DNA from: Oricola cellulosilytica
GTDB lineage: Bacteria > Pseudomonadota > Alphaproteobacteria > Rhizobiales > Rhizobiaceae
Direction of reading: 5' to 3'
Length of the DNA: 64,000 bases
Assembly (NCBI RefSeq): GCF_019966575.1
Contig: NZ_JAINFK010000001.1
Location: 633,626-697,625, forward strand
The notes below the pieces were generated by a model. It saw only the letters and a list, made by a program, of their open reading frames with translations. It did not search any database and was not told the DNA's origin. Both the position numbers and the translations under genes were made by a program. Below, piece by piece: positions 1 through 64,000 of this stretch. Numbering within the stretch: the stretch's first letter is position 1; each line of letters begins with the position of its first letter.

Positions 1-157
1 GCGACACATTTCCTCGCGCGCTTGAACATCATATCCAGCCTCGATCGAAACGTCGTCTGATCAGATTACTCCAGCCCATACGAATACCAAAACGAACTGC
101 CTGAAGGCTGCCATCGCAACCCACCATGCGCTCAACAGAGATGATCGTCTCGAGACA

Positions 158-400
158 TCAGCGGCGCCCTGGAGAAATCTTCAAGGCCGGCACGATCATC
201 GGCACAGTCGCCGCGTAGGCGGCGTAGTCGGGAAACACGGATCGCAATATCCTTTCCTCGTTAAACATGCGCCGGAACTGAAATGCGATCTGGAGTGGGC
301 CGCGAAAAAAGCCCGAGATGGAAAAGTGGGACAAGACCACTCCGATGACCGTTGTCGCTTCACTCAGGTAAAGGGGATGGCGTACACACCTCTTCTCGAT
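158..400 (-). pseudogene. C-terminal remnant of an isoprenylcysteine methyltransferase-like protein
   Basis: The reading frame ending at 158 contains VRHPLYLSE followed by a hydrophobic stretch and the tail FPDYAAYAATVP. This matches the C-terminal half of the ICMT/PEMT-type membrane methyltransferases (SAM-binding RHPxY motif, then an E...F..Y..Y tail). Recognisable similarity begins only near position 390. Upstream the same frame runs antisense-like through the neighbouring SH3 gene and reads as arginine-rich shadow, so the N-terminal membrane segments expected of a full protein (about 150-200 residues) are missing. No plausible start codon with an RBS sits at the edge of the similarity. 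I call it a decayed gene. The family match rests on a short motif, and function cannot be assumed. Confidence 0.5.
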
Positions 401-464
401 ACATTTCCGCGGACTTTCGTCCACCGGATACAGTCGGAATCTTCCACCTAAACAACGGCTGTTA

Positions 465-1226
465 TCAGCGGAAACCTCGCTTGGTCTTGACGTCTGCGAA
501 GACGCGGTCCCCCATGGTATCGCCTCCGCAATATGCGAGGTAGATATTTTCATCCGCAGCGCCGCCTGCACGACTGAAGCCTCCCTGCCGGCTGATTTCC
601 GCCTTGGTGCAGAAACCCCGTTGCACCAGCTCCATCGCGGCCTCGGCGAAAGCGTCGCGATGCAACCTGAAGTTTTCAGACCCTGCCACAATCGCCTCGA
701 ATTCATCGATTTCCCTGGAGCCGCTGGACGGCAGCGCCCGCGAGAGATATTTTATGAGTGTCCATTCAGAGTAGCGGCCCTGGCTGATCCCGTTCGAAGG
801 TTCGCAAACATCATTTCCGACCCGAATTCGCCGCGAACGTCCATTGACGCATAACGCTTTCCGGTTCTCAGCAATCTTGACCCATTCCCCTGACCGATCG
901 AGCACAGTCACCGGATCGCGAAATCGGACTATCCCGGCGACACCACAATCGAGCGATGGGCAAGTTCGGGTTTCCGCTCGCTCGGCGGACAGCCAGTAAT
1001 GGTCCCCCTCATTGTCGGATGGATGAAGATAAGACAGAGCGGTCGTCAGTTCGGGATCGCCGAGCCGGCTGGCGAATGTGAACCCGATTATTATCATGGT
1101 GAAAGCATTCAAGCCGATGACCAGAATGATCGCGCCCCAACGCCCTCCCCTTGCTCGAACTCGAATCAGCCTGAAAACTGAAAACGCCAGAACGAAAGAT
1201 GCAACCGCGAAAATCAACCACAACAT
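465..1226 (-). CDS. Membrane-anchored protein with an SH3-like domain, function unknown
   Basis: 253 residues. Two hydrophobic segments at about 1-22 and 32-52 give an N-terminal membrane hairpin. The segment at about 75-165 (RTCPSLDCGVAGIVRFRDPVT, then a GEWVKI stretch) reads like a bacterial SH3 domain, which usually binds peptidoglycan or mediates protein contacts. In SH3 families the pattern R..PS..C.....L..G..V.V....G.W.KI is typical. The C-terminal third is unassigned and contains three cysteines. An AGGAG lies upstream of the ATG at 1226, though at rather long spacing. It sits alone on the minus strand, beside a methyltransferase remnant. Recruitment to the cell envelope is likely; a specific role is not visible. 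Confidence 0.7.
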   Translation of the reverse strand: MLWLIFAVASFVLAFSVFRLIRVRARGGRWGAIILVIGLNAFTMIIIGFTFASRLGDPELTTALSYLHPSDNEGDHYWLSAERAETRTCPSLDCGVAGIVRFRDPVTVLDRSGEWVKIAENRKALCVNGRSRRIRVGNDVCEPSNGISQGRYSEWTLIKYLSRALPSSGSREIDEFEAIVAGSENFRLHRDAFAEAAMELVQRGFCTKAEISRQGGFSRAGGAADENIYLAYCGGDTMGDRVFADVKTKRGFR

Positions 1227-1596
1227 CGGAAATCGAATGCTCCTACCCCCGGATCACCGAGGTCTATGACGGCGTTCCGATTGTCTGGCTCTCTAATCCC
1301 AGAACCGGTTTCGAGCAACGGAGCCGTCCTTCAATAAGCAAAGCGCTACCTTTCATCCGAGTTTAAAAGAGGGGCCTATGGAATTGCTACCCTTGGCGGC
1401 GGCCGCCATATTCCCACGGTCATCGGCTGCCCTCTGAACCGTCCAGCAGAAGTACAAGCGACCTGACCTCGGTTGTTATCGGAAGGGGCGCACAGTCGCA
1501 GATGTTGACAGCGACATCAATCTGGCCGCTTTCTTGTCGGGCGCGATGAAACCGGAACTATACTCGGGTTCGTGGAGAACGTGAATTGGGGGCCGT
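1227..1596. other. Gene-free stretch between divergent genes
   Basis: 370 bases between the SH3 protein (leftward) and the GT2 glycosyltransferase (rightward). It must hold both promoters, but I could not pick -35/-10 boxes with confidence. An open frame at about 1438-1584 reads protein-like but has no start codon and no family I recognise. Confidence 0.4.
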
Positions 1597-2583
1597 TTGA
1601 AACTGATCATCCAGATTCCCTGTCTCAATGAAGCAGAAAGCCTGCCCGCTACCCTTGCCTCTCTGCCGAAGCAGGTCACCTATTTTGATACGGTTGAGTG
1701 GCTGGTGATCGACGATGGCTCGACTGACAACACTTCCGAAGTGGCCCACCAAAGCGGTGTCGATCACGTCCTTCGTCTGCCGCACAATCAGGGATTGGCC
1801 AAGGCGTTCATGGCAGGTCTGGAGGAATCGCTCCGTCAGGGCGCGGACGTCATCGTCAACACGGATGCCGATAACCAATACGACGCCTCATGCATCCCTG
1901 ACCTGGTAGCGCCGATCATGTCTGGGGAGGCGCAAATCGTTATCGGGGCCCGCCCTATCGAGGAAATAGCGCACTTCTCGCCCCTCAAGAGGCGACTGCA
2001 GCGTCTTGGGAGTTTCGCCGTGCGGTTGGCGAGCGGCACGAGCATCCCCGATGCCGCCAGCGGGTTCAGGGCCTTCCATCGCGACGCGGCGATGCAGCTT
2101 TATGTTTTCAACCCTTTTACCTATACGCTTGAAACCATTATCCAAGCCGGTCGAAAATATATCCCGATCACCAGTGTGCCAGTTCGTGTCAACGGCCCAA
2201 CGCGGCCATCGCGACTGTTTCGCAGCACCCCGGTATATATTTGGCAATCGATCAAAACGACGCTTCGCATTGCCACGCTGTATCGCCCATTGCGCACTCT
2301 GAGCTGGGTCGCCCTTTTCATGGCTCTTCCTGGCGTTATCGCGATATTGCGTTTCCTTTTTCTTTACGTGTCCGGTGATGGCCGCGGGCATATACAGTCG
2401 CTGGCAATCGCCGGGACTCTCTTGTCGATCGCTGCGATTATCGCGATGGGCGGCCTGATCGCCGATCTGGTCGCTGCGAACAGGCGGTTGCTGGAGGATA
2501 TTCGCTCGCGGCTGTTGCGAGGCGAGATCGAGCGAGCTTCTTCTGTAAAGCGAGATGCGCAGGTTCGGTCCCCGTCCACGTGA
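1597..2583 (+). CDS. GT2 family polyprenyl-phosphate glycosyltransferase (DPM1/GtrB-like)
   Basis: 328 residues. The N-terminal GT-A domain begins MKLIIQIPCLNEAESLPATL and carries the nucleotide-sugar motifs VIDDGSTDNT (about 47-56) and NTDADNQY (about 88-95; the DxD-type metal site). A C-terminal pair of membrane segments lies at about 230-255 and 270-295. In this family such enzymes transfer a sugar from a nucleotide donor to a polyprenyl phosphate at the inner membrane, making the lipid-linked sugar that GT-C enzymes use. The start is a TTG behind GGGGGCC; no in-frame ATG lies upstream. A GT-C type gene follows 0.7 kb downstream, so the two probably act as donor synthase and transferase. 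The specific sugar cannot be read from the sequence. Confidence 0.8.
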   Translation: MKLIIQIPCLNEAESLPATLASLPKQVTYFDTVEWLVIDDGSTDNTSEVAHQSGVDHVLRLPHNQGLAKAFMAGLEESLRQGADVIVNTDADNQYDASCIPDLVAPIMSGEAQIVIGARPIEEIAHFSPLKRRLQRLGSFAVRLASGTSIPDAASGFRAFHRDAAMQLYVFNPFTYTLETIIQAGRKYIPITSVPVRVNGPTRPSRLFRSTPVYIWQSIKTTLRIATLYRPLRTLSWVALFMALPGVIAILRFLFLYVSGDGRGHIQSLAIAGTLLSIAAIIAMGGLIADLVAANRRLLEDIRSRLLRGEIERASSVKRDAQVRSPST

Positions 2584-2773
2584 GAACAGTGAGACGGAGC
2601 TTCATTTTTTCGCTTGAGAGGCCGATGTCGGAGGGCGAAGACGCCGCCGGCCATAGCACCGAGTTCGACGGGAATAAAAAATCCTGTGGCAGTTCATGAG
2701 AAGCACCCGCTCCTGTTATGCGCGGAATCGATTTTTTGATATGGTGCGAATCATGATGGTTAAAGGGATATTG

Positions 2774-2819
2774 AACCGTCTTCATGCAAATCGCTTGGCT
2801 TCGATCCAACTAGACGGTT
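2774..2819 (+). promoter_or_regulatory. Inverted repeat in the leader of the Flp-type pilin gene
   Basis: AACCGTC (2774-2780) and GACGGTT (2813-2819) are perfect 7-base arms that end five bases before the pilin ATG at 2824. The 32-base loop contains a short ATG-started frame that stops at 2812. It could fold in the mRNA and affect initiation, or be an operator. No clear Shine-Dalgarno sequence is visible ahead of the ATG, so initiation is unusual. Confidence 0.35.
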
Positions 2820-2823
2820 AGCG

Positions 2824-3000
2824 ATGATTCCGAAACTTTCAGATTTCTTTAAAAATGACGTGGGCGTTTCGCAGGTCGAGTATCTCGTACTCCTCGGCCT
2901 AATGATTGGCGGCGTGATCGTCTCCGTTTCGCTTGCCACCGCAGCATTGAGCCAGTCCTTCGGCAGCTGGGCGCAGTTTTTCCTATATCTTCGAGTTTGA
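2824..3000 (+). CDS. Flp-type (type IVb) pilin, small
   Basis: 58 residues. A short positively charged leader ending in Gly14 is followed by VSQVEY and a hydrophobic helix of about 25 residues. Flp/Fap prepilins are cut after a glycine and have Glu at +5 and Tyr at +6 of the mature protein. Here Glu19 and Tyr20 are at exactly those places, so prepilin peptidase processing is likely. The mature protein would be 44 residues, slightly short but within the Flp range. No tad/cpa assembly genes are in the window, so assembly proteins must come from elsewhere if it is a real pilin. It lies between two glycosyltransferase genes on the same strand, which suggests it may be their target (inference). 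A pseudopilin or stand-alone membrane peptide is the alternative. Confidence 0.72.
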   Translation: MIPKLSDFFKNDVGVSQVEYLVLLGLMIGGVIVSVSLATAALSQSFGSWAQFFLYLRV

Positions 3001-3003
3001 GAC

Positions 3004-3027
3004 GGCGCCACAGGGCACATTGGCGCC
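3004..3027 (+). terminator. Hairpin just after the pilin gene
   Basis: GGCGCCA (3004-3010) and TGGCGCC (3021-3027) form a perfect 7-base stem with a 10-base loop, starting four bases after the pilin stop codon. Only a weak T-rich stretch follows, so it may be a 3'-end stabiliser or a partial terminator rather than a strong one. Confidence 0.45.
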
Positions 3028-3305
3028 TTGGAACATTTCTGATTAAGTTCTTCGATGACAAACCCATAGTCGGACGACGCTGTTCGCAAGACCAGGGACA
3101 GAATTTTTGATTTTTTTATGGTGTACGCATGCCATGTTGCCAGCGGACCGCCATTTTTTTCTACGTTGTTTGCATCGTCCCAATCCTCGTGCCGCCGTAT
3201 TTCTGGCCACCTTGGCCGCGGCTCTCCGGATCGCAACTCAGAGGAGAACTGAAAAATAGAGATGAGATTTGTCGACGAATGCTGTGCCGCAGGAGCATTC
3301 TGAAA

Positions 3306-4964
3306 ATGCAACGCGCTGCGTACCTCTTCATGATCGCTGTGATTGAGGGAGCGATCTTACTGAACGTCTTCGTTCGTCAAATTCACTTGGACGAATATCT
3401 GTTTCTTGAGCAGATATACAAACATGTCTTGGGCGAACTAGAAAAACCTGTTCAGACATTTTACGTATATATCTTTGAATGGGTTGTATTTTTGCCGCTC
3501 GACGACATTGAAAAAGTTGTCACGGGCCGCTTCGTGATGTGGTTATTCCATCTCTCAACGCTTTTCTTCGTTTTCCGAATATCGGAGTCGTTTGGTACGA
3601 AGAAGGGTGCGTGGCTCAGCGTTCTTGCCTACGCCTCGTTTATCTACACAGTTCAGCACGCTGCGAGTTTTCGTGCCGATCCACTCGTTACCGCCCTTCT
3701 GATGGCGGTTCTGTTCACCTTGACAAGAATGACGATCTCTCTACCAGGCTTGCTGCTTTCGGGAGTTACTACCGCGATTGCGGGCCTTATATCGATAAAA
3801 TCGATTTTCTACCTTCCTCTTATCGGAGCGGTCGTCTGGCAGCACTTTCGACACAGCCGTAGTTCCAAGCTGTTCTGGTCGCTTCTGGCCTCGCTGTTGG
3901 TTGCGATTATTGCCTTTTCCGGACTGATGTTCTTGCATTTGGACGGAGCCGATCGCCTGAACGACCTCGTTATTCCGTATATATTTGGAGCCGTCAGAAA
4001 GCAGTTTGGTGAGAAAGAGCCATTCGATACCGTTTGGTACCTGCTGGTCCTCATTATTTTCAATTTGCCCAACTGGATTGTTATCACATACGGGCTTGTG
4101 CAGGCAGCGAACCTTGCTTGGTCAGGTCCACCCGCGATCCGGGACCGTGCCCGTCTCGCTCTCGTCTTCTTTCTCCCGATCATGCTCGTCTTCGTGTACC
4201 GGAACAGCTTCCCGTATTTCTACGTTTTTGCCCTCGCGCCGGTGGTCATTCTGGCTGGGTTTTCGATCCCGTCAGGCAGCACCAACGTCATCCAACGGTT
4301 AAGCCTTCCGATTGCCGTCACGTTGACGTTCTTGGGAGTCCTCCATGGCAGTAGGGAACTCTCGCTGAGTAATTCCGGACAGAAATCCATGCTCGAAGCA
4401 GTCTCGGCCGTATATCCCGACAGGGTGCCTTACTATGATGGTTTTGCCAGTATCCCGAGTTACCCGAGAATCGGGCCATACCTTACATCCTGGGTGATGG
4501 AGGACTACCGCCGTCGGGGACGGCCGGAGATTGCACGCCTTGTCAGAGAGATGAAACCGCGCTTCGTTATTGCCCAGCACGATCTGATTCTGGACGCGCT
4601 CACAATGGGTGCGCAGGTTCCACAGAAGCAATACAGCCTGTTCCCCCCCGACGCCGAGGCATTGCACAACAATTTCATACCGCATTGGGGCCAGTTTTGG
4701 ATCGCCGGAAAGCGTCTCCGCCCGCGCAACGCTGCCGCGCAGGAATTCGAAATCAATATTGCCGGAAAGTACACATTCGAAGGAAAAACGGCTGGCCTAA
4801 TCGATGACAGGTCCGTCAAGCCGGGTGAGGTTGTCAATCTCCGCGAGGGCAATCATCTTTACGAAGGCGCCGCTGCCCTTCTCCGCTATGGTGACCACCC
4901 CCCGGTCCCCGACCGAGATCCGCCGGCGCATCTGTATCGGAAACACTTTGCATCCGGATTTTGA
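3306..4964 (+). CDS. GT-C/GT39-like membrane glycosyltransferase
   Basis: About 552 residues from the ATG at 3306. That start was chosen because the sequence from there opens with a membrane helix (MQRAAYLFMIAVIEGAILL) and has AGGAG at good distance; the frame is open back to 3129 but that extension looks non-coding. About ten hydrophobic segments cover the first 350 residues and a soluble tail of about 170 residues follows. The first extracytoplasmic loop has the acidic pair of IHLDEYLFLEQIY, the place where PMT/ArnT-type GT-C enzymes hold their catalytic Asp/Glu. Such enzymes move a sugar from a polyprenyl phosphate donor to a protein or lipid on the periplasmic side. The gene is AT-richer than the rest of the window. 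The acceptor is unknown; the nearby Flp-type pilin is a candidate. Confidence 0.7.
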   Translation: MQRAAYLFMIAVIEGAILLNVFVRQIHLDEYLFLEQIYKHVLGELEKPVQTFYVYIFEWVVFLPLDDIEKVVTGRFVMWLFHLSTLFFVFRISESFGTKKGAWLSVLAYASFIYTVQHAASFRADPLVTALLMAVLFTLTRMTISLPGLLLSGVTTAIAGLISIKSIFYLPLIGAVVWQHFRHSRSSKLFWSLLASLLVAIIAFSGLMFLHLDGADRLNDLVIPYIFGAVRKQFGEKEPFDTVWYLLVLIIFNLPNWIVITYGLVQAANLAWSGPPAIRDRARLALVFFLPIMLVFVYRNSFPYFYVFALAPVVILAGFSIPSGSTNVIQRLSLPIAVTLTFLGVLHGSRELSLSNSGQKSMLEAVSAVYPDRVPYYDGFASIPSYPRIGPYLTSWVMEDYRRRGRPEIARLVREMKPRFVIAQHDLILDALTMGAQVPQKQYSLFPPDAEALHNNFIPHWGQFWIAGKRLRPRNAAAQEFEINIAGKYTFEGKTAGLIDDRSVKPGEVVNLREGNHLYEGAAALLRYGDHPPVPDRDPPAHLYRKHFASGF

Positions 4965-5070
4965 GTTGGAGAAGTTCGGGCGTGCTGGTCGAGGGGGCTG
5001 ATGACGGCCGGCTTTCGTCTCAATTCCGGATGTGCCTCGATACAGCCCACTGTGCGGATGATCGAAATCA

Positions 5071-5147
5071 TGGCGCACCCGACAGGATTCGAACCTGTGA
5101 CCTCTGCCTTCGGAGGGCAGCGCTCTATCCAACTGAGCTACGGGTGC
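5071..5147 (-). tRNA. tRNA-Arg (anticodon CCG)
   Basis: The reverse complement starts GCACCCG and ends CGGGTGC-G-CCA, giving a perfect 7-base acceptor stem, discriminator G and an encoded CCA. The D arm (GCTC...GAGC), the anticodon arm (CTGCC, loop CTCCGAA, GGCAG; anticodon CCG) and the T arm with GTTCGAAT are all present. It reads codon CGG. The 3' end points to lower coordinates, toward the AT-richer glycosyltransferase region, so this is a possible integration site. Confidence 0.97.
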
Positions 5148-5296
5148 CTGCGGCCTGAGGCCGAGGACGCAGCCCGCGCGAACACGAGCCTGCGCCTAGT
5201 TAACCCAGCCGGCGTCAAGCTTCAATGCGGAAAGTAGCATCTTCTTGCGAGCCGGATCGATGCGTGTTTCCGGTGAAAGCCGGGTAGAGGCCGCTA

Positions 5297-5653
5297 TCAA
5301 TCCGTTAGCGTCCGACGCCGTTCGTCGAACTCCTTGGCGTCGATCTCCCCGCGTGCGAAGCGCTCCTTCAGTATGGTCATCGCACGGTCGGCGGACCGAT
5401 GCCTATCGGGCTCAACCGCGCCCAGTCCAAAGGCGCGAAGAAGATAAATGATTCCAGCCACCGTTGCGATGAAGATCAAAATCATAAGGAACGGTCCGAA
5501 GATCATGCCAAACCCGGTCCCGTATCCGCCCCACATCATGCCCGGCCCGTAAGCGCCGCGAATAAACGTGTCCGCATCCTGGGCCATGGCGGCGGGTACC
5601 GCTCCGCCCAAGGCAACACTTCCCAAGAGAATTTTCTGCAATCCGGAAGACAT
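5297..5653 (-). CDS. SHOCT-domain membrane protein
   Basis: 118 residues. The N-terminus looks like a signal peptide (LLGSVALGGAVPAAMA, then QDAD). A Gly/Met-rich stretch follows (GPGMMWGGYGTGFGM), then one strong membrane helix at about 52-75. The C-terminal 30 residues, ILKERFARGEIDAKEFDERR, are a textbook SHOCT domain (short C-terminal domain, a probable oligomerisation module). It is a single gene next to the tRNA. Members are common in Hyphomicrobiales and have no assigned reaction. Confidence 0.8.
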   Translation of the reverse strand: MSSGLQKILLGSVALGGAVPAAMAQDADTFIRGAYGPGMMWGGYGTGFGMIFGPFLMILIFIATVAGIIYLLRAFGLGAVEPDRHRSADRAMTILKERFARGEIDAKEFDERRRTLTD

Positions 5654-5779
5654 ATCCTAAACCTCGTCATGGTAGCGGCGCATTGTGCGCCGTCATCGAT
5701 TGCAGATTAGATGCGAGACGATCCGTGGCCATGACATGGATCAACCGCCACGGAAGCTCGTGTTGAATCGCAGTTCACG

Positions 5780-6337
5780 TCAGCCGCGATAGAAGATATG
5801 CCTCCCGACGGCGGAAAGGCGCTTCATCTTCGGAGCCCAGTAAGGCTTCACATAATCGGCATGATAGTGAGTAGCGGTCGCTATATCGCGCACGAGACTC
5901 CGCCCCTCCAATACCGCGGTGGCGACATCTTCTGCCTTGTCCCAAGCATGCTTCTCGTTTACCGCCTCCGGCAGGCCGTCACAGGCGAACGAGAACTGAC
6001 AAGCATTGCGCATATGATCGTTCTGATACACCACGTCGCAGATCGTGTCCGGATATCGATCGTTCCTCACCCGATTCAGGATAACCTGCGCGACCGCAGC
6101 CTGTCCGGCCTTGGGTTCACTGCGGGCCTCAAAATAGATTGCAGTGGCAAGACAATTTTTCTGTTTGACCGACAGATCCGTCCATTCTTCGGCTGCTGTT
6201 GCCCCCACCGCGACCCTCGGATTGGGATAGTCGGCAAGCGCAGGCGACGCGACACTGGCGAATATCGCTGCACACCCGAAAAAGGCCGAGCAAAAGAAAC
6301 GGCGCGGCGTGGCACGCCGATTTTTTTTCCGGATCAT
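5780..6337 (-). CDS. Cell wall hydrolase, SleB/Hydrolase_2 family
   Basis: 185 residues. An N-terminal signal/anchor segment (about 14-35, ending ASPALA) precedes a Hydrolase_2 domain. The domain shows NCLATAIYFEARSEP (catalytic-type Glu in YFEARSE), QVILNRVRNDRYPDTICDVVYQ and CQFSFACDGLP, then HYHADYVKPYWA. SleB-type enzymes cut peptidoglycan glycan strands. Alphaproteobacteria do not sporulate, so the role here is probably cell-wall remodelling in the periplasm. The gene has its own upstream region and no operon partner. The family call is firm; the substrate detail is by family. Confidence 0.9.
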   Translation of the reverse strand: MIRKKNRRATPRRFFCSAFFGCAAIFASVASPALADYPNPRVAVGATAAEEWTDLSVKQKNCLATAIYFEARSEPKAGQAAVAQVILNRVRNDRYPDTICDVVYQNDHMRNACQFSFACDGLPEAVNEKHAWDKAEDVATAVLEGRSLVRDIATATHYHADYVKPYWAPKMKRLSAVGRHIFYRG

Positions 6338-6363
6338 GGAACTTTTCTCTTTAGCTGATCGTT
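6338..6363 (+). promoter_or_regulatory. EcfG-like promoter match, rightward, without a clear gene
   Basis: GGAAC (6338-6342), 17 bases, CGTT (6360-6363), the consensus of the alphaproteobacterial general stress sigma factor EcfG. It lies between the cell wall hydrolase and the end of hpd, reading into about 190 bases that hold only a weak TTG-started 80-codon frame at 6372. About one such match is expected by chance in a window this size, so it may mean nothing or may drive a small RNA. Confidence 0.25.
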
Positions 6364-6557
6364 GTTGAAGGTTGGCCCGCGTTCACGCGACCGCGACTTG
6401 GACGCTTAGAGCCGCCGAACTTGATCAGACCGCGTCGCCTTTAAGACAATCTCTGGACTATTCGGTGTCCGAAATTTGTTGGATGGTGCACCGCACATGC
6501 AGGATGACAACTACGCTTCTGGGGCTGTTATTCACGATCCATGGCGTGAAGTTCCGT

Positions 6558-7670
6558 CTATCCCAACGCGTCGGCTTTCAATTCCCCGCTGTCGATCTGC
6601 TCGCGCTCGATTGATTCGAAAAGTGCGCGGAAGTTTCCTTCGCCGAAGCCCTCGTCGCCCTTGCGCTGGATGAACTCGAAAAAGATCGGGCCTATTACGG
6701 TCTTTGAAAAAATCTGTAGCAGGATTTTGGTCTCGCTGCCGCCGACGACGCCTTCTCCGTCGATCAGGATGCCATGTTTCTTCATCCGGTCGATCGGCTC
6801 CTCATGGCCTTTCACCCGGTCGCTGCTCATTGCATAATAGGCATCCGGCGGCCCGGGCATGAATTGCAATCCGTTGGCAGCAAGCGCATCGGTTGCGTCG
6901 TAGATGTGCTGCGCTCCCACCGCGATGTGCTGGATGCCCTCGCCGTTGTATTTCCTAAGATAACTTTCGATCTGACTCTTGTCGTCGGTCGATTCGTTCA
7001 GCGGAATGCGGATCTTGCCGCAAGGCGACGTGATTGCGCGGGAGACGAGCCCGGTCAGCTTACCCTCGATGTCAAAGAAGTGGATCTGCTCGAAGCCGAA
7101 TAGTTTACGATAGAAGTCCCACCACTTGTCCATGTTGCCGCGATAGACGTTATGGGTCAGGTGGTCGAGATAGTAGAAACCGACGCCTTCGGGCTTGGGA
7201 TCCCGCTCGCCAGTCCAATCGAACTCCGCCTCGTATGCCGATCCCCTGTCGCCGTAATTGTCGATGAAATAGAGTAGCGACCCGCCGATACCGACGATCG
7301 CCGGAACGTCCAGCACCCTCTCGTCGCCCTCATAGGGCTCGGCACCTTTAGAGACCGCATGTTGAAATGCATGTCGTGCGTCGACGACTCGCCACGCCAT
7401 GGACGGCGCGCATGGACCGTGCTCCGCCGCGAAACGTACCGCGTGCGAACCGGGTTCCGCGTTGACGATGTAGTTGATGTCACCTTGACGCCACACGGTG
7501 ATCGCCTTGGTTCTGTGCTTCGCGACGGGCTCATAACCCATTCGCGCGAACAGCATCTCCAGATGCTTTGGCTCGGGATGGGCAAATTCAACAAATTCAA
7601 AGCCGTCGGTACCGGCGGGGTTCTCTTCGGTGATTTGCGCCCGAGGCGCATCGTGCGGGAACGGGCCCAT
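6558..7670 (-). CDS. hpd: 4-hydroxyphenylpyruvate dioxygenase
   Basis: 370 residues from the ATG at 7670, chosen for GGAGGAAAGTTG just before it; the frame runs open to 7823 but that extension looks non-coding. The enzyme converts 4-hydroxyphenylpyruvate to homogentisate in tyrosine breakdown, in the cytoplasm, with Fe(II). Two VOC folds are visible. Iron ligands fit His in YLDHLTHNVYRGN, His in GEGIQHIAVGAQ and Glu in GPIFFEFIQRKGDEGFGEGNF. It is divergent from an Lrp-type regulator with a palindrome in between, which suggests control by that regulator. Other homogentisate pathway genes are not in the window. Confidence 0.96.
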   Translation of the reverse strand: MGPFPHDAPRAQITEENPAGTDGFEFVEFAHPEPKHLEMLFARMGYEPVAKHRTKAITVWRQGDINYIVNAEPGSHAVRFAAEHGPCAPSMAWRVVDARHAFQHAVSKGAEPYEGDERVLDVPAIVGIGGSLLYFIDNYGDRGSAYEAEFDWTGERDPKPEGVGFYYLDHLTHNVYRGNMDKWWDFYRKLFGFEQIHFFDIEGKLTGLVSRAITSPCGKIRIPLNESTDDKSQIESYLRKYNGEGIQHIAVGAQHIYDATDALAANGLQFMPGPPDAYYAMSSDRVKGHEEPIDRMKKHGILIDGEGVVGGSETKILLQIFSKTVIGPIFFEFIQRKGDEGFGEGNFRALFESIEREQIDSGELKADALG

Positions 7671-7756
7671 CAACTTTCCTCCAATACCACCGAGCCCACA
7701 ATATCGCATCCGGCTTGCAACATGGTTGCGAAGCGATGCTCTCCAAACCATAATCA

Positions 7757-7771
7757 TGCACGAATTGTGCA
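7757..7771. promoter_or_regulatory. Palindromic operator between hpd and the Lrp-type regulator
   Basis: TGCAC-GAATT-GTGCA: perfect 5-base arms around an AT-rich centre, 15 bases in all. The size, symmetry and AT-rich core fit the general form of an Lrp/AsnC family site. It lies 15 bases before the regulator ATG at 7786 and about 90 before the hpd start, so it could serve both genes and autoregulation. Confidence 0.6.
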
Positions 7772-7785
7772 CGTTGAGATTTAGA

Positions 7786-8256
7786 ATGATCGAACATAGA
7801 ATCCTGGATAAGAGTGATCGCAAGATCCTTGCGCTCCTTCAGGAGGATGCTCACCTCACGAACAACGATCTCTCCGAGCGGGTGAATCTGTCGGCATCGC
7901 AATGCTCGAGACGACGGGCCAAACTCGAACGCGATGGCATCATCGCCGGTTATCACGCACGGGTCGATCGCGAGAAAACCGGGTTCGGGATCGTCAATTT
8001 CATCTCTGTGACGCTGGCGACGCACGACCGCGACAATGCCGCGCGCTTCGCGACACTGATGGCCCAATTGCCTGAAGTTCAGGAAGCGCACGCGCTAACC
8101 GGTGAAATGGATTACTTGCTGAAAGTCGTTACATGCGATCTGCGGGAGCTTTCCGATTTTGTCAACGAGACCCTTCTGCCCCACGAGGCGGTTCAGAATG
8201 TGAAGACCACGATCGTTCTGCAAACCCTGAAGGAGACAGGTGTCCTGCCCTTGTAA
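7786..8256 (+). CDS. Lrp/AsnC family transcriptional regulator
   Basis: 156 residues from the ATG at 7786 (MIEHRILDKSDRKILALLQ). An upstream in-frame ATG at 7756 would place the palindrome inside the gene and is disfavoured. An N-terminal AsnC-type HTH (NNDLSERVNLSASQCSRRRAKLERDGII) is followed by the RAM/ligand-binding alpha-beta domain (GEMDYLLKVVTCDLRELSDFV). These proteins bind DNA as dimers or octamers and sense amino acids. The divergent position next to hpd suggests control of tyrosine/4-hydroxyphenylpyruvate breakdown; the ligand is inferred. Confidence 0.92.
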   Translation: MIEHRILDKSDRKILALLQEDAHLTNNDLSERVNLSASQCSRRRAKLERDGIIAGYHARVDREKTGFGIVNFISVTLATHDRDNAARFATLMAQLPEVQEAHALTGEMDYLLKVVTCDLRELSDFVNETLLPHEAVQNVKTTIVLQTLKETGVLPL

Positions 8257-8294
8257 GCGCATCGACAGGGCGACTCCCCAGATGCCTTGAGGCG

Positions 8295-10673
8295 TCAGGT
8301 CCTGCGCGCCGGTCGACCGTTGCGGGGCGATCTTGTATCCGGCTCGGACTGCGGCTTCGATACATCGTCAGAAATCAGCTTGCCGTCCGTTGTCTCGACG
8401 ACGCCGGACCTCGGATCCTCGACCCTTGTCGCGATCCCGCTGGCGCCGGGCGCGCGCGCCGTCCTCCCGCCGCCCTTGCCCTTGATTCCCTTCACCTGAG
8501 CCGGGGCCTTCTTTTCTTTCGCGGTATCGATCTTCTTCGACGGGTCCCTCGGCTCCGTGGAGTCGAAGGAAATCACCGGCTCCATCGCAGCGAAATCGGC
8601 GTCGGACAGGTGGCAGAGAACCGTATGTCCCTCTTCGATGCGCCGCACGGGAGGAACCTCCGTCTCACACTTGTTGCCCGGCACCTGATGTTTATGCGGG
8701 CAGCGCGTCTGGAAGGGACATCCGGATGGTGGGTTGAGCGCCGACGGGATCTCTCCCTCGAGGATGATGTGCTTCTTCTTGACGCTGGTATCGGCTATCG
8801 GGATCGCGGAAAGCAACGCTTCCGTGTAGGGATGGTAAGGGGGCGCGAACACTTGGTCAGTGGTTCCCTGCTCGACAATGTAGCCGAGATACATGACGAC
8901 CACGCGATCGGCGATATATCGCACCACGGAAAGGTCGTGGCTGATAAACAGCATGGTCGTACGGGAATCGCGCTGAATGTCCATCAACAATTCCGTCACC
9001 GCCGCCTGCACCGACACATCGAGCGCAGAGACCGGCTCGTCGGCAACGACAACCTTCGGGCCGCCCGCAAAGGCGCGTGCGACGCCTATGCGCTGTTTCT
9101 GGCCGCCCGACAACTGGCGCGGCATGCGGTTCTCAAAGGCCCGGGGCAGCTTCACCAAATCGAGAAGTTCAAGCATACGTTGCCGGCGTTCCTCCTGATT
9201 GGCGCCAACCTTGAATTTCTCCAATGTCCGTATGATCTGGTTGCCCACCGAGTGGCTTGGGTTAAGCGTGTCGAACGGGTTCTGGAACACCATCTGGATA
9301 TCAGAGACCAGTTCCGCTCCGCGGTTCTGCACCTCGACGGTTTCAATCCTCTGGTTGCCAAGAGTGATTGAGCCGGCCGTTGCCGTCTCCAGCCCCAGGA
9401 GCACCTTGGCAAGCGTCGACTTTCCGCAACCGGACTCGCCAACGATGGCGACCGTTTCGGCTTCGCGTGCCTCGAAGGAAATACTCTCATTCGCCTTGAC
9501 CGTTCGGGTTTCGCCGGCACCGAAGATGGCGTTGGCGGCGACGTCGTAATATTTCCGCAAATTATCAATTTGCAGAATCGGGCCGCCCGGATCGACCTTG
9601 GCGTGCGTCTTCAAACCTTCCGGCATTGCGGTCCAGTCAACTTCCCGGAACCGCTCGCAGCGTGTGAAATGCGCGTCGTGGTCCGGGACCGCATACATCG
9701 GCACCTCGGCGGCGTTGCAGACACCGTCGACAAAATGGTGGCAGCGCGGGCCGAAATTGCATCCCTTCGGCCGTTCATGCGGCAACGGCAACTGACCCGG
9801 GATGGCGATCAGTGGACGGTCGTTCTTGTCGGCGCCCGGCAAGGGGATCGAGCGAAAGAGTCCCTGTGTGTAAGGATGGCGCATGCGGTCGAAAACGTCG
9901 CCGACGGAACCCGTCTCCACCGCTTCGCCCGAATACATCACGGTTATACGGTCGCAGGTCTCGAGGATCAGGCCGAGATTGTGGGAGATGAAAAGCATAG
10001 ACGTACCAAGACGCTTGCCGAGGTCCTTCACCAGTTCGACAATGCCAGCCTCGACGGTAACGTCCAGCGCAGTGGTCGGTTCGTCGAGTAGCAGCAATTC
10101 CGGGTTCGAAAGAAGCGCCATGGCAATGACCACACGCTGCTGCTGCCCGCCCGATATCTGATGCGGATAGGAACCCATCACGCGTTCCGGATCGGGCAGA
10201 CGCACGGCGGCCAGCATCTCGACGGAACGCCGATAGGCCTCTTCCTTCGAAACGTTTTCGTGAATGATCGGCACTTCCATCAATTGTTTGCCAACCTTCA
10301 TCGCTGGATTGAGCGAGGCCATCGGCTCTTGATAGATCATCGCGATCTTGGAGCCGCGGAGATCACGTAGTTCGGCACGACTCATCTCGCCCATGTCGCG
10401 GCCCTTGAATTTAATGGTGCCGGACTTGATGTGACCGCGGTTGCCCATGTCGCGCATGATGCCGAGAGCTACCGTCGATTTGCCGCATCCCGATTCGCCG
10501 ACGATGCCCATTGCCTCGCCAGGCATGACCTTGCACGAAAAATCCATGACGGCGGGGATCTCGCCGGCGCGCGTGTAGAATGAGATATGCAGATTCTCAA
10601 TCTCGAGGATCGGCGTTTGGTCGCCCCCTGCCAAAGCGGTATCGCGAGATTCCTCGGTAGCGGTGATTGCCAT
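8295..10673 (-). CDS. Oligopeptide-type ABC transporter, fused double ATPase (DppD-DppF type)
   Basis: 792 residues with two complete ABC ATPase modules. Module 1: Walker A GESGCGKSTVALG (about 59-71), signature SGGQQQRV, Walker B LLLLDEPTTALDVT. Module 2: GESGCGKSTLAKVLLG, LSGGQKQRIGVARAF, VVVADEPVSALDVS. Each is followed by the oligopeptide-type C-terminal motif with cysteines (CNFGPRCHHFVDGVC and CPFQTRCPHKHQV) typical of Opp/Dpp ATPases, which can hold an iron-sulfur cluster. An unusual charged, low-complexity tail of about 100 residues (Lys/Gly/Pro/Arg-rich) follows the second motif. It is the last gene of a four-gene operon and energises import from the cytoplasmic face. Confidence 0.94.
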   Translation of the reverse strand: MAITATEESRDTALAGGDQTPILEIENLHISFYTRAGEIPAVMDFSCKVMPGEAMGIVGESGCGKSTVALGIMRDMGNRGHIKSGTIKFKGRDMGEMSRAELRDLRGSKIAMIYQEPMASLNPAMKVGKQLMEVPIIHENVSKEEAYRRSVEMLAAVRLPDPERVMGSYPHQISGGQQQRVVIAMALLSNPELLLLDEPTTALDVTVEAGIVELVKDLGKRLGTSMLFISHNLGLILETCDRITVMYSGEAVETGSVGDVFDRMRHPYTQGLFRSIPLPGADKNDRPLIAIPGQLPLPHERPKGCNFGPRCHHFVDGVCNAAEVPMYAVPDHDAHFTRCERFREVDWTAMPEGLKTHAKVDPGGPILQIDNLRKYYDVAANAIFGAGETRTVKANESISFEAREAETVAIVGESGCGKSTLAKVLLGLETATAGSITLGNQRIETVEVQNRGAELVSDIQMVFQNPFDTLNPSHSVGNQIIRTLEKFKVGANQEERRQRMLELLDLVKLPRAFENRMPRQLSGGQKQRIGVARAFAGGPKVVVADEPVSALDVSVQAAVTELLMDIQRDSRTTMLFISHDLSVVRYIADRVVVMYLGYIVEQGTTDQVFAPPYHPYTEALLSAIPIADTSVKKKHIILEGEIPSALNPPSGCPFQTRCPHKHQVPGNKCETEVPPVRRIEEGHTVLCHLSDADFAAMEPVISFDSTEPRDPSKKIDTAKEKKAPAQVKGIKGKGGGRTARAPGASGIATRVEDPRSGVVETTDGKLISDDVSKPQSEPDTRSPRNGRPARRT

Positions 10674-10683
10674 TCTCGTTACC

Positions 10684-11895
10684 TCAATCCTTCAGCGATT
10701 CTTCACGCAGTGCATCGGCAAGCAAGTTCAGACCCAGAACGAACGACATCAGCGCGATGGCGGGTACGATCGCCGGCCAAGGTGTTAGCCGCAGAAGCTG
10801 CGATCCGTCCTTGATGGCGGTGCCCCAGTCGGGACTCTCGGGCGGCATGCCAAGACCGAAATAACCGAGCGTGCCGAGCAGGATGGTGGTGTAGCCGATG
10901 CGCAGGCACGCATCGACAATCAGCGGCCCGCGCGAGTTGGGCAGCACTTCCCACAGCATAATGTACCAAGGGCTTTCGCCGCGCGTCTGGGCAGCGGCGA
11001 CATAGTCCCTGGTCTTGATGTCCATAACGAGCCCGCGCACGATCCGGAACACGCCCGGTGACGAAGCGAAGACTACGGCGACGAAAATGTTGAGTTGCCC
11101 CGGCTCGATCGAGATGACCTTGAAGACCGGAAGATCGAAAAACCATCCCAGCGGCGAAAGGCCGACCCGATACAGAGCGGCCACGACAATCTCATTGGAA
11201 ACCAGCGAGACCCAGACCCAGACGCCGACCACCACTGACAAGATGATACCTGTCCACATGACCATCGGCCGCGGCTGATAGCGCGTGTAAAACAACGTGA
11301 CGAAGAAGATGATCGGGAAAACGAAAAACAGCCCGGCCATGGAGTATGGAATGGGGGTTTCGATAATGCCGGGAGTTACCAGCAGATAGAAGAGCAGGAT
11401 CACCGGAAATGCGAGCACGAGATTGGCGAGAAAGGAAAGCGTGGAATCTATCTTCCCGCCATAGTAGCCCGCCGGAAGCCCCAGGGTGATCCCGACCATC
11501 AACGCGAAAGCGGTGGCCGCCGGCGCGATGACGAGAACAATCCGCGATCCGAAGACCATCCGCGAAAAGACATCGCGGGCGAGCTTGTCTCCACCCAGAA
11601 GGAAGGCCTCGCCCGACCCGGCGTCGACGGCTCCGGGCGCAGCGTTCTTCATGATCGGGACGACACCGATCGGATCGAACGGCGCGATTATACCGGCGAA
11701 GATGGCGGTGAAGACCCAGAAGCCGACGAACAGCACGCCGGCGACCCCGACGCTGGTGTCGAAAAGGTGTCCGTAAAGGCCGAGCCGCGAACGGTAGACG
11801 TAGGATAAACCTCCGGCGACCACGAGCGAGAGCCAGACCGGCCAGAAGCGCCAGACAATCTGAAAAATGATTTCGAAGGTCGAAAGGCTCTCCAT
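10684..11895 (-). CDS. Oligopeptide-type ABC transporter permease (DppC/OppC type)
   Basis: 403 residues, longer than the usual DppC of about 300. The extra length is an N-terminal segment with added membrane helices before the standard OppC region (APFDPIGVVP...GGDKLARDVFSRMVFGSRI). The EAA loop is seen as RGESPWYIMLWEVLPNSRGPLIV, and the end is GLNLLADALREESL, as in this family. It begins 20 bases after the OppB-type permease and stops 10 bases before the ATPase, so the operon is tight. It forms half of the inner membrane channel. Confidence 0.92.
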   Translation of the reverse strand: MESLSTFEIIFQIVWRFWPVWLSLVVAGGLSYVYRSRLGLYGHLFDTSVGVAGVLFVGFWVFTAIFAGIIAPFDPIGVVPIMKNAAPGAVDAGSGEAFLLGGDKLARDVFSRMVFGSRIVLVIAPAATAFALMVGITLGLPAGYYGGKIDSTLSFLANLVLAFPVILLFYLLVTPGIIETPIPYSMAGLFFVFPIIFFVTLFYTRYQPRPMVMWTGIILSVVVGVWVWVSLVSNEIVVAALYRVGLSPLGWFFDLPVFKVISIEPGQLNIFVAVVFASSPGVFRIVRGLVMDIKTRDYVAAAQTRGESPWYIMLWEVLPNSRGPLIVDACLRIGYTTILLGTLGYFGLGMPPESPDWGTAIKDGSQLLRLTPWPAIVPAIALMSFVLGLNLLADALREESLKD

Positions 11896-11915
11896 ATCCC
11901 GGTCTCCGTTCGTAG

Positions 11916-12953
11916 TCAGGACACGCGGATGCGCGGGTTGAGAAGGGCGTAACCGACGTCCGACAGGAGCTGGGTCACGAGAACCACAATCACCGACACG
12001 AGCGAACAGGCCAGCAGCAGGTCAATGTCGTTATTGCTTGCTGCCTGAACCAGCGTGTAGCCAAAGCCCTGGTAGCGGAACATTGATTCAACAATTACGA
12101 CACCGGTCAAGAGCCACGGAAACTGCAGCATGATGACTGTGAACGGGGCGATCAGGGCATTGCGCAGAGCGTGTTTAATGACCACGGCGTTGAATGACAG
12201 GCCTTTCAGCCGGGCGGTGCGGATATATTGCGCGGTCATGACCTCGGCCATGGAAGCCCGCGTCATACGTGCAATGTAGCCCATGCCATAGATCGCCATG
12301 GTCATCACGGGCAAGGTGAAGTTGTAGAATGAGATCCCCGAACGTGTCGCGGTGGCCGCTGAGCCGTTCAGCCACCCGAGCCAGGAAGCGAACACGACAG
12401 TGAATATGATACCGGAGACGTATTCCGGCGTCGCCGTCGAGGCGATGGAGGCAACCGACAAGCTCCGGTCCATACGAGAACCCTCGCGCATACCGGCCAA
12501 CACTCCGACGATAAGAGCGCCGGGAACCATCACCAGCATCACGTAAAACATCAGCCAACCGGTGGCGACCAGCGCCGGAAAGAGTTTCTCGCCGACGGTT
12601 GTCTTGAATTTCGTCGAGCAGCCAAAATCCCCTTGCAGGACACCGGAAAATCGAGCCTCCGAGGGCTCATCACAGAAGCGGAAGCGGGGAGAAGCCTCTC
12701 CCGTGGCAGCGTCGATGTTCGGCTGTTTGGGGTAGACGCCGAGCCAGGCACCGTAACGCTCGAAGAAATTGTCCCGATAACCGTTTCTGACGAGCCAACT
12801 CTCAATCTGCGCATCGGTTGCGCGCATGTTCGTTTGACTGATCGAGAGCTTGCGTAAATTGGGTTCAAGATTGACGAGAAAGAACACCACGATGGTCAGA
12901 CAGAGCATGGTGAGCACCATCACGCCCAACCGCCGAAGCAGGAATGTCAGCAC
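11916..12953 (-). CDS. Oligopeptide-type ABC transporter permease (DppB/OppB type)
   Basis: 345 residues. The N-terminus MLTFLLRRLGVMVLTMLCLTIVVFFL is the typical first helix of OppB-type permeases. Further helices follow, and an EAA-type loop (YIRTARLKGLSFNAVVIKHALRNALIAP) contacts the ATPase. A periplasmic insertion at about 35-115 (NGYRDNFFERYGAWLGVYP and onward) is as in DppB. The gap of 91 bases upstream to the binding-protein gene contains a strong hairpin, as is common between highly and less expressed parts of importer operons. Confidence 0.93.
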   Translation of the reverse strand: MLTFLLRRLGVMVLTMLCLTIVVFFLVNLEPNLRKLSISQTNMRATDAQIESWLVRNGYRDNFFERYGAWLGVYPKQPNIDAATGEASPRFRFCDEPSEARFSGVLQGDFGCSTKFKTTVGEKLFPALVATGWLMFYVMLVMVPGALIVGVLAGMREGSRMDRSLSVASIASTATPEYVSGIIFTVVFASWLGWLNGSAATATRSGISFYNFTLPVMTMAIYGMGYIARMTRASMAEVMTAQYIRTARLKGLSFNAVVIKHALRNALIAPFTVIMLQFPWLLTGVVIVESMFRYQGFGYTLVQAASNNDIDLLLACSLVSVIVVLVTQLLSDVGYALLNPRIRVS

Positions 12954-13006
12954 AAAACCCCTCCCGTGAAACCCTGCCGCCTTGTGTAGCGGTCTATCAA
13001 GTGGCG

Positions 13007-13031
13007 GGCGCCCGGCTGAAAGCCAGGCGCC
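13007..13031 (-). terminator. Intra-operon hairpin between binding protein and permease genes
   Basis: GGCGCC-c-GGC, loop TGAAA, GCC-a-GGCGCC: a nine-pair stem with one internal mismatch. It lies in the gap between the stop of the solute-binding gene (13045) and the OppB-type start (12953). No T-run follows, so it more likely attenuates readthrough or protects the upstream mRNA, giving more binding protein than permease. Confidence 0.6.
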
Positions 13032-13044
13032 TCGCGGATGTTAC

Positions 13045-14688
13045 TCAACTGTCGAGGGAGACCCCGGCCAGATCGAGCTCGTAGGTCGGATGCTGGTAGT
13101 AGTTCACAACCTCGTCAGTATTGAAGTTGAACAGCGACCGCCAGTAAGCCTGAATGATGATGCCGGAATCCTGCAATATCTTCTCGATGTCCACCATCAG
13201 TTCGCGGCGTTTGTCGACATCGGCGACGCCGAGCGCCTCGTTCAGCTTCGCGTCAAATTCCGGGTTGGAATAGGCTGCTTCGTTCCACGCTTCGCCCGTA
13301 CGATATGCGAGAGCGAGAATCTGCACGCCAAGCGGCCGGTGATTCCAGTTCGTGGAGGAATATGGATACTTCGTCCAGTCGTTCCAGAAAGTCGAGCCTG
13401 GAAGGACCGTGCGTTTCACCTTGAAACCGGCTTCGCGAAGCTGCGCCGCGACCGCATCCGTGGTGTTCTTGCGGTAGTCGTCGTCGATGGAAATGAGCTC
13501 GTGCTCGAAATCCATTTGGCCTGCCTCCTCCATCAACGCCTTGGCGGCCTCGATGTCGCGGGAGATCGGCGGCAACTCCGCATACTCCGGATGGATGGGA
13601 GCCACATGGTGATTCTCGGCAACCGTGCCCTGCCCGGCGATGCCGAGCTGGAGAACGACATTGTTGTCCACGGCGAGCTGTAGCGCGTTCCGAACTTTCG
13701 GATCGTCGTATGGCGGATTGTTCGTGTTGGTGCGAACAACCACAGTCGCACCGGTCACGGCCTCGTTCTTCTGCAAGCCGAGCCCCTCAAACACTTCAAC
13801 GAAGTCCCCCGTGGTCTCGTAGTTCGCGTGAATCTCCCCGGACTCGAAGGCAGCGATCTGCGCCGACTGATCCGTGCCGTAATCGATGAACTCGATGCCA
13901 TCCAGCAGCGCCTCGCCGCCCCACCATGCGCTTTCCCTTCGCTTGTACTCGGCGCGGTTGCCAACCTCAAAGGAGACAAGCTCGAACGGGCCGGTTCCGA
14001 TTGGGTTTGCCGCAAGCTCGCCCGTCTCTGCATAGGACCGGTGCACGAGCAGAGCCGGATAATCGGCCATGCCGGCAATCAGCGTGATGTCGGGGTTCGG
14101 CAGGTTGAGCTTGACCGTGTGGTCATCAACTTTCTCTATTGCCCCTTCCATCGCCGTGTTGGTTTCGGGATCGATAATGACAGCGAAGCGAGACGCCATC
14201 GAGTTGCCTTCGACGTCCTTCTCACACCAGCGAGTGAGATTGAAGATGACGTCGTCGGCCGTGAAGTCGTCGCCATTGTTCCATTGGACGCCCTTGCGCA
14301 CGTTCAATGTGTAAGTCTTGGCATCATCCGAGATATCCCAACTCTCCAGAAGCTTGCCTTCGAATGTGAATTCATTGGTGTATTTGACGAGCGGCTCGAG
14401 GAACTGACGTCCGAGATTGCCCATCTGAGACCAGTCGAACGTGCGAGGATCTTTCAACTCGCGAACATCCATCGCGATCCGGATAGTTCCACCCTTCGTG
14501 CCCTCCTGAGCCCTGGCGGACGTAGGAGCCGAAAGACCGATCATCGAGTAGGCGATCGCGGTGGATGCACCGAACGTGCTGGCGAGCGCGAGAAACTCGC
14601 GGCGATCCATTTTGCCATTTTTCGTGGCTTCCGCCATCTCGACCACATGGTCGGGCATGCGTTCACCACTGCGTTTGAAGAATGCCAT
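13045..14688 (-). CDS. Oligopeptide-type ABC transporter solute-binding protein, Tat-exported
   Basis: 547 residues from the ATG at 14688, chosen for GGGAGGTAATGAG directly before it. A twin-arginine signal [15 protein letters not shown] lies at about residues 28-42, with probable cleavage after SARA at about 62. Tat export is uncommon but known for this family in rhizobia. The rest is an SBP_bac_5 domain (peptide/opine/nickel binding family) with the typical [20 protein letters not shown] and [10 protein letters not shown] segments. It is the first gene of the importer operon and captures the substrate in the periplasm. Substrate class by family is peptides, opines or sugars; it cannot be fixed here. 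Confidence 0.93.
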
Positions 14689-15121
14689 CTCATTACCTCC
14701 CGGAGTTGGGTACTTCGTCAATCAGCTTTTACCATCGCGTTCACGATGTCAAAACGAGTTGCAGCATGACGCGGCGTCCAAGGATCGTTTTTCCTTGCCC
14801 GACATGCGCCACGATAACTTAGCCGGATGAACGGTTAGGCTGGACTGACTCATTTCCCAGCTAGCGGAGGATGTCCGGACATATGGTTCCCGCCGGCTTG
14901 CTCCTGACGGATAGTCCGATCCGGCAAGAAATGCCAAGGGTATAATTCCACTGCCGGCTTTTCCGAGACAGTATGTGGGCCAGGATGCCGAAACCGAGCA
15001 GGTAGCAAGGATCGTGCAGGGGAATCGCGGGGCTGTAACGGCCACTGCTTTTCGTGTATGGCCGCGCGGAGTCACGCCATACCGATTCCCTTCAAGGCGG
15101 CAACACCGGATTTTCCACACA
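14689..15121. other. Divergent intergenic region, importer operon / uppP
   Basis: 433 bases holding the promoters of the importer operon (leftward) and uppP (rightward). Overlapping frames on both strands are arginine/serine-rich shadows. I see no strong palindrome, RNA gene or riboswitch that I can support. Confidence 0.4.
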
Positions 15122-15928
15122 ATGGCAGAGCAGACGATCGTCGAAGCATTGCTTCTCGGGATCATCGAGGGACTGACTGAGTTCATTCCGGTTTCGTCCA
15201 CCGCACATGTCTTGCTGGCCGGGCATTTTCTCGGCTTCGAGTCGACAGGAAAAACATTCGAGGTGCTGATCCAGCTTGGCGCAATCCTGGCCATTCTGAG
15301 CGTCTATTCCGCGCGCCTGTTGCGCATCGCGACTAATTTTCCGTCAGACGGCAAAACGCAGCGTTTCGTCGCCGGCGTGCTTCTCGCCTTCCTTCCTGCT
15401 GCAGTCGCGGGAGCGCTGGCGCACAATTTCATCAAGACTGTCTTGTTCGAAAGCCCACTGCTGATCTGCATCGTCCTGATCGTCGGCGGAGTCATCCTTC
15501 TCGTGGTCGACCGGTTACCATTAAAGCCCTTCTACACCGATGTGACAGACTATCCGCTGAGCCTCTGCTTTCGGATCGGCCTTTTTCAATGCCTGGCGTT
15601 GATTCCAGGCACCTCACGATCCGGCGCGACGATCGTCGGTGCCCTGCTCATGGGAACCGATAAGCGCTCCGCGGCCGAGTTCTCATTTTTCCTTGCCATG
15701 CCCACCATGACAGGCGCCTTCGCGCTCGACCTGTTCAAGAACCGCGATATCCTGACGGCGGACGACGCGACGATCATCGCGATCGGGTTTGTCGCTGCGT
15801 TCATCATCGCGGTGTTCGTGGTACGGTATCTGCTCGACTACGTGTCCCGGCATGGCTTTTGGCTTTTTGCCTGGTGGCGGATCGCGATCGGCGCCGCGGG
15901 CCTCGCCGGCCTTCTGCTTGTCGGCTGA
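15122..15928 (+). CDS. uppP: Undecaprenyl-diphosphatase
   Basis: 268 residues from the ATG at 15122 ([18 protein letters not shown]), where family similarity begins; the open frame upstream is not conserved-looking. It removes a phosphate from undecaprenyl diphosphate, recycling the lipid carrier of peptidoglycan synthesis in the inner membrane. The two BacA signature regions are intact: the Glu-rich [14 protein letters not shown] and the [17 protein letters not shown] loop. About eight membrane segments are seen. It also gives bacitracin resistance in other species. Single gene. Confidence 0.97.
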
Positions 15929-15970
15929 GCGCGCCGCTACAGTAGCGAACGACCGAAGGTGCCGCAGCGT

Positions 15971-16969
15971 TCAGCCGGTGCCGCCATTTTCTGAGGGGGC
16001 CGCCGGATTGGTGAACTGTCCGGCCTCCCGGTAGCGCCAAAGATAGGTCGGCAGAATGGCATCGACCGACGCGGGTTTGATGCCGATGGCGTCAAGTGTC
16101 CGGCCATCGACGTCCGCTTCGGCAGAGACGACATTGTCGCGCTTGAGAAGTGTCACCTGATCGGTGGTCAGGAGCGGTTTGGGTAGCATCCCCAAAATCC
16201 TGCCCTGCATCATCGCCGCCCACCAGGGGATGTTGACGAAAAAGCGCTTGCGGCGAGTGATCTTCAATACCTCCTCGAGACACTCCCTGAAGGTGAGGAC
16301 CTCCGGTCCGCCAAGTTCGTATATCCGGCCGCCGGCGACTTCGCCGTCGACGGCACGGGCAAAGGCTTCCGCGACATCACCGACATAGACGGGCTGGAAT
16401 TTCGTCGTTCCGCCGCCGATCAGGGGCAGTGCGGGTGAGAACCGCGCCATGTCAGCAAACTTATTGAAGAAGTCATCCTCCGGGCCGAATATGATTGACG
16501 GCCGCATCACGATAGCCCTGTCGCCAAGCGTATCCAGCACCGCTTTCTCGGCGCGCCCCTTCGTCTTCGCGTACTCGGCTTCGCCGTCGACATTTGCTCC
16601 GATGGCGGACATATGAACGAGCGGAACGCCTGCGTCCCTGCACGCTTCAGCAACGGCCTTCGCGCCGAATTCCTGGACCGCCGAGAAAGTCTGCTTACCG
16701 GACTCGAACAGGATGCCGACGAGATTGATCACCGCATCGGCACCTTCGACGGCGCGGTCAACCGACCAGCGGTGTCTCAGGTTGGCTTGAATGGCCGTGA
16801 TCTGGCCGACGTCACCGATCGGCTGCAGGTGGATTGCGAGATCGGGGCGGCGCACGGCGACGCGGACGCGGTGACCGCGTTTCACCAAGGCACGCACCAC
16901 ATGGCGCCCGACGAAACCTGACCCGCCAAAGACGGTCACCACTTTCGGGAGATTGGCTTTCTGGGTCAT
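15971..16969 (-). CDS. NAD(P)-binding protein, NDUFA9-like extended SDR
   Basis: 332 residues from the ATG at 16969, behind GAGGCCGAAGTCCTG. It starts with a Rossmann motif, VTVFGGSGFVGRHVVRALVKRG. The sequence INLVGILFESGKQTF and the segment near MSAIGAN/YAKTKGRAE fit the atypical SDR subgroup of the complex I NDUFA9 subunit-like proteins. In alphaproteobacteria the homologue is an accessory or assembly protein of complex I. It converges on uppP with 42 bases between. No nuo genes are nearby. It could instead be a general epimerase-like reductase. Confidence 0.85.
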   Translation of the reverse strand: MTQKANLPKVVTVFGGSGFVGRHVVRALVKRGHRVRVAVRRPDLAIHLQPIGDVGQITAIQANLRHRWSVDRAVEGADAVINLVGILFESGKQTFSAVQEFGAKAVAEACRDAGVPLVHMSAIGANVDGEAEYAKTKGRAEKAVLDTLGDRAIVMRPSIIFGPEDDFFNKFADMARFSPALPLIGGGTTKFQPVYVGDVAEAFARAVDGEVAGGRIYELGGPEVLTFRECLEEVLKITRRKRFFVNIPWWAAMMQGRILGMLPKPLLTTDQVTLLKRDNVVSAEADVDGRTLDAIGIKPASVDAILPTYLWRYREAGQFTNPAAPSENGGTG

Positions 16970-17103
16970 CAGGACTTCGGCCTCGTGCGGGATGGTAGCA
17001 GGCGATGCACTACCGCCTTTGATCCGGCAGGTGAAGAAAAAAGTGGGTTGACCGGTGCAAGCGCGGCGTTTCCTCTGATGGATGGGCAGAGGAGCACGCT
17101 GTA

Positions 17104-18099
17104 ATGAAACCGGGGATATTCGGAGCTGGCTCGGTCGGCTGTCATGTTGGCGGTGCGTTGGCGGCAGCAGGGATGCAGCCGGTTTTGGTCGGGCGGGCCT
17201 CAATGGGCACGAGACTGGCAAACGGGATCAAAGTCACGCGTCATGATGGCTGGTCGCGGGAGGCCGGAGCGAAGGATTTCACATATTCTGACGAACCCGG
17301 CGCGCTGGCCGATTGCGATGCGGTCCTGGTATGCGTGAAATCGAACGCGTCCCACGAAGCCGGCGAAAAGCTCGCGGCGACCCTCAGGCCGGGGGCGCTC
17401 GTTGTCAGCCTGCAGAACGGCGTTTCCAATCCGACTGTACTGCGTGAGGCAATGCCCGGGCGCACGGTGCTTGGCGGCATGGTCGGATTCAACATAGCCC
17501 AGACCGACGGCAACCGCTTCCATTGCGGTACCGAGGGAGAGGTGGTGATCGAGGCAGGCGGCGAAGAGGTGGCACGAGCACTGAACGAAGCCGGGGTTGC
17601 GGCACACACGACCGGCGACATCGTCGCGGTTCAGTGGGGCAAGCTTCTACTCAATCTCAACAACGCTGTGAACGCGCTCTCCGACAAGCCATTGAAGGCG
17701 CAACTCTCGGAACGGGCCTACCGGCAGGTGCTGGCTGCCGCCATGCGGGAAGGGCTGGCGGTCCTCGCGGCTAACGGGATTCGCCCCGCCAAGGCGGGAA
17801 GGCTCGGCCCGCGCATGATCCCGCCGCTCCTGGAAATGCCCGACTGGCTTTTTACGCGAGTCGCCGGTTCGATGCTGAAGATCGACACCGAGGCGCGCTC
17901 ATCGATGGCAGAGGATCTGGAGCGCGGCCGCCCGCCAGAGATCGACTGGCTGAATGGTGAGGTAACGTGGCTGGGCCGGAAGACCGGCACACCCACGCCG
18001 GTTAATGACCGGCTGACCGAACTGGTGAAGGATGCCTTTTCCGGCACCGGGCGCGCCAGATGGAGCGGTGCGGCGCTGCGTGACGCGGTCCTCAGCTAA
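17104..18099 (+). CDS. panE: 2-dehydropantoate 2-reductase (ApbA/PanE family)
   Basis: 331 residues. An N-terminal GIFGAGSVGCHVGGALAAAG NADP-binding loop is followed by KSNA and LQNGVSN segments typical of ketopantoate reductase. The conserved Lys is in AVQWGKLLLNLNNAVNALS. The family reduces 2-dehydropantoate to pantoate for coenzyme A synthesis. Several paralogues with other 2-keto acid substrates exist in this order, so the symbol is by family. GAGGAG precedes the ATG. Its stop overlaps that of the convergent PNPOx gene by four bases. Confidence 0.86.
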   Translation: MKPGIFGAGSVGCHVGGALAAAGMQPVLVGRASMGTRLANGIKVTRHDGWSREAGAKDFTYSDEPGALADCDAVLVCVKSNASHEAGEKLAATLRPGALVVSLQNGVSNPTVLREAMPGRTVLGGMVGFNIAQTDGNRFHCGTEGEVVIEAGGEEVARALNEAGVAAHTTGDIVAVQWGKLLLNLNNAVNALSDKPLKAQLSERAYRQVLAAAMREGLAVLAANGIRPAKAGRLGPRMIPPLLEMPDWLFTRVAGSMLKIDTEARSSMAEDLERGRPPEIDWLNGEVTWLGRKTGTPTPVNDRLTELVKDAFSGTGRARWSGAALRDAVLS

Positions 18100-18593
18100 G
18101 CTCCCATTGCGAATTGCGCATGATGGCCAATATCCGGTTCTTCGTTCGTCAGGTTCGCCTTGGCGATCTCCCAGCCGAAGCGAAGCGAGCTGTCGGAGGA
18201 GGCCCACACGGAGGCATGGTCGGGCACCAGTTCGAGCAAAGTCATCTCGGGGTCATCCTTGCCCTCGAACCACGCAGCAACGACCGGCGACCAGAAGCGT
18301 TCGATATGCCGGGGTGACCTGTTCTCGATCAGCGCCCCTGAGACGCAAGCATGATAGTCCTGATCATCGGATACGACGCACATCTGCGCCTTTCCGGATC
18401 CCGCAGCGCGCACGAGCTCGCTGTCGCGCCTAGTGAAGAACCAGACCCGGTTCTCCTCGCGCGCCGCCATCGGCGCCATCGGTTGCATATGCTGTCCGGA
18501 GGAAGGAATGCCTAGCATGACTGCGCGGACGTCCTCAATCTCGTCCCACAATTGTTTTTTCGGATCGTTCCTCGCTTCCTTGAGGTCTACCAT
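18096..18593 (-). CDS. Pyridoxamine 5'-phosphate oxidase family protein (general stress protein 26 type)
   Basis: 165 residues from the ATG at 18593, behind GGGAGCGATTG; the long open frame upstream is shadow of the response regulator on the other strand. A split-barrel fold is indicated by VRAVMLGIPSSGQHMQPM, VWFFTRRDSELVRA and HIERFWSPVVAAWFEGKDDP, the pattern of the GSP26 / FMN-binding branch. Members bind FMN or F420 and several are stress induced. The reaction is unknown. It converges with the panE-like gene. Confidence 0.85.
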   Translation of the reverse strand: MVDLKEARNDPKKQLWDEIEDVRAVMLGIPSSGQHMQPMAPMAAREENRVWFFTRRDSELVRAAGSGKAQMCVVSDDQDYHACVSGALIENRSPRHIERFWSPVVAAWFEGKDDPEMTLLELVPDHASVWASSDSSLRFGWEIAKANLTNEEPDIGHHAQFAMGA

Positions 18594-18789
18594 CAATCGC
18601 TCCCATCGGTTCTGCAAAGGAAAATCCGGCGGCGCGCCAAAGGTTCCTTCGCGGCCGTTCGGCACGGCCGGCCTTCGGGCGCTGTGAAAAAAAGCGGGTG
18701 CCATTTTTGGCCGAAATGGGAATAATGCCTGAGCCAAGATACCGAAGCCGACACAAGGCGAAAGAAGACGAGGCGACAGACCAATTGCG

Positions 18790-19173
18790 ATGACGGACAC
18801 TTCGCCCCAGAAACTGCGCATTCTTGTCGTCGAGGACGACGCCCTAATACGGTTGACGACAGTCGACATGCTACTCGATCTGGAGCACGAGACCTTCGAG
18901 GCTGCCACTGGCGCCGACGCTCTTTCGATCCTGGAGGAAAAGGACATGGACCTGCTCATCACCGATGTTGGCCTGAGCGAACTGTCCGGCGTCGACGTTG
19001 CGCTCGCTGCTGTTCGCCGCAATCCGGAAATGGCGGTAATCTTCGCGACCGGACACAGTTCCGTCGACGGGCAAAAGGAACATGATGAGCTGCGTGGCGC
19101 GGTGCTTCTCCCGAAACCGTTCGACATGGATGCACTGGCCGCGGCGATCGTCCAGTCGACGGGTGCCGGCTAG
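18790..19173 (+). CDS. Single-domain response regulator
   Basis: 127 residues forming one receiver domain. ILVVEDDAL at about 11-19 gives the acidic pocket, the phosphoacceptor is Asp59 in LLITDVGLS, the switch Thr is in FATGHS, and Lys lies in LLPKPF. There is no output domain, so it acts by protein contact or as a phosphate sink. It stands 64 bases before a hybrid histidine kinase on the same strand and is most likely its partner. Confidence 0.92.
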   Translation: MTDTSPQKLRILVVEDDALIRLTTVDMLLDLEHETFEAATGADALSILEEKDMDLLITDVGLSELSGVDVALAAVRRNPEMAVIFATGHSSVDGQKEHDELRGAVLLPKPFDMDALAAAIVQSTGAG

Positions 19174-19237
19174 GCATGCGCGATGAGTAAAACGCCATTC
19201 CGGTCAGCGAGGCAGAAGGGTCGGTCGCTCCGGGGCA

Positions 19238-21820
19238 GTGCGGAGGATAGGCGACTTGCCTGATCCGGACTTCCTGGCAGGCGGTGGGCAAATGGGGGCG
19301 CTGATGCGGTCCCGTGACTGGTCGGTAACGACGCTCGGCCCCCCCGAAGAATGGCCGCAAGCCCTGCGCACCGCCGTCCGGATTCTGCTCAACACCAAAC
19401 ACCCGATGTACATCTTCTGGGGTCCGGCCCATGCCTGCCTCTACAACGATGCCTACAGCCTCTCGATAGGGCCGGAACGCCACCCCTGCTCGCTTGGGGA
19501 ACCAGGCCGCGAGGTCTGGGACGAGATCTGGGACATCATCGGCCCGCAGATCGACCAGGTCATGAGCGGCGGCGGCGCCACATGGCACGAGAATGCGCTC
19601 GTCCCAATCACGCGAAACGGCCGCCGGGAAGACGTCTACTGGACGTACAGTTACGGGCCAATCGACGACGAAGAGTCCGACACCGGCATCGGCGGCGTAC
19701 TCGTCGTCTGTTCCGAGACCACGGATGCGGTAATGGCCAACGCCCGCCAGGCGTTCTGGCTCGAACTGGGCGAACGGCTGAGAGAAATCTGCGATCCCCG
19801 CGAAATCATGATGACCGCGTCCGAAATGCTCGGCAGGCATTTGAAGGTCGGACGTTGCGGATATGGCGAGGTGGAGGACAACGGTGCATTCGCAACCATC
19901 GCCCGCGACTGGACGGACGGCGAAATGCCGAGCATCGAGGGGCGTTTGCGGCTCGACGATTTCGGCCCGGCAATAATCCGGGATCTGCGCAGCGGTCAAA
20001 CAATCGTACTCGACGATCCGATGGAGGACGAGCGCACGCGCGATGTCATTGCCGCCTTCACGGCTGCAGGGGGCATGCGAGCGGGAATTTCGGTGCCGCT
20101 GATCAAGCAGGGGCGTTTCGTCGCGGTTTTCTTCGTCAACCAGACCTTGCCGCGGCGATGGACCGATAACGACTTGCTGCTGGTGCGCGGCGTGGCAGAG
20201 AGAACATGGGCAGCCGTCGAGCGGGCGCGCGCCGAGAAGGCCCAGCGTGACGCGGAGGCGGAACTGAAGGCGCTGACCCAGACACTGGAACGCCAGGTCG
20301 CCGAGCGCACAGCCGAGTTGGAGGAAAAGGAAGCCCGGCTGAGAACCATCTTCGAGACAAGCTACCAGTACCAGGGGGTACTCGACCTCGAGGGCCGGGT
20401 GCTCGATGCCAATGCCAGTTCCCTTGAGGGTATCGGCGCGAAATTGCGCGATGTGGCCGGCAAGCGCCTGTGGAACACGCCATGGTTTACCGGAACACCG
20501 GGCATGCCGGAGAACGTGGGCCAGGTTTTTTTCAAGGTCGTCCAAGGCGAGACATTCCGCAAAGAGATGCGCGTGAACCTGCCGAATGGCGGGTGGCGAT
20601 GGTTCGATTTCGCGATGCGCGCAGTCCGCGACGAAAGTGGCGAGGTCATCGCCGTCGTGCCGGAAGCGGTGGAGACCACGGAGCGCCACCAGGCAGAGGA
20701 CGCACTGCGCCAGGCGCAAAAGCTTGAGGCGATGGGCCAACTCACCGGCGGCGTGGCGCACGACTTCAACAACCTTCTGACACCCATCGTCGCGACGCTT
20801 GACGGTCTGCGCCGGCGTCAGGTTGTGGCGGAGCGCGATCAGCGGCTGATCCATGCCGCACTGCAGGCCGCCGACCGCGCCAAGATTCTCGTGCAGCGGC
20901 TGTTGGCCTTTGCGCGGCGCCAACCGCTGAAACCGCAACCGGTCGATGTCGTGCGTCTGGTCACCGAAATGGCGGCGCTCGTGAACAGCACGACCGGGCC
21001 GAAAATCAACGTGGTCGTCGAGGCCGGAGACGGCCTGGATGCGGCGATCGCCGACCAGAACCAGCTGGAGATGGCGATCCTCAATCTCGCCGTAAACGCC
21101 CGCGACGCCATGGCCGATGGCGGAACGCTGCGCATCTCGGTCTCGCAAAGGGAGGTAAGCGCGGAAGACAGCGCAGTCGCGATGCTGGAGCCCGGCAGCT
21201 ATATATTGCTGGAGGTTGCCGACACCGGGGAGGGGATGAGTGCCGAAACGCTGGCGCATGCAATCGAGCCGTTCTTCTCGACCAAGGGGGTCGGCAAGGG
21301 AACCGGACTCGGTCTTTCGATGGTGCACGGCCTTGCCTCCCAGCTCGGTGGAGCGCTGACGCTCGAGAGCGAGGCCGGCAAGGGAACGACGGCACGGTTG
21401 TGGCTGCCGGCGAGCAGGGAAAGACCGGCGGGACGTAAATCCGTTGCGGTGGAGGCGACAGCAAACGGCGTGGGCTTGGTCCTGCTGGTCGACGACGAGG
21501 CCTCGGTGCGCGAGAGCACAGCGGAAATGCTGACCGAACTCGGATATATCGTGACCGAGGCCCGGTCTGGCGAGGAGGCCAAGGCGCTCGTCGACAAGGG
21601 GTTGCACCCCGACCTCTTGATCACCGACCACCTGATGCCCGGCATGACCGGTTCGGAACTCGCCAGGGCGGTGCGCGAGAAGATGCCGGGAACGAAGGTG
21701 CTGATCATTTCCGGCTATGCCGAGAACACTGCGCACGGCCCCGATTTTCCATGGCTCGACAAGCCGTTCCGGCAGGAGGAACTTGCGAGAAGGCTCGCAG
21801 AAATCGATGCCGATGGTTGA
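19238..21820 (+). CDS. Hybrid sensor histidine kinase (PAS-GAF-PAS-HisKA-HATPase-REC)
   Basis: Up to 860 residues. A PAS-like region at about 20-160 contains DWSVTTLGPPEEWPQALRTA, which is frequent in this kinase class. It is followed by GAF (about 165-325), a coiled linker (330-370), PAS (365-480), a HisKA box with His508 in GGVAHDFNNLLTP, an ATPase domain with GTGLGLSMVHG, and a receiver with Asp797 in LLITDHLMPG. No membrane segment is present, so it is a cytoplasmic sensor. The start is uncertain: GTG at 19238, TTG at 19256 (best placed for GGAGG) or ATG at 19292. A long open frame on the opposite strand is a composition artefact. Confidence 0.93.
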   Translation: MRRIGDLPDPDFLAGGGQMGALMRSRDWSVTTLGPPEEWPQALRTAVRILLNTKHPMYIFWGPAHACLYNDAYSLSIGPERHPCSLGEPGREVWDEIWDIIGPQIDQVMSGGGATWHENALVPITRNGRREDVYWTYSYGPIDDEESDTGIGGVLVVCSETTDAVMANARQAFWLELGERLREICDPREIMMTASEMLGRHLKVGRCGYGEVEDNGAFATIARDWTDGEMPSIEGRLRLDDFGPAIIRDLRSGQTIVLDDPMEDERTRDVIAAFTAAGGMRAGISVPLIKQGRFVAVFFVNQTLPRRWTDNDLLLVRGVAERTWAAVERARAEKAQRDAEAELKALTQTLERQVAERTAELEEKEARLRTIFETSYQYQGVLDLEGRVLDANASSLEGIGAKLRDVAGKRLWNTPWFTGTPGMPENVGQVFFKVVQGETFRKEMRVNLPNGGWRWFDFAMRAVRDESGEVIAVVPEAVETTERHQAEDALRQAQKLEAMGQLTGGVAHDFNNLLTPIVATLDGLRRRQVVAERDQRLIHAALQAADRAKILVQRLLAFARRQPLKPQPVDVVRLVTEMAALVNSTTGPKINVVVEAGDGLDAAIADQNQLEMAILNLAVNARDAMADGGTLRISVSQREVSAEDSAVAMLEPGSYILLEVADTGEGMSAETLAHAIEPFFSTKGVGKGTGLGLSMVHGLASQLGGALTLESEAGKGTTARLWLPASRERPAGRKSVAVEATANGVGLVLLVDDEASVRESTAEMLTELGYIVTEARSGEEAKALVDKGLHPDLLITDHLMPGMTGSELARAVREKMPGTKVLIISGYAENTAHGPDFPWLDKPFRQEELARRLAEIDADG

Positions 21821-21853
21821 GCGGCGCATGTAACACAAGGTGAACGGCGCGCA

Positions 21854-21878
21854 GGAACGAAGGCGGCGGGGCATCGTT
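21854..21878 (+). promoter_or_regulatory. EcfG-type general stress promoter of the PRC-barrel gene
   Basis: GGAAC at 21854-21858, a 16-base spacer, CGTT at 21875-21878. This is the alphaproteobacterial EcfG consensus, and transcription would start just upstream of the PRC-barrel ATG at 21920. PRC-barrel genes are often members of the EcfG regulon in this order, so position and content agree. Confidence 0.65.
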
Positions 21879-21919
21879 CTCCGGTCTGGGATGACACCCA
21901 GAACCAAAGGGAGAATGAA

Positions 21920-22306
21920 ATGTCTGAAGCAGCACGCAATTTCGAGAACCCTGAAGTCCGCGAATCGCACGACCTGATCGGCAGCGACAAGGTGGAGGGC
22001 ACCAAGGTCTATGACCGCAACGGCGACCATGTCGGCCAGATCGAGCGCATCATGCTCGAAAAGCGCGGCGGCCGCGTCTCCTACGCCGTCCTCTCGTTCG
22101 GCGGTTTCTTCGGAATCGGCCACGACCACTACCCGCTTCCGTGGGAGAAACTCGATTATGACGAAGATCTCGGCGGATACCGCGTCGACATCACGAAGGA
22201 GCAGGTGGAGAGCGCGCCGAAATCCTCGAATGAGGACCGCGACTGGACACCCGATCGCGGCCGCGAGATCTACCAGCATTACGGCGTCGCCCCGTACTGG
22301 ATCTGA
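21920..22306 (+). CDS. PRC-barrel domain protein
   Basis: 128 residues. The PRC barrel runs from about 18 to 95 (LIGSDKVEGTKVYDRNGDHVGQ, then FGGFFGIGHDHYPLPWEKL), followed by a charged tail ending in YGVAPYWI. PRC-barrel proteins of this small type are soluble, often stress induced, and have no known enzyme activity. AAAGGGAG precedes the ATG. It has its own EcfG-like promoter and sits after the hybrid kinase. Confidence 0.9.
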   Translation: MSEAARNFENPEVRESHDLIGSDKVEGTKVYDRNGDHVGQIERIMLEKRGGRVSYAVLSFGGFFGIGHDHYPLPWEKLDYDEDLGGYRVDITKEQVESAPKSSNEDRDWTPDRGREIYQHYGVAPYWI

Positions 22307-22375
22307 TCGGACGACCACGGCCCGGCCATGGGCCGGGCGGTTTGCCCCGTTGCCGCCATGGGGTAGTGTGGGCGG

Positions 22376-23143
22376 ATGACCAAGGACGTCCTGCTTTACG
22401 ATTTTCCCGCCTCGATCTGCTCGCAGATGGCGCGCCTCGCGCTCGCCGAAAAGGGCGTGACGTACCGCCGCCGGATTGTCGACATCATGGACCGGGCCGA
22501 ACAGTTCGAGCCCTGGTACACGGCGCTGAACCCGCAGGCGGTGGTGCCGACACTTGCGATCGGCAAGGAAATCGTCACCGACACCAAGGCCATCGTGCGG
22601 CGCATCGATGCCGATTTCGACGGCCCGCCGCTGACTCCCGCCGACCCCGACCAAGTGGCGGCGATGAACGAGACCATGGACGCGATCATGGACCTGCACT
22701 ACGGCGTGCTGCTCTATGCGGGGCGGCTCGACGAGGACCGGAAATCCGACACCGTCGAAGCCCGCGGCAAATTTCTGCGCGCCATGCGGGACGATCACCG
22801 CGAGCTGGCCGACGCGCTCAATGCCCGGATCGAAGGCAATGCGCGGCTGCGGCGCATCCTCGCGGACCCGGCAGAGGTCGGCCGCCATGTCGGCGAAGCG
22901 CGCGAACTGGCCGAACGGCTGAACGGGGCGCTCGCCGAAAGCGCCTTCGTCGCCGGAGACGCCTATTCGCTGGCCGACACCTTCGCCACGGCTGCGCTGG
23001 CGCGGTTCTGCATTCACGGCTTCAACGTCTGGTGGGCGGACGGGAAGATGCCGCATCTCGCCGGCTATTACGCCCGCATGAAAGACCGGCCGAGCTTTGC
23101 GGAGGCGGGCGTCGTCGATACCGGCAGCGAGCGCGACCTGTAG
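22376..23143 (+). CDS. Glutathione S-transferase family protein
   Basis: 255 residues. An N-terminal thioredoxin-fold domain (VLLYDFPASICSQMARLALAEKG) has Ser/Cys of SICS at the catalytic helix start and the cis-Pro segment AVVPTLAIG, then a helical C-terminal domain with FVAGDAYSLADTFATAAL. It conjugates or reduces substrates with glutathione in the cytoplasm; the substrate is unknown. It lies 69 bases after the PRC-barrel gene and may share its transcript. Confidence 0.88.
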   Translation: MTKDVLLYDFPASICSQMARLALAEKGVTYRRRIVDIMDRAEQFEPWYTALNPQAVVPTLAIGKEIVTDTKAIVRRIDADFDGPPLTPADPDQVAAMNETMDAIMDLHYGVLLYAGRLDEDRKSDTVEARGKFLRAMRDDHRELADALNARIEGNARLRRILADPAEVGRHVGEARELAERLNGALAESAFVAGDAYSLADTFATAALARFCIHGFNVWWADGKMPHLAGYYARMKDRPSFAEAGVVDTGSERDL

Positions 23144-23150
23144 GCGCGCA

Positions 23151-23579
23151 TCACGTCCCGGTCAGGTCGGCGAGCCCCTCATGCGGATCGCCCTCCTGCA
23201 GATCGGCGCCAAAATCGCGCGCGATCGCCCAGGCCTTGTGGCGCTCGCGGATGCCGATCGCGTGGTTGTAGAGATAGATCGAAAGCAGCATCGCCGATTC
23301 GTCCCAGCCGGGGCTGGCGCAGGCGTTCGGGCCGCCGAGCGCACCGCCCCCCAGACACGCCTTTGCCGACCGGCAGGGCTTTTTCGGACACTGCACGTGA
23401 CATTTCCGCAGGGTGGCGGCATCGCGCCCAGCATGCTGCTCTATCGCACGTTCGTCGTAGACCGGATCGAGCATGCCGGCGGGTATGCGGGTAAAGTTGT
23501 AGCAATCGGGGTCGTTGACGATGGGTTCAATGGTCGGGCTGGGTTCCTGGGGTTCGGGTGTGGGATTGCGCTTGGGCAT
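23151..23579 (-). CDS. Conserved cysteine-containing protein of unknown function
   Basis: 142 residues. The Pro-rich N-terminus (MPKRNPTPEPQEPSPTIEP) precedes a segment with six cysteines (YNFTRIP..., CHVQCPKKPCRSAKACLGG, NACAS) and an alpha-helical C-terminus. The spacing CxxxCxxxxCxxxxxC suggests metal binding or disulfides, but I do not recognise a named family. It converges on the GST gene with seven bases between. Codon use and residue content look real, unlike the Arg-rich frames on the other strand. Confidence 0.6.
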   Translation of the reverse strand: MPKRNPTPEPQEPSPTIEPIVNDPDCYNFTRIPAGMLDPVYDERAIEQHAGRDAATLRKCHVQCPKKPCRSAKACLGGGALGGPNACASPGWDESAMLLSIYLYNHAIGIRERHKAWAIARDFGADLQEGDPHEGLADLTGT

Positions 23580-23798
23580 CGAGGCCTCCTGTGCGGGTTG
23601 CGGAAATTATCGGGACGGTTGGCGGGAGGTGGAGACGTTCGGGCGCGCTTCTTCGCCACCGCGCTTCATCCCTGAAGCCGGGTTATGTCAAAGAAGCGGA
23701 AGACGGGCGGCCCGGGGATCGCTCATCTGATTCTTGTTACGTGCGTTCCACAGGACCGCCCGCTCGGCGTTCTTGCGGCTTCAGTCCCCGCGGCGCCG

Positions 23799-23856
23799 TC
23801 TCCGTGAGAGAGAGGCTTCCCGCCGGTAGAACCCGGGGCCGCTCCACTCACGGAGA
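23799..23856. repeat. Long-range inverted repeat, 10-base arms
   Basis: TCTCCGTGAG (23799-23808) and CTCACGGAGA (23847-23856) are exact reverse complements around a 38-base GC-rich loop that can fold further. There is no T-run after either arm. Confidence 0.6.
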
Positions 23857-23895
23857 AACGCCCAGGGCCGGGCGGGTCGGTGGAGTTTCAATCGC

Positions 23896-23944
23896 AAGCG
23901 GCAAGCCGCTATCCGAATTCTCCCTTCGTAAGCGGCAAGCCGCT
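23896..23944. repeat. Two direct copies of a palindromic 15-mer
   Basis: AAGCGGCAAGCCGCT occurs at 23896-23910 and again at 23930-23944, a 34-base period. Each contains AGCGGC-AA-GCCGCT, a perfect hairpin, followed by (A/G)TCCG in both copies. They are about 320 bases before the LysR start. Confidence 0.7.
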
Positions 23945-24262
23945 GTCCGGGATCCACACGCCACGAACCATCATGCCGCCCTGCCGTGGAGGTTCACCAC
24001 CAAAACCGCGACACTCCCTCGCGGCCCGACAGGCGCCGTTCCCCTCCCCGGTACCGGTGCGCATCCGGGCTTCCAACGAGAGGACAGCACCGAGAATAAG
24101 GGACGCGCGGGAGGTGTTGATAAGTTTTTGGCAGAGAAATGCGAATGCCGCGCGATCTCAACGGGTTGGGCGAAAAGCGGCGAAAAACTTATACACCCCG
24201 CGTCGCGAGCGAGATTCGATTTTCGGCTTGCGAAGTCACTCGAAAACGGATGCTCTGGACAG

Positions 24263-25225
24263 ATGGACACCGAACTTGCCCGCACGTTCCTCGAAATCGT
24301 CACGTCCGGCAGTTTTCTCAGCGCCTCGAAGCGCCTCCACGTCACCCAATCCACTGTCAGCCTGCGGGTCAAACGTCTGGAGGAGTTGCTTGGAACGCCG
24401 GTTTTCATCCGCAACAAGGCGGGCGCGGAACTCACGCCGGCGGGCGAACAGTTCGAGCGTTTCGCGCGGTCGATGCTGAAGGTCTGGGAAGAGGCAAGGT
24501 ATCAGGTTGCGGTGCCCGAAGGCTTCGAGCGCTCGCTGATCGTCGGCAGCCAGTACAGTCTGTGGCCGAAATTCTCGATGCGCTGGCTGCGCCTTCTGGA
24601 ACGGCTGATGCCCGATATCGCCCTGCGTGCCGAGATGGGCGTCCCGGACGGGCTGATCCGGATGATGCTGGACGGCGTGCTCGACATCGCGGTGATGTAT
24701 ACGCCACAACTGAGGCCGGGCCTGGAGGTCGAGGTAATCATGGAGGACTCGCTGGTGCTGGCCTCCAGCGATCCGGAAAACGGAGGCGGTCTCGACACCG
24801 ACTATATCTTCATCGACTGGGGGCCGGAGTTCGTCCAGGCGCACAAGACCTATTTTCCCGACTTTCGCGCATCGCATGTGACGCTCAGCCTCGGAACGCT
24901 GTCGGCCCGCTACGTGATCGAGCACCAGAGATCGGCCTATTTCCCGGCGCGCTTCATCGAGGACGAGGTGGAAGAGGGAACGCTGCATGTGGTACGCGAC
25001 GCGCCGGTGTTTCCGTTTCCGGTCTACGCGGTCTGGCACAGCGAATCGGACACCGAGCTGGTGGAGCGGGCGCTGACGACATTGCGGCGGGTGGCGGGCC
25101 GCGTGGAGGAGGATCAGGCGGAGCTGCTGGAGGAAGCGGGCGTGGAGCCGGTCAGCATGGCGCCGCGCCTCGTCGATATTATCGAGGACACCGACCAAGT
25201 TCCGACCGGATCAGTCCCAGGCTGA
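24263..25225 (+). CDS. LysR family transcriptional regulator
   Basis: 320 residues from the ATG at 24263 (MDTELARTFLEIVTSGSFLSASKRL), the normal LysR beginning; the frame upstream is open but not coding. The winged HTH at about 18-60 includes LHVTQSTVSLRVKRLEELLG. An effector domain covers about 90-290 (LIVGSQYSLWPKFSMRWL, DIAVMYTPQLRPGLEVEVI). The acidic C-terminal tail (VEEDQAELLEEAGVEPV) is longer than usual. The target is not evident; the palindromic repeats upstream could be its sites but are far away. The 3' end overlaps the convergent gene by 47 bases. Confidence 0.92.
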   Translation: MDTELARTFLEIVTSGSFLSASKRLHVTQSTVSLRVKRLEELLGTPVFIRNKAGAELTPAGEQFERFARSMLKVWEEARYQVAVPEGFERSLIVGSQYSLWPKFSMRWLRLLERLMPDIALRAEMGVPDGLIRMMLDGVLDIAVMYTPQLRPGLEVEVIMEDSLVLASSDPENGGGLDTDYIFIDWGPEFVQAHKTYFPDFRASHVTLSLGTLSARYVIEHQRSAYFPARFIEDEVEEGTLHVVRDAPVFPFPVYAVWHSESDTELVERALTTLRRVAGRVEEDQAELLEEAGVEPVSMAPRLVDIIEDTDQVPTGSVPG

Positions 25226-25646
25226 GCGCCTCGGCTTCGCTTCGCGCCAGATGCAGGTCCGGATTGTCCGGCGAACTCTCAGCAAGCCAAACGGGCAGTG
25301 GCAGGGAAACGTTATCGTGTTCGACGGTCAATTCCGCGAGGTAGCAGCGCAGGCCATGCACCCGACCGGAAACCGGCAGCGTTTCGCAGAGCGAAATGCG
25401 CGCCGTAAACCGGGTCGCGGACCGGCCGGAGAACCGGAAGCTCAAGGACGGCTGCCCGAGATGGGAGTAGACCTGTGCGTCGTGCACCCAGAGAACGCTG
25501 CGGCCGAATGCATCGGAGCGGACGTAACGCAGTTCGCGGCCGCAATAGGCGGGGAGACGCAGCGCGCCAACGAAGGGCAGGGCATCCGCGCGTTCCGTGG
25601 GGGAGCGGTCAGCTCTCGACGGACCGAAAGTCGCTGCAGCAATCAT
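25179..25646 (-). CDS. Conserved protein of unknown function
   Basis: 155 residues from the ATG at 25646, behind AAGGAAGGGGCAGA; longer open frame upstream overlaps the next gene's region and is less likely. Mixed alpha/beta composition, with segments RFTARISLCETLP, GRVHGLRCYLAELTVEHDNVSLPLPVWL and a SEAEALSLGLIRSEL tail. No signal peptide or membrane segment. I do not recognise the family. It overlaps the LysR gene tail to tail. Confidence 0.55.
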   Translation of the reverse strand: MIAAATFGPSRADRSPTERADALPFVGALRLPAYCGRELRYVRSDAFGRSVLWVHDAQVYSHLGQPSLSFRFSGRSATRFTARISLCETLPVSGRVHGLRCYLAELTVEHDNVSLPLPVWLAESSPDNPDLHLARSEAEALSLGLIRSELGRCPR

Positions 25647-25678
25647 TCTGCCCCTTCCTTCTGCGTCGAATGCGGCGC

Positions 25679-26482
25679 TCAGTCGCCGAATCCGAGTGAA
25701 AATTTTCGCACCAGGCCGATGCCGGCGGAGAACTGGTCGCGCGAACCGGCGGCGACGATCGGCGAATTCCCGGCATCGCCGATCAGACGGTTCCACGATG
25801 CTTCCGCCTCGAGCGCCCAGCGATCGTCGAATTGATAGCGCGCGGCGGTGCCGACGCCGGCGGACTTGAAGCCGCCGGACGGCGCAAACGCGGAGAACGG
25901 GCTGGCGGCCGCCTCGCCGGCGGTAACGCCGAAATAGGTGCGCATGTAACGGTCATCGGCAAAGGACAGGCGCGGGCCGGCGCTGACGGTCAGACGTTCG
26001 GCCGGGGCGGCGATCATGTCGGCGCCGATTTCGCCGGTGATGCCGTTGTGGCCGATCGCGCCGTAACGCAGATCGCCGAACAGGCGGACGTTTCCGGCGG
26101 TATAGCGCAGACCGCCGCCGATCTCGACGGCGGCGTCGACATCGCGCAGGCCGGTCAGTTCCGGCGCGTCCTCAGCCTTGCGGGCGGCGCGATACCTGAA
26201 CGACGGCGCGGCCGAAAGGCCCTGCCCGTCGCCGCCGCCGAGAGCAAATCCGTTCGGCAATTGCAGATAGCCGAAGCGGATCAGCGGGAAGGGGCGGACC
26301 CGATACCGGCTGGAGCCCTCGTAATGCGGCGCGGTAAGCGCGCCCGCTCCGAGCTCGAACTCGATACCGGGGCCGCGCTCGTCGGCCGTGGCGCCTCCCG
26401 CCGCCACGGAAAGAGCGGTGGAGAGAGCCACGGCGATCAGCCGCACGCGAGGGACGTGCATGAATGGCAAACGATGCGTCAT
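25679..26482 (-). CDS. MipA/OmpV family outer membrane protein
   Basis: 267 residues from the ATG at 26482, with a signal peptide at about 10-34 (LIAVALSTALSVAAGGATA). The body matches MipA/OmpV: LGAGALTAPHYEGSSRYRVRPFPLIRF near the N-terminus, AGPRLSFADDRYMRTYFGVT in the middle and a C-terminal beta-strand ending in Phe-Gly-Asp. It is a beta-barrel, in some species a scaffold for murein synthases. It follows the DUF992 gene by 23 bases and is probably co-transcribed. Confidence 0.9.
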   Translation of the reverse strand: MTHRLPFMHVPRVRLIAVALSTALSVAAGGATADERGPGIEFELGAGALTAPHYEGSSRYRVRPFPLIRFGYLQLPNGFALGGGDGQGLSAAPSFRYRAARKAEDAPELTGLRDVDAAVEIGGGLRYTAGNVRLFGDLRYGAIGHNGITGEIGADMIAAPAERLTVSAGPRLSFADDRYMRTYFGVTAGEAAASPFSAFAPSGGFKSAGVGTAARYQFDDRWALEAEASWNRLIGDAGNSPIVAAGSRDQFSAGIGLVRKFSLGFGD

Positions 26483-26505
26483 GACCCTCTCCGTCCCCCA
26501 ACCGG

Positions 26506-26985
26506 TTACTGCGCCGCCTGCAGCGAGAGCTGCGAGACCGCGAGCGCCACATTGAGGCCGGTCTGGCCCTCGATGCTGAGCGGCTGCAGGCCGATGTTCT
26601 TTTCCTGGCCGCCGACGAGCGCATTGGCTCCGAGGCCGATGCCGAGTGACAGGCCGGTGGATACGCCCGCATATTTGCCGGCAAGCGCGAACTTGCCGAT
26701 CTCGCTTCCGGCCGGCGTGAACACGATCCACTTGATGTAGGACTTGCCGGTGATGCCGACGTCGAGGCCAAGCTTGTTGATCGTGCCGGTATAGTCCTCG
26801 CTGCTGCCGTCCGCCGCAGAGAAGGTGCACTGCATCTTCTTGCTCGATCCGATCAGCAGGCCGATGCCGCCCTCGACTTCGCAATCGAGCGAGCCCACCT
26901 TGGTGCCCGTGACCTCGGCGGAGGCGGGAAGGACGGTTGCGGACGCCGCGATCGCGGCTGCTGCAAGAATGTTGATAATGCGCAT
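26506..26985 (-). CDS. DUF992 family secreted protein
   Basis: 159 residues. The signal peptide MRIINILAAAAIAASATVLPASA precedes a DUF992 domain: VGSLDCEVEGGIGLLIGSSK, MQCTFSAADGSSEDYTGTI and NKLGLDVGITG. Two cysteines (in LDCEV and MQCTF) could form a disulfide. This family is common in Hyphomicrobiales and of unknown role. First gene of a probable two-gene envelope operon with the MipA/OmpV gene. Confidence 0.9.
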   Translation of the reverse strand: MRIINILAAAAIAASATVLPASAEVTGTKVGSLDCEVEGGIGLLIGSSKKMQCTFSAADGSSEDYTGTINKLGLDVGITGKSYIKWIVFTPAGSEIGKFALAGKYAGVSTGLSLGIGLGANALVGGQEKNIGLQPLSIEGQTGLNVALAVSQLSLQAAQ

Positions 26986-27046
26986 GAGATGTCTCCTTTT
27001 TGAAGTAAATTCCGTTGAAACGGGATCGGTTTGGGGGGATTGCCGG

Positions 27047-27373
27047 TCAGCGGCATTCCGGCGTCGCGTAGCCGGTGTCCCGGCAGTAGGCTGCGCGGGC
27101 GGCCGCCATCATGGCCTCGCCCTCGCGGATGCGGTCTTCTCCGCGATTGACGCGGTTTTCGCCCTTGCGGGCGAGCTTGCGGCCCTCGCGGACATCCTTG
27201 CGGCCCGCCTCGATCAGCTTCTCGCCCTTCTTGTAGTCGCCGGCGATGGCGCTCGCCTGTTCGCTGCGCGTCTCGAGCGTCTCGCCGAAGTCGGGCGACG
27301 TGGCGCAGCCCGCCAGCAGAAGGGCGAGAGCCAGCATGGACGCCGTCAGTTTTGGTGTCGCGATGGAATGCAT
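27047..27373 (-). CDS. Small lipoprotein with charged coiled repeat
   Basis: 108 residues from the ATG at 27373, behind CGGAGGTCCATACG. A lipoprotein signal ends in LLLAGC (Cys at about 23). The mature part is a highly charged helix with a recurrent pattern of Gly-Arg/Glu every seven or so residues (EAGRKDVREGRKLARKGENRV), reminiscent of Lpp-like or YgdI-like envelope coiled coils. A C-terminal CRDTGYATPEC pair may form a disulfide. Function unknown. Confidence 0.8.
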   Translation of the reverse strand: MHSIATPKLTASMLALALLLAGCATSPDFGETLETRSEQASAIAGDYKKGEKLIEAGRKDVREGRKLARKGENRVNRGEDRIREGEAMMAAARAAYCRDTGYATPECR

Positions 27374-27420
27374 CGTATGGACCTCCGAAGTGTGCCGGCG
27401 GACCCATAGCCGAAAATTAA

Positions 27421-27448
27421 CTATCGGTATAACGATATTTAATGATAG
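27421..27448. promoter_or_regulatory. AT-rich dyad in the lipoprotein/DUF1294 divergent promoter
   Basis: TATCG-GTATAA-CGATA (27422-27437) is a near-perfect inverted repeat, enclosed by CTATC (27421) and GATAG (27444-27448). It stands out in a very AT-rich 50-base stretch upstream of the lipoprotein gene. The form suits an operator; no adjacent regulator points to an owner. Confidence 0.4.
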
Positions 27449-27583
27449 GTAAGATGAGGATTTTCGATATCTTGCGGAGGCTGGAAGGGCGCGACCGGTC
27501 CGCGCGGCAGGCTTTCCCCGCGACATTGTCATCCCCGCATCGGGCGTTTGCAAGGCGCCGCCGCACGGGATAGGCGAACCCAA

Positions 27584-27862
27584 ATGATCGCCGAAACGCT
27601 CATCGCCCTCGCCGCCGTCAACGTGGCCTGTTGCGCCCTGTTCGGATGGGACAAGTACTGCGCGGCGAAAGGAGTGTGGCGCGTGCCGGAATCGACCCTG
27701 CTGGCCTTCGCGCTGATTGGCGGGACGCCCGGCGCGTTTGCCGGCCGTGCGCTGTTCCGCCACAAGACGCGCAAGCAGCCCTTTGTCGGGCAGCTTTATG
27801 GGATTGTGGGATTGCAGGCGGCCGGGCTGGCCCTGGCGGGGTGGTATTTACTTTTGCGGTGA
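27584..27862 (+). CDS. DUF1294 family membrane protein
   Basis: 92 residues from the ATG at 27584. Three hydrophobic segments; the DUF1294 pattern is clear: GWDKYCAAKGVWRVPESTLLAFALIGGTPGAFAGRALFRHKTRKQPF. In some proteins the domain is fused to a cold-shock domain, here it stands alone. Inner membrane, unknown role. Confidence 0.9.
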   Translation: MIAETLIALAAVNVACCALFGWDKYCAAKGVWRVPESTLLAFALIGGTPGAFAGRALFRHKTRKQPFVGQLYGIVGLQAAGLALAGWYLLLR

Positions 27863-27979
27863 AGAGCGCGCCTTATGGCGAGGACCCCCGCCCCCTCTCT
27901 TGCAATTTCCAGCACTTAGCCTGCGGCCAAGGCGCTGAATTTGCCCGGCGCTTTGCTACGGCTCCGCGCGTTCGTCGCT

Positions 27980-28005
27980 CCAATCGACAAATCGTTGTCG
28001 ATTGG
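27980..28005. repeat. Perfect 11-base hairpin in a candidate intergenic repeat element
   Basis: CCAATCGACAA, loop ATCG, TTGTCGATTGG. It lies in about 190 gene-free bases downstream of gyrB, together with a second GC-rich dyad near 28025-28048 (CCCCC facing GGGGGG). The layout resembles the scattered palindromic intergenic elements of rhizobial genomes. Downstream of gyrB it could also act in termination. Confidence 0.55.
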
Positions 28006-28053
28006 CCGCCTGCGGCGACCGCTACTCACCCCCACCAAGGGGGGAGTGGGGCG

Positions 28054-30582
<2,529 letters not shown>

Positions 30583-30667
30583 CTAGATATAGGATTTCAA
30601 AGGCGAAAAGCCAAATCGGAAGGGCGGGCCGACGGACCGCTTCACAGGAGCGCGAGACAGGCCGCTG

Positions 30668-31609
30668 TCACGTTCCCTTCCGTTCACCGGCTTCATCGCG
30701 GGCGACGTGGACGACCTGTTCCAACAGCCACCGGTGCAGAGCACTCTTGTCGTTGCGGCGATGGATCAGCGCGTTGATCTCGAAAGTACGGATCGTAATC
30801 GGCGGCTGTCGCACAGCCAAACCGAAAGCAGTTCCGAACCGCCGGGCCAGGCCGGCCGGCACCGTGGCGATCAGATCCGTCTGCGACAGGGCCGCAAACG
30901 CGGTCAGAAACTGTGGCATTGCCGCGACGACACGGCGGGACCTTCCGAAGTCTTCCAGATGCCGGTCCACAATTCCGTAAAGGTCTCCTGCTGGGGAGAC
31001 GATCAGGTGATCGGCGGCGACATATTCATCGAGGGTCGGATCCCCTCTCAACAGCGGGTGATCTGCACGCCCGACCACACGGTAGGTGTCGGTTCGCAGC
31101 AACTCTCGAATGGCGTCGTGCTCCTGCCAGAAGAAGCCGATGGCGAGATCGATCTCGCGGTTTTCAAGAGCAGCCAGCGCTGCCTCGCGGCCGAGAATCC
31201 GGAATCCGACCGATATGCCCGGCGCCTCACGGCGCATTCGCGCCAGCAAAGCGGACCCATAAACGGCAAGTTCGCCGTCGAACGCGCCGATGTCCACGCG
31301 CGCGGTGGCCCGCGCCGGATCGAACCCGGTCGCCCCCTGCAGGGCGGCGTCCAGCACATCAATCACCGCGCGGACCTGGGGCTCCAATTCGAGGGCCCGG
31401 GCGGTCGGCTCCAAGCCGTGCGGCCGGCGCAGGAACAGCGGATCGCCAAACACGTCCCGAAGGCGAGCAAGCGTGTGGCTGACCGAGGATTGGGTCAAGC
31501 CCATTTCCTGCGCGACGGTCGTCGCCTTGCCGTGCCGCAGCAGTGAAAGAAACGTCACCAGCATGGCCATGTCGAGCCGCCTGAGATTGATCTCATCAAT
31601 ATCTGCCAT
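30668..31609 (-). CDS. LysR family transcriptional regulator
   Basis: 313 residues. The HTH at about 20-65 contains GKATTVAQEMGLTQSSVSHTLARLRDVFGDPLFLRRPHGL, the pattern of the NodD/NahR-type subgroup. The effector domain contains ENREIDLAIGFFWQEHDAIRELL. It is divergent from a GFA-type gene, 72 bases between starts, which makes that gene a candidate target. The effector is unknown. Confidence 0.92.
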   Translation of the reverse strand: MADIDEINLRRLDMAMLVTFLSLLRHGKATTVAQEMGLTQSSVSHTLARLRDVFGDPLFLRRPHGLEPTARALELEPQVRAVIDVLDAALQGATGFDPARATARVDIGAFDGELAVYGSALLARMRREAPGISVGFRILGREAALAALENREIDLAIGFFWQEHDAIRELLRTDTYRVVGRADHPLLRGDPTLDEYVAADHLIVSPAGDLYGIVDRHLEDFGRSRRVVAAMPQFLTAFAALSQTDLIATVPAGLARRFGTAFGLAVRQPPITIRTFEINALIHRRNDKSALHRWLLEQVVHVARDEAGERKGT

Positions 31610-31681
31610 GATTATTTTTCATTTTCGTTGATAACGGTCGCCGTCCTATCGAGGTTAACGGGGATTGAAAAGGCCGACTCG

Positions 31682-32104
31682 ATGAACATGCAGGTCGACT
31701 CGCGGGGAAAAGTGGACGGATTGACTGCCCGCTGTCATTGCGGCGGGGTGTCATTTATCCTGCCGACCAGTCGCTCTGGCGTGGTGGCCTGTCATTGTAC
31801 CGATTGCCGTACTCTGCACGGCAACTACAATGCGATGCTGGCTGTTCCGCGAGAGGCGATCGTCATGCTGTTCGACGATACGCTGGCCTGGTACGACAGT
31901 TCGGAAAATGTGCGGCGCGGGTTCTGCTCCAAGTGCGGCTCGCGGCTGTTCAAGGACAGGCATCTGGCGGACCACGTCATGGTCTCTGCCGGCTCCGTGA
32001 TCGGGCCAGTGGGCGCGCGCATCGTCGAAAACATGTTCGAGGAATCCAAGGGCGACTGGTACGACCTGCCGAGAACCCGTCGCGACCAACTTCCGACCGC
32101 CTAA
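31682..32104 (+). CDS. GFA family zinc protein
   Basis: 140 residues from the ATG at 31682 (a second ATG at 31688 is possible). Zinc-type motifs of the glutathione-dependent formaldehyde-activating enzyme family are present: CHCGGVSF, CHCTDCR and FCSKCGSRL. Many family members are not formaldehyde enzymes but other thiol-linked proteins, so the reaction is open. It is divergent from a LysR regulator and stands before the stressosome operon with about 200 bases between. Confidence 0.87.
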   Translation: MNMQVDSRGKVDGLTARCHCGGVSFILPTSRSGVVACHCTDCRTLHGNYNAMLAVPREAIVMLFDDTLAWYDSSENVRRGFCSKCGSRLFKDRHLADHVMVSAGSVIGPVGARIVENMFEESKGDWYDLPRTRRDQLPTA

Positions 32105-32301
32105 AGCCTAAAGATTTTCGCAAGCGGCCTCGCGGCGCTAGTTCTTGCGGGTCATATTTCAGGTAACATCCTCGATTCTACCATGCGCCTCGGGAAAAAT
32201 CCGCTCTTCTTATCGAAAAGATCATCAAAACATATAGCGTCGCCCCGTCTCGAAAGGTAAGGAGCCGCCAAGGGACAGACGGACACCAAAAGGGAGCGCA
32301 C

Positions 32302-33192
32302 ATGCCCAACCGGAGCGACGGCAAGGGGCTGGAAATCATCGAGGACGATTTCGACGCGGTCGTGAACGACTGGATCGAGATGCAGAAGGATGAGGGTATC
32401 CAGCGGACTGACCTTTTCTCGGAAACAGAGATACATGAGCAGACCCGCAGTTTCCTGCGGGCCTTCATCCACGGAATTCGAGCGGGCGGCTCGGTCACCG
32501 ATTTCAGTCTCGAGCACAAATCCTGGCAGGAATTGCGTGACGTTCTCGACGACATCACTCGCGAGCGAATCGGCCGCGGCGTGCCTGCCGGCGAGATGGC
32601 GGGTTTCGTGCTTGCACTGAAGGAACCGGTCTTCAACCGGCTGCGCGAGCATTACGGCAAGAAGGTCGATACGATGCTCGACGAGATCGTCAAGTTCGGC
32701 AGCGTGGTCGACGAGCTCGCACTGTTCACCAACCAGCAGTTCATCATCGAACGCGAGCAGGTCATCGAACGCCAGCGCGACGAGATGCTGGAACTGTCGA
32801 CCCCGGTCGTAGAGTTGTGGGAAAGGGTTCTGACCATCCCGCTGATCGGAACGCTGGATTCCGTTCGCGCGCAGGAAGTCATGGAAAATCTGCTGGAGGC
32901 AATCGTCAGACACAGGGCCGAAGTGGCCATCGTGGACATTACCGGCGTGCAAACTGTCGACACACAGGTCGCCCAACACCTGCTGCGGACCGCCGCGGCG
33001 GTACGGCTGATGGGCGCCGAGTGCATCATTTCCGGAGTGAGCCCGAAGATCGCCCAGACAATCGTCCAGCTCGGCGTCGATGTCGGCGACGTGACCACGC
33101 GTTCGTCGATCCGCACTGCGCTGGTCCATGCCTTTGAAACGGTCGGTTACACGATCACGCGGCGCGGCGGCGAGGCCGAACAGTTTGTCTAA
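32302..33192 (+). CDS. rsbR: Stressosome scaffold protein RsbR
   Basis: 296 residues. An N-terminal non-haem globin-like helical region (about 10-150, no named ligand motif) is followed by a linker helix and a C-terminal STAS domain from about 165. In Bacillus RsbRA two Thr are phosphorylated by RsbT, 34 residues apart. Here the matching places are Ser187 in IGTLDSVRAQ and Thr221 in QTVDTQVAQH, also 34 apart, so the first is Ser. The segment ISGVSPKIAQTIVQLGVDV is typical. It forms the stressosome shell with RsbS and senses through the N-domain. First gene of a five-gene operon; the stop overlaps rsbS. Confidence 0.93.
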   Translation: MPNRSDGKGLEIIEDDFDAVVNDWIEMQKDEGIQRTDLFSETEIHEQTRSFLRAFIHGIRAGGSVTDFSLEHKSWQELRDVLDDITRERIGRGVPAGEMAGFVLALKEPVFNRLREHYGKKVDTMLDEIVKFGSVVDELALFTNQQFIIEREQVIERQRDEMLELSTPVVELWERVLTIPLIGTLDSVRAQEVMENLLEAIVRHRAEVAIVDITGVQTVDTQVAQHLLRTAAAVRLMGAECIISGVSPKIAQTIVQLGVDVGDVTTRSSIRTALVHAFETVGYTITRRGGEAEQFV

Positions 33193-33547
33193 CGCGGTCG
33201 GCATCTACGCCGTCGAGGACGTGCTGCTGGTCTCCATCAAGGACGACATCACGGATAGCGACGTCATCGAGCTGCAGGACGGGCTGTCCGAGGAGGTCGT
33301 GCGAACGGGCGCGCGGGGCGTGGTGATCGACATCAGCGCTCTCGATATCGTCGACACGTTCGTCGGCCGCATCTTCGCCCAGCTTTCCGGCGTGGCCAAA
33401 CTGCTCGATGCAGAAACCTACATCGTCGGCATGCGCCCCGCGGTCGCCATGACCCTGGTGGAGCTCGGCATGACATTGCCGGAGAGCAACATGGCCCTGT
33501 CCGTCAGCCAGGCGCTGCGGCGCATCAGGGCTAACCGCACGAGATGA
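33185..33547 (+). CDS. rsbS: Stressosome protein RsbS (STAS domain)
   Basis: 120 residues from a TTG at 33185, which overlaps the rsbR stop and gives the normal RsbS length (about 120); an ATG at 33128 would add 19 unrelated residues. A single STAS domain: AVGIYAVEDVLLVSIKDDI, GVVIDISALDIVDTFVGR, YIVGMRPAVAMTLVELGM. In Bacillus the RsbT target is Ser59 in IVDSFVTR; here the same place is Thr58 in IVDTFVGR. That still permits phosphorylation but is unusual. RsbS holds RsbT in the stressosome until phosphorylated. It shares ATGA with rsbT. Confidence 0.93.
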   Translation: MSNAVGIYAVEDVLLVSIKDDITDSDVIELQDGLSEEVVRTGARGVVIDISALDIVDTFVGRIFAQLSGVAKLLDAETYIVGMRPAVAMTLVELGMTLPESNMALSVSQALRRIRANRTR

Positions 33548-33951
33548 CCGTTCCCGGCGGCCGCCTGGTCGCGACAGTAAAGCTTTCCACCGACCGCGAT
33601 GTGGCGCGCGCGCGACAGGCCGTGTCCCGTGCGTTCGATGACCTCAAGGCCCGCGCCATCCGGAAGACGCGATTCGTCACGGCGGTCAGCGAAATAGCGC
33701 GGAATGCCGTGACCCATGGGCGCGGCGGCGAAATGTCCATATTCGTGCACGACCGCCCGCCGGGAGTATCGGTGATATGCAGCGACAACGGGCCGGGGAT
33801 CGAGAACACGGAGCAGGCAATGTCGGACGGCTTCAGCACGGGACGCAGCATGGGCAAGGGGCTTGGAGGCGCGCGGCGGCTGGCCGACACATTCGAGCTG
33901 GTTTCATCACCTGGAAGCGGCACGGTTGTACGCATGTCGGGGACGGCATGA
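33544..33951 (+). CDS. rsbT: Stressosome switch kinase RsbT
   Basis: 135 residues; a GHKL-type serine/threonine kinase of the RsbT/RsbW family. N box VSEIARNAVTHGRGG, G1 DNGPGI and G2 GRSMGKGLGGARRLADTF are all intact. By family it phosphorylates RsbR and RsbS, is then released, and activates a downstream partner (RsbU in Bacillus). Here no RsbU follows; the next genes carry the candidate partners. Start and stop overlap its neighbours by four bases each (ATGA), indicating coupled translation. Confidence 0.94.
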   Translation: MTVPGGRLVATVKLSTDRDVARARQAVSRAFDDLKARAIRKTRFVTAVSEIARNAVTHGRGGEMSIFVHDRPPGVSVICSDNGPGIENTEQAMSDGFSTGRSMGKGLGGARRLADTFELVSSPGSGTVVRMSGTA

Positions 33952-34958
33952 GCGAGTTCGTCAGGATCACCGACCAGAGTTCCGCCGCGGACGCACGCCG
34001 GCGATTGCGGCGAGTTGCCGCCGCCGAGGACTTCGACAGCGACACCATCGAGCGCGCCGCCATCGTCGCGACCGAGGCCGCCACCAACATCGTCCGGTAC
34101 GCCGGACGCGGCAACATCCTCATCGACACGATGCCTCTTTTCGGCACGAAGAAGCTCGTCATCATCGCCATGGACAAGGGCTCTGGCATCGCAAAGCTGG
34201 AGCGAATGATGCGGGACGGCGAATCGACGGGTGGCGGGAGCGGAACCGGCCTCGGCGCGATGCAGCGCCTGTCGGATCGCTTCGACATTCACACGGAGCC
34301 CGGGGCCGGGACGGTCGTAGCCTGCGAATTCGGCCCATCCGCCTCCGACGGCAAGACCCGGCGGTTCGACGCCGCCGGACTGCGGCTGAACCACCCCGGC
34401 GAGAGCGAATGCGGTGATGCCTGGCTGCTGCGGACCACGGGACGGAGCAGCCAGTTTTTCCTGTGCGACGGTCTCGGCCACGGTCCCCGCGCCGCTGAAG
34501 CCGCCAATCGTGCGATCGAAGGTCTGAAGAACCATGGCGGAGCGCCGGTGGAGACGATACTCGACGACCTCTCACACACAATGCGGCCGACGCGCGGAGC
34601 CGTCGCGGCGCTATGCCAGGTGGAGGGGGAATCGCCGACGATGACCTATGGGGGTATCGGCAACATATCCACACTGCACCTTTCGAACGGAGCCATACGC
34701 CGGCTGGCGTCGCGGGACGGACGGCTGGGCGCGGTCGAGCGGCGGGCGATGGTGGAGACGCTCGACATCCAGCCGGGCGACACGGTGGTGATGCACACCG
34801 ACGGGATCTCCACGCTGCGCGGCTTCGAGAGCCGGACCGGCCTGCTGCGCCGCTCCGCCCTGACTATCGCCGGCGTGATCTTGCGGGATCATCTGCGCGG
34901 GCGCGACGATGCAGGGATCGTGGTCGTAAAGATCCGGAAAGACCAGGACCAACGATGA
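33948..34958 (+). CDS. Anti-sigma-type ATPase domain fused to SpoIIE/RsbX-type phosphatase
   Basis: 336 residues. Residues about 1-130 are a second GHKL kinase-like domain: N box ATEAATNIVRYAGRG, G1 DKGSGI, G2 GSGTGLGAMQRLSDRF. Residues about 145-332 are a PP2C/SpoIIE phosphatase with metal-site residues Asp157 (ECGDAW), Asp174 (CDGLGHG), Asp285 (HTDGIS) and Asp320/Asp321 (RDDAGIVVVK). The phosphatase half is closest in form to RsbX, which dephosphorylates RsbR and RsbS and resets the stressosome. A kinase-like and a phosphatase domain in one chain is notable. ATGA overlaps on both sides. Confidence 0.9.
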   Translation: MSEFVRITDQSSAADARRRLRRVAAAEDFDSDTIERAAIVATEAATNIVRYAGRGNILIDTMPLFGTKKLVIIAMDKGSGIAKLERMMRDGESTGGGSGTGLGAMQRLSDRFDIHTEPGAGTVVACEFGPSASDGKTRRFDAAGLRLNHPGESECGDAWLLRTTGRSSQFFLCDGLGHGPRAAEAANRAIEGLKNHGGAPVETILDDLSHTMRPTRGAVAALCQVEGESPTMTYGGIGNISTLHLSNGAIRRLASRDGRLGAVERRAMVETLDIQPGDTVVMHTDGISTLRGFESRTGLLRRSALTIAGVILRDHLRGRDDAGIVVVKIRKDQDQR

Positions 34959-36103
34959 AACGGCTGGCATCCGTGCGGGTAACACGCGAACAGGACATCG
35001 TGCGAGTACGCCAGATCGGCCAACTGGTCGCGCGGACGACCGGCTTCAGCGCGTTTGCCGAAACACGGGTGGTCACAGCCTGGCTCGAACTGGCGCGCAA
35101 CATCCTGCAGCACGGAGGGGGCGGCCGCATCAACTTCGCCCTCGATGCGCACCGCAGGAAGATCGCCGCGATCGGTACCGCCATCGACGAGGGCCCGGGG
35201 ATCGAGCGCGTTGACGATCTGCTGCAGGGCCGGCGCCGCCCGGCGGACAAGGGGGGTCTCGGTCTGGGCCTGCGCGGCGTGCACCGCATGGCCGACCGTT
35301 TCGACATCAGGACCGGGCCTGAAGGAACACGCGTGGAAGCAGGCTTCCTGTCGGAACGGCCGGAAGGCGAATTGCTCGACACCGTGAAGGAGGCGGCCGA
35401 TGCGATCGAAGCGCTGGACCAGATCGATCCCGCAGCGGTGCTGGCGCAGCAGAACGACGACCTCATGCGGGCGCTGAGCGAACGCGACCTGCTGATTGCC
35501 GAGATTCATCATCGCACGCGCAACAACCTGGCGCTCGTCTCCAGTCTGGTGCGGCTCAGCCGCTCCGGCGCGAAGCAGGAGGAAACGCGCGCGGCGCTCA
35601 AGGAACTCGAAGGCCGGATCAACGCGATCATACAGGTGCACCAGCAATTGCAGCATGCCGAAACCAGCGGCGAGATGCAGCTGGTTCCCCTGCTCGAGGA
35701 AGTCGTAGCCCAGGCACGCCGGGCATTCAGCGCCCCGAACCTGCTCATCTCGACCGAGGTTACAGGAGACCAGGTGACTGTCGGAAGCGGCGCCGCCGTG
35801 GCTCTCGGCCTGATCGTCGGAGAACTGATCACCAACGCGATGAAGCATGGCTTCGCCGGACGTTCCGAGGGACGCATTACCGTTTCGCTCGACTCATCCC
35901 AGGACGGCTACCTGACGCTGGTAACGGCCGATGACGGCAACGGCCTTCCCGCCGGCCAGGACCGCCCCGAACGGTCGTCGTCTCTCGGCTGGCGGATGAT
36001 CCGCACAATGGCGGACAAATATGGCGGCCAGATTACCACCGACGGCACAAAGGGTCTGCGGGTGACCATCCGCTTCGACAGGGATCTCCTGACCGAGACC
36101 TGA
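34955..36103 (+). CDS. RsbT-like ATPase domain fused to HisKA_2 histidine kinase
   Basis: 382 residues. The N-terminal domain (about 5-135) is an RsbT/RsbW-like GHKL fold: LELARNILQHGGGG, DEGPGI, GGLGLGLRGVHRMADRF. A linker at about 140-180 leads to a HisKA_2 dimer/phosphoacceptor region with the His pair 185/186 in LLIAEIHHRTRNNLALVSSL, then a HATPase with GELITNAMKHGF and SLGWRMIRTMADKYGG. There is no receiver or membrane segment. HisKA_2/HWE kinases are the class that phosphorylates PhyR in alphaproteobacteria, so this may be the stressosome output (inference). Last gene of the operon. Confidence 0.9.
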   Translation: MKRLASVRVTREQDIVRVRQIGQLVARTTGFSAFAETRVVTAWLELARNILQHGGGGRINFALDAHRRKIAAIGTAIDEGPGIERVDDLLQGRRRPADKGGLGLGLRGVHRMADRFDIRTGPEGTRVEAGFLSERPEGELLDTVKEAADAIEALDQIDPAAVLAQQNDDLMRALSERDLLIAEIHHRTRNNLALVSSLVRLSRSGAKQEETRAALKELEGRINAIIQVHQQLQHAETSGEMQLVPLLEEVVAQARRAFSAPNLLISTEVTGDQVTVGSGAAVALGLIVGELITNAMKHGFAGRSEGRITVSLDSSQDGYLTLVTADDGNGLPAGQDRPERSSSLGWRMIRTMADKYGGQITTDGTKGLRVTIRFDRDLLTET

Positions 36104-36139
36104 GGGCGCGCTCGCCGTTAACCGCCCGTCCGCAGTTAA

Positions 36140-37765
36140 TCAGGCCGGCAGTTTGTAATCAGCGAATTGCTTGCGCAGGGCGGTCTTCTTGATCTTGCCC
36201 GTGGCCGTGTGTGGAATCTCGTCAACGAAGGCGACATCGTCGGGCAGCCACCATTTCGCGATCTTGCCCTCCATGAAGGAGAGAATGTCGTTCTTGGCGG
36301 GGGACTTGCCGTCTTTCTTGACGATGACGAGCAGGGGCCGCTCGTCCCATTTCGGATGGGCGACGCCGATGACGGCCGCCTCGGCGACGTCGGGGTGACC
36401 AACGGCCAGATTTTCCAGATCGATGGTCGAGATCCACTCCCCGCCCGACTTGATGACGTCCTTGGAGCGGTCGGTGATCTGCATGTAGCCGAACTCATCG
36501 ATATGGGCGACATCGCCGGTGTCGAACCAGCCTTCGTCGTCGAATTGCTCCGCGCCCGCGCCGCCGTAATAGGAGGAGGCGACGGCGGGTCCGCGGACCT
36601 TGAGGCGACCAAATGTCTTGCCGTCCCAGGGAAGATCGTTTCCGGCGTCGTCTGTGATCTTCATCTCCACGCCAAACGGCGCAGGGCCCTGTTTCTGCTT
36701 GATGTCCATCAGCCTGTCGCCGGTCCGATCGGCATATTCCGGTTTCATCGTGCAAAGGGAGCCGAGCGGGCTCATTTCGGTCATCCCCCAGGCGTGAACA
36801 ACCTCGACATCGTAGACCTTCTCGAACTTTTCGGTGATGGCGCGCGGACAGGCCGCGCCGCCGATCACCACCTTTGTCAGATGCGGCAGCTTGTTACCGG
36901 TCTGCTCGAGATATTGCAGCAGCATCAGCCAGACTGTCGGCACGGCAGCGGTGAAGGTGACCTTCTCGGCATCGAGCAATTCGTAGATGGACTCGCCGTC
37001 CATCCGGCCGCCCGGCATGACCAGCTTGGCGCCGATCATCGGCGCGGTCTGGCCGAGGCCCCAGGCATTGGCATGGAACATCGGGACGACGGGCAGGATG
37101 ACATCCCTGGCGCCGACGCCCATGGCGTCCGGCAGCGCTGCCATCATGGCGTGCAGGACGTTGGAGCGGTGCGAATAGAGCACACCCTTGGGATCGCCCG
37201 TCGTTCCGGAGGTGTAGCACATGCCGCACGCGTCGTTCTCGCCGACATCGACCCAGGCAAAATCCCCATCGGCCCCGGAAAGCCAGTCCTCGTAGCAGAC
37301 GACGTTTTCCAAAACGGTTTCCGGCATGTGTGCGGCATCGGTCATCACGATGATCTTTTTCAGCGTCGGCACCTGCGAGGCGATCTTTTCGACGATCGGC
37401 ACGAAGGAGAGGTCGACAAAGATCGCGCGATCCTCGGCATGGTTCATGATCCAGGCAATCTGGTCGGGAAAGAGGCGCGGATTGAGCGTGTGATAAACGC
37501 CGCCGGCACCCATGATCCCGTACCACGCTTCCAGGTGAAGCGCGGTGTTCCAGGCGAGGGTGGCAATGCGGTCGCCCTTCCTGAAGCCCTCGCGCGCCAG
37601 CAATTGCGCGATCTTCAGGGAACGGTCCCGCACATCGGAGTAGGTCGTGCGCACGATCGGTCCCTCGACCGAGCGCGAGACGACCTCGCGTCCTGGATGC
37701 TGAAGGGCGGCAAAGTCAATGATCTTGTGGCAGACGAGCGGCCATTCCTGCATCAATCCGTGCAT
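36140..37765 (-). CDS. Fatty-acyl-CoA synthetase (AMP-binding)
   Basis: 541 residues from the ATG at 37765, behind GGGGGAGGAACGC. Signature motifs: [19 protein letters not shown] (P-loop type), [28 protein letters not shown] and the catalytic Lys near the end in [10 protein letters not shown]. It activates a carboxylic acid as acyl-adenylate and passes it to CoA. The overall form fits medium/long-chain acyl-CoA ligases of the FadD3/AlkK group. No other lipid genes are adjacent; it converges on the stressosome operon. Confidence 0.92.
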
Positions 37766-37916
37766 GCGTTCCTCCCCCGGATGCTTTCCGCCCAATCTGG
37801 CGAACCGTCAGGAAATGTCCAGAGGCGATGAACACGTCCAGCAACCGATCCGGCGTTTTGGTCGGCCGTCGCGCCCGGCATCGCATCCAGGTCCGGAGAT
37901 GCCGGGCACGTGCCTG

Positions 37917-38189
37917 CTATGCCACGAGCGGAAGGGGGATTTCGATTCGTTCGAGCGTGCCCGCCTCCAGCGCGTCCGCGAGACGTGCGGCCTGTTCGAA
38001 AAGGTCCACCGGAGGAACGACGCGAATGCCGGGCGGGAACGGCGGCGAAGTGCTTGCTCTGTTCCCGCTCGTGGCCGCGGCGCCGATTGCCCCCCGGGCG
38101 GAAGTTTCAGCGGTACTCTGAAGATACGTGCACGACATGATGTTTCTCCGTCCGCAGTGGAACGCGAGCCCTTTCGATACGCCGCCCAA
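37917..38189 (-). CDS. Possible small protein or gene remnant in a 486-base intergenic region
   Basis: 90 codons in the otherwise gene-free stretch 37766-38251. The C-terminal half (PPFPPGIRVVPPVDLFEQAARL, then ALEAGTLERIEIPLP) reads more like real protein than the Arg/Ser-rich frames around it, and faintly recalls the PPGIP segment of Orn/Lys/Arg decarboxylases. The N-terminal half and the start have no RBS support. It may be a decayed tail or chance. Nothing else in this stretch is supported. Confidence 0.25.
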   Translation of the reverse strand: MGGVSKGLAFHCGRRNIMSCTYLQSTAETSARGAIGAAATSGNRASTSPPFPPGIRVVPPVDLFEQAARLADALEAGTLERIEIPLPLVA

Positions 38190-38251
38190 GCAATCGGGCC
38201 GGCTGTGTTCATACCTGTTTTCGTCCGGTCGGGAATGTTGCCCGGCACTAT

Positions 38252-38740
38252 CTAATCCGGCACGACCACCCTGTAGAAAGGCGCGGAGTGGTCAGACTTC
38301 GACGGGTCCGGGGACGTCCTTTCCACCGGCTCGACGGACATCAGATATGCGGCAAGTGCTCCCGCGTCTTCGGGCGTGAGCGCCGAATAGGCCATCCACG
38401 GCATGGCCGGGGAGAGCGCCCGCCCGTCGGGACGCACGCCGTAGCGCACCGCATTGATGATCTGCGCGGATGTCCATCCGCCAAGCCCGGTTGCGTGCGG
38501 CGTCAGGTTCGGCGGCCAGATCGTCCCGTCAGCCATTTCGAATCCGATATTCCCGCCCGAGAGACCGGCGTCCGCCAGCGGTTCTCCGCCGGCACCGCGC
38601 GGCATGTGGCAGCCGGCACAATCCATGATTTGCGCCAGATAGGCGCCGCGCTGCAGCTTGTCCGAATCCGTGCCGGCAGAAACCATCACGGGCAACGTGA
38701 CCGCCAGTGCGGCGAAGGCAAGTGTCCTTTTCAGTGTCAT
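38252..38740 (-). CDS. Periplasmic monohaem cytochrome c
   Basis: 162 residues. Signal peptide MTLKRTLAFAALAVTLPVMVSA, then one haem site CAGCH in QIMDCAGCHMPRG and a Met ligand candidate in the AMPWMAYSALTPEDAGALAAYL segment, typical of class I cytochromes. The pattern GGNIGF...IWPPNLTPHATGLGGW resembles the cytochrome subunits of membrane-bound dehydrogenases. It lies 72 bases after a secreted protein of unknown function on the same strand and may share its transcript. Confidence 0.9.
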   Translation of the reverse strand: MTLKRTLAFAALAVTLPVMVSAGTDSDKLQRGAYLAQIMDCAGCHMPRGAGGEPLADAGLSGGNIGFEMADGTIWPPNLTPHATGLGGWTSAQIINAVRYGVRPDGRALSPAMPWMAYSALTPEDAGALAAYLMSVEPVERTSPDPSKSDHSAPFYRVVVPD

Positions 38741-38812
38741 CTCTCTGTCTCCCTCTGCGGCAGGGCGCCATCGGTGCCGGCCCTGCCGCGATGTCAGGCA
38801 AATTCCGGCAAC

Positions 38813-39586
38813 TCACTCCTGGCCGGCATCGGCGTGTTGCGGACCGCCCCGGTGATGCTCGCAGGTGACGGCCGGGTTGAACTGGGCGAAGACGCCATTC
38901 GGATTTTCGCGATAGAGCCAGACATGCCTGTCAAAGTGAGGTTCGAACATGTGGGCCTCGTCGATCTCGGTGGCCGGATCGTCGAACATGGTGTCATAGG
39001 CGACGCCGTGGAAGGTCGGAGGCGCATCGTAGCCCGCCTGTTTCCAGGACTCCGCAAACACCAGATTTTCGACGGCAACCAATTCGAGCGACCCGTCCGC
39101 CTGTGGCTCGTAGATCAAAATCGATGGGGTCGAAAAGTCGGTATGCTGGCCGTTTCCGTCGACACGCGGATTTGGCGGCGCCGATATGCCCAGCAGATCC
39201 GGCCTGAAAAAATGGATGCCCATCGCTCCCAACTCCGCGGGCCTGCCCATCATGTCGGCGGTGTCGCACACATCGCCAGGATCGCGCAGGTAGCCCTCGG
39301 CCAGCGCGACATTGACATTGCGAAACCGCTCGGTCGCGGTACGAACTTCGGCAAGGCTCGGTTCTCCGGCTTGCGGGACCGACGACGTGTCGACCCGCAC
39401 CGTGTCGAGGCGAGCCCGCTCTCCTGCCCAGGCAGCAGTTGCCATGAGGGCAAGCGCCGAAACGGCGATGACAGCAGACTTCACAGCTGCCCGGGTCAGT
39501 TCGCGGTGTTCCAGCGTCCTTGCGGCTGGACCAGCCCGTTCCTGTCCCGCACCGGCAGATTCAGTGATCCGATCATTTGTGTGCAT
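38813..39586 (-). CDS. Secreted protein of unknown function
   Basis: 257 residues from the ATG at 39586, behind CGAGAGGAAAACGAA. The N-terminus is long and charged (about 35 residues) before a hydrophobic signal/anchor (SAVIAVSALALMATAAWA). The mature part has conserved-looking blocks: YLRDPGDVCDTADMMGRPAELG, MGIHFFRPDLLG, LIYEPQADGSLELVAVENLVF and AQFNPAVTCEHH. Two cysteines. I do not recognise a named domain. Position next to the cytochrome c suggests a periplasmic role. Confidence 0.65.
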   Translation of the reverse strand: MHTNDRITESAGAGQERAGPAARTLEHRELTRAAVKSAVIAVSALALMATAAWAGERARLDTVRVDTSSVPQAGEPSLAEVRTATERFRNVNVALAEGYLRDPGDVCDTADMMGRPAELGAMGIHFFRPDLLGISAPPNPRVDGNGQHTDFSTPSILIYEPQADGSLELVAVENLVFAESWKQAGYDAPPTFHGVAYDTMFDDPATEIDEAHMFEPHFDRHVWLYRENPNGVFAQFNPAVTCEHHRGGPQHADAGQE

Positions 39587-39821
39587 TTCGTTTTCCTCTC
39601 GGATTCGCGAAGGTGGCCGGCTGCCGCAGGACAACCGGAGACCACCCCTGGCGAGGTTGGTTTTCACGGTGAGACCCTTTCGGGGGGGACGCGACCCGGA
39701 TCCGGCGCGAAAACAGGGGGGTCGTCTCGCGGGGACGGCGGGGTTCGTCCGGGACGAGCAATTACACCCTGACGACGCGGAAGGCTTGCTAAGAGATTCT
39801 GCGCGGAATGCTAAATCTTTG

Positions 39822-41180
39822 CTAAACGGCCAGCGGCTGACCGGTTTCTCCCATCTCCTCCAGTTCGAGCTGAGACCGGGCGAGGAGACGGAAACGGCCG
39901 CGGCCGGACTTCTCGAGACGGATGCAGGCGTCGCGCTCGTCCAGGCGCTTGCGCAGGAGGATCAGCCTGGCATCAAGGTTTTCCGCGTGCGCCGGCAACC
40001 GCAACGAAGGATCGAGCCGCAATTCGCGGTTGGAGAATTCCGTTCTGCCGGTCTGAACATGTTCAGAAACGAGACGCCAGAGGATCGCTCCGGCCACACC
40101 CTTGATCAGGTAGTCGTGGTCGAGAAAAATGCTTTGGTCGAGCCGGTGATATCGGATCGTAACCGTATCGGCCGACGGAAGCGATTCCTGCACGAGCGGT
40201 TCCCCCACGGCCTCCTCATCCTCCCGCAGGAGCGTTAACAGCACGGCGAGATGGCTGGCGACAATGCGCAACGCATCTTCCTCCTCGTAGCAGAAAGCCA
40301 TGATTTCCTCTGACTCGGCGAAAAGAATGCCGAGGATTTGTCCGCCCAGCGAGATCGGCACCGCGATCTGGCTTTTGGGCGCATGCAGACCGGGAAACGG
40401 GATTTCGACCGGCGTTATGGCGATGATCCCGGCGCGCCGGGCCGAATCCATCAGCGTCGCTCCGTAACGGTACTCCGTTGTCATGTGGCCGATGCGTATC
40501 GGGGTGTTCTCGCGCGCCGCCACCCCGATGACGCCTTCGCCGAAGGCGACCTCCGAGCCGATGCCGGACGTCTCGTAACCGTGGGAGGCGACCGTGTAGA
40601 GGCGCCGGGCATGCGACTCCACCATCAGCACCATCGAATAGGCGATACCGAAGTTGCGATCGAGACAATGCAGGGCCCGGTCGAGCAGCTCGTCAAGATC
40701 GGACATGACGGCGAGTTCCGTACAAGTTTGCTGCGCCGCAGAAAGAAGTGAGCGGTTGTTGGGCGGCGGGTGAAGTACCGGCTCCGAAACCGTCTCGATC
40801 GACAAGACGCGGAACAGGTCGGAACCGAGCAGCCGGAAGACGCCTTCCAGACCCGAGTGGGAGGCGATGCCGGCCAGCTTCGCCTTCATCGTTTCGAACA
40901 GCGGGCCGCTTGTCAGCGTCTCCCGGTACTCGAGCTGCAGACGGTGCATCGCCAGCGTGGTGCCGTCGGTGACGAGGACCGACGCGAGCCGGTTCACCAT
41001 GAGGTTGCGGCGTGTCTTGTTGAAAAACTGGTATGAAAGAGCAACCTGCTGGCGCTCGACATAATGGACCTGCGAAATCATCGAGACGTTCGGAGTGCCG
41101 TCACCATCCACGGTGGCGAGAACCGCCGGAATCACCCCTTCCAGCGCACCCCGCAGGGCTTCCAGACACAGATCGTTCAT
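39822..41180 (-). CDS. PNPOx-like, GAF and probable winged-helix fusion protein
   Basis: 452 residues. Residues about 10-150 are a PNPOx-like split barrel (AVLATVDGDGTPNVSMISQVHYVE, NKTRRNLMVNRLASVLV). Residues about 165-320 are a GAF domain (GEGVIGVAARENTPIRIGHM, VPISLGGQILGILFAESE). The last 110 residues (YLIKGVAGAILWRLVSEHVQ, NLDARLILLRKRLDER, KSGRGRFRLL) resemble an OmpR-type winged helix. This would be a flavin or haem sensor with DNA-binding output (inference). It overlaps the preceding PNPOx gene by ATGA. Confidence 0.78.
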   Translation of the reverse strand: MNDLCLEALRGALEGVIPAVLATVDGDGTPNVSMISQVHYVERQQVALSYQFFNKTRRNLMVNRLASVLVTDGTTLAMHRLQLEYRETLTSGPLFETMKAKLAGIASHSGLEGVFRLLGSDLFRVLSIETVSEPVLHPPPNNRSLLSAAQQTCTELAVMSDLDELLDRALHCLDRNFGIAYSMVLMVESHARRLYTVASHGYETSGIGSEVAFGEGVIGVAARENTPIRIGHMTTEYRYGATLMDSARRAGIIAITPVEIPFPGLHAPKSQIAVPISLGGQILGILFAESEEIMAFCYEEEDALRIVASHLAVLLTLLREDEEAVGEPLVQESLPSADTVTIRYHRLDQSIFLDHDYLIKGVAGAILWRLVSEHVQTGRTEFSNRELRLDPSLRLPAHAENLDARLILLRKRLDERDACIRLEKSGRGRFRLLARSQLELEEMGETGQPLAV

Positions 41181-41722
41181 AGCGAAAGCGGGCTCCCGGC
41201 CCCGGGTCCCGGAGTCTGTACATAGGCGCTGACGGGAAAGAACTCCATCGCGAGGACGTCATCGGGTTCCCACGCCGTCAACCCTTCTGCAATTGGCGGC
41301 GCGTATCCGATGTCGACGAGTTCGCCGCAGAAGACGGCGAGTTGACGGGCAATCTCCGGCGTGTCGTCCGGGCCCGCGGGCCGGATGGCGGCGCTTCGCG
41401 CCTTGACCTGGAACCCGCGATGGTCGCGGACGCGTCCGAAGGTCACGGCAATGCCGCTCCCCGCTTCAAGCGCGGAGAGCAGCGGTTCGTTGCCGGCGCG
41501 GCCGAACAGCACCCGTATCTTTCCGGCCTGGTCGACGCGGCAAGCAAGGCCATTGCCCGCGACCGGGTAGCCGTCGCTGCTCCGGCATCCCAAAATGATA
41601 CTGGCGCCGGCCTGAGCAAGCTCAATGAGGTCCGTCGTCAGAACGCCGCGAAGCGTTGTCTTACCTTCGCGGTATCTGGCGATGTCTTCTTCCGGCGTTG
41701 CGGGGCGCTCGTGAGTTCCCAT
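41177..41722 (-). CDS. PNPOx-like flavin-binding family protein
   Basis: 181 residues from the ATG at 41722. A split-barrel domain: VLTTDLIELAQAGASIILGCRSSDGYPVAGNGLACRVD, with LLSALEAGSGIAVTFGRVRDHRGFQVKARSA and a C-terminal DVLAMEFFPVSAYVQTPG. It is FMN- or haem-binding by family; the reaction is unknown. Translation is coupled to the PNPOx-GAF protein downstream (ATGA), so the two probably form a functional pair. Confidence 0.82.
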   Translation of the reverse strand: MGTHERPATPEEDIARYREGKTTLRGVLTTDLIELAQAGASIILGCRSSDGYPVAGNGLACRVDQAGKIRVLFGRAGNEPLLSALEAGSGIAVTFGRVRDHRGFQVKARSAAIRPAGPDDTPEIARQLAVFCGELVDIGYAPPIAEGLTAWEPDDVLAMEFFPVSAYVQTPGPGAGSPLSL

Positions 41723-41883
41723 GGCTGCCTGTCCGAGCAAATTGTGCGCAACGAATAATCGTTGCGCGCTTTTGCTCGGCTTGTCTATCGCAAATGCGCA
41801 GCGGCGCCGGGACTGACGCCCGCGCCAAAGGGGTTCCAGCTGCTTAGATCCGTACCAGATATTCGATGATGGCGGCGGGCGGG

Positions 41884-42348
41884 TCAGCGATGAATGTCGT
41901 CGGTCCAGATCACCGTTTCGGGCTCTTCGACGGGTTCCAGGTCGAGGTTGACGACGACGGGCTCCTGGCCGGAGCGCATGACAACGCATTCGAGCTGCTC
42001 TTCGGGTCTTGCGTTTATCTCCTGGTGCGGCACATAGGGCGGCACATAGATGAAATCGCCCGGGCCGGCCTCGTCAGTGAATTCAAGGTTTTCTCCCCAA
42101 CGCATCCGCGCCCGCCCCTTGATTACGTAGATGATGCTCTCGAGTTCGCCGTGGTGGTGGGCGCCGGTCTTGGCATTGGGCTCGATCACAACGGTGCCAG
42201 CCCAAATCTTTTCCGCGCCGGTGCGCGCGTGGGTGATAGCGGCTGCGCGGTTCATGCCTTCTGTCTGCGGGGTGTTGGTGTCGAGCTGGTCGGAAGGAAT
42301 GATCTTCACCCCGTGCTTGCGCCAGTCGATGGACTTTTGTTCGGCCAT
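41884..42348 (-). CDS. Cupin domain protein
   Basis: 154 residues forming a single cupin barrel. Motif 1 HHHGELESIIYVIKGRARMRWG supplies His/Glu metal ligands; motif 2 PGDFIYVPPYVPHQEINA supplies the last His. This small cupin with a C-terminal DLEPVEEPETVIW tail is common in this order, of unknown reaction (dioxygenase- or isomerase-like). Single gene. Confidence 0.88.
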   Translation of the reverse strand: MAEQKSIDWRKHGVKIIPSDQLDTNTPQTEGMNRAAAITHARTGAEKIWAGTVVIEPNAKTGAHHHGELESIIYVIKGRARMRWGENLEFTDEAGPGDFIYVPPYVPHQEINARPEEQLECVVMRSGQEPVVVNLDLEPVEEPETVIWTDDIHR

Positions 42349-42559
42349 GTCCTGCCCTCCTTCAAGCCCGGGAAAGGATGCTGAAAATCTTCCCTTACGT
42401 CAATCCAGCCCATGCGAGGCGTCCGGCCAGAATGCACGCCCGGGAGGTCCCTCGGTGACGAGCACTCATTTGTGATGGCTGCCAAGAAGCTGTATTTGTT
42501 GACAGATTCCTGTTTTGAGGTAGCGTTTAAAGGTGCAGAATCACTCGTGAGGAGCACCG

Positions 42560-42832
42560 ATGCAGGACAAAAGCGCTTTCGAACTGCAGCTGGAAGGCTA
42601 TGGGTTGACGACGGCTCATATCCTCTACCGCATGCCGGACCACCTTGAAATCCTTCAAACTTATATCTGGCAAGACTACGATATCGCTCCGGACTTTCCG
42701 GAGATGTACCGGTTTCTGGATTTCTGGGAGGCGAATCTGGACGGTCCGCTGCACTCAGTGCGCTACACGCACCAGCGGCTGATCCGGCCGAGCGAGTTCA
42801 AGCGGGTCGACGGCGAGATCCTGCTGCATTAG
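42560..42832 (+). CDS. usg: Usg family protein
   Basis: 90 residues with the unmistakable Usg sequence: LEGYGLTTAHILYRMPDHLEILQTYIWQDYDIAPDFP, then FLDFWEANLDGPLHSVR. In some alphaproteobacteria usg lies near trpF/trpB; here no trp gene is adjacent. Role unknown. It ends four bases before the convergent nuclease gene stop. Confidence 0.93.
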   Translation: MQDKSAFELQLEGYGLTTAHILYRMPDHLEILQTYIWQDYDIAPDFPEMYRFLDFWEANLDGPLHSVRYTHQRLIRPSEFKRVDGEILLH

Positions 42833-42835
42833 GGG

Positions 42836-43426
42836 CTAGCCTGCGCACAATGTGGAGGCCGGCTCGCGCCGTCCGCGCCAGCGAACGGCAAGCTGCTGGC
42901 GCACCAGCGCCTCGCCGACATCGCCATCGGGCGTTGCCACAACCGCAAGCGTGCGCCCGAACCGGTCACTGCCCAGCGCCCGTATGCTGATCGGCTTACG
43001 ATCCAGCAAATGCCCAAGGCGGCGCGTGGCTTCCGCCGCCAGCACCGATTCCCGGCCGCAACGGCCGCGAACTTCCGGCGCATCGATATTGGCGACCCGG
43101 ATCTTCTCGCCGTCCACCCACAGCGTGTCGCCGTCGACAACGCAGTTGAAGCGCCGGCCCGACCCACAGACCGGCATCGCCCGAGGCCTTGCCGGGACCG
43201 GCAGTTCGAGCTGCGGCACGGTGGCATTCGTGACGACCGGGTCGGTCGTTATCGTGGGGATGAGATCCGATACCGACAGAATGAAAGACACGGCCACAGC
43301 GCCGAGCATGACCCCGACGACGGAATTCAGGCCGAGAGAGACCGCCCGGGAAAGGCGCCGCCCGCCCCTTGCCGCGAGACGCCGGGATCTTCTCGTCTGT
43401 CCACGAATCGCTTTAGGCCGGCCCAT
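42836..43426 (-). CDS. Membrane-anchored thermonuclease-like protein (SNase fold)
   Basis: 196 residues. A basic N-terminus and one membrane helix (about 30-52, NSVVGVMLGAVAVSFILSV), then an SNase domain: CVVDGDTLWVDGEKIRVANI, DAPE, and DRFGRTLAVV. The nuclease catalytic trio Arg (in KIRVAN), Glu (in DAPE) and Arg (in RFGRTL) are all present. It cuts nucleic acid by family, with Ca; here probably in the periplasm. A paralogue follows upstream on the same strand. Confidence 0.87.
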   Translation of the reverse strand: MGRPKAIRGQTRRSRRLAARGGRRLSRAVSLGLNSVVGVMLGAVAVSFILSVSDLIPTITTDPVVTNATVPQLELPVPARPRAMPVCGSGRRFNCVVDGDTLWVDGEKIRVANIDAPEVRGRCGRESVLAAEATRRLGHLLDRKPISIRALGSDRFGRTLAVVATPDGDVGEALVRQQLAVRWRGRREPASTLCAG

Positions 43427-43495
43427 GGATGCGAGGTTTGTCAGGGAGAGGTTACCCGGAGGTTGACGCGGCAGACCGGGTGCGAGTCCCGAACG

Positions 43496-44083
43496 TCAGC
43501 CGGCGGCACACCAGTCGTTGTCGGGTTCGGCCCGGCCATTCCAGGGTTTCGCCACCCGCCAGCGGACCATGTTGCGGCCGACGTCGCCTTCGCGGGTCGA
43601 AACCAGTGCCAGCAGACGGCCTTCGCGGTCCCGGCCCTGACCGCGAATATCGATCAGCTTGCCATCGAGCAGCTTTGACAAGGTGCGCGTGGCGTCCCGC
43701 GCCGCGGCTTTCCCGGCGGCGCAATCCGTATCCCCATCCGGTGCATCGATATTCGCAATGCGGATGTGGTATCCGTTCAACCAGAATGTGTCGCCATCCA
43801 CGACGCAGTTGTCATGGGGTTCAGCACCGCATGGCCTAAAACGGCGCGGCGCGGCGCCCTCAAAGGTATCGTACTTGGCGGAGCGTTCACCATAAGCACT
43901 CGTGAAAATCGAGTTCCGGGCCAGAGGAGCCTTTTCCTCTGTAAAACGCTCGAAGAAATACCAGCCGCCCGCCATAGCGACCAGCAGGGCGGCGGCGACC
44001 GCCGTATAGGCACGGCGGCGCGGCGCGGGAAGCGCCTCCACCGCGTTGTCGTCAGCTTTTACGATACCCATACCCCTGATCAT
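43496..44083 (-). CDS. Membrane-anchored thermonuclease-like paralogue with Glu to Asp change
   Basis: 195 residues. A membrane helix at about 26-45 (YTAVAAALLVAMAGGWYFF) and an SNase fold: CVVDGDTFWLNGYHIRIANI, then DAPD, and DREGRLLALV. Both catalytic Arg are kept but the general-base Glu of the DAPE motif is Asp. This could lower activity or mark a non-nuclease role. It lies 69 bases before the first nuclease gene in the same orientation, a probable tandem duplication that has diverged. Confidence 0.85.
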   Translation of the reverse strand: MIRGMGIVKADDNAVEALPAPRRRAYTAVAAALLVAMAGGWYFFERFTEEKAPLARNSIFTSAYGERSAKYDTFEGAAPRRFRPCGAEPHDNCVVDGDTFWLNGYHIRIANIDAPDGDTDCAAGKAAARDATRTLSKLLDGKLIDIRGQGRDREGRLLALVSTREGDVGRNMVRWRVAKPWNGRAEPDNDWCAAG

Positions 44084-44238
44084 GAAGCGACACTAGCCCG
44101 ATTGCATTACCAATCGGTTCATCCTGATCCGTAAAATCAGGGAATTCCGTAAGGGAATGCATTTCTCGGTCCGCCGGCTGCCCTTCACTTCGCCCTTTCG
44201 TTGTCCTATTCGTGGGCACAACCGGCAAGGAGGCGTAA

Positions 44239-44838
44239 ATGGCGGACAAGGCGCTCATCGTCATAGACGTGCAGAACGACTTTTGCCCCGGCGGGGCGCT
44301 TGCCGTCGATGGCGGCGACGAGATCGTGCCGCTGGTCAATCACCTGATTTCCAGCCACGACCATGTCGTGCTGACACAGGACTGGCATCCGGCGGGGCAC
44401 GCATCGTTTGCTTCCCAGCACCCCGGCAGGGAGCCGTTCGAGACGATCGAGGTGGATTACGGGCCGCAGACGCTGTGGCCCGACCATTGCGTGCAAGGCT
44501 CGAAAGGCGCGGAATTTCATCCCGATCTCGAGTGGACGCGGGCCGAACTGGTGATCCGCAAGGGCTTCCGCCCGGAGATCGACAGCTATTCGGCGTTTTT
44601 CGAGAACGACCACACGACGCCGACAGGGCTTGGCGGCTATCTGAACGAGCGCGGCATCGCCGAGGTGGTGCTCGCGGGGTTGGCGACGGATTACTGCGTG
44701 GGATTTTCCGCGCTCGATGCCGTCAAGTGCGGCTTCAAGGTCTCGGTCGTGATGCCGGCCTGCCGGGCGATCGATCTCAACGGCTCGCTTGCCGCGATGA
44801 CCGACACAATGCGCGCTGCCGGCGTGCACCTGCTCTAG
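44239..44838 (+). CDS. pncA: Nicotinamidase
   Basis: 199 residues. The catalytic triad is present: Asp10 (IVIDVQNDF), Lys108 (IRKGF) and Cys153 (LATDYCVGFSALDA). The metal site DWHPAGHASF also matches. It converts nicotinamide to nicotinate and ammonia. AAGGAGGCG precedes the ATG. The next gene, pncB, uses the product, so the pair is the NAD salvage route. Confidence 0.96.
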   Translation: MADKALIVIDVQNDFCPGGALAVDGGDEIVPLVNHLISSHDHVVLTQDWHPAGHASFASQHPGREPFETIEVDYGPQTLWPDHCVQGSKGAEFHPDLEWTRAELVIRKGFRPEIDSYSAFFENDHTTPTGLGGYLNERGIAEVVLAGLATDYCVGFSALDAVKCGFKVSVVMPACRAIDLNGSLAAMTDTMRAAGVHLL

Positions 44839-44847
44839 GATCGTCCG

Positions 44848-46155
44848 TTGGCTCGCGTGCTCGACATCGCCAAACGCGTCCACGATCACACGTGGAAGCT
44901 CGATCCAATCGTTCGCTCGCTGCTCGATACCGATTTCTACAAGCTGATGATGCTGCAGATGATCTGGAAGATGCATCGCAACGTCGATGTCACCTTCTCG
45001 CTGATCAACCGCAAGCCGGAAATCCGCCTCGCCGACGAGATCGACGTCAACGAATTGCGCGCGCAACTCGACCATGCACGCACGGTGCGGCTGTCGAAAA
45101 AGGAGCGCATCTGGCTGGCGGGTAACACGTTTTACGGCCGCCGGCAGATCTTCGATCCGGAGTTTCTCGCCTGGTTCGAGGATTTCCGCCTGCCGGACTA
45201 CGAACTGGCCGAGCGTGACGGACAGTTCGAATTGCATTTTCACGGGCCGTGGACCGACGCGACGATGTGGGAGATCCCGGCGCTCGCCATTATCAACGAG
45301 TTGCGCTCGCGCGCCGCAATGCGCGGCATGGGGCCGTTCGAACTCGACGTGCTCTATGCCCGCGCCAAGGCCAAGATGTGGGAGAAGGTGGAGATGCTCA
45401 AGCGGCTCCAGGGCCTGCGCATTTCCGATTTCGGCACAAGGCGGCGACATTCCTTCCTGTGGCAGCGCTGGTGCGTGCAGGCGCTGGCGGAGGGCATTCC
45501 AGGCGCCTTTACCGGCACGTCGAACGTGCTGCTGGCCATGGACAACGACCTGGAGGCCGTCGGCACAAACGCGCACGAATTGCCCATGGTCTACGCGGCG
45601 CTGGCGGAAACCGATGCCGGCATCCGGCAGGCGAACTACCGCGTTCTGGAGGACTGGAACAAGCTTTACGGCGGCAATTTGCTGATCGTGCTGCCCGATA
45701 CGTTCGGCACGGCGGCGTTTCTGCGCGACGCGCCGGACTGGGTCGCCGACTGGACCGGCTTTCGCCCGGACTCGGCGCCGTCGATCGAGGGTGGCGAGCG
45801 GATCATGGCGTGGTGGCGCGAACACGGTCAGGATCCGCGTGAGAAGATCCTGATCTTCTCCGACGGGCTGGAGGTGGATACGATCGTCAGAACCTTCCAT
45901 CATTTCGAGGGCAGGGTGCGCATGGCATTCGGTTGGGGGACCAACCTGACCAACGATTTCGTGGATTGCGCGCCGCAGAAGAACGATCAGTTGCGCGCCA
46001 TTTCGCTGGTCTGCAAGGTGACCGAAGCGAACGGTCTTCCGGCGGTGAAGCTTTCGGACAATCCGAACAAGGCTACCGGCGACCCCAGCGAGATCGAGCG
46101 CTACATCAGACTGTTCGGCACCGAGGAGCGGGTCAAGCAGGCGGTCGTCGTATAG
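44848..46155 (+). CDS. pncB: Nicotinate phosphoribosyltransferase
   Basis: 435 residues. It starts at a TTG at 44848, ten bases after pncA ends; similarity to the family begins here ([35 protein letters not shown]) and no ATG is nearer. The conserved [11 protein letters not shown] and [13 protein letters not shown] segments near the C-terminus are intact. It makes nicotinate mononucleotide from nicotinate and PRPP with ATP. Co-transcribed with pncA. Confidence 0.96.
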
Positions 46156-46194
46156 CGTTTCCGCCGGCGACGTCCGCACCCCTCATTTGACGAC

Positions 46195-46223
46195 CGCTCG
46201 CTGGAATTTAGCTTACGCGAGCG
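46195..46223 (+). terminator. Hairpin after pncB
   Basis: CGCTCGC (46195-46201) and GCGAGCG (46217-46223) form a 7-base perfect stem with a 15-base loop, 40 bases after the pncB stop. There is no T-run, so termination would need Rho or be partial. Confidence 0.4.
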
Positions 46224-46257
46224 CTAGAGAGACGGCGACGAGCCGGAGCCTGAACTG

Positions 46258-46770
46258 ATGAATCTGATCTTTCGCCTCGTGTGGGTCGCGATCGCCTCCA
46301 TGTGGCGGCCGAAACTGGAAATGATGGACGAGAGCCGGCTAAGCTTCCGGGTGCTGCCGAACGATCTCGACATCAACATTCACATGAACAACGGACGCTA
46401 CCTGACGATCACGGATCTCGGGCGGGTCGACCTGATCATGCGGGCGGGGCTGTTTCCGGTGCTGCGCAGGCGCAAATGGTATCCGGTGATCGGCTCGATG
46501 CGGGTCAGCTACCGCCGTCCTCTGGAACCGTTCCAAGCCTACGAACTGGTGACACGCGTGCTCGGCTGGGATGAGCAATGGCTCTATTTCGAACATCGTT
46601 TCGAGGTGGGCGACAGACTGATGGCGCGGGTACTGATGAAGGGCCTGTTCCTGCATGGCCGCGAGAAGGTGCCGACCGAGGAACTCGCCGCCGCGCTCGG
46701 CCATGATGGCGTATCGCCGGAACTCGACCCGGCGGTGGTGGACGCGCTGCGGCAGCGCGAGACGGCCTGA
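46258..46770 (+). CDS. Hot-dog thioesterase family protein
   Basis: 170 residues. A hydrophobic N-terminus (about 1-17) is followed by a hot-dog domain with the 4HBT/acyl-ACP thioesterase motif NDLDINIHMNNGRYLTITDLGRVDL and IGSMRVSYRRPL. It hydrolyses acyl-CoA or acyl-ACP by family; the substrate is open. It converges on the aldo/keto reductase with no gap. Confidence 0.87.
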   Translation: MNLIFRLVWVAIASMWRPKLEMMDESRLSFRVLPNDLDINIHMNNGRYLTITDLGRVDLIMRAGLFPVLRRRKWYPVIGSMRVSYRRPLEPFQAYELVTRVLGWDEQWLYFEHRFEVGDRLMARVLMKGLFLHGREKVPTEELAAALGHDGVSPELDPAVVDALRQRETA

Positions 46771-47814
46771 TCACATCGGGATCGGATATTTCCGGTAAAC
46801 CGCATGGATGTCGGCGAGAATCTCATCCGACAGATCGACGTCGATCGCGCCGATATCGGCCTTCAACTGGTCCATGGAGGTCGCGCCGATGATGACGGCG
46901 GTCATGAACGGGCGCGACAGGCAGAATGCGAGCGCCATCTGCGCCGGATCAAGGCCGTGCCTGTCGGCGACCTGCAGATATTCCTCGAGAGCCGGCTTGG
47001 ATCGTTCGGTATAGCGCCCATTGAGATCGGGTTGCATCGATAGCCGTGTGCCGGGCGGAACCGTCCCGTCCCGGAACTTGCCCGACAGGATGCCGGCTGC
47101 AAGCGGCGAATAGCAGATCAGTCCGACATCCTCGTGATGCGAGAATTCGGCGAAATCGGTGTCGTAGATCCTGTGCAGCAGCGAATATTCGTTCTGCATG
47201 GTCTGAATGCGCGGCCAGCCGTGCCGCTCGCCGAGTTCGAGGTAACGCATCGTACCCCAGACGGTCTCGTTCGACAGGCCGGCGTGGCGGACCTTGCCCT
47301 CCTTGACGAGCGCGTCCAGCGTTTCGAGGATCTCGCGGATATCGTCCCGGGCCCTGGCGCTGTCTTCCTTGTGCGGTTTCCACGTCCAGGTCTGGCGGAA
47401 GTGATAGGAGCCGCGGTTCGGCCAATGCATCTGATAGAGGTCGATGTAGTCGGTCTGCAGACGCTTCAGCGAGCGGTCGCAGGCACGGCGGATCTTCTCG
47501 GCAGACAGGGGCGCGCCGTCGTCGATGTAATCGCGCCCGGGGCCGGCGACCTTGGTGGCGAGCACGATATCGTCGCGTTTGCCGCTCTTTGCAAACCACG
47601 TCCCGATGATCTCCTCGGTGCGGCCATAAGTCTCCGCCGACAATGGCGTCGTCGGGTAGAGTTCGGCCGTGTCGAAGAAATTGACGCCCTTGCCGACGGC
47701 GTAGTCCATCTGCTGGTGGCCCTCGGCCTCGGTGTTTTGCGTCCCCCAAGTCATGGTGCCGAGGCAGATCGCGCTGACGTCAAGGCCGGTCCGGCCGAGC
47801 TTGCGGTATTTCAT
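46771..47814 (-). CDS. Aldo/keto reductase (Tas-like)
   Basis: 347 residues from the ATG at 47814 (MKYRKLGRTGLDVSAICLGTMTWG), where family similarity starts; the frame upstream is shadow. AKR signatures: FFDTAELYP, with catalytic Asp/Tyr, Lys in VLATKVAGPG and His in LYQMHWPNR. It fits the Tas branch, an NADPH-dependent reductase of unknown substrate. Confidence 0.92.
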   Translation of the reverse strand: MKYRKLGRTGLDVSAICLGTMTWGTQNTEAEGHQQMDYAVGKGVNFFDTAELYPTTPLSAETYGRTEEIIGTWFAKSGKRDDIVLATKVAGPGRDYIDDGAPLSAEKIRRACDRSLKRLQTDYIDLYQMHWPNRGSYHFRQTWTWKPHKEDSARARDDIREILETLDALVKEGKVRHAGLSNETVWGTMRYLELGERHGWPRIQTMQNEYSLLHRIYDTDFAEFSHHEDVGLICYSPLAAGILSGKFRDGTVPPGTRLSMQPDLNGRYTERSKPALEEYLQVADRHGLDPAQMALAFCLSRPFMTAVIIGATSMDQLKADIGAIDVDLSDEILADIHAVYRKYPIPM

Positions 47815-47903
47815 GGAGGGTCTTTCGGAAAATTGGCGAGGGAAGACGTCGCCGCAATATAGGCAGGCAGCGACGATCCGCAACCAACACCGCGAGGTGG
47901 CCG

Positions 47904-48626
47904 CTAGGACGCCTTGTGTCCGAGATAGACCGTCTGCGTCACCGGGCGGCCCTCCTGCAGAGGGTTTGCGAAGACAACCGGTTCGGCGCGGACATCGGCG
48001 AACACGGTGTCGAGGCGCTTCACGAATGCGTCGTCCGGTCCCTCGTCGGACCACAGGGCGACGATCCCGCCGGGATGCAGATGGGAGGCGAGGCGCGCGA
48101 GGCCCCCGGGCGTGTAGAAGCCGCCGCTGCGGTCGTCGAGCAGCCGGTCCGGCGTGTGGTCGATGTCGATCAGGATCGCGTGGAAAAGACGGCCCGGGGC
48201 ATCCGGATCGAAGCCGGAATCCGATGCTGCAAGGGCGAAGAAGTCGCCTTGCAAGACACGGCAGCGCGGGTCGGCGGAAAGCGGCGGCTCCAGGGGCAGG
48301 AGCCCCTGCTCATGCCAGTCGATGACCGGCTCGAGCATTTCGATAACGGTCAGCGAGCGGACATTTTCATGTTCCAACACGGCCTGCGCCGTATATCCGA
48401 GACCGAGCCCGCCCACGATGACGTCGAAAGGCCCGTCGCCGAGAGCGGCGAGCGCCAGCCGCGCCAGCGCGATCTCGGAGGCGGTGAACAGACTCGACAT
48501 CAGGTGTTCCTCGCCGAGCAGGATCTCGAACACATCTTCACCCAGCGCGTGGACCCGACGGCGGCGCAAACTGATCGCGCCAATCGGCGTCGGGCGGTAA
48601 TCGAGTTCCTCGAAATAGAGACTCAT
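47904..48626 (-). CDS. Spermidine synthase-like SAM-binding protein
   Basis: 240 residues from the ATG at 48626; an upstream ATG at 48686 would overlap the next gene's end. The Rossmann motif FDVIVGGLGLGYTAQAVLEH, the acidic LTVIEMLEPVIDWH and the product-site ILIDIDHTPD are as in polyamine aminopropyltransferase-type proteins. The N-terminal beta domain is short, so the reaction may differ from spermidine synthesis. It could also be a methyltransferase. Confidence 0.8.
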   Translation of the reverse strand: MSLYFEELDYRPTPIGAISLRRRRVHALGEDVFEILLGEEHLMSSLFTASEIALARLALAALGDGPFDVIVGGLGLGYTAQAVLEHENVRSLTVIEMLEPVIDWHEQGLLPLEPPLSADPRCRVLQGDFFALAASDSGFDPDAPGRLFHAILIDIDHTPDRLLDDRSGGFYTPGGLARLASHLHPGGIVALWSDEGPDDAFVKRLDTVFADVRAEPVVFANPLQEGRPVTQTVYLGHKAS

Positions 48627-48657
48627 GCCGGGTTCCGCTTTCCGTGGTTTGCCGCCA

Positions 48658-49722
48658 TCAATCGGCGCCGATGCCGAGCGAATCACGCCACTGCTTCAGG
48701 AACAGGCGGCGCTTCATGGTGTCGAGGCCCGCCATCAGCGCCGGGCGAAGAGCGACGGGGCGGATCGACCGGCTCTCTGCGTCCTCGATGCCGGCCTCAC
48801 GGAACATGTGCTCGCGTCCGTCGAGCGGGGAGAACAGCAGCGCCTGCTCGTTGAGGATGCGCCGCCCGGCCTGCGTCTGGGTGAATTCGAGAAAGGCAGC
48901 AGCGTCGGCCTTGTTGGCGGCGTCTGCCGGAACGAAGGCGGCGCGCGACAGGACGAGCGCATAGTCGGACGGCACGACGACGGCAAGATCCGGGTTTTCG
49001 CGCGCCCGGGCGAATGCATAGGAGCCGAGCACATTGTAGCCGAGCAGCAGTCGGCCTTCCGCGACGCCGTCAAGAATCTCCGACGTGCAGCAATAGAGAC
49101 GGACATCGTTTCTGCCCATCCCCTCGATGAGACGGCCCCAGGTCGACGAACGCTGGTCGTCGAGAGTGGCGAACAAATAGCCAAGGCCGGAGGATTCGAT
49201 GTCGTAGGTCCCGATCCGGCCGCGGAACCGTTCAGGGTCGCGCAAGAGGTCGAGGAGATCGAAATGATCGCGCGGCGCCTCGCGAGGGGAAATCAGCGTT
49301 CGGTTGTAGACGATGACCGAGGGCTCGTAGGTGAGGCCGAAGAGCTGGCTTCGCCATTGCGCGTAATCGGGCAGCGCGTTCAGGCCCGGACGGCTGAGGG
49401 TGACCGCACAGCCATCATTGACGAGCTTGACCTGCAGGTCCATCGCCGAGGAAAGCACGACGTCGTCGCGCACGGCTCCCTGCCTGCACGCCTCTTCGGC
49501 CTGCGCGTAGAGCACGCGCGTCGTCTCCTCGCGATAGCGGACGGCAACCGTAGGATAGGCGGACTGGAACGCCTCGATCACCGGACGGATGATTTCGATG
49601 TCTGTGGTGCTGCCGATGACGAGCGTGCGCCCGGGGCCGAGGACGGCCGGAAAATCGTAGTCGTCCGCAGACGCGAAAACCGGCGCCATAAGAGCGGCAA
49701 GAACAAGGATCAAGCGGATCAC
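48658..49722 (-). CDS. Extracellular solute-binding protein in the tctD-tctE operon
   Basis: 354 residues with a signal peptide (MIRLILVLAALMAPVFASA). Type II periplasmic binding fold of the iron/spermidine-like family: TLVIGSTTDIEIIRPVIEAFQSAYP, VVLSSAMDLQVKLVNDG, FGLTYEPSVIVYNRTLI, LLLGYNVLGSYAF. There is no transporter of its own here. It is coupled to tctE by an ATGA overlap, so it may bring a ligand to the sensor domain rather than feed import (inference). Confidence 0.85.
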   Translation of the reverse strand: MIRLILVLAALMAPVFASADDYDFPAVLGPGRTLVIGSTTDIEIIRPVIEAFQSAYPTVAVRYREETTRVLYAQAEEACRQGAVRDDVVLSSAMDLQVKLVNDGCAVTLSRPGLNALPDYAQWRSQLFGLTYEPSVIVYNRTLISPREAPRDHFDLLDLLRDPERFRGRIGTYDIESSGLGYLFATLDDQRSSTWGRLIEGMGRNDVRLYCCTSEILDGVAEGRLLLGYNVLGSYAFARARENPDLAVVVPSDYALVLSRAAFVPADAANKADAAAFLEFTQTQAGRRILNEQALLFSPLDGREHMFREAGIEDAESRSIRPVALRPALMAGLDTMKRRLFLKQWRDSLGIGAD

Positions 49723-51125
49723 GGCGTTCCCTCTTCAGTTTGCGGCAGCCGGAGGCCGATCTCAAAACCGTCATCTTCCGTATCGCGCATGTGGAGCCGC
49801 CCACCGTGCGAAACGGCGACCTCGTGCGCGATGGCCAGACCGAGGCCGGCGCCCTTGCCTCTTGCCGGCCGCTTGCCCCGGAAGCGCGTTCCCGCCGATC
49901 CGCGCTCGGCCGGCGGGATGCCTTTTCCCCTGTCGGCGACGGCGATCGACGCCTCGCCGGGGTGGGCGCCGACACGGATGACGATCGGTGGGCTGCCGTG
50001 CTCATAGGCGTTGTTGACGAGGTTCTTCACGGCTTCGCGCAGGCTGAACCGGTCGCCGGTGACGATCACCGGCTCTTCCGGAAGATCGAGCACCGGCGCC
50101 GCGCGGCTCTCCTCGGCCAGACTCCGCGTCTCCTGTTCGGCCTCCATTGCGACACGCCTCAAATCGACGCTCTCGCGCGGTTCGGCGTCGGTGCGGTGGG
50201 TGATCATTGCATGGCTGAGCAACTGGTCGGCCAGGCGGCTGACCGCGACCGAACGATCGAGGATGCGGCGGTTGATACGGCGAAGGCGATCCGGCGAAGT
50301 TTCACCCGCGGCAAGCTGCGCCTGGGCGCGGATCGCTGTGATCGGCGTGCGCAGCTGGTGCGCCGCATCGGCGACGAAGGATTGGACGCTGCCAATCCGA
50401 CGGTCGAGACGGCGGGTGAAGCGGTTGATTGCGTCGACCACAGTCTCGATCTCGCGCGGCGTCTCGATGTCGAATGGCGAGAGGTCGTTGGGATCACGCG
50501 ACAGCAGTGCGCGCTCGACGCGGGTCAGCGGCGCCAGAGCGTAGCGTACCGCGACATAAGCGAGCAGCACAATCGCCAGCGCCGCCGCGCCGACGAGGAT
50601 CGCCGCCTTGGTCGCGATGTCGCGTGCCAGCGCCATGCGTTCGTGGATGGTATGGGCGACGACCACGCTGACCTGTCCGCTGAGGGTGCGCTCGGCCACC
50701 GGGCGGGTGGTCATGACGGCACGAACCGTCTCGCCGGAATATTCTATCTCGTAGACCATCGCATCCGCCTCGCGCCCGGACGGCGGCGGCAGATCAGGAT
50801 ACCCTGTCAGGGTTTCACCGTCGGTGCCGATCACGCGATAGAAGATCCGGTCATTGCGCGCGAGTGAAAGCAGCTCGAAGGCCGACGAGGGCAAATCGAC
50901 CACCAGCTCGCCATCGATCACAGCGACACGTTCGGCGATCTGCAGCGACGCGCCGGTCAGGAGCCGGTCATAGGCCTCGTTTGCCGCCTGAAGGCCGTAA
51001 TTCCAAGCGGAATAGAGCGCTGCCGTCACCGCCAGCAGCAGGATCAGCGAAACCGCGATGGTCAACCGCAGCGCGAGCGAGGGACGCCGGGCGGGGCGGG
51101 ATACGTGGGCGACAGTTTCAGCCAT
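49719..51125 (-). CDS. tctE: Sensor histidine kinase TctE
   Basis: 468 residues. Membrane helices at about 20-42 and 170-195 flank a periplasmic 2CSK_N sensor domain (NEAYDRLLTGASLQIAERVAV). HAMP region, then HisKA with SFVADAAHQLRTPITAIRAQ and HATPase with VKNLVNNAYEHG and ARGKGAGLGLAIAHEVAVSHGG. It senses tricarboxylates in related systems. Overlaps tctD by eight bases. Confidence 0.94.
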   Translation of the reverse strand: MAETVAHVSRPARRPSLALRLTIAVSLILLLAVTAALYSAWNYGLQAANEAYDRLLTGASLQIAERVAVIDGELVVDLPSSAFELLSLARNDRIFYRVIGTDGETLTGYPDLPPPSGREADAMVYEIEYSGETVRAVMTTRPVAERTLSGQVSVVVAHTIHERMALARDIATKAAILVGAAALAIVLLAYVAVRYALAPLTRVERALLSRDPNDLSPFDIETPREIETVVDAINRFTRRLDRRIGSVQSFVADAAHQLRTPITAIRAQAQLAAGETSPDRLRRINRRILDRSVAVSRLADQLLSHAMITHRTDAEPRESVDLRRVAMEAEQETRSLAEESRAAPVLDLPEEPVIVTGDRFSLREAVKNLVNNAYEHGSPPIVIRVGAHPGEASIAVADRGKGIPPAERGSAGTRFRGKRPARGKGAGLGLAIAHEVAVSHGGRLHMRDTEDDGFEIGLRLPQTEEGTP

Positions 51126-51801
51126 CGGCGGCCTGACGGGTGGCGAAGGCCTGATAGCCGAGGCCCCGCAAGGTACGGATTTCCAGCGAGGCGGACGGGA
51201 TCTTCTTGCGCAGCCGCGCGACGTACAACTCGATTGCGTTGAGGCCCGCCTCCTCCTCCAGACCGAACAGGCGAGAATGCAGCTCCTCCTTGGCGATGAC
51301 GCGGCCGCGCGAGGCGAGCAGGATCTCGAGAAGCGCCTGTTCGCGCCGTGTCAGTTCGCAGACCTCGCCGCGCACGGTGACCTGCCTCGTCGCCGTGTTG
51401 AAGGAGATGTCCCCCGCTTCCAGCACGGCGTCCGTCTCGCCATGGCGGCGGCGTGACACGGCGCGGAGGCGCGCTTCCAGTTCGCGGATGTCGAACGGCT
51501 TGACGAGGTAATCGTCCGCGCCGGCATCGAGCGCATCAACCCGGTCGTCGACACCGAGGCGGGCGGTCAGCATGATCACGGCCAGCGTCTCTCCGCGGAC
51601 ACGAATCTCGCGCAGCAGGTCGAAGCCGCTGCCGTCGGGCAGGTTGATGTCGAGCACCATCAGGTCGAAAGGCTGCACGGCCAGGAACTGGCGCGCGTCG
51701 GCGAGCGTGCCCGCGCGGTCGCAGGCGTGGCCGAGCCGCGACAGGCTTTCGGCGATCGCGTCGGCAACATCCTCGGCATCCTCGACAATGAGCAGCCGCA
51801 C
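51118..51801 (-). CDS. tctD: Response regulator TctD (OmpR family)
   Basis: 227 residues. A receiver with Asp51 in DLMVLDINLPDGS and Lys in YLVKPFD, then an OmpR-type winged helix (LTRREQALLEILLASRGRVIAKEEL...NAIELYVARLRKKI). It controls the divergent tctCBA operon in known systems. A tandem direct repeat between tctD and tctC is a good binding site. Confidence 0.94.
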   Translation of the reverse strand: MRLLIVEDAEDVADAIAESLSRLGHACDRAGTLADARQFLAVQPFDLMVLDINLPDGSGFDLLREIRVRGETLAVIMLTARLGVDDRVDALDAGADDYLVKPFDIRELEARLRAVSRRRHGETDAVLEAGDISFNTATRQVTVRGEVCELTRREQALLEILLASRGRVIAKEELHSRLFGLEEEAGLNAIELYVARLRKKIPSASLEIRTLRGLGYQAFATRQAADG

Positions 51802-51816
51802 TCTTTTCCTCCCGAA

Positions 51817-51835
51817 TGACAGCTAGGTGACAGCT
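51817..51835. promoter_or_regulatory. Tandem direct repeat, candidate TctD site
   Basis: TGACAGCT occurs at 51817-51824 and 51828-51835, an 11-base period, one helical turn. OmpR-family regulators bind such direct repeats as head-to-tail dimers. It lies 65-85 bases before tctC and just before tctD, fitting control of tctCBA and autoregulation. Confidence 0.65.
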
Positions 51836-51900
51836 TCGTACACTAATAGAGTTCGCCAGCAACGGAGCGCAACGCCCGTTCGCATCACGGGAGGACTACC

Positions 51901-52875
51901 ATGAAGAAACTGATCGGCCTCGCGGCCGCATTCACGCTTGCATCCAGCATTTCGGGCTTCGCGTTCGAGCCGACGAATCCGGAGTGTATCGCACCGGCCA
52001 ATCCGGGCGGCGGATGGGACTTCACCTGCCGTCAGGTGGGCAAGACCATGCAGGACCTCGACCTGGTTCCGGGTACGGTGCAGGTGACCAACCTGGCAGG
52101 CGGAGGCGGAGGCGTTGCCTATGCCGAAGTCGCCAACAAGCGCGCCGACGACAACAACCTGATCGTCGCTGCATCGTCAGCGACGGCGACGCGGCTGGCA
52201 CAAGGGGCCTATCCGGGCAACACGATGGACGAAATGCGCTGGCTTGGCGCCGTCGGCGCGGACTACGGAATCGTCGCCGTTGCCGCCGACTCGGAGATCA
52301 ACACGCTTCCTGAACTGATGGACAAGATCAAGGCCGACGCCACGTCCGTTTCGATCGCCGGCGGTTCCGCGGTCGGCGGCTGGGATCACCTGAAGGTGCT
52401 TCTCGCGGCCAAGAAGTCCGGGATCGACGACGTTCGCACGATCAAATACGTCGCCTTTGACGGCGGCGGCGAAGCAGTCACGCAGCTGCTCGCCGGTTCG
52501 GTGCAGGCATTCACCGGCGATGCGTCGGAGGCCAAGGGCTTTGTCGACTCCGGCGATATCAAGGTGATCGCAGTTCTGGCACCCGAGCGCCTCGAGGGCG
52601 ACTTCTCATCCTTCCCGACGGCCAAGGAACAGGGCATCGACGTGATCGGCGCGAACTGGCGCGGATTTTACGGCCCGGGCAAGATGTCCGAGGAAGCCTA
52701 TGATTTCTGGACTGACGCGATCGCCAAGACCTACGCTTCGGACGAATGGAAGGAAGCGATGGCACAGAACGGTCTCGCGCCGCTCGACATGACCGGGGAT
52801 GAGTTCCAGGCGTTCGTCGCGGACTCCGTCGCCAACATCACCGATCTTTCCAAGCAGATCGGCCTGATCCAGTAA
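51901..52875 (+). CDS. tctC: Tripartite tricarboxylate transporter substrate-binding protein
   Basis: 324 residues with a signal peptide (MKKLIGLAAAFTLASSISGFAF). Bug/TctC family: ECIAPANPGGGWDFTCRQVGKTMQ near the N-terminus, the usual carboxylate-binding loop, and NWRGFYGPGKMSEEAY. It captures tricarboxylates in the periplasm. First gene of tctCBA. GGGAGGAC precedes the ATG. Confidence 0.95.
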   Translation: MKKLIGLAAAFTLASSISGFAFEPTNPECIAPANPGGGWDFTCRQVGKTMQDLDLVPGTVQVTNLAGGGGGVAYAEVANKRADDNNLIVAASSATATRLAQGAYPGNTMDEMRWLGAVGADYGIVAVAADSEINTLPELMDKIKADATSVSIAGGSAVGGWDHLKVLLAAKKSGIDDVRTIKYVAFDGGGEAVTQLLAGSVQAFTGDASEAKGFVDSGDIKVIAVLAPERLEGDFSSFPTAKEQGIDVIGANWRGFYGPGKMSEEAYDFWTDAIAKTYASDEWKEAMAQNGLAPLDMTGDEFQAFVADSVANITDLSKQIGLIQ

Positions 52876-52954
52876 TCCGGCGAGAGCCGAGAACAAGCTG
52901 CCCGGCGGTCGAACTGCCGGGCAGGGCCTTACGAGCACACGGGGAGGGGCGATC

Positions 52955-53386
52955 ATGAGCGATCGCGTATTCGGCGTCATTGGCATTTTGCTGGCGGCGT
53001 TCTACGCCTGGCAATCGACGCTTATCCAGGAAAGCTTCATCCAGGACCCTGTCGGTCCAAAGGCATTCCCCCTCATAATCGCTATAGTCCTGGCGCTCTC
53101 CAGCCTCGTGTTCATTCTCAAGCCCGATCCGGAACCGGACTGGCCAGCCGTCGGGCAATTGTTCGAAATCGGCATTTCCGTCGCGCTGCTGGTCGCTTAT
53201 GCGCTTGCGCTGCCCGAAGCCGGCTTCGTCGCCTCGACAGCGGTCGCCGCGAGCTTTCTTTCCTGGCGGCTCGGCGCCGCGCCGCTGCATGCAATCCCGG
53301 CCGGGATCGCCATCGCCGCCGGCATCTATGTCGTCTTCCACCTGATCCTCGGTCTGTCGCTGGCGCGCGGACCGTGGGGCTTCTGA
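52955..53386 (+). CDS. tctB: Tripartite tricarboxylate transporter small membrane subunit
   Basis: 143 residues with four hydrophobic segments, the first being VFGVIGILLAAFYAW. FIQDPVGPKAFPLIIAIVLALSS is the typical TctB motif. The gap to tctC is 79 bases and to tctA 18 bases. Inner membrane partner of TctA. Confidence 0.93.
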   Translation: MSDRVFGVIGILLAAFYAWQSTLIQESFIQDPVGPKAFPLIIAIVLALSSLVFILKPDPEPDWPAVGQLFEIGISVALLVAYALALPEAGFVASTAVAASFLSWRLGAAPLHAIPAGIAIAAGIYVVFHLILGLSLARGPWGF

Positions 53387-53404
53387 GCGAAAGTTTTTCG
53401 AGCC

Positions 53405-54928
53405 ATGGACGTTCTCGCCTCTCTCGCTGACGGTTTCGCGATCGCGCTGACCTGGGAAAACCTCGGTCTCGCGCTGCTCGGTTGCTTCCTCGGCACCATC
53501 ATCGGCGCCCTACCCGGGCTCGGCCCGTCAAACGGGGTCGCGATCCTTATCCCGCTTGCCTTCACGCTCGGACTTCCGCCGACGCCCGCGCTAATCCTGC
53601 TGACAAGCGTCTATTACGGCGCCATGTATGGCGGGCGCATCTCATCCATCCTGCTCAATATCCCCGGCGACGAGCCGGCTCTGATGACAACGCTCGACGG
53701 TTACCCGATGGCCCGGCAGGGGCGCGCCGGAGAGGCGCTGGCCCTATCGGGCATTGCCTCCTTCGTGGGTGCGTTCTTCGCGACCTGGGGCCTCGTCTTC
53801 CTTGCGCCGCAGCTTGTGCGGGTCGCGCTGCTGTTCGGACCTGCGGAATATTTTGCGCTGTTCACGCTTGCCTTCGCGACGCTCGGCGGCATCGCCAGCC
53901 GCAACCAGGCAAAAGCGGCCTTCGCCGCGGCGCTCGGCCTGGGTATTGCCACCATCGGTGTCGACGGTCAGACCGGCGTGCCGCGTTTCTCCTTCGGCGA
54001 GGTCCATCTCTATGACGGGATCGACTTCCTGGTCGCCATCGTCGGCCTGTTCGCCCTGTCCGAAGTGTTCGTTTTTCTGGAAAGCCATCGCGGCGACGCG
54101 GATGCAGCCGCCGACAAGATGAAGATCGGCCGGGTGATCCCGTCGCTGAACATTCTGCGCAGGACGACCGGGGCGATGAGCCGCTCGACCGTAATCGGGT
54201 TCATCTGCGGCGTGCTGCCGGGTGCCGGCGCATCGCTCGGCTCATTCATGGCATATTCGCTCGAAAAGCGGGTTTCCGACAAGAACAAGACGTTCGGGAC
54301 CGGCGATCCACGCGGCATCGCCGCGCCGGAAGCCGGCAACAACGCGGCCGCCGGCGGCGCGCTGGTGCCGATGCTGGCGCTCGGCGTGCCGGGATCCGGC
54401 ACGACGGCGGTGCTCCTTGCCATGCTGCTGGCGCTGAATATCACGCCGGGGCCATTGCTGTTTCAGCAGAATCCGGACGTGGTGTGGGGCCTGATTGCCG
54501 CACTCTTCATCGGCAACGTCATGCTGCTGCTGATGAACATCCCGTTGGTGAGCCTGTTCGTCCGGGTGCTGCTGATTCCGCCGAAATACCTCATGCCCGC
54601 TGTCGCCATGATCTCGTTCGTTGGAATCTACGGAATTTCCGGCTCGACCTTCGATCTCATGGTCATGGTGGGGTTCGGGGTGATCGGCTGGGTGCTGCGC
54701 AAGCTAGACGTGCCGCTGGTGCCGGTGATTCTCGGTGTGCTGCTCGGCGACCAGATGGAAAAGAACCTCCGCCGCGCCATGACGATTTCGGACGGCGACT
54801 GGACCGCGCTGTTCGCCTCGCCGCTGGCAATCGGCCTCTGGGCCTTTGCGATCATCGGTTTCGTCGCGCCGATCCTGTTCGGCCGGTTCTTCCGCATGAA
54901 GCACCGCGAGGAGGATGTGGGCGACTGA
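53405..54928 (+). CDS. tctA: Tripartite tricarboxylate transporter large membrane subunit
   Basis: 507 residues with about twelve membrane segments. Family motifs are strong: LLGCFLGTIIGALPGLGPSN, SVYYGAMYGGRISSILLNIPG, GTGDPRGIAAPEAGNNAAAGG and VPMLALGVPGSGTTAVLL. It is the symporter channel of the system, driven by ion gradient. It ends ten bases from the convergent HlyD gene. Confidence 0.95.
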   Translation: MDVLASLADGFAIALTWENLGLALLGCFLGTIIGALPGLGPSNGVAILIPLAFTLGLPPTPALILLTSVYYGAMYGGRISSILLNIPGDEPALMTTLDGYPMARQGRAGEALALSGIASFVGAFFATWGLVFLAPQLVRVALLFGPAEYFALFTLAFATLGGIASRNQAKAAFAAALGLGIATIGVDGQTGVPRFSFGEVHLYDGIDFLVAIVGLFALSEVFVFLESHRGDADAAADKMKIGRVIPSLNILRRTTGAMSRSTVIGFICGVLPGAGASLGSFMAYSLEKRVSDKNKTFGTGDPRGIAAPEAGNNAAAGGALVPMLALGVPGSGTTAVLLAMLLALNITPGPLLFQQNPDVVWGLIAALFIGNVMLLLMNIPLVSLFVRVLLIPPKYLMPAVAMISFVGIYGISGSTFDLMVMVGFGVIGWVLRKLDVPLVPVILGVLLGDQMEKNLRRAMTISDGDWTALFASPLAIGLWAFAIIGFVAPILFGRFFRMKHREEDVGD

Positions 54929-54938
54929 GCCGCCGGCT

Positions 54939-56150
54939 TCAGTCCGCCTCGCGCTCGGCGACGCGCCTACCGTCCCGGATCCGATCGCTCGGATAAAGGA
55001 TGACGCGATCGCCGGCCGTCAAGCCGGCGAGGATTTCGGCGACCTCGTCGTTCATCCGCCCTACGGTGACCTCTTCCAGGCCGGCCCGGCCATCCTTTAC
55101 CGTGAATGCGGTCCACGCCTCATTTGTCCGGAACAAGGCGGCCACCGGGATCATCAAGACATCGTCTGCCTGCCAAAGCGTTATTGTCGCGGTGACCCGA
55201 TAGTCGTGGCCCAGCCGTGCCCAGGCCTCCGGCGGCTCCGTAATCTCGATAATGACATTGACCCTCAGTTCCTCGATCCCAAGAGCGGAGACTTCAGGAA
55301 AACCTGTCGGCTCGACGTGGGTGACGCGGCCCTCGAGCGCGGGTCCTCCCCAGCCCGTGATCTCCACCGGCGCGCCGACATTCACCCGAACCGCGTCGGC
55401 CGATAGCAGATCCGCGACAATCTCCAGATCTTCCGTGTCGGCGACATCTATCAACGGCGTCCCGGCTGGGACAACGGTTTCACTTTTCTGGAGAATGCGG
55501 AGGACCTCTCCGGAAATCGGCGCCTTCAAACGCATTTCGCGCCCATTGTGCTCCGATGCGAAGGCCGCTCCCGGGTCCCTGAGCTGGGCTTCGATCGCCG
55601 AGCGTTCGTTCCGCCGCATTTCCAGCTGCGCGGTGGCCGCCTCGATCGCATGTACCGCCGCCCGAACACCCGCCTCCGCCTTGTCCAGCGCCTCACCCGA
55701 TACGACCTTCCTGCCGGCAAGAGCTTCGGTCCGCGCAAGTTCGCGCTCGGCAAGATCGCGTTCGACTTCCAGTCGACTGATTTCATGCGCTGCAAGTTGC
55801 ATGGCAGCATCCGCAGCGGTGAGCGCCGCCCGAAGCTGGGCCCGCGACCGTTCATCCACAAAAGCCGGCATGGTCGGCTTGATCGCCGCCACCACCGTCT
55901 CACCTTTCACGACCTCATCCCCCACCTTGCGCAGCGTTCTGACGACCTTCCCTGCGAACGGAGCCGACACCGTGTAGATGTTGCGGACCCGGGTCCGGGC
56001 CTCCTCTTCGACGGTTTCCGACATCGAGCCTGTTTGCACGCCGCCAAGGTCGACCAGCACCGACCGCGGCCGTACAAAGCCAAAGACGGCGGCAAGCACG
56101 AGGGCGATCGCGATAACCCAGATTATCTGTCGGCGTCGCATCGTCGGCAT
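54939..56150 (-). CDS. HlyD-family periplasmic adaptor
   Basis: 403 residues. An N-terminal membrane anchor (IIWVIAIALVLAAVFGFV), a lipoyl-like half motif (VSAPFAGKVVRTLRKVGDEVVKGETV), a long coiled-coil hairpin of about 100 residues (RAQLRAALTAADAAMQLAAHEISRLEVERDLAERELARTEAL and onward; only partly cited here) and the second half LKAPISGEVLRILQKSETVVPAG. It links an inner membrane pump to the outside. It follows the FtsX-type permease by three bases. Confidence 0.9.
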   Translation of the reverse strand: MPTMRRRQIIWVIAIALVLAAVFGFVRPRSVLVDLGGVQTGSMSETVEEEARTRVRNIYTVSAPFAGKVVRTLRKVGDEVVKGETVVAAIKPTMPAFVDERSRAQLRAALTAADAAMQLAAHEISRLEVERDLAERELARTEALAGRKVVSGEALDKAEAGVRAAVHAIEAATAQLEMRRNERSAIEAQLRDPGAAFASEHNGREMRLKAPISGEVLRILQKSETVVPAGTPLIDVADTEDLEIVADLLSADAVRVNVGAPVEITGWGGPALEGRVTHVEPTGFPEVSALGIEELRVNVIIEITEPPEAWARLGHDYRVTATITLWQADDVLMIPVAALFRTNEAWTAFTVKDGRAGLEEVTVGRMNDEVAEILAGLTAGDRVILYPSDRIRDGRRVAEREAD

Positions 56151-56153
56151 CGC

Positions 56154-58541
56154 TTACTCCCGGGTTTTCATGACCGCGATAAGGTCAAGTTTGTAGATTC
56201 GCTGCAACAGGAGCAGCGCCGAGCATACCGACGCGCCCAGAACTACCCCGCTCGAGATCGCATAGGTCTCGGGGTTGATGGCCAAAGGCATGCGCATGAG
56301 ATCCGCATCGAGATCTTGCTTCATGATCCAGGCGATTGCGTACCCCAAAGCCCAGCCGACCGGCTGGGAGAGAACCACGAGGATCGCCAGTTCGGCGACG
56401 AGGACCCAGTAGACCTCTGCCCGGACAAAGCCGAGAATGCGGAGGCTCGCCAGTTCCCGGGCCCGTTCCGACAGTGTGATCTGGGCGGTGTTGTAGACGA
56501 CGCCGAAGGCGATCACTGCCGCGAGCCCGGTGTATATCGTGGCCATGGCGGTCACGATGACAACGATGGCTTCTCGGAAGTTTTCGAGCGAAACGAGTTG
56601 CAGGGCGATGCCACCAATCGCCGGAATGGTTTTGATCGAATCGTAGAGCGCGCCAAGCCGGCTCCGGTCGACTCTGAGTTCCGCTTGATTGATCCTTGCA
56701 CCTTCGCGCATCAGGCGTGACAGTGCACCAAGATCAATGGTCGCCTGCATCCCGAAGTAGTCCTCCACCAGGACCGTGACCGGAAGTCGTACGGTGCGGC
56801 GGCGTCCCTCCAGCAGATCGATCTCGACCGCATCGCCGATATCTACATCGAGACTCCTCGCAAGCCACTCCGATATGGCAAGCCCGTTCGTTGGCGGCGC
56901 TACACGGCGAAGCTGCGTGTCGATAATCTGTCGAAGGTCTGCATCCGCCGCACGGCCATACAGGAGAATCCTGCGTTCGTTCATGCCGTTTCGAATTCGA
57001 ACCGGAACCGTTCTGACGCCCTCGCCAGCGAGCACGCCGGGCAGGCGCGTGACATCGTCGATTGCAGACGCCGCCTGGGTGTGAACAAAATTGACGGTGG
57101 CATCCTGCCGCTCCGCCCTGAAATATTTCACCTCGATCAGACGCTCCATCGAATTGCCGATGTACAGCGAGGCTATGAGCAACGCGGTGCTGGTCGATAT
57201 GCCCAGCACCGTCAGTCCCGCCCTGAAGCGGTGATGCAACAGGTTCCGCACGGTCATCCGCATCAACGGCGAAAGCATCGCTTCGGGCAGCAATGCCGGG
57301 GCCGAACCGCGCCGGAATTTCGGGGGTGCGGCCGCATGCATCGCAACCGCCGGGGGCAGAGAAGTGACGTTCAGGATGGAACGCATGGCACCGATCACGC
57401 CGGCCACGACTGGAAGCCCCGCGGCCAGAAGGTAAAGATCCGGGGATGGCGCAAAGATTAGAAGCGGGAATTTGAAATACCCGGCATAGAGCTCGGTCAC
57501 GTAGCTGCCGAGGTAGTTTCCGACACCCCAGCCTATCAGGATTCCCGCCGCGCACACGATCGCGACGAATTTCATATAGTGGAACGCAACCGTCCGGTCA
57601 CGATAGCCGAGCGCTTTCATTAGCCCGATCTGGCCGCGCTCCAGCAGCACCATCCGTCCCAGCGTCAGATTCACAAGAAAAACCGCGACACCCAGAAAGA
57701 TCGGCGGCAAGGTCCGGCTCATGCTTCTGAGCATGTCCAGTCCGTGGTCGAGAAATGCATGCGAAAACTGATCGCGGCGTCCGTAGGCGGCCTGCCCCCC
57801 ATAGGCCTTCAAAAGCGTATCCAGCCTTTGGATGATTGCCTCCTGCGACGCACCGCGGGTGGTCGTCAGGCTCACCGATGAAAACGCGCCCTGCAGGCCG
57901 TATATCGCAGCAAGCGCGCGCTCGTTCATCCAGATAACGCCGAAACGGCGGTTGTCGGGCATGACATCGCCTGGCCCGGCCGCATAAACGAATTCCGGCG
58001 ACAAGGCCATGCCGACGATTGTCAAACGGCGCTTCTGGCCATTGAGTATCGCGTGGAACTCAGAACCAAGCAAAAAATCATGCGCTTTGGCGAACGGCTC
58101 GTTGACGACGACCTCGTCCGCAGCGCCGGGTGCGGGCATCCGGCCGCGCCGCAGATAGGGGCGATTGAGCGATGGCGCCTTGCCGTCGGGTACCGAGATG
58201 AAACGCCCGGTCGCTGGCTCGGGCATTCCTTCGATCTCGAGCAGCGCTGTCTTGACGATGCGCGCTTCGGCAGCCGCGACGTCGGGAATCCGCGAAATTT
58301 TGCGCATGAGCGAATTCGGGACGCGCTCGACATGGGCAAATATATGCGCGAAGCGCTGCCGCTCATAATAGGCGATCCGTGTCTCCTCGAGGGAGCGGTT
58401 GGAACCCACGGCGATCAGGATGCTGGCAACGCCGCCAGCCATTACGAGGGCGATCGCCAAGGCTTGCGCCCAGAGGCGCACCAGATCCCTCAGCAGCTTG
58501 CGGTCAAGGGCGAGCATGGCACGAATGCTTGGCACCGGCAC
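56154..58541 (-). CDS. FtsX-like ABC permease, two FtsX domains
   Basis: 795 residues (a second start at 58517 is possible). An N-terminal membrane helix (LAIALVMAGGVASILIAVG), a large periplasmic MacB-type domain, three helices near 280-390 (first FtsX), then a second periplasmic domain and three helices to the C-terminus. It fits MacB/LolC-type export or mechanotransmission permeases. No ABC ATPase is in or next to this operon, so one must come from elsewhere, or the partner was lost. Paired with the HlyD adaptor. Confidence 0.88.
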   Translation of the reverse strand: MPVPSIRAMLALDRKLLRDLVRLWAQALAIALVMAGGVASILIAVGSNRSLEETRIAYYERQRFAHIFAHVERVPNSLMRKISRIPDVAAAEARIVKTALLEIEGMPEPATGRFISVPDGKAPSLNRPYLRRGRMPAPGAADEVVVNEPFAKAHDFLLGSEFHAILNGQKRRLTIVGMALSPEFVYAAGPGDVMPDNRRFGVIWMNERALAAIYGLQGAFSSVSLTTTRGASQEAIIQRLDTLLKAYGGQAAYGRRDQFSHAFLDHGLDMLRSMSRTLPPIFLGVAVFLVNLTLGRMVLLERGQIGLMKALGYRDRTVAFHYMKFVAIVCAAGILIGWGVGNYLGSYVTELYAGYFKFPLLIFAPSPDLYLLAAGLPVVAGVIGAMRSILNVTSLPPAVAMHAAAPPKFRRGSAPALLPEAMLSPLMRMTVRNLLHHRFRAGLTVLGISTSTALLIASLYIGNSMERLIEVKYFRAERQDATVNFVHTQAASAIDDVTRLPGVLAGEGVRTVPVRIRNGMNERRILLYGRAADADLRQIIDTQLRRVAPPTNGLAISEWLARSLDVDIGDAVEIDLLEGRRRTVRLPVTVLVEDYFGMQATIDLGALSRLMREGARINQAELRVDRSRLGALYDSIKTIPAIGGIALQLVSLENFREAIVVIVTAMATIYTGLAAVIAFGVVYNTAQITLSERARELASLRILGFVRAEVYWVLVAELAILVVLSQPVGWALGYAIAWIMKQDLDADLMRMPLAINPETYAISSGVVLGASVCSALLLLQRIYKLDLIAVMKTRE

Positions 58542-58690
58542 TCAGATTTCGCCTTGACTTGGCTCAATCGGAGATCCCTGCACACGTCTACGCCAGACAG
58601 CACGTGCAGACTTACTGGTGAACTCGCCGCAGTGTTGCCTTATATGTTACCGGTGGACGCGCGCGTGGCCTCGATCCATACTCTCTCAGG

Positions 58691-58705
58691 TTGCATACAG
58701 TGCAA
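58691..58705. promoter_or_regulatory. Palindrome just ahead of the P450 gene
   Basis: TTGCA-TACAG-TGCAA: perfect 5-base arms, nine bases before the ATG at 58715. Form and place fit an operator that would block transcription or initiation. No regulator gene is adjacent. Confidence 0.5.
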
Positions 58706-58714
58706 GTTACAATC

Positions 58715-60103
58715 ATGGATACACAGCCGCAGTCATTCGTTCCGCCTCATCCGACGCCGCGCACCCACATTCCGACACGTCTGGAAGTCATCCGCACGGT
58801 CATGCGCAACCCGCTCGAACTGTGGGGCGAGCCATCCTACACGCTGCCCTACATCACCGCGAAGTTTCTCAACGAGACGACGCTGATCTGCAACCATCCG
58901 GAGCTGATCCGCCACGTCCTGGTCGACAACAACAGGAATTACCGGATGGCGCGGGTGCGCCAGCTTATCCTGCGGCCGATCCTGCAGGACGGGTTGCTGA
59001 CGGCGGAAGGCGATACGTGGAAGCGGTCGCGCAAGGCGATGGCGCCGGTGTTCACGCCGCGCCACATCCAGGGCTTCGCCGACATGATGAAAGCGCGGGT
59101 CGCGACGTTCCTGGAGCGTTACCGCGAGGGAGCGGGCCAGATTCACGATGTCGGCCACGACATGACCGAACTGACCTACGAGGTGCTGGCCACCACGCTG
59201 TTTTCCGACGAGATCGCCAGCGACGGGCACGATTTCGCCGACGACGTGGACAAGCTCCTGTCGACGATGGGCAAGGTGAGCCCGCTCGATCTCCTCAAGG
59301 CGCCGGAATGGCTGCCGCGATTCCAGCGAATCCGCGGCCGCACGGTTCTCCGGAAATTCCGGAAAGTGGTGCGCGATACGATGTCCGCACGGCGCGAGCG
59401 CATGGATACCGATCCGGACTCGGTGCCCAACGACTTCCTGAAACTGCTGCTCGATGCCGAGGGACCGGATGGGCTGACCGCCGACGAGGTCGAGGACAAT
59501 CTCATAACCTTCATCGGTGCGGGCCACGAAACGACCGCCCGCGCGCTCGGCTGGACGCTCTATCTGCTCGCCAATGCGCCGCACGAACGGGCGCTGGTGG
59601 AAGACGAGATCGAGGCGGTGCTGGCCGACGATCCGCCTGCGGTCGAATGGCTCGACAAGATGCCCAAGACGCGCGCCGCATTCGAGGAGGCGATGCGGCT
59701 TTACCCGCCCGCGCCGTCCATCAACCGCGAGGCGATCGAGGACGAGACGTTCACCTTCAAGGATGGCTCGAAGGCGGAGATACGGAAAGGCACGACCGTG
59801 CTGGTGATGCCTTGGGTGCTGCATCGGCACCGGCTCTATTGGGAAAATCCGAATGCTTTCCAGCCGTCGCGCTTCTGGCCCGAGCACCGCGGCGAAATCG
59901 ACCGGTTTCAATATCTGCCGTTCGGCGCCGGACCCCGCATCTGCATCGGCGCGACATTCGCGCTGCAGGAAGCGGTCATCGCACTGGCGCTTTTGCTGAA
60001 GCAATTCCGTTTCGAGCCGACTCCGGGCCTTGCGCCGTGGCCGGTGCAGAAACTTACCGTGCAGGCCCAGAACGGTCTGCCGATGCGGGTGATGAAGCGG
60101 TGA
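58715..60103 (+). CDS. Cytochrome P450
   Basis: 462 residues from the ATG at 58715; a TTG at 58691 would include the palindrome and is disfavoured. I-helix motif FIGAGHETTARALGW, ExxR in EEAMRLYPPAPSINREA and haem loop PFGAGPRICIGATFALQEA with Cys410. No membrane anchor, so soluble. The closest form is the CYP102/CYP4-like bacterial fatty acid or alkane oxidisers, but the substrate cannot be fixed. Redox partners are not nearby. Confidence 0.95.
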   Translation: MDTQPQSFVPPHPTPRTHIPTRLEVIRTVMRNPLELWGEPSYTLPYITAKFLNETTLICNHPELIRHVLVDNNRNYRMARVRQLILRPILQDGLLTAEGDTWKRSRKAMAPVFTPRHIQGFADMMKARVATFLERYREGAGQIHDVGHDMTELTYEVLATTLFSDEIASDGHDFADDVDKLLSTMGKVSPLDLLKAPEWLPRFQRIRGRTVLRKFRKVVRDTMSARRERMDTDPDSVPNDFLKLLLDAEGPDGLTADEVEDNLITFIGAGHETTARALGWTLYLLANAPHERALVEDEIEAVLADDPPAVEWLDKMPKTRAAFEEAMRLYPPAPSINREAIEDETFTFKDGSKAEIRKGTTVLVMPWVLHRHRLYWENPNAFQPSRFWPEHRGEIDRFQYLPFGAGPRICIGATFALQEAVIALALLLKQFRFEPTPGLAPWPVQKLTVQAQNGLPMRVMKR

Positions 60104-60201
60104 TGCGCAACCATCCGAAACAAGAAACTAGCGTTTGCCGTACGGTTTCCATTCGGGCATGAGCAGGTCCAGGTAACCGTATTCGGGCAAACAGACACGT
60201 C

Positions 60202-62205
60202 ATGACGCTTTCACTGGGGATCGATACCGGCGGTACCTACACCGACGCGGTTCTTCACGACGAGAACCGCGGTGTCGTCGCCAAGGCCAAGGCGCTAACG
60301 ACGCGCCACGATCTGGCGATCGGCATCGGGGCCGCGATGGACGAGGTGCTCGCGCAAGGGGGCCTCGATGCGGGCGCGATCGGCCTCGTTTCGATCTCGA
60401 CAACGCTTGCCACGAACGCGCTCGTCGAGGGTCAGGGCGGACGGATCGCATTGGTGATGATCGGATTCGGCGAATCCGACCTCGACAAGGCGGGCCTTCG
60501 CGCGGCGCTCGGCGGCGATCCCGTGATCTTCCTTCCCGGCGGTCACGACGCTCATGGGCGGGCGGCGGCGCTCAATCTGTCGGCCCTCGAAGCAAGGCTC
60601 GACGGACTTGCAAATGACGTCTCCGCCTTCGCCATTGCGGGCTATTTCGCCGTGCGCAACCCCGAACACGAGGTCGCCGTGCGCGACCTTATTCGCGCGC
60701 GGGCCGGATTGCCGGTCACTGCCAGCCATGAACTGTCGGCCAAGCTGGACGGCCCGCGCCGGGCGCTGACGACGGTTCTCAATGCGCGCCTGATATCGAT
60801 GATCGACCGGCTGATCGACGCCGCAGAGAACCGGATGAGCGGTATGGGGATCGCCGCGCCGCTGATGGTGGTGCGCGGCGACGGATCGCTGGTCTCGGCG
60901 TCGTTCGCGCGGCTCCGGCCGATCGAGACTATCCTGTCGGGACCGGCAGCAAGCATCGTCGGCGCGAGGCATCTGGCCGGGGAGAACAACGCGATCGTCG
61001 CCGATATCGGCGGTACGACCACCGACATCGCGATCCTCGAGGGCGGCCTGCCGCGCATCGACCCGCAGGGGGCGACCGTCGGTGGATACCGAACCATGGT
61101 GGACGCGGTGGCGATGCGCACCTTCGGGCTCGGCGGCGACAGCGAAGTGTCGCTGCAGCCGGGCGTGCTCATCCCCGAGATCAAGCTCGGTCCGCGTCGG
61201 GTCGTGCCGCTATCCCTCATGGCAGACCTCGACGTATCCGTAATCGCTGAACTGCAGCGGCAGAGCCGGGTTTCAATCCCGGCGCGCAACGAGGGGCGAT
61301 TCGCCATGCGCGCCGGAATCCCCGATCGGCTGGCAGCCGGCCTGTCGCGTTCGGAGGCCGATCTGTTTTCCCGCATCGACGAACGTGCGAGGCCGCTCGA
61401 CACAGTGCTGACGTCGAACGCGGAACTGGCCACACTCGACCGCCTCGCCGCACGCGGGCTCGTGCTTCTCGCCGGTATCACGCCTTCCGACGCCCAGCAT
61501 GTCACGGGCCGGTTCACGCACTGGAACCGCGAAGCGGCCGTGCTCGGGGCGACCTTGTTCGCACGCCGCAGAGACGGATATGGCAACTCGATCGCAACGG
61601 ATCCGGAAGCGATCAGCAGGCGGGTGATCGACAGGCTCGTCCGGCTCTCAGCCGAGCGGGTGCTGGAAACGGCACTGAGCGAAGACGGACTGGATGGCGC
61701 CGCGTTGTCACTTTCGCCGCTCGCGCGCCGCGCCATCGACAGGCCGGACGGGATTGCGCAACTGATGCTTTCGTTCGACCGGCCGCTGATCGGACTCGGC
61801 GCGGGAGCAAGCGCGTACTATCCCCCCGCCGGCGACCTGCTCAACGCGACGACCGTGATCCCCGACCATGCCGATGTCGCCAACGCGATCGGCGCGGTCG
61901 TCGGACAGGTGCGGATCTCCGTCACGGCCGACGTTGCGGAACGAGAGGAGGGCGTGTTCGAAATCACCGGGGCAATGCTGGACGGACGTGCCGGGAAGAT
62001 ATTTCCCTCCGCGGATCAGGCGATGACGGCAGCGGGAGAGGCATGCCGCGCTGCCGCGACCGAGCAGGCCGCGCTGGCGGGCGCAGGCGAAGTGCAGGTG
62101 ACGCTCAAGCGCGACATCCGGAGTGCGACCATAGAGGACCGGTCGCGCTTCATTTCGGCGACAGTGACCGCGACCGCCTCGGGACGTCCCGCTACAGCAC
62201 CCTGA
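60202..62205 (+). CDS. Hydantoinase/oxoprolinase family protein (HyuA-like)
   Basis: 667 residues. An N-terminal Hydant_A_N domain (LGIDTGGTYTDAVLHDENRG) and a Hydantoinase_A domain with the actin-type phosphate motif ADIGGTTTDIAILEGG. Family members hydrolyse cyclic amides such as hydantoins or 5-oxoproline with ATP. The usual partner HyuB is not in the window, though this subgroup is often a single gene. Possibly co-transcribed with the P450 gene; 98 bases between. Confidence 0.88.
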   Translation: MTLSLGIDTGGTYTDAVLHDENRGVVAKAKALTTRHDLAIGIGAAMDEVLAQGGLDAGAIGLVSISTTLATNALVEGQGGRIALVMIGFGESDLDKAGLRAALGGDPVIFLPGGHDAHGRAAALNLSALEARLDGLANDVSAFAIAGYFAVRNPEHEVAVRDLIRARAGLPVTASHELSAKLDGPRRALTTVLNARLISMIDRLIDAAENRMSGMGIAAPLMVVRGDGSLVSASFARLRPIETILSGPAASIVGARHLAGENNAIVADIGGTTTDIAILEGGLPRIDPQGATVGGYRTMVDAVAMRTFGLGGDSEVSLQPGVLIPEIKLGPRRVVPLSLMADLDVSVIAELQRQSRVSIPARNEGRFAMRAGIPDRLAAGLSRSEADLFSRIDERARPLDTVLTSNAELATLDRLAARGLVLLAGITPSDAQHVTGRFTHWNREAAVLGATLFARRRDGYGNSIATDPEAISRRVIDRLVRLSAERVLETALSEDGLDGAALSLSPLARRAIDRPDGIAQLMLSFDRPLIGLGAGASAYYPPAGDLLNATTVIPDHADVANAIGAVVGQVRISVTADVAEREEGVFEITGAMLDGRAGKIFPSADQAMTAAGEACRAAATEQAALAGAGEVQVTLKRDIRSATIEDRSRFISATVTATASGRPATAP

Positions 62206-62222
62206 CCTCCGGTCGGAGGGTG
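62198..62222 (+). terminator. Hairpin over the hydantoinase stop codon
   Basis: CACCCT...AGGGTG encloses GACC-TCC-GGTC; the TGA stop is within the stem. No T-run follows. A weak terminator at best, placed right for the end of the transcript. Confidence 0.3.
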
Positions 62223-62346
62223 ATCCGAACGCGGGCACCGGCGATCGTTTCCCGTCCGGAGAAGAACCTAATCGTTCTTGCCGCGTTGACAGGCAAAGAG
62301 GGTCCATGCTTTGCGCTCGGGCAAAACAAACGCGGAGACTGATGCA

Positions 62347-64000
62347 TGGCCAATACCGTAGCGATTGACGGTCTGACGATCGACAAGGGCCTTCACGACT
62401 TCATTACGGACACCGCGATGCCGGGCACCGGTGTCGACGCCGAGGCATTCTGGAAAGACTTCGCGGCAATCGTGCACGATCTTGCGCCGAAGAACCGCGC
62501 GCTTCTTGCCAGGCGGGCCGAGCTGCAAGAGAAGATCGACGCCTGGTATCGGGAGAAGCGCGACGCCCATTATTCGATGAACGAATACAAGTCTTTCCTG
62601 ACCGAGATCGGATATCTGGTGCCGGAAGGCGGTGACTTTTCCGTGTCGACTCAAGATGTCGATCCCGAAATCGCCAAGGTGGCGGGACCACAGCTGGTCG
62701 TGCCGATCATGAACGCCCGCTTCGCGCTCAACGCGGCAAATGCCCGGTGGGGCTCGCTCTATGACGCGCTTTACGGCACCGATGCGCTCGGCGATCTGCC
62801 CGAGGGCAAGGATTTCGACACGGCGCGTGGGGAACGGGTCATCGCGTGGGCGCGCAATTTCCTGAATGAAAGCGCGCCGCTGGCCGGCGCCGACTGGCGC
62901 GATGCGGCCGGCTTTTCCGTCGAAGGCGGAATCCTCGCCGTCGCGCTATCCAGCGGCCAGACGGTGGGCCTGGCCGATCCGTCGCAATTTGCCGGATACA
63001 AGGGTGAGATCTTTGCACCCAGAGCCGTCCTGCTGGAGAAAAACGGCCTGCATCTCGGCATCACCGTCGATCGCCAGCACCAGATCGGCAAGTCCGATCC
63101 CGCCGGTATCGCCGACATTGTGCTGGAGTCGGCGCTGACAACCATCATGGATTGCGAGGATTCGGTCGCCGCTGTCGATGCCGAAGACAAGACGCTGGTC
63201 TACCGCAACTGGCTCGGCCTGATGAAGGGCGATCTGGAGGAGAGCTTCCGGAAGGGCGGCGAGACCGTCACGCGCAAACTCAATTCCGACTGGACCTATA
63301 ACGCGCCCGACGGATCGGAAGCGACCCTCAAGGGGCGCTCGCTGATGCTCATCCGCAACGTGGGGCACCTGATGACCAACCCCGCCGCGCACGACAGGGA
63401 CGGAAACGAGGTTCCGGAAGGCATCATGGATGCGATGATGACCGCGCTGATCGCCCTGCATGACATCGGTCCGGAGGGTCGCCGCGCCAATTCGCAGGCC
63501 GGTTCGATGTATATCGTCAAGCCGAAAATGCACGGCCCCGAGGAAGTGGCATTCGCCGTCGAACTGTTCTGCCGCGTCGAGGATGCGCTGGGCATGGCGC
63601 GAAACACCATCAAGATGGGGATCATGGACGAGGAGCGGCGCACCACCGCCAATCTCAAGGAGTGCATTCGCGCCGCAAAGGAACGCGTCGTGTTCATCAA
63701 TACCGGTTTCCTCGACCGCACCGGCGACGAAATCCACACGTCAATGGAAGCCGGCCCGATGATCCGCAAGGGCGACATGAAGGCCGCGGCATGGATCCAG
63801 GCGTATGAGAACTGGAATGTCGATATCGGACTGGAATGCGGCCTCGCCGGCCACGCGCAGATCGGCAAGGGAATGTGGGCGATGCCCGACATGATGGAAG
63901 CAATGCTGGAGCAGAAGATCGGCCATCCGAAGGCCGGGGCCAACACAGCCTGGGTGCCGTCCCCCACGGCGGCAACGCTGCACGCTACGCACTACCACAA
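62347..64000 (+). CDS. glcB: Malate synthase G (partial, runs off the window)
   Basis: The first 551 codons of an enzyme usually of about 720 residues. It begins [19 protein letters not shown] behind GGAGACTGATGC. Conserved blocks: [37 protein letters not shown] (cited in part), [35 protein letters not shown] and [23 protein letters not shown]. It joins glyoxylate with acetyl-CoA to malate in the glyoxylate route. No frame break is seen. Single gene so far as visible. Confidence 0.97.

Follow-up and report, generated by a model that had tools for sequence, protein, structure and literature searches.

An operon of Oricola cellulosilytica appears to encode a stressosome module that includes a histidine kinase as its output; this kinase would signal in trans, most likely to PhyR or a FATGUY-type regulator, and we put the probability of this reading at roughly one half. 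The operon (32302-36103 of the window, by which is meant the whole 64,000-nucleotide stretch that was analysed) consists of five overlapping genes on the + strand, recognized by reading frames and Pfam as those for RsbR, RsbS, RsbT, a kinase-phosphatase fusion (X), and a histidine kinase (K). It is a variant of a published arrangement of stressosomes with two-component proteins. Operons of this type, together with relatives ending in hybrid kinases, suggest one way in which a signal could leave Gram-negative stressosomes: an output kinase bearing a relative of RsbT, found as far apart as in alphaproteobacteria and on a Deinococcus plasmid. Were PhyR the receiver, the operon would join two stress circuits usually studied apart, in different phyla.

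The first gene, rsbR (32302..33192, 296 aa), combines a sensor-type N-terminal RsbRD_N domain with a STAS domain (Pfam, E=2e-18 and E=2e-14, respectively). Its neighbor rsbS (33185..33547) encodes a single STAS domain (E=6e-10) in 120 aa when read from TTG 33185, the start assumed here; the longest frame begins at ATG 33128, a possible alternative. A stand-alone RsbT-like GHKL kinase of 135 aa follows (rsbT, 33544..33951; HATPase_c E=2e-11, HATPase_c_2 E=4e-11). In X (33948..34958), an RsbT-like GHKL domain (33978-34319) is fused to a SpoIIE/PP2C phosphatase (34452-34856; HATPase_c_2 E=3e-12, SpoIIE E=9e-11), while K (34955..36103) is composed of an RsbT-like GHKL domain, a helical linker, HisKA_2, and a HATPase (HATPase_c_2, split over two stretches, E=1e-21; HisKA_2 E=3e-16; HWE_HK E=1e-9). 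Successive genes overlap by 8, 4, 4, and 4 nt. Frames, domains, and overlaps thus bear out the sequence-only reading of intact RsbR, RsbS, and RsbT coupled by overlaps and followed by a kinase-phosphatase fusion and an RsbT-like kinase of the HisKA_2/HWE class.

In Bacillus, the stressosome pathway ends in RsbU-RsbV-RsbW-SigB. The operon shares RsbR, RsbS, and RsbT homologues and an RsbX-like phosphatase with the sigma-B stressosome of Bacillus and Listeria, whereas none of RsbU, RsbV, RsbW, and SigB adjoins it, and a sigma-B-type output was rejected because nothing of this kind is adjacent. The gene downstream of K encodes an AMP-binding enzyme on the opposite strand; a GFA-domain gene and a LysR-type gene (Pfam) lie upstream, together with a gyrB-like frame named by reading. 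A Pfam receiver search and a home-made receiver profile found no response regulator adjoining the operon, the nearest receiver domains of the window lying more than 10 kb away (about 18733-21817 and 51121-51822). The claimed absence in cis of both the sigma-B cascade and a response regulator was therefore upheld.

The order R-S-T-X-K recurs in all 25 mapped K loci (23 genomes and 2 plasmids, window included), as mapped by tblastn, and in a divergent 26th locus (L224, genome G244); the loci were found via K, so this conservation is conditional on K. R-S-T-X precedes K in 23 of 23 genomes with K at a profile E<=1e-55 (11 + 12), and the overlap between rsbT and X measures 4 nt in 22 of the 25 loci. 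The loci are not independent: the K cores of L110 and L113 are identical, and L053, on a plasmid of Phaeobacter inhibens, is nearly the same as L116. Two loci at contig ends (L225 and L228) and L231 were left out of the output counts. Counts of K are lower bounds, four to six candidates per genome having been scored in profile searches; the K search at E<=1e-60 gave 2/385, and G244 and a further genome, G354, surfaced later through a search with RsbR. The same five-gene order in 25 loci is not expected by chance, and chance or a frame artefact was rejected on this ground. The proposal that the five genes form one unit was supported, and the order was met in scattered alphaproteobacteria, including Rhodobacterales, which share the class of the host but not its order. 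No regulator was found in cis, and the output of the operon is likely carried by its last protein, as had been suggested. The copy in the window clusters with those of Rhodobacterales, while a search of five sampled genus mates found none, which suggests that it was probably acquired horizontally. Phaeobacter inhibens DSM 17395 carries the operon on a 262-kb plasmid (PGA1_RS18475-18495), in which the coupling to K and the identity of the receiver are directly testable. In genus g49 (L111, L112, and L129), a receiver gene and a kinase gene lie upstream of the operon; this pair was considered and set aside, as it looks like a separate system. In genome G053 it lies on the other strand, the receiver having 127 aa and the kinase, judged HisKA-type by reading, 593 aa.

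Residues on which the activities of the five proteins would depend are conserved throughout. The RsbR of the window aligns with solved RsbR chains, and its RsbS finds its best solved relatives among RsbS chains (E between 8e-21 and 1e-19). RsbR S187, RsbR T221, and RsbS T58, the presumed phospho-sites from alignment to the solved chains, are each present in 25/25 loci; in the alignment, RsbS has Thr where the solved chains 6jhk and 6qcm have Ser. The key residues of the N, G1, and G2 boxes of RsbT are likewise found in every locus, and RsbS and RsbT are adjacent or overlapping in all of them. Three features of a stressosome are in place: an RsbR with STAS and a sensory N-domain, adjacent RsbS and RsbT, and Ser/Thr at the phospho-sites. 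X has SpoIIE (3zt9) and RsbX (3w40) as its best solved relatives, and D157, D174, D285, D320, and D321, presumably the Asp residues of the metal site, occur in 25/25 loci. It is presumably an RsbX-type feedback phosphatase, and its position directly after rsbT, with a 4-nt overlap, is that of an rsbRSTX module; the N-terminal RsbT-like domain sets it apart from the single-domain X of PMC9237108.

In K, the RsbT-like domain spans residues ~1-135, HisKA_2 183-256, and the HATPase 281-376, with helices at 137-154 and 159-205 between the two parts (AF2 model, mean pLDDT 78.7). Neither a receiver domain nor RsbU_N (Pfam, E<=0.01) was found within the protein, which has the RsbT-like domain instead. 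Key residues of the ATP sites and the H box are present in 25/25 loci, a glycine of the G box is kept in 24/25, the last sequence having a gap there, and H186 is the presumed phosphoacceptor. A HisKA_2/HWE core with an intact H box places K in the class to which PhyR-feeding kinases belong, and the nearest solved structures of this core are EL346 and the Brucella LOV-HK. K shares the HisKA_2 phosphoacceptor and catalytic core with PhyK and LOV-HK kinases, whose input is PAS/LOV, whereas that of K is the RsbT-like GHKL domain; also unlike them, K was not found adjoining phyR and has changed residues after the phospho-His. Thr188 occurs in 25/25 loci, whereas Val is usual at this position in PhyK-type and regulator-adjacent kinases, and Ala replaces their Gln within the phosphoacceptor helix. 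The altered helix hints at a different choice of receiver.

In K, taken from 12 loci (11 of the 25, plus G244), and in seven hybrid kinases, the RsbT-like domains form one clade in a domain tree of 53 rows (94/90, just under the tree tool's own star level), apart from the domains of RsbT and of X, the latter a clade at 100/100. Such a shared clade was not seen in the literature searched. The hybrid kinases end other stressosome operons (L054 of Sphingomonas aliaeris, L057 on pMP1 of Deinococcus radiodurans, L125-L127, L226, and L227), which, like that of the window, comprise R-S-T-X with an RsbT-like domain on X. Their output kinases have the architecture RsbT-like-HisKA-HATPase-REC, with a HisKA core and receiver(s) in one protein (7/7), whereas K has a HisKA_2 core, no receiver of its own, and none conserved beside it. 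The hybrids and G244 are nested among the K domains, in a tree that fixes neither the direction nor the number of core exchanges. The RsbT-like domain looks like a constant stressosome-coupling module attached to a swappable kinase.

The proposed mechanism starts from what was observed: the gene set, its order and overlaps, the active sites, the absence of a detected cis receiver, and the single RsbT-like clade. Assembly of the complex, the way in which K is activated, and which receiver it serves are inferred. RsbR and RsbS would form a scaffold holding RsbT-family domains; upon stress, RsbT would phosphorylate both and depart. K would be coupled through its RsbT-like domain, either held by the scaffold or paired with freed RsbT, and the coupling would act through the helical linker to change the HisKA_2 core, which would autophosphorylate on H186. 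X would dephosphorylate and reset the scaffold, perhaps anchored through its own RsbT-like domain. The receiver of the phosphoryl group would be encoded at another locus; PhyR, a FATGUY-type single-domain regulator, or both are the likeliest candidates, and through them the signal would reach NepR/EcfG. That the stressosome is coupled to K at all is probable, while PhyR or FATGUY as the receiver of K has slightly less than an even chance. Taken as a whole, the view that the stressosome feeds PhyR-NepR-EcfG via a kinase with its own RsbT-like coupling domain, in a mobile five-gene cassette with an exchangeable core, is tentative; the core would be HisKA_2 without a receiver where the PhyR hub exists and HisKA with its own receiver elsewhere.

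Some evidence for the PhyR link comes from the gene content of the carriers. The genome itself has a PhyR-NepR-EcfG locus that includes an HWE kinase of its own, as well as a FATGUY-like regulator. NepR is present in 23/23 carrier genomes and, within the same two families, in 34/44 genomes presumed to be non-carriers (p=0.010 by a one-sided Fisher test uncorrected for kinship); the comparison is weak, giving p=0.31 within the family of the host alone. The presumed non-carriers were picked non-randomly (51 genomes, 44 from the two families, the other 7 outside the 34/44 count), and since G244 and G354 were missed by the K search, they may include missed carriers. The 24th carrier, G244, yielded no NepR match and was first taken as a counterexample; a full PhyR found in its sampled stretches indicates that the NepR model can miss members, and the objection was withdrawn. 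G244 also has an ECF sigma match, which lies away from phyR and was left out of the EcfG tally. Co-occurrence with the PhyR pathway was thus observed in all 24 carriers checked, each having NepR or PhyR.

The same material also accommodates a possible, if doubtful, alternative, in which K is the stressosome output and signals to an orphan response regulator that does not belong to the PhyR pathway. The genome has 50 receiver matches (Pfam), so partners other than PhyR are possible, and the K-specific residues in the phosphoacceptor helix and the own receivers of the hybrid kinases in other stressosome operons point the same way. No match to phyR or ecfG was found beside the operon in any of the 25 loci, with flanks ranging from about 2 to about 28 kb on each side. 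An exact match to the EcfG-type promoter, GGAAC-N16-18-CGTT, was found near rsbR in 0/25 loci versus 16/21 GSR control loci, which support the consensus (about 650 nt, both strands; shuffled mean 0.44 for the loci and 0.36 for the controls); a looser test (300 nt, one strand, <=1 mismatch) gave 5/25 loci, with a shuffled mean of 1.9. K is the only one among 7 of the 8 HisKA_2/HWE kinases of the genome (L014 being outside the scan) with PhyK as its best NCBIfam match, at 88.5 bits against a cut-off of 750 bits; other HisKA_2 kinases across genomes score higher on this model, and the match was rejected as decisive evidence. K formed one clade at 90/87 in a first tree of HisKA_2 cores (leaving out duplicates and cores <185 residues or <50 bits), and the support fell to 10 when G244 was added and rows were thinned (7 long or odd rows and 14/24 K rows dropped); no supported position next to PhyK was obtained in these trees. 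Against an orphan receiver, the surroundings of the operon contain no other conserved regulator, and the accessible parts of PMC5964349 describe HWE/HisKA2 kinases that mostly feed PhyR or FATGUY receivers: those of S. melonis mostly converge on PhyR, and the FATGUY regulator MrrA is phosphorylated by 4/5 of the Caulobacter kinases active in vitro. On the other side, the same source saw no autokinase activity in vitro for PhyK and LovK. The stressosome-to-PhyR (EcfG) link is plausible; as stated in the sequence-only reading it draws no support from neighborhood, promoter, or tree placement, and the presence of NepR in 23/23 carriers does not contradict it.

It is rather unlikely that the operon amounts to nothing more than a known rsbRSTX module of the ordinary type, one that has a two-component output and no peculiarity. 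Stressosome modules followed by HisKA/REC proteins have been published for proteobacteria, alphaproteobacteria included, and RSTX modules with a globin-type RsbR have eleven downstream architectures in several proteobacterial classes, HisKA/REC among them (PMC9237108, in its accessible parts). The novelty is thus smaller than had been claimed: homologues with HisKA/REC followers are in print, whereas the receiver-less RsbT-like/HisKA_2 kinase was not found in the literature searched, with the proviso that a figure of PMC9237108 could show one. In the accessible text of that report, X of the globin-type modules is a single-domain phosphatase, most outputs have no detected coupling domain, and for Vibrio output proteins RsbU_N was not detected and no positive RsbT-kinase interaction was obtained. 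Vibrio-type modules, as far as the accessible parts of PMC9237108, PMC4976288, and PMC10014275 describe them, share RsbR-RsbS-RsbT-phosphatase followed by a histidine kinase and no sigma-B cascade. Vibrio sp. THAF191c has an RsbR with a protoglobin N-domain, a single-domain X, and a PAS-HisKA-REC-REC-Hpt kinase that is partnered by REC-HD and shows no detected RsbT-like domain, whereas the operon of the window has RsbRD_N, an RsbT-like domain on X, and a receiver-less HisKA_2 kinase. Finally, K might act mainly as a third RsbT-type protein kinase or decoy that phosphorylates or titrates RsbR/RsbS, its HisKA_2 core being secondary or autoregulatory, as its RsbT-like domain retains key ATP-site residues and adjoins RsbT in the domain tree, yet this is improbable, since the HisKA_2 H box and the catalytic HATPase are equally conserved, which would be unexpected in a dispensable core.

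The window operon (32302-36103) is a real, intact and conserved stressosome locus. According to frame reading and domain searches, five genes, each overlapping the next, encode RsbR (RsbRD_N and STAS domains), RsbS (STAS; 33185-33547), RsbT (a GHKL kinase), X (an RsbT-like GHKL domain with a SpoIIE phosphatase) and K (an RsbT-like GHKL domain with a HisKA_2/HWE histidine kinase). The most likely start of rsbS is the TTG at 33185, from which it overlaps rsbR by 8 nt; the remaining three overlaps are 4 nt each. Gene, domain and receiver searches of the window revealed no RsbU, RsbV, RsbW, sigma factor or response regulator adjoining the operon, and the sequence-only reading had described gene set, overlaps and surroundings accurately. 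The RsbRD_N domain of RsbR (32302-33192) weakly matches models of adenosine deaminase, with E=0.00095 in Pfam and E=1.1e-4 for TIGR01430, probably as a helical-repeat artefact.

The five-gene order, which that reading proposed to seek in other Hyphomicrobiales, recurs as R-S-T-X-K in a single order and orientation in 25/25 mapped K loci (23 genomes and two named plasmids, window counted); genome G244 provides a 26th locus with a more divergent K. A profile search recovered full-length K from 11 of the 297 genomes searched in the host's family (host included) and from 12 of the 341 in the order to which the Phaeobacter member G480 belongs (taken as Rhodobacterales; G480 included), counts that are lower bounds, as the class sample (2/385) missed G244 and G354, both recovered by an RsbR search. 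Among 398 genomes sampled across the phylum, full K was found only in the host and G480, all other matches being partial (core or N-domain). Sixty records of a plasmid collection cover at least 80% of K, and the matches listed (20 of the 60) are all from Phaeobacter; an Alloyangia plasmid also has K.

In every row of the 25-locus alignment, RsbR keeps its sites S187 and T221 and RsbS its site T58. The RsbT-like domains of RsbT, X and K retain the key residues of their N, G1 and G2 boxes throughout, as X does the Asp residues presumed to bind metal; in K, the H box and the key residues of the ATP site are likewise retained, except for one gap at one glycine. With these residues kept, the histidine kinase and each of the three RsbT-type domains look active. 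The presumed RsbS phosphorylation site is Thr in the window and the 24 homologous loci (25/25), whereas the aligned position is Ser in solved RsbS chains. At locus L124 (genome G894), X appears shortened, gene calling leaves a 121-nt gap after rsbT, and no other K in the Rhodobacterales group is more divergent; this operon is possibly decaying.

PMC9237108 (section 10) describes rsbRSTX modules of four genes that are followed by a variety of other modules, HisKA/REC proteins among them, and names Ruegeria; rsbRSTX with downstream two-component proteins is already known, and the candidate new part is an RsbT-like domain, proposed to couple the stressosome to a kinase that would be exchangeable. 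In a Vibrio example, the output protein is PAS-HisKA-REC-REC-Hpt, whereas the window K combines RsbT-like and HisKA_2 domains; PMC4976288 and PMC10014275 deal with Vibrio. Seven other R-S-T-X operons end in hybrids with RsbT-like, HisKA, HATPase and receiver domains (Sphingomonas aliaeris L054, Deinococcus radiodurans pMP1 L057, L125, L126, L127, L226 and L227), while three (Variovorax L056, L229 and L230) have HisKA kinases in which an RsbT-like domain was not detected; L225 and L228, cut at contig ends, and L231 were excluded from the output types. In the 53-row domain tree, the RsbT-like domains of 12 K proteins and the seven hybrids form one clade (94/90) beside RsbT, far from the separate X clade (100/100). 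The K domains do not group by themselves, hybrids and the G244 K being interspersed, and the number and direction of kinase-core changes are therefore not fixed by the tree. The simplest reading of these sequences is that the RsbT-like domain would constitute the constant stressosome-coupling part, with the kinase behind it exchanged; this new point is better supported than a link to PhyR. Both kinase classes are adjacent in genome G423 (L227, 6083-9207, reverse strand), where the stressosome operon closes with RsbT-like-HisKA-REC-REC followed by a REC-HisKA_2 kinase. In G432 (L230, 5695-6731), X appears to be split, its RsbT-like half and its SpoIIE half lying in separate frames.

An AF2 model computed for K from an 8-row alignment (mean pLDDT 78.7, pTM 0.46) contains two GHKL domains separated by a long helical stretch that runs into the phosphoacceptor helix, linker and phosphoacceptor region scoring mostly 53-68. 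The nearest solved structures, EL346 and Brucella LOV-HK, match over the core. In Bacillus, freed RsbT activates RsbU through ordering of a coiled-coil linker, and the same linker logic has been proposed for RsbU_N-bearing histidine kinases of such operons (PMC12143880). Domain search detected no RsbU_N in K, which instead carries an RsbT-like domain attached to a helical linker. This domain might be held by RsbR/RsbS and released together with RsbT, or it might pair with freed RsbT; either event would switch the kinase, and X, with its own RsbT-like domain, could reset the scaffold.

The flanks of the mapped loci have no conserved receiver gene next to K, which is therefore predicted to act in trans. 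The sequence-only reading had proposed a link from the stressosome to PhyR (EcfG). The host genome encodes phyR, nepR, ecfG and an HWE kinase grouped together, as well as a FATGUY-like regulator (the single-domain type represented by MrrA in Caulobacter). NepR occurs in 23/23 carriers versus 34/44 genomes of the same two families that are presumed to lack the operon (one-sided p=0.010, kinship ignored; p=0.31 in the host's family and 0.023 in the other, likewise), and G244, a carrier without a NepR match, has full-length PhyR. According to PMC5964349, the majority of HWE/HisKA2 kinases of Sphingomonas melonis converge on PhyR, and in Caulobacter four of the five such kinases active in vitro phosphorylated MrrA, while PhyK and LovK showed no autokinase activity in these assays. 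Other results count against the link or are neutral to it: the available flanks of the 25 loci gave no phyR or ecfG match, an exact EcfG motif lies near rsbR in 0/25 loci versus 16/21 general stress response loci (comparable search length), and K has no settled placement in the kinase tree. Its PhyK-model score is far below the family cut-off, other kinases scoring higher. In 25/25 loci K has T188, at a position that is mostly V in PhyK-type and regulator-adjacent kinases, and the Q that follows NNL in those kinases is replaced by A; the divergent G244 K retains the usual HHRVKNNLQ. A receiver of the PhyR/FATGUY kind is given somewhat less than an even chance; as a hypothesis, the link to PhyR is sound and can be tested, and its support is indirect only. 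Searches of open-access literature, with papers judged mostly by title and the opening of the abstract and some by passages, found neither a stressosome-PhyR link nor an RsbT-like/HisKA_2 output, nor any paper with both 'Phaeobacter' and 'stressosome' or both 'RsbT' and 'HisKA_2'. Rhodobacter rsb homologues are the subject of PMC3999984, in which phyR of this organism is disrupted separately.

The operon had no match in five sampled genus mates. The window proteins are closer to the copies in Rhodobacterales (52-62% for R, 40-54% for K) than to the copies within their own family (47-51% for R, 33-37% for K). The kinase-core tree places the window K inside the Rhodobacterales group, as sister (100/96) of the copy in Limimaricola pyoseonensis (G971). 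Together with plasmid-borne copies elsewhere, these relationships point to a putative horizontal acquisition. Phaeobacter inhibens DSM 17395 has the operon on plasmid pPGA1_262 (L053, record 79498-95295), where paaZ and a gene for a flavoprotein lie approximately 5 kb away; this 262-kb plasmid carries tropodithietic-acid genes. The G244 operon (L224) is flanked by an ABC transporter/P-II gene group and by permease genes of the branched-chain amino-acid type, of which one contains DUF3382; these neighbours suggest a nitrogen-uptake setting in that genome. Elsewhere in the window, a 452-aa protein (39822-41180, reverse strand) comprises a PNPOx-like N-part matched just under the Pfam cut-off, a GAF domain and a C-terminal part without assignment.
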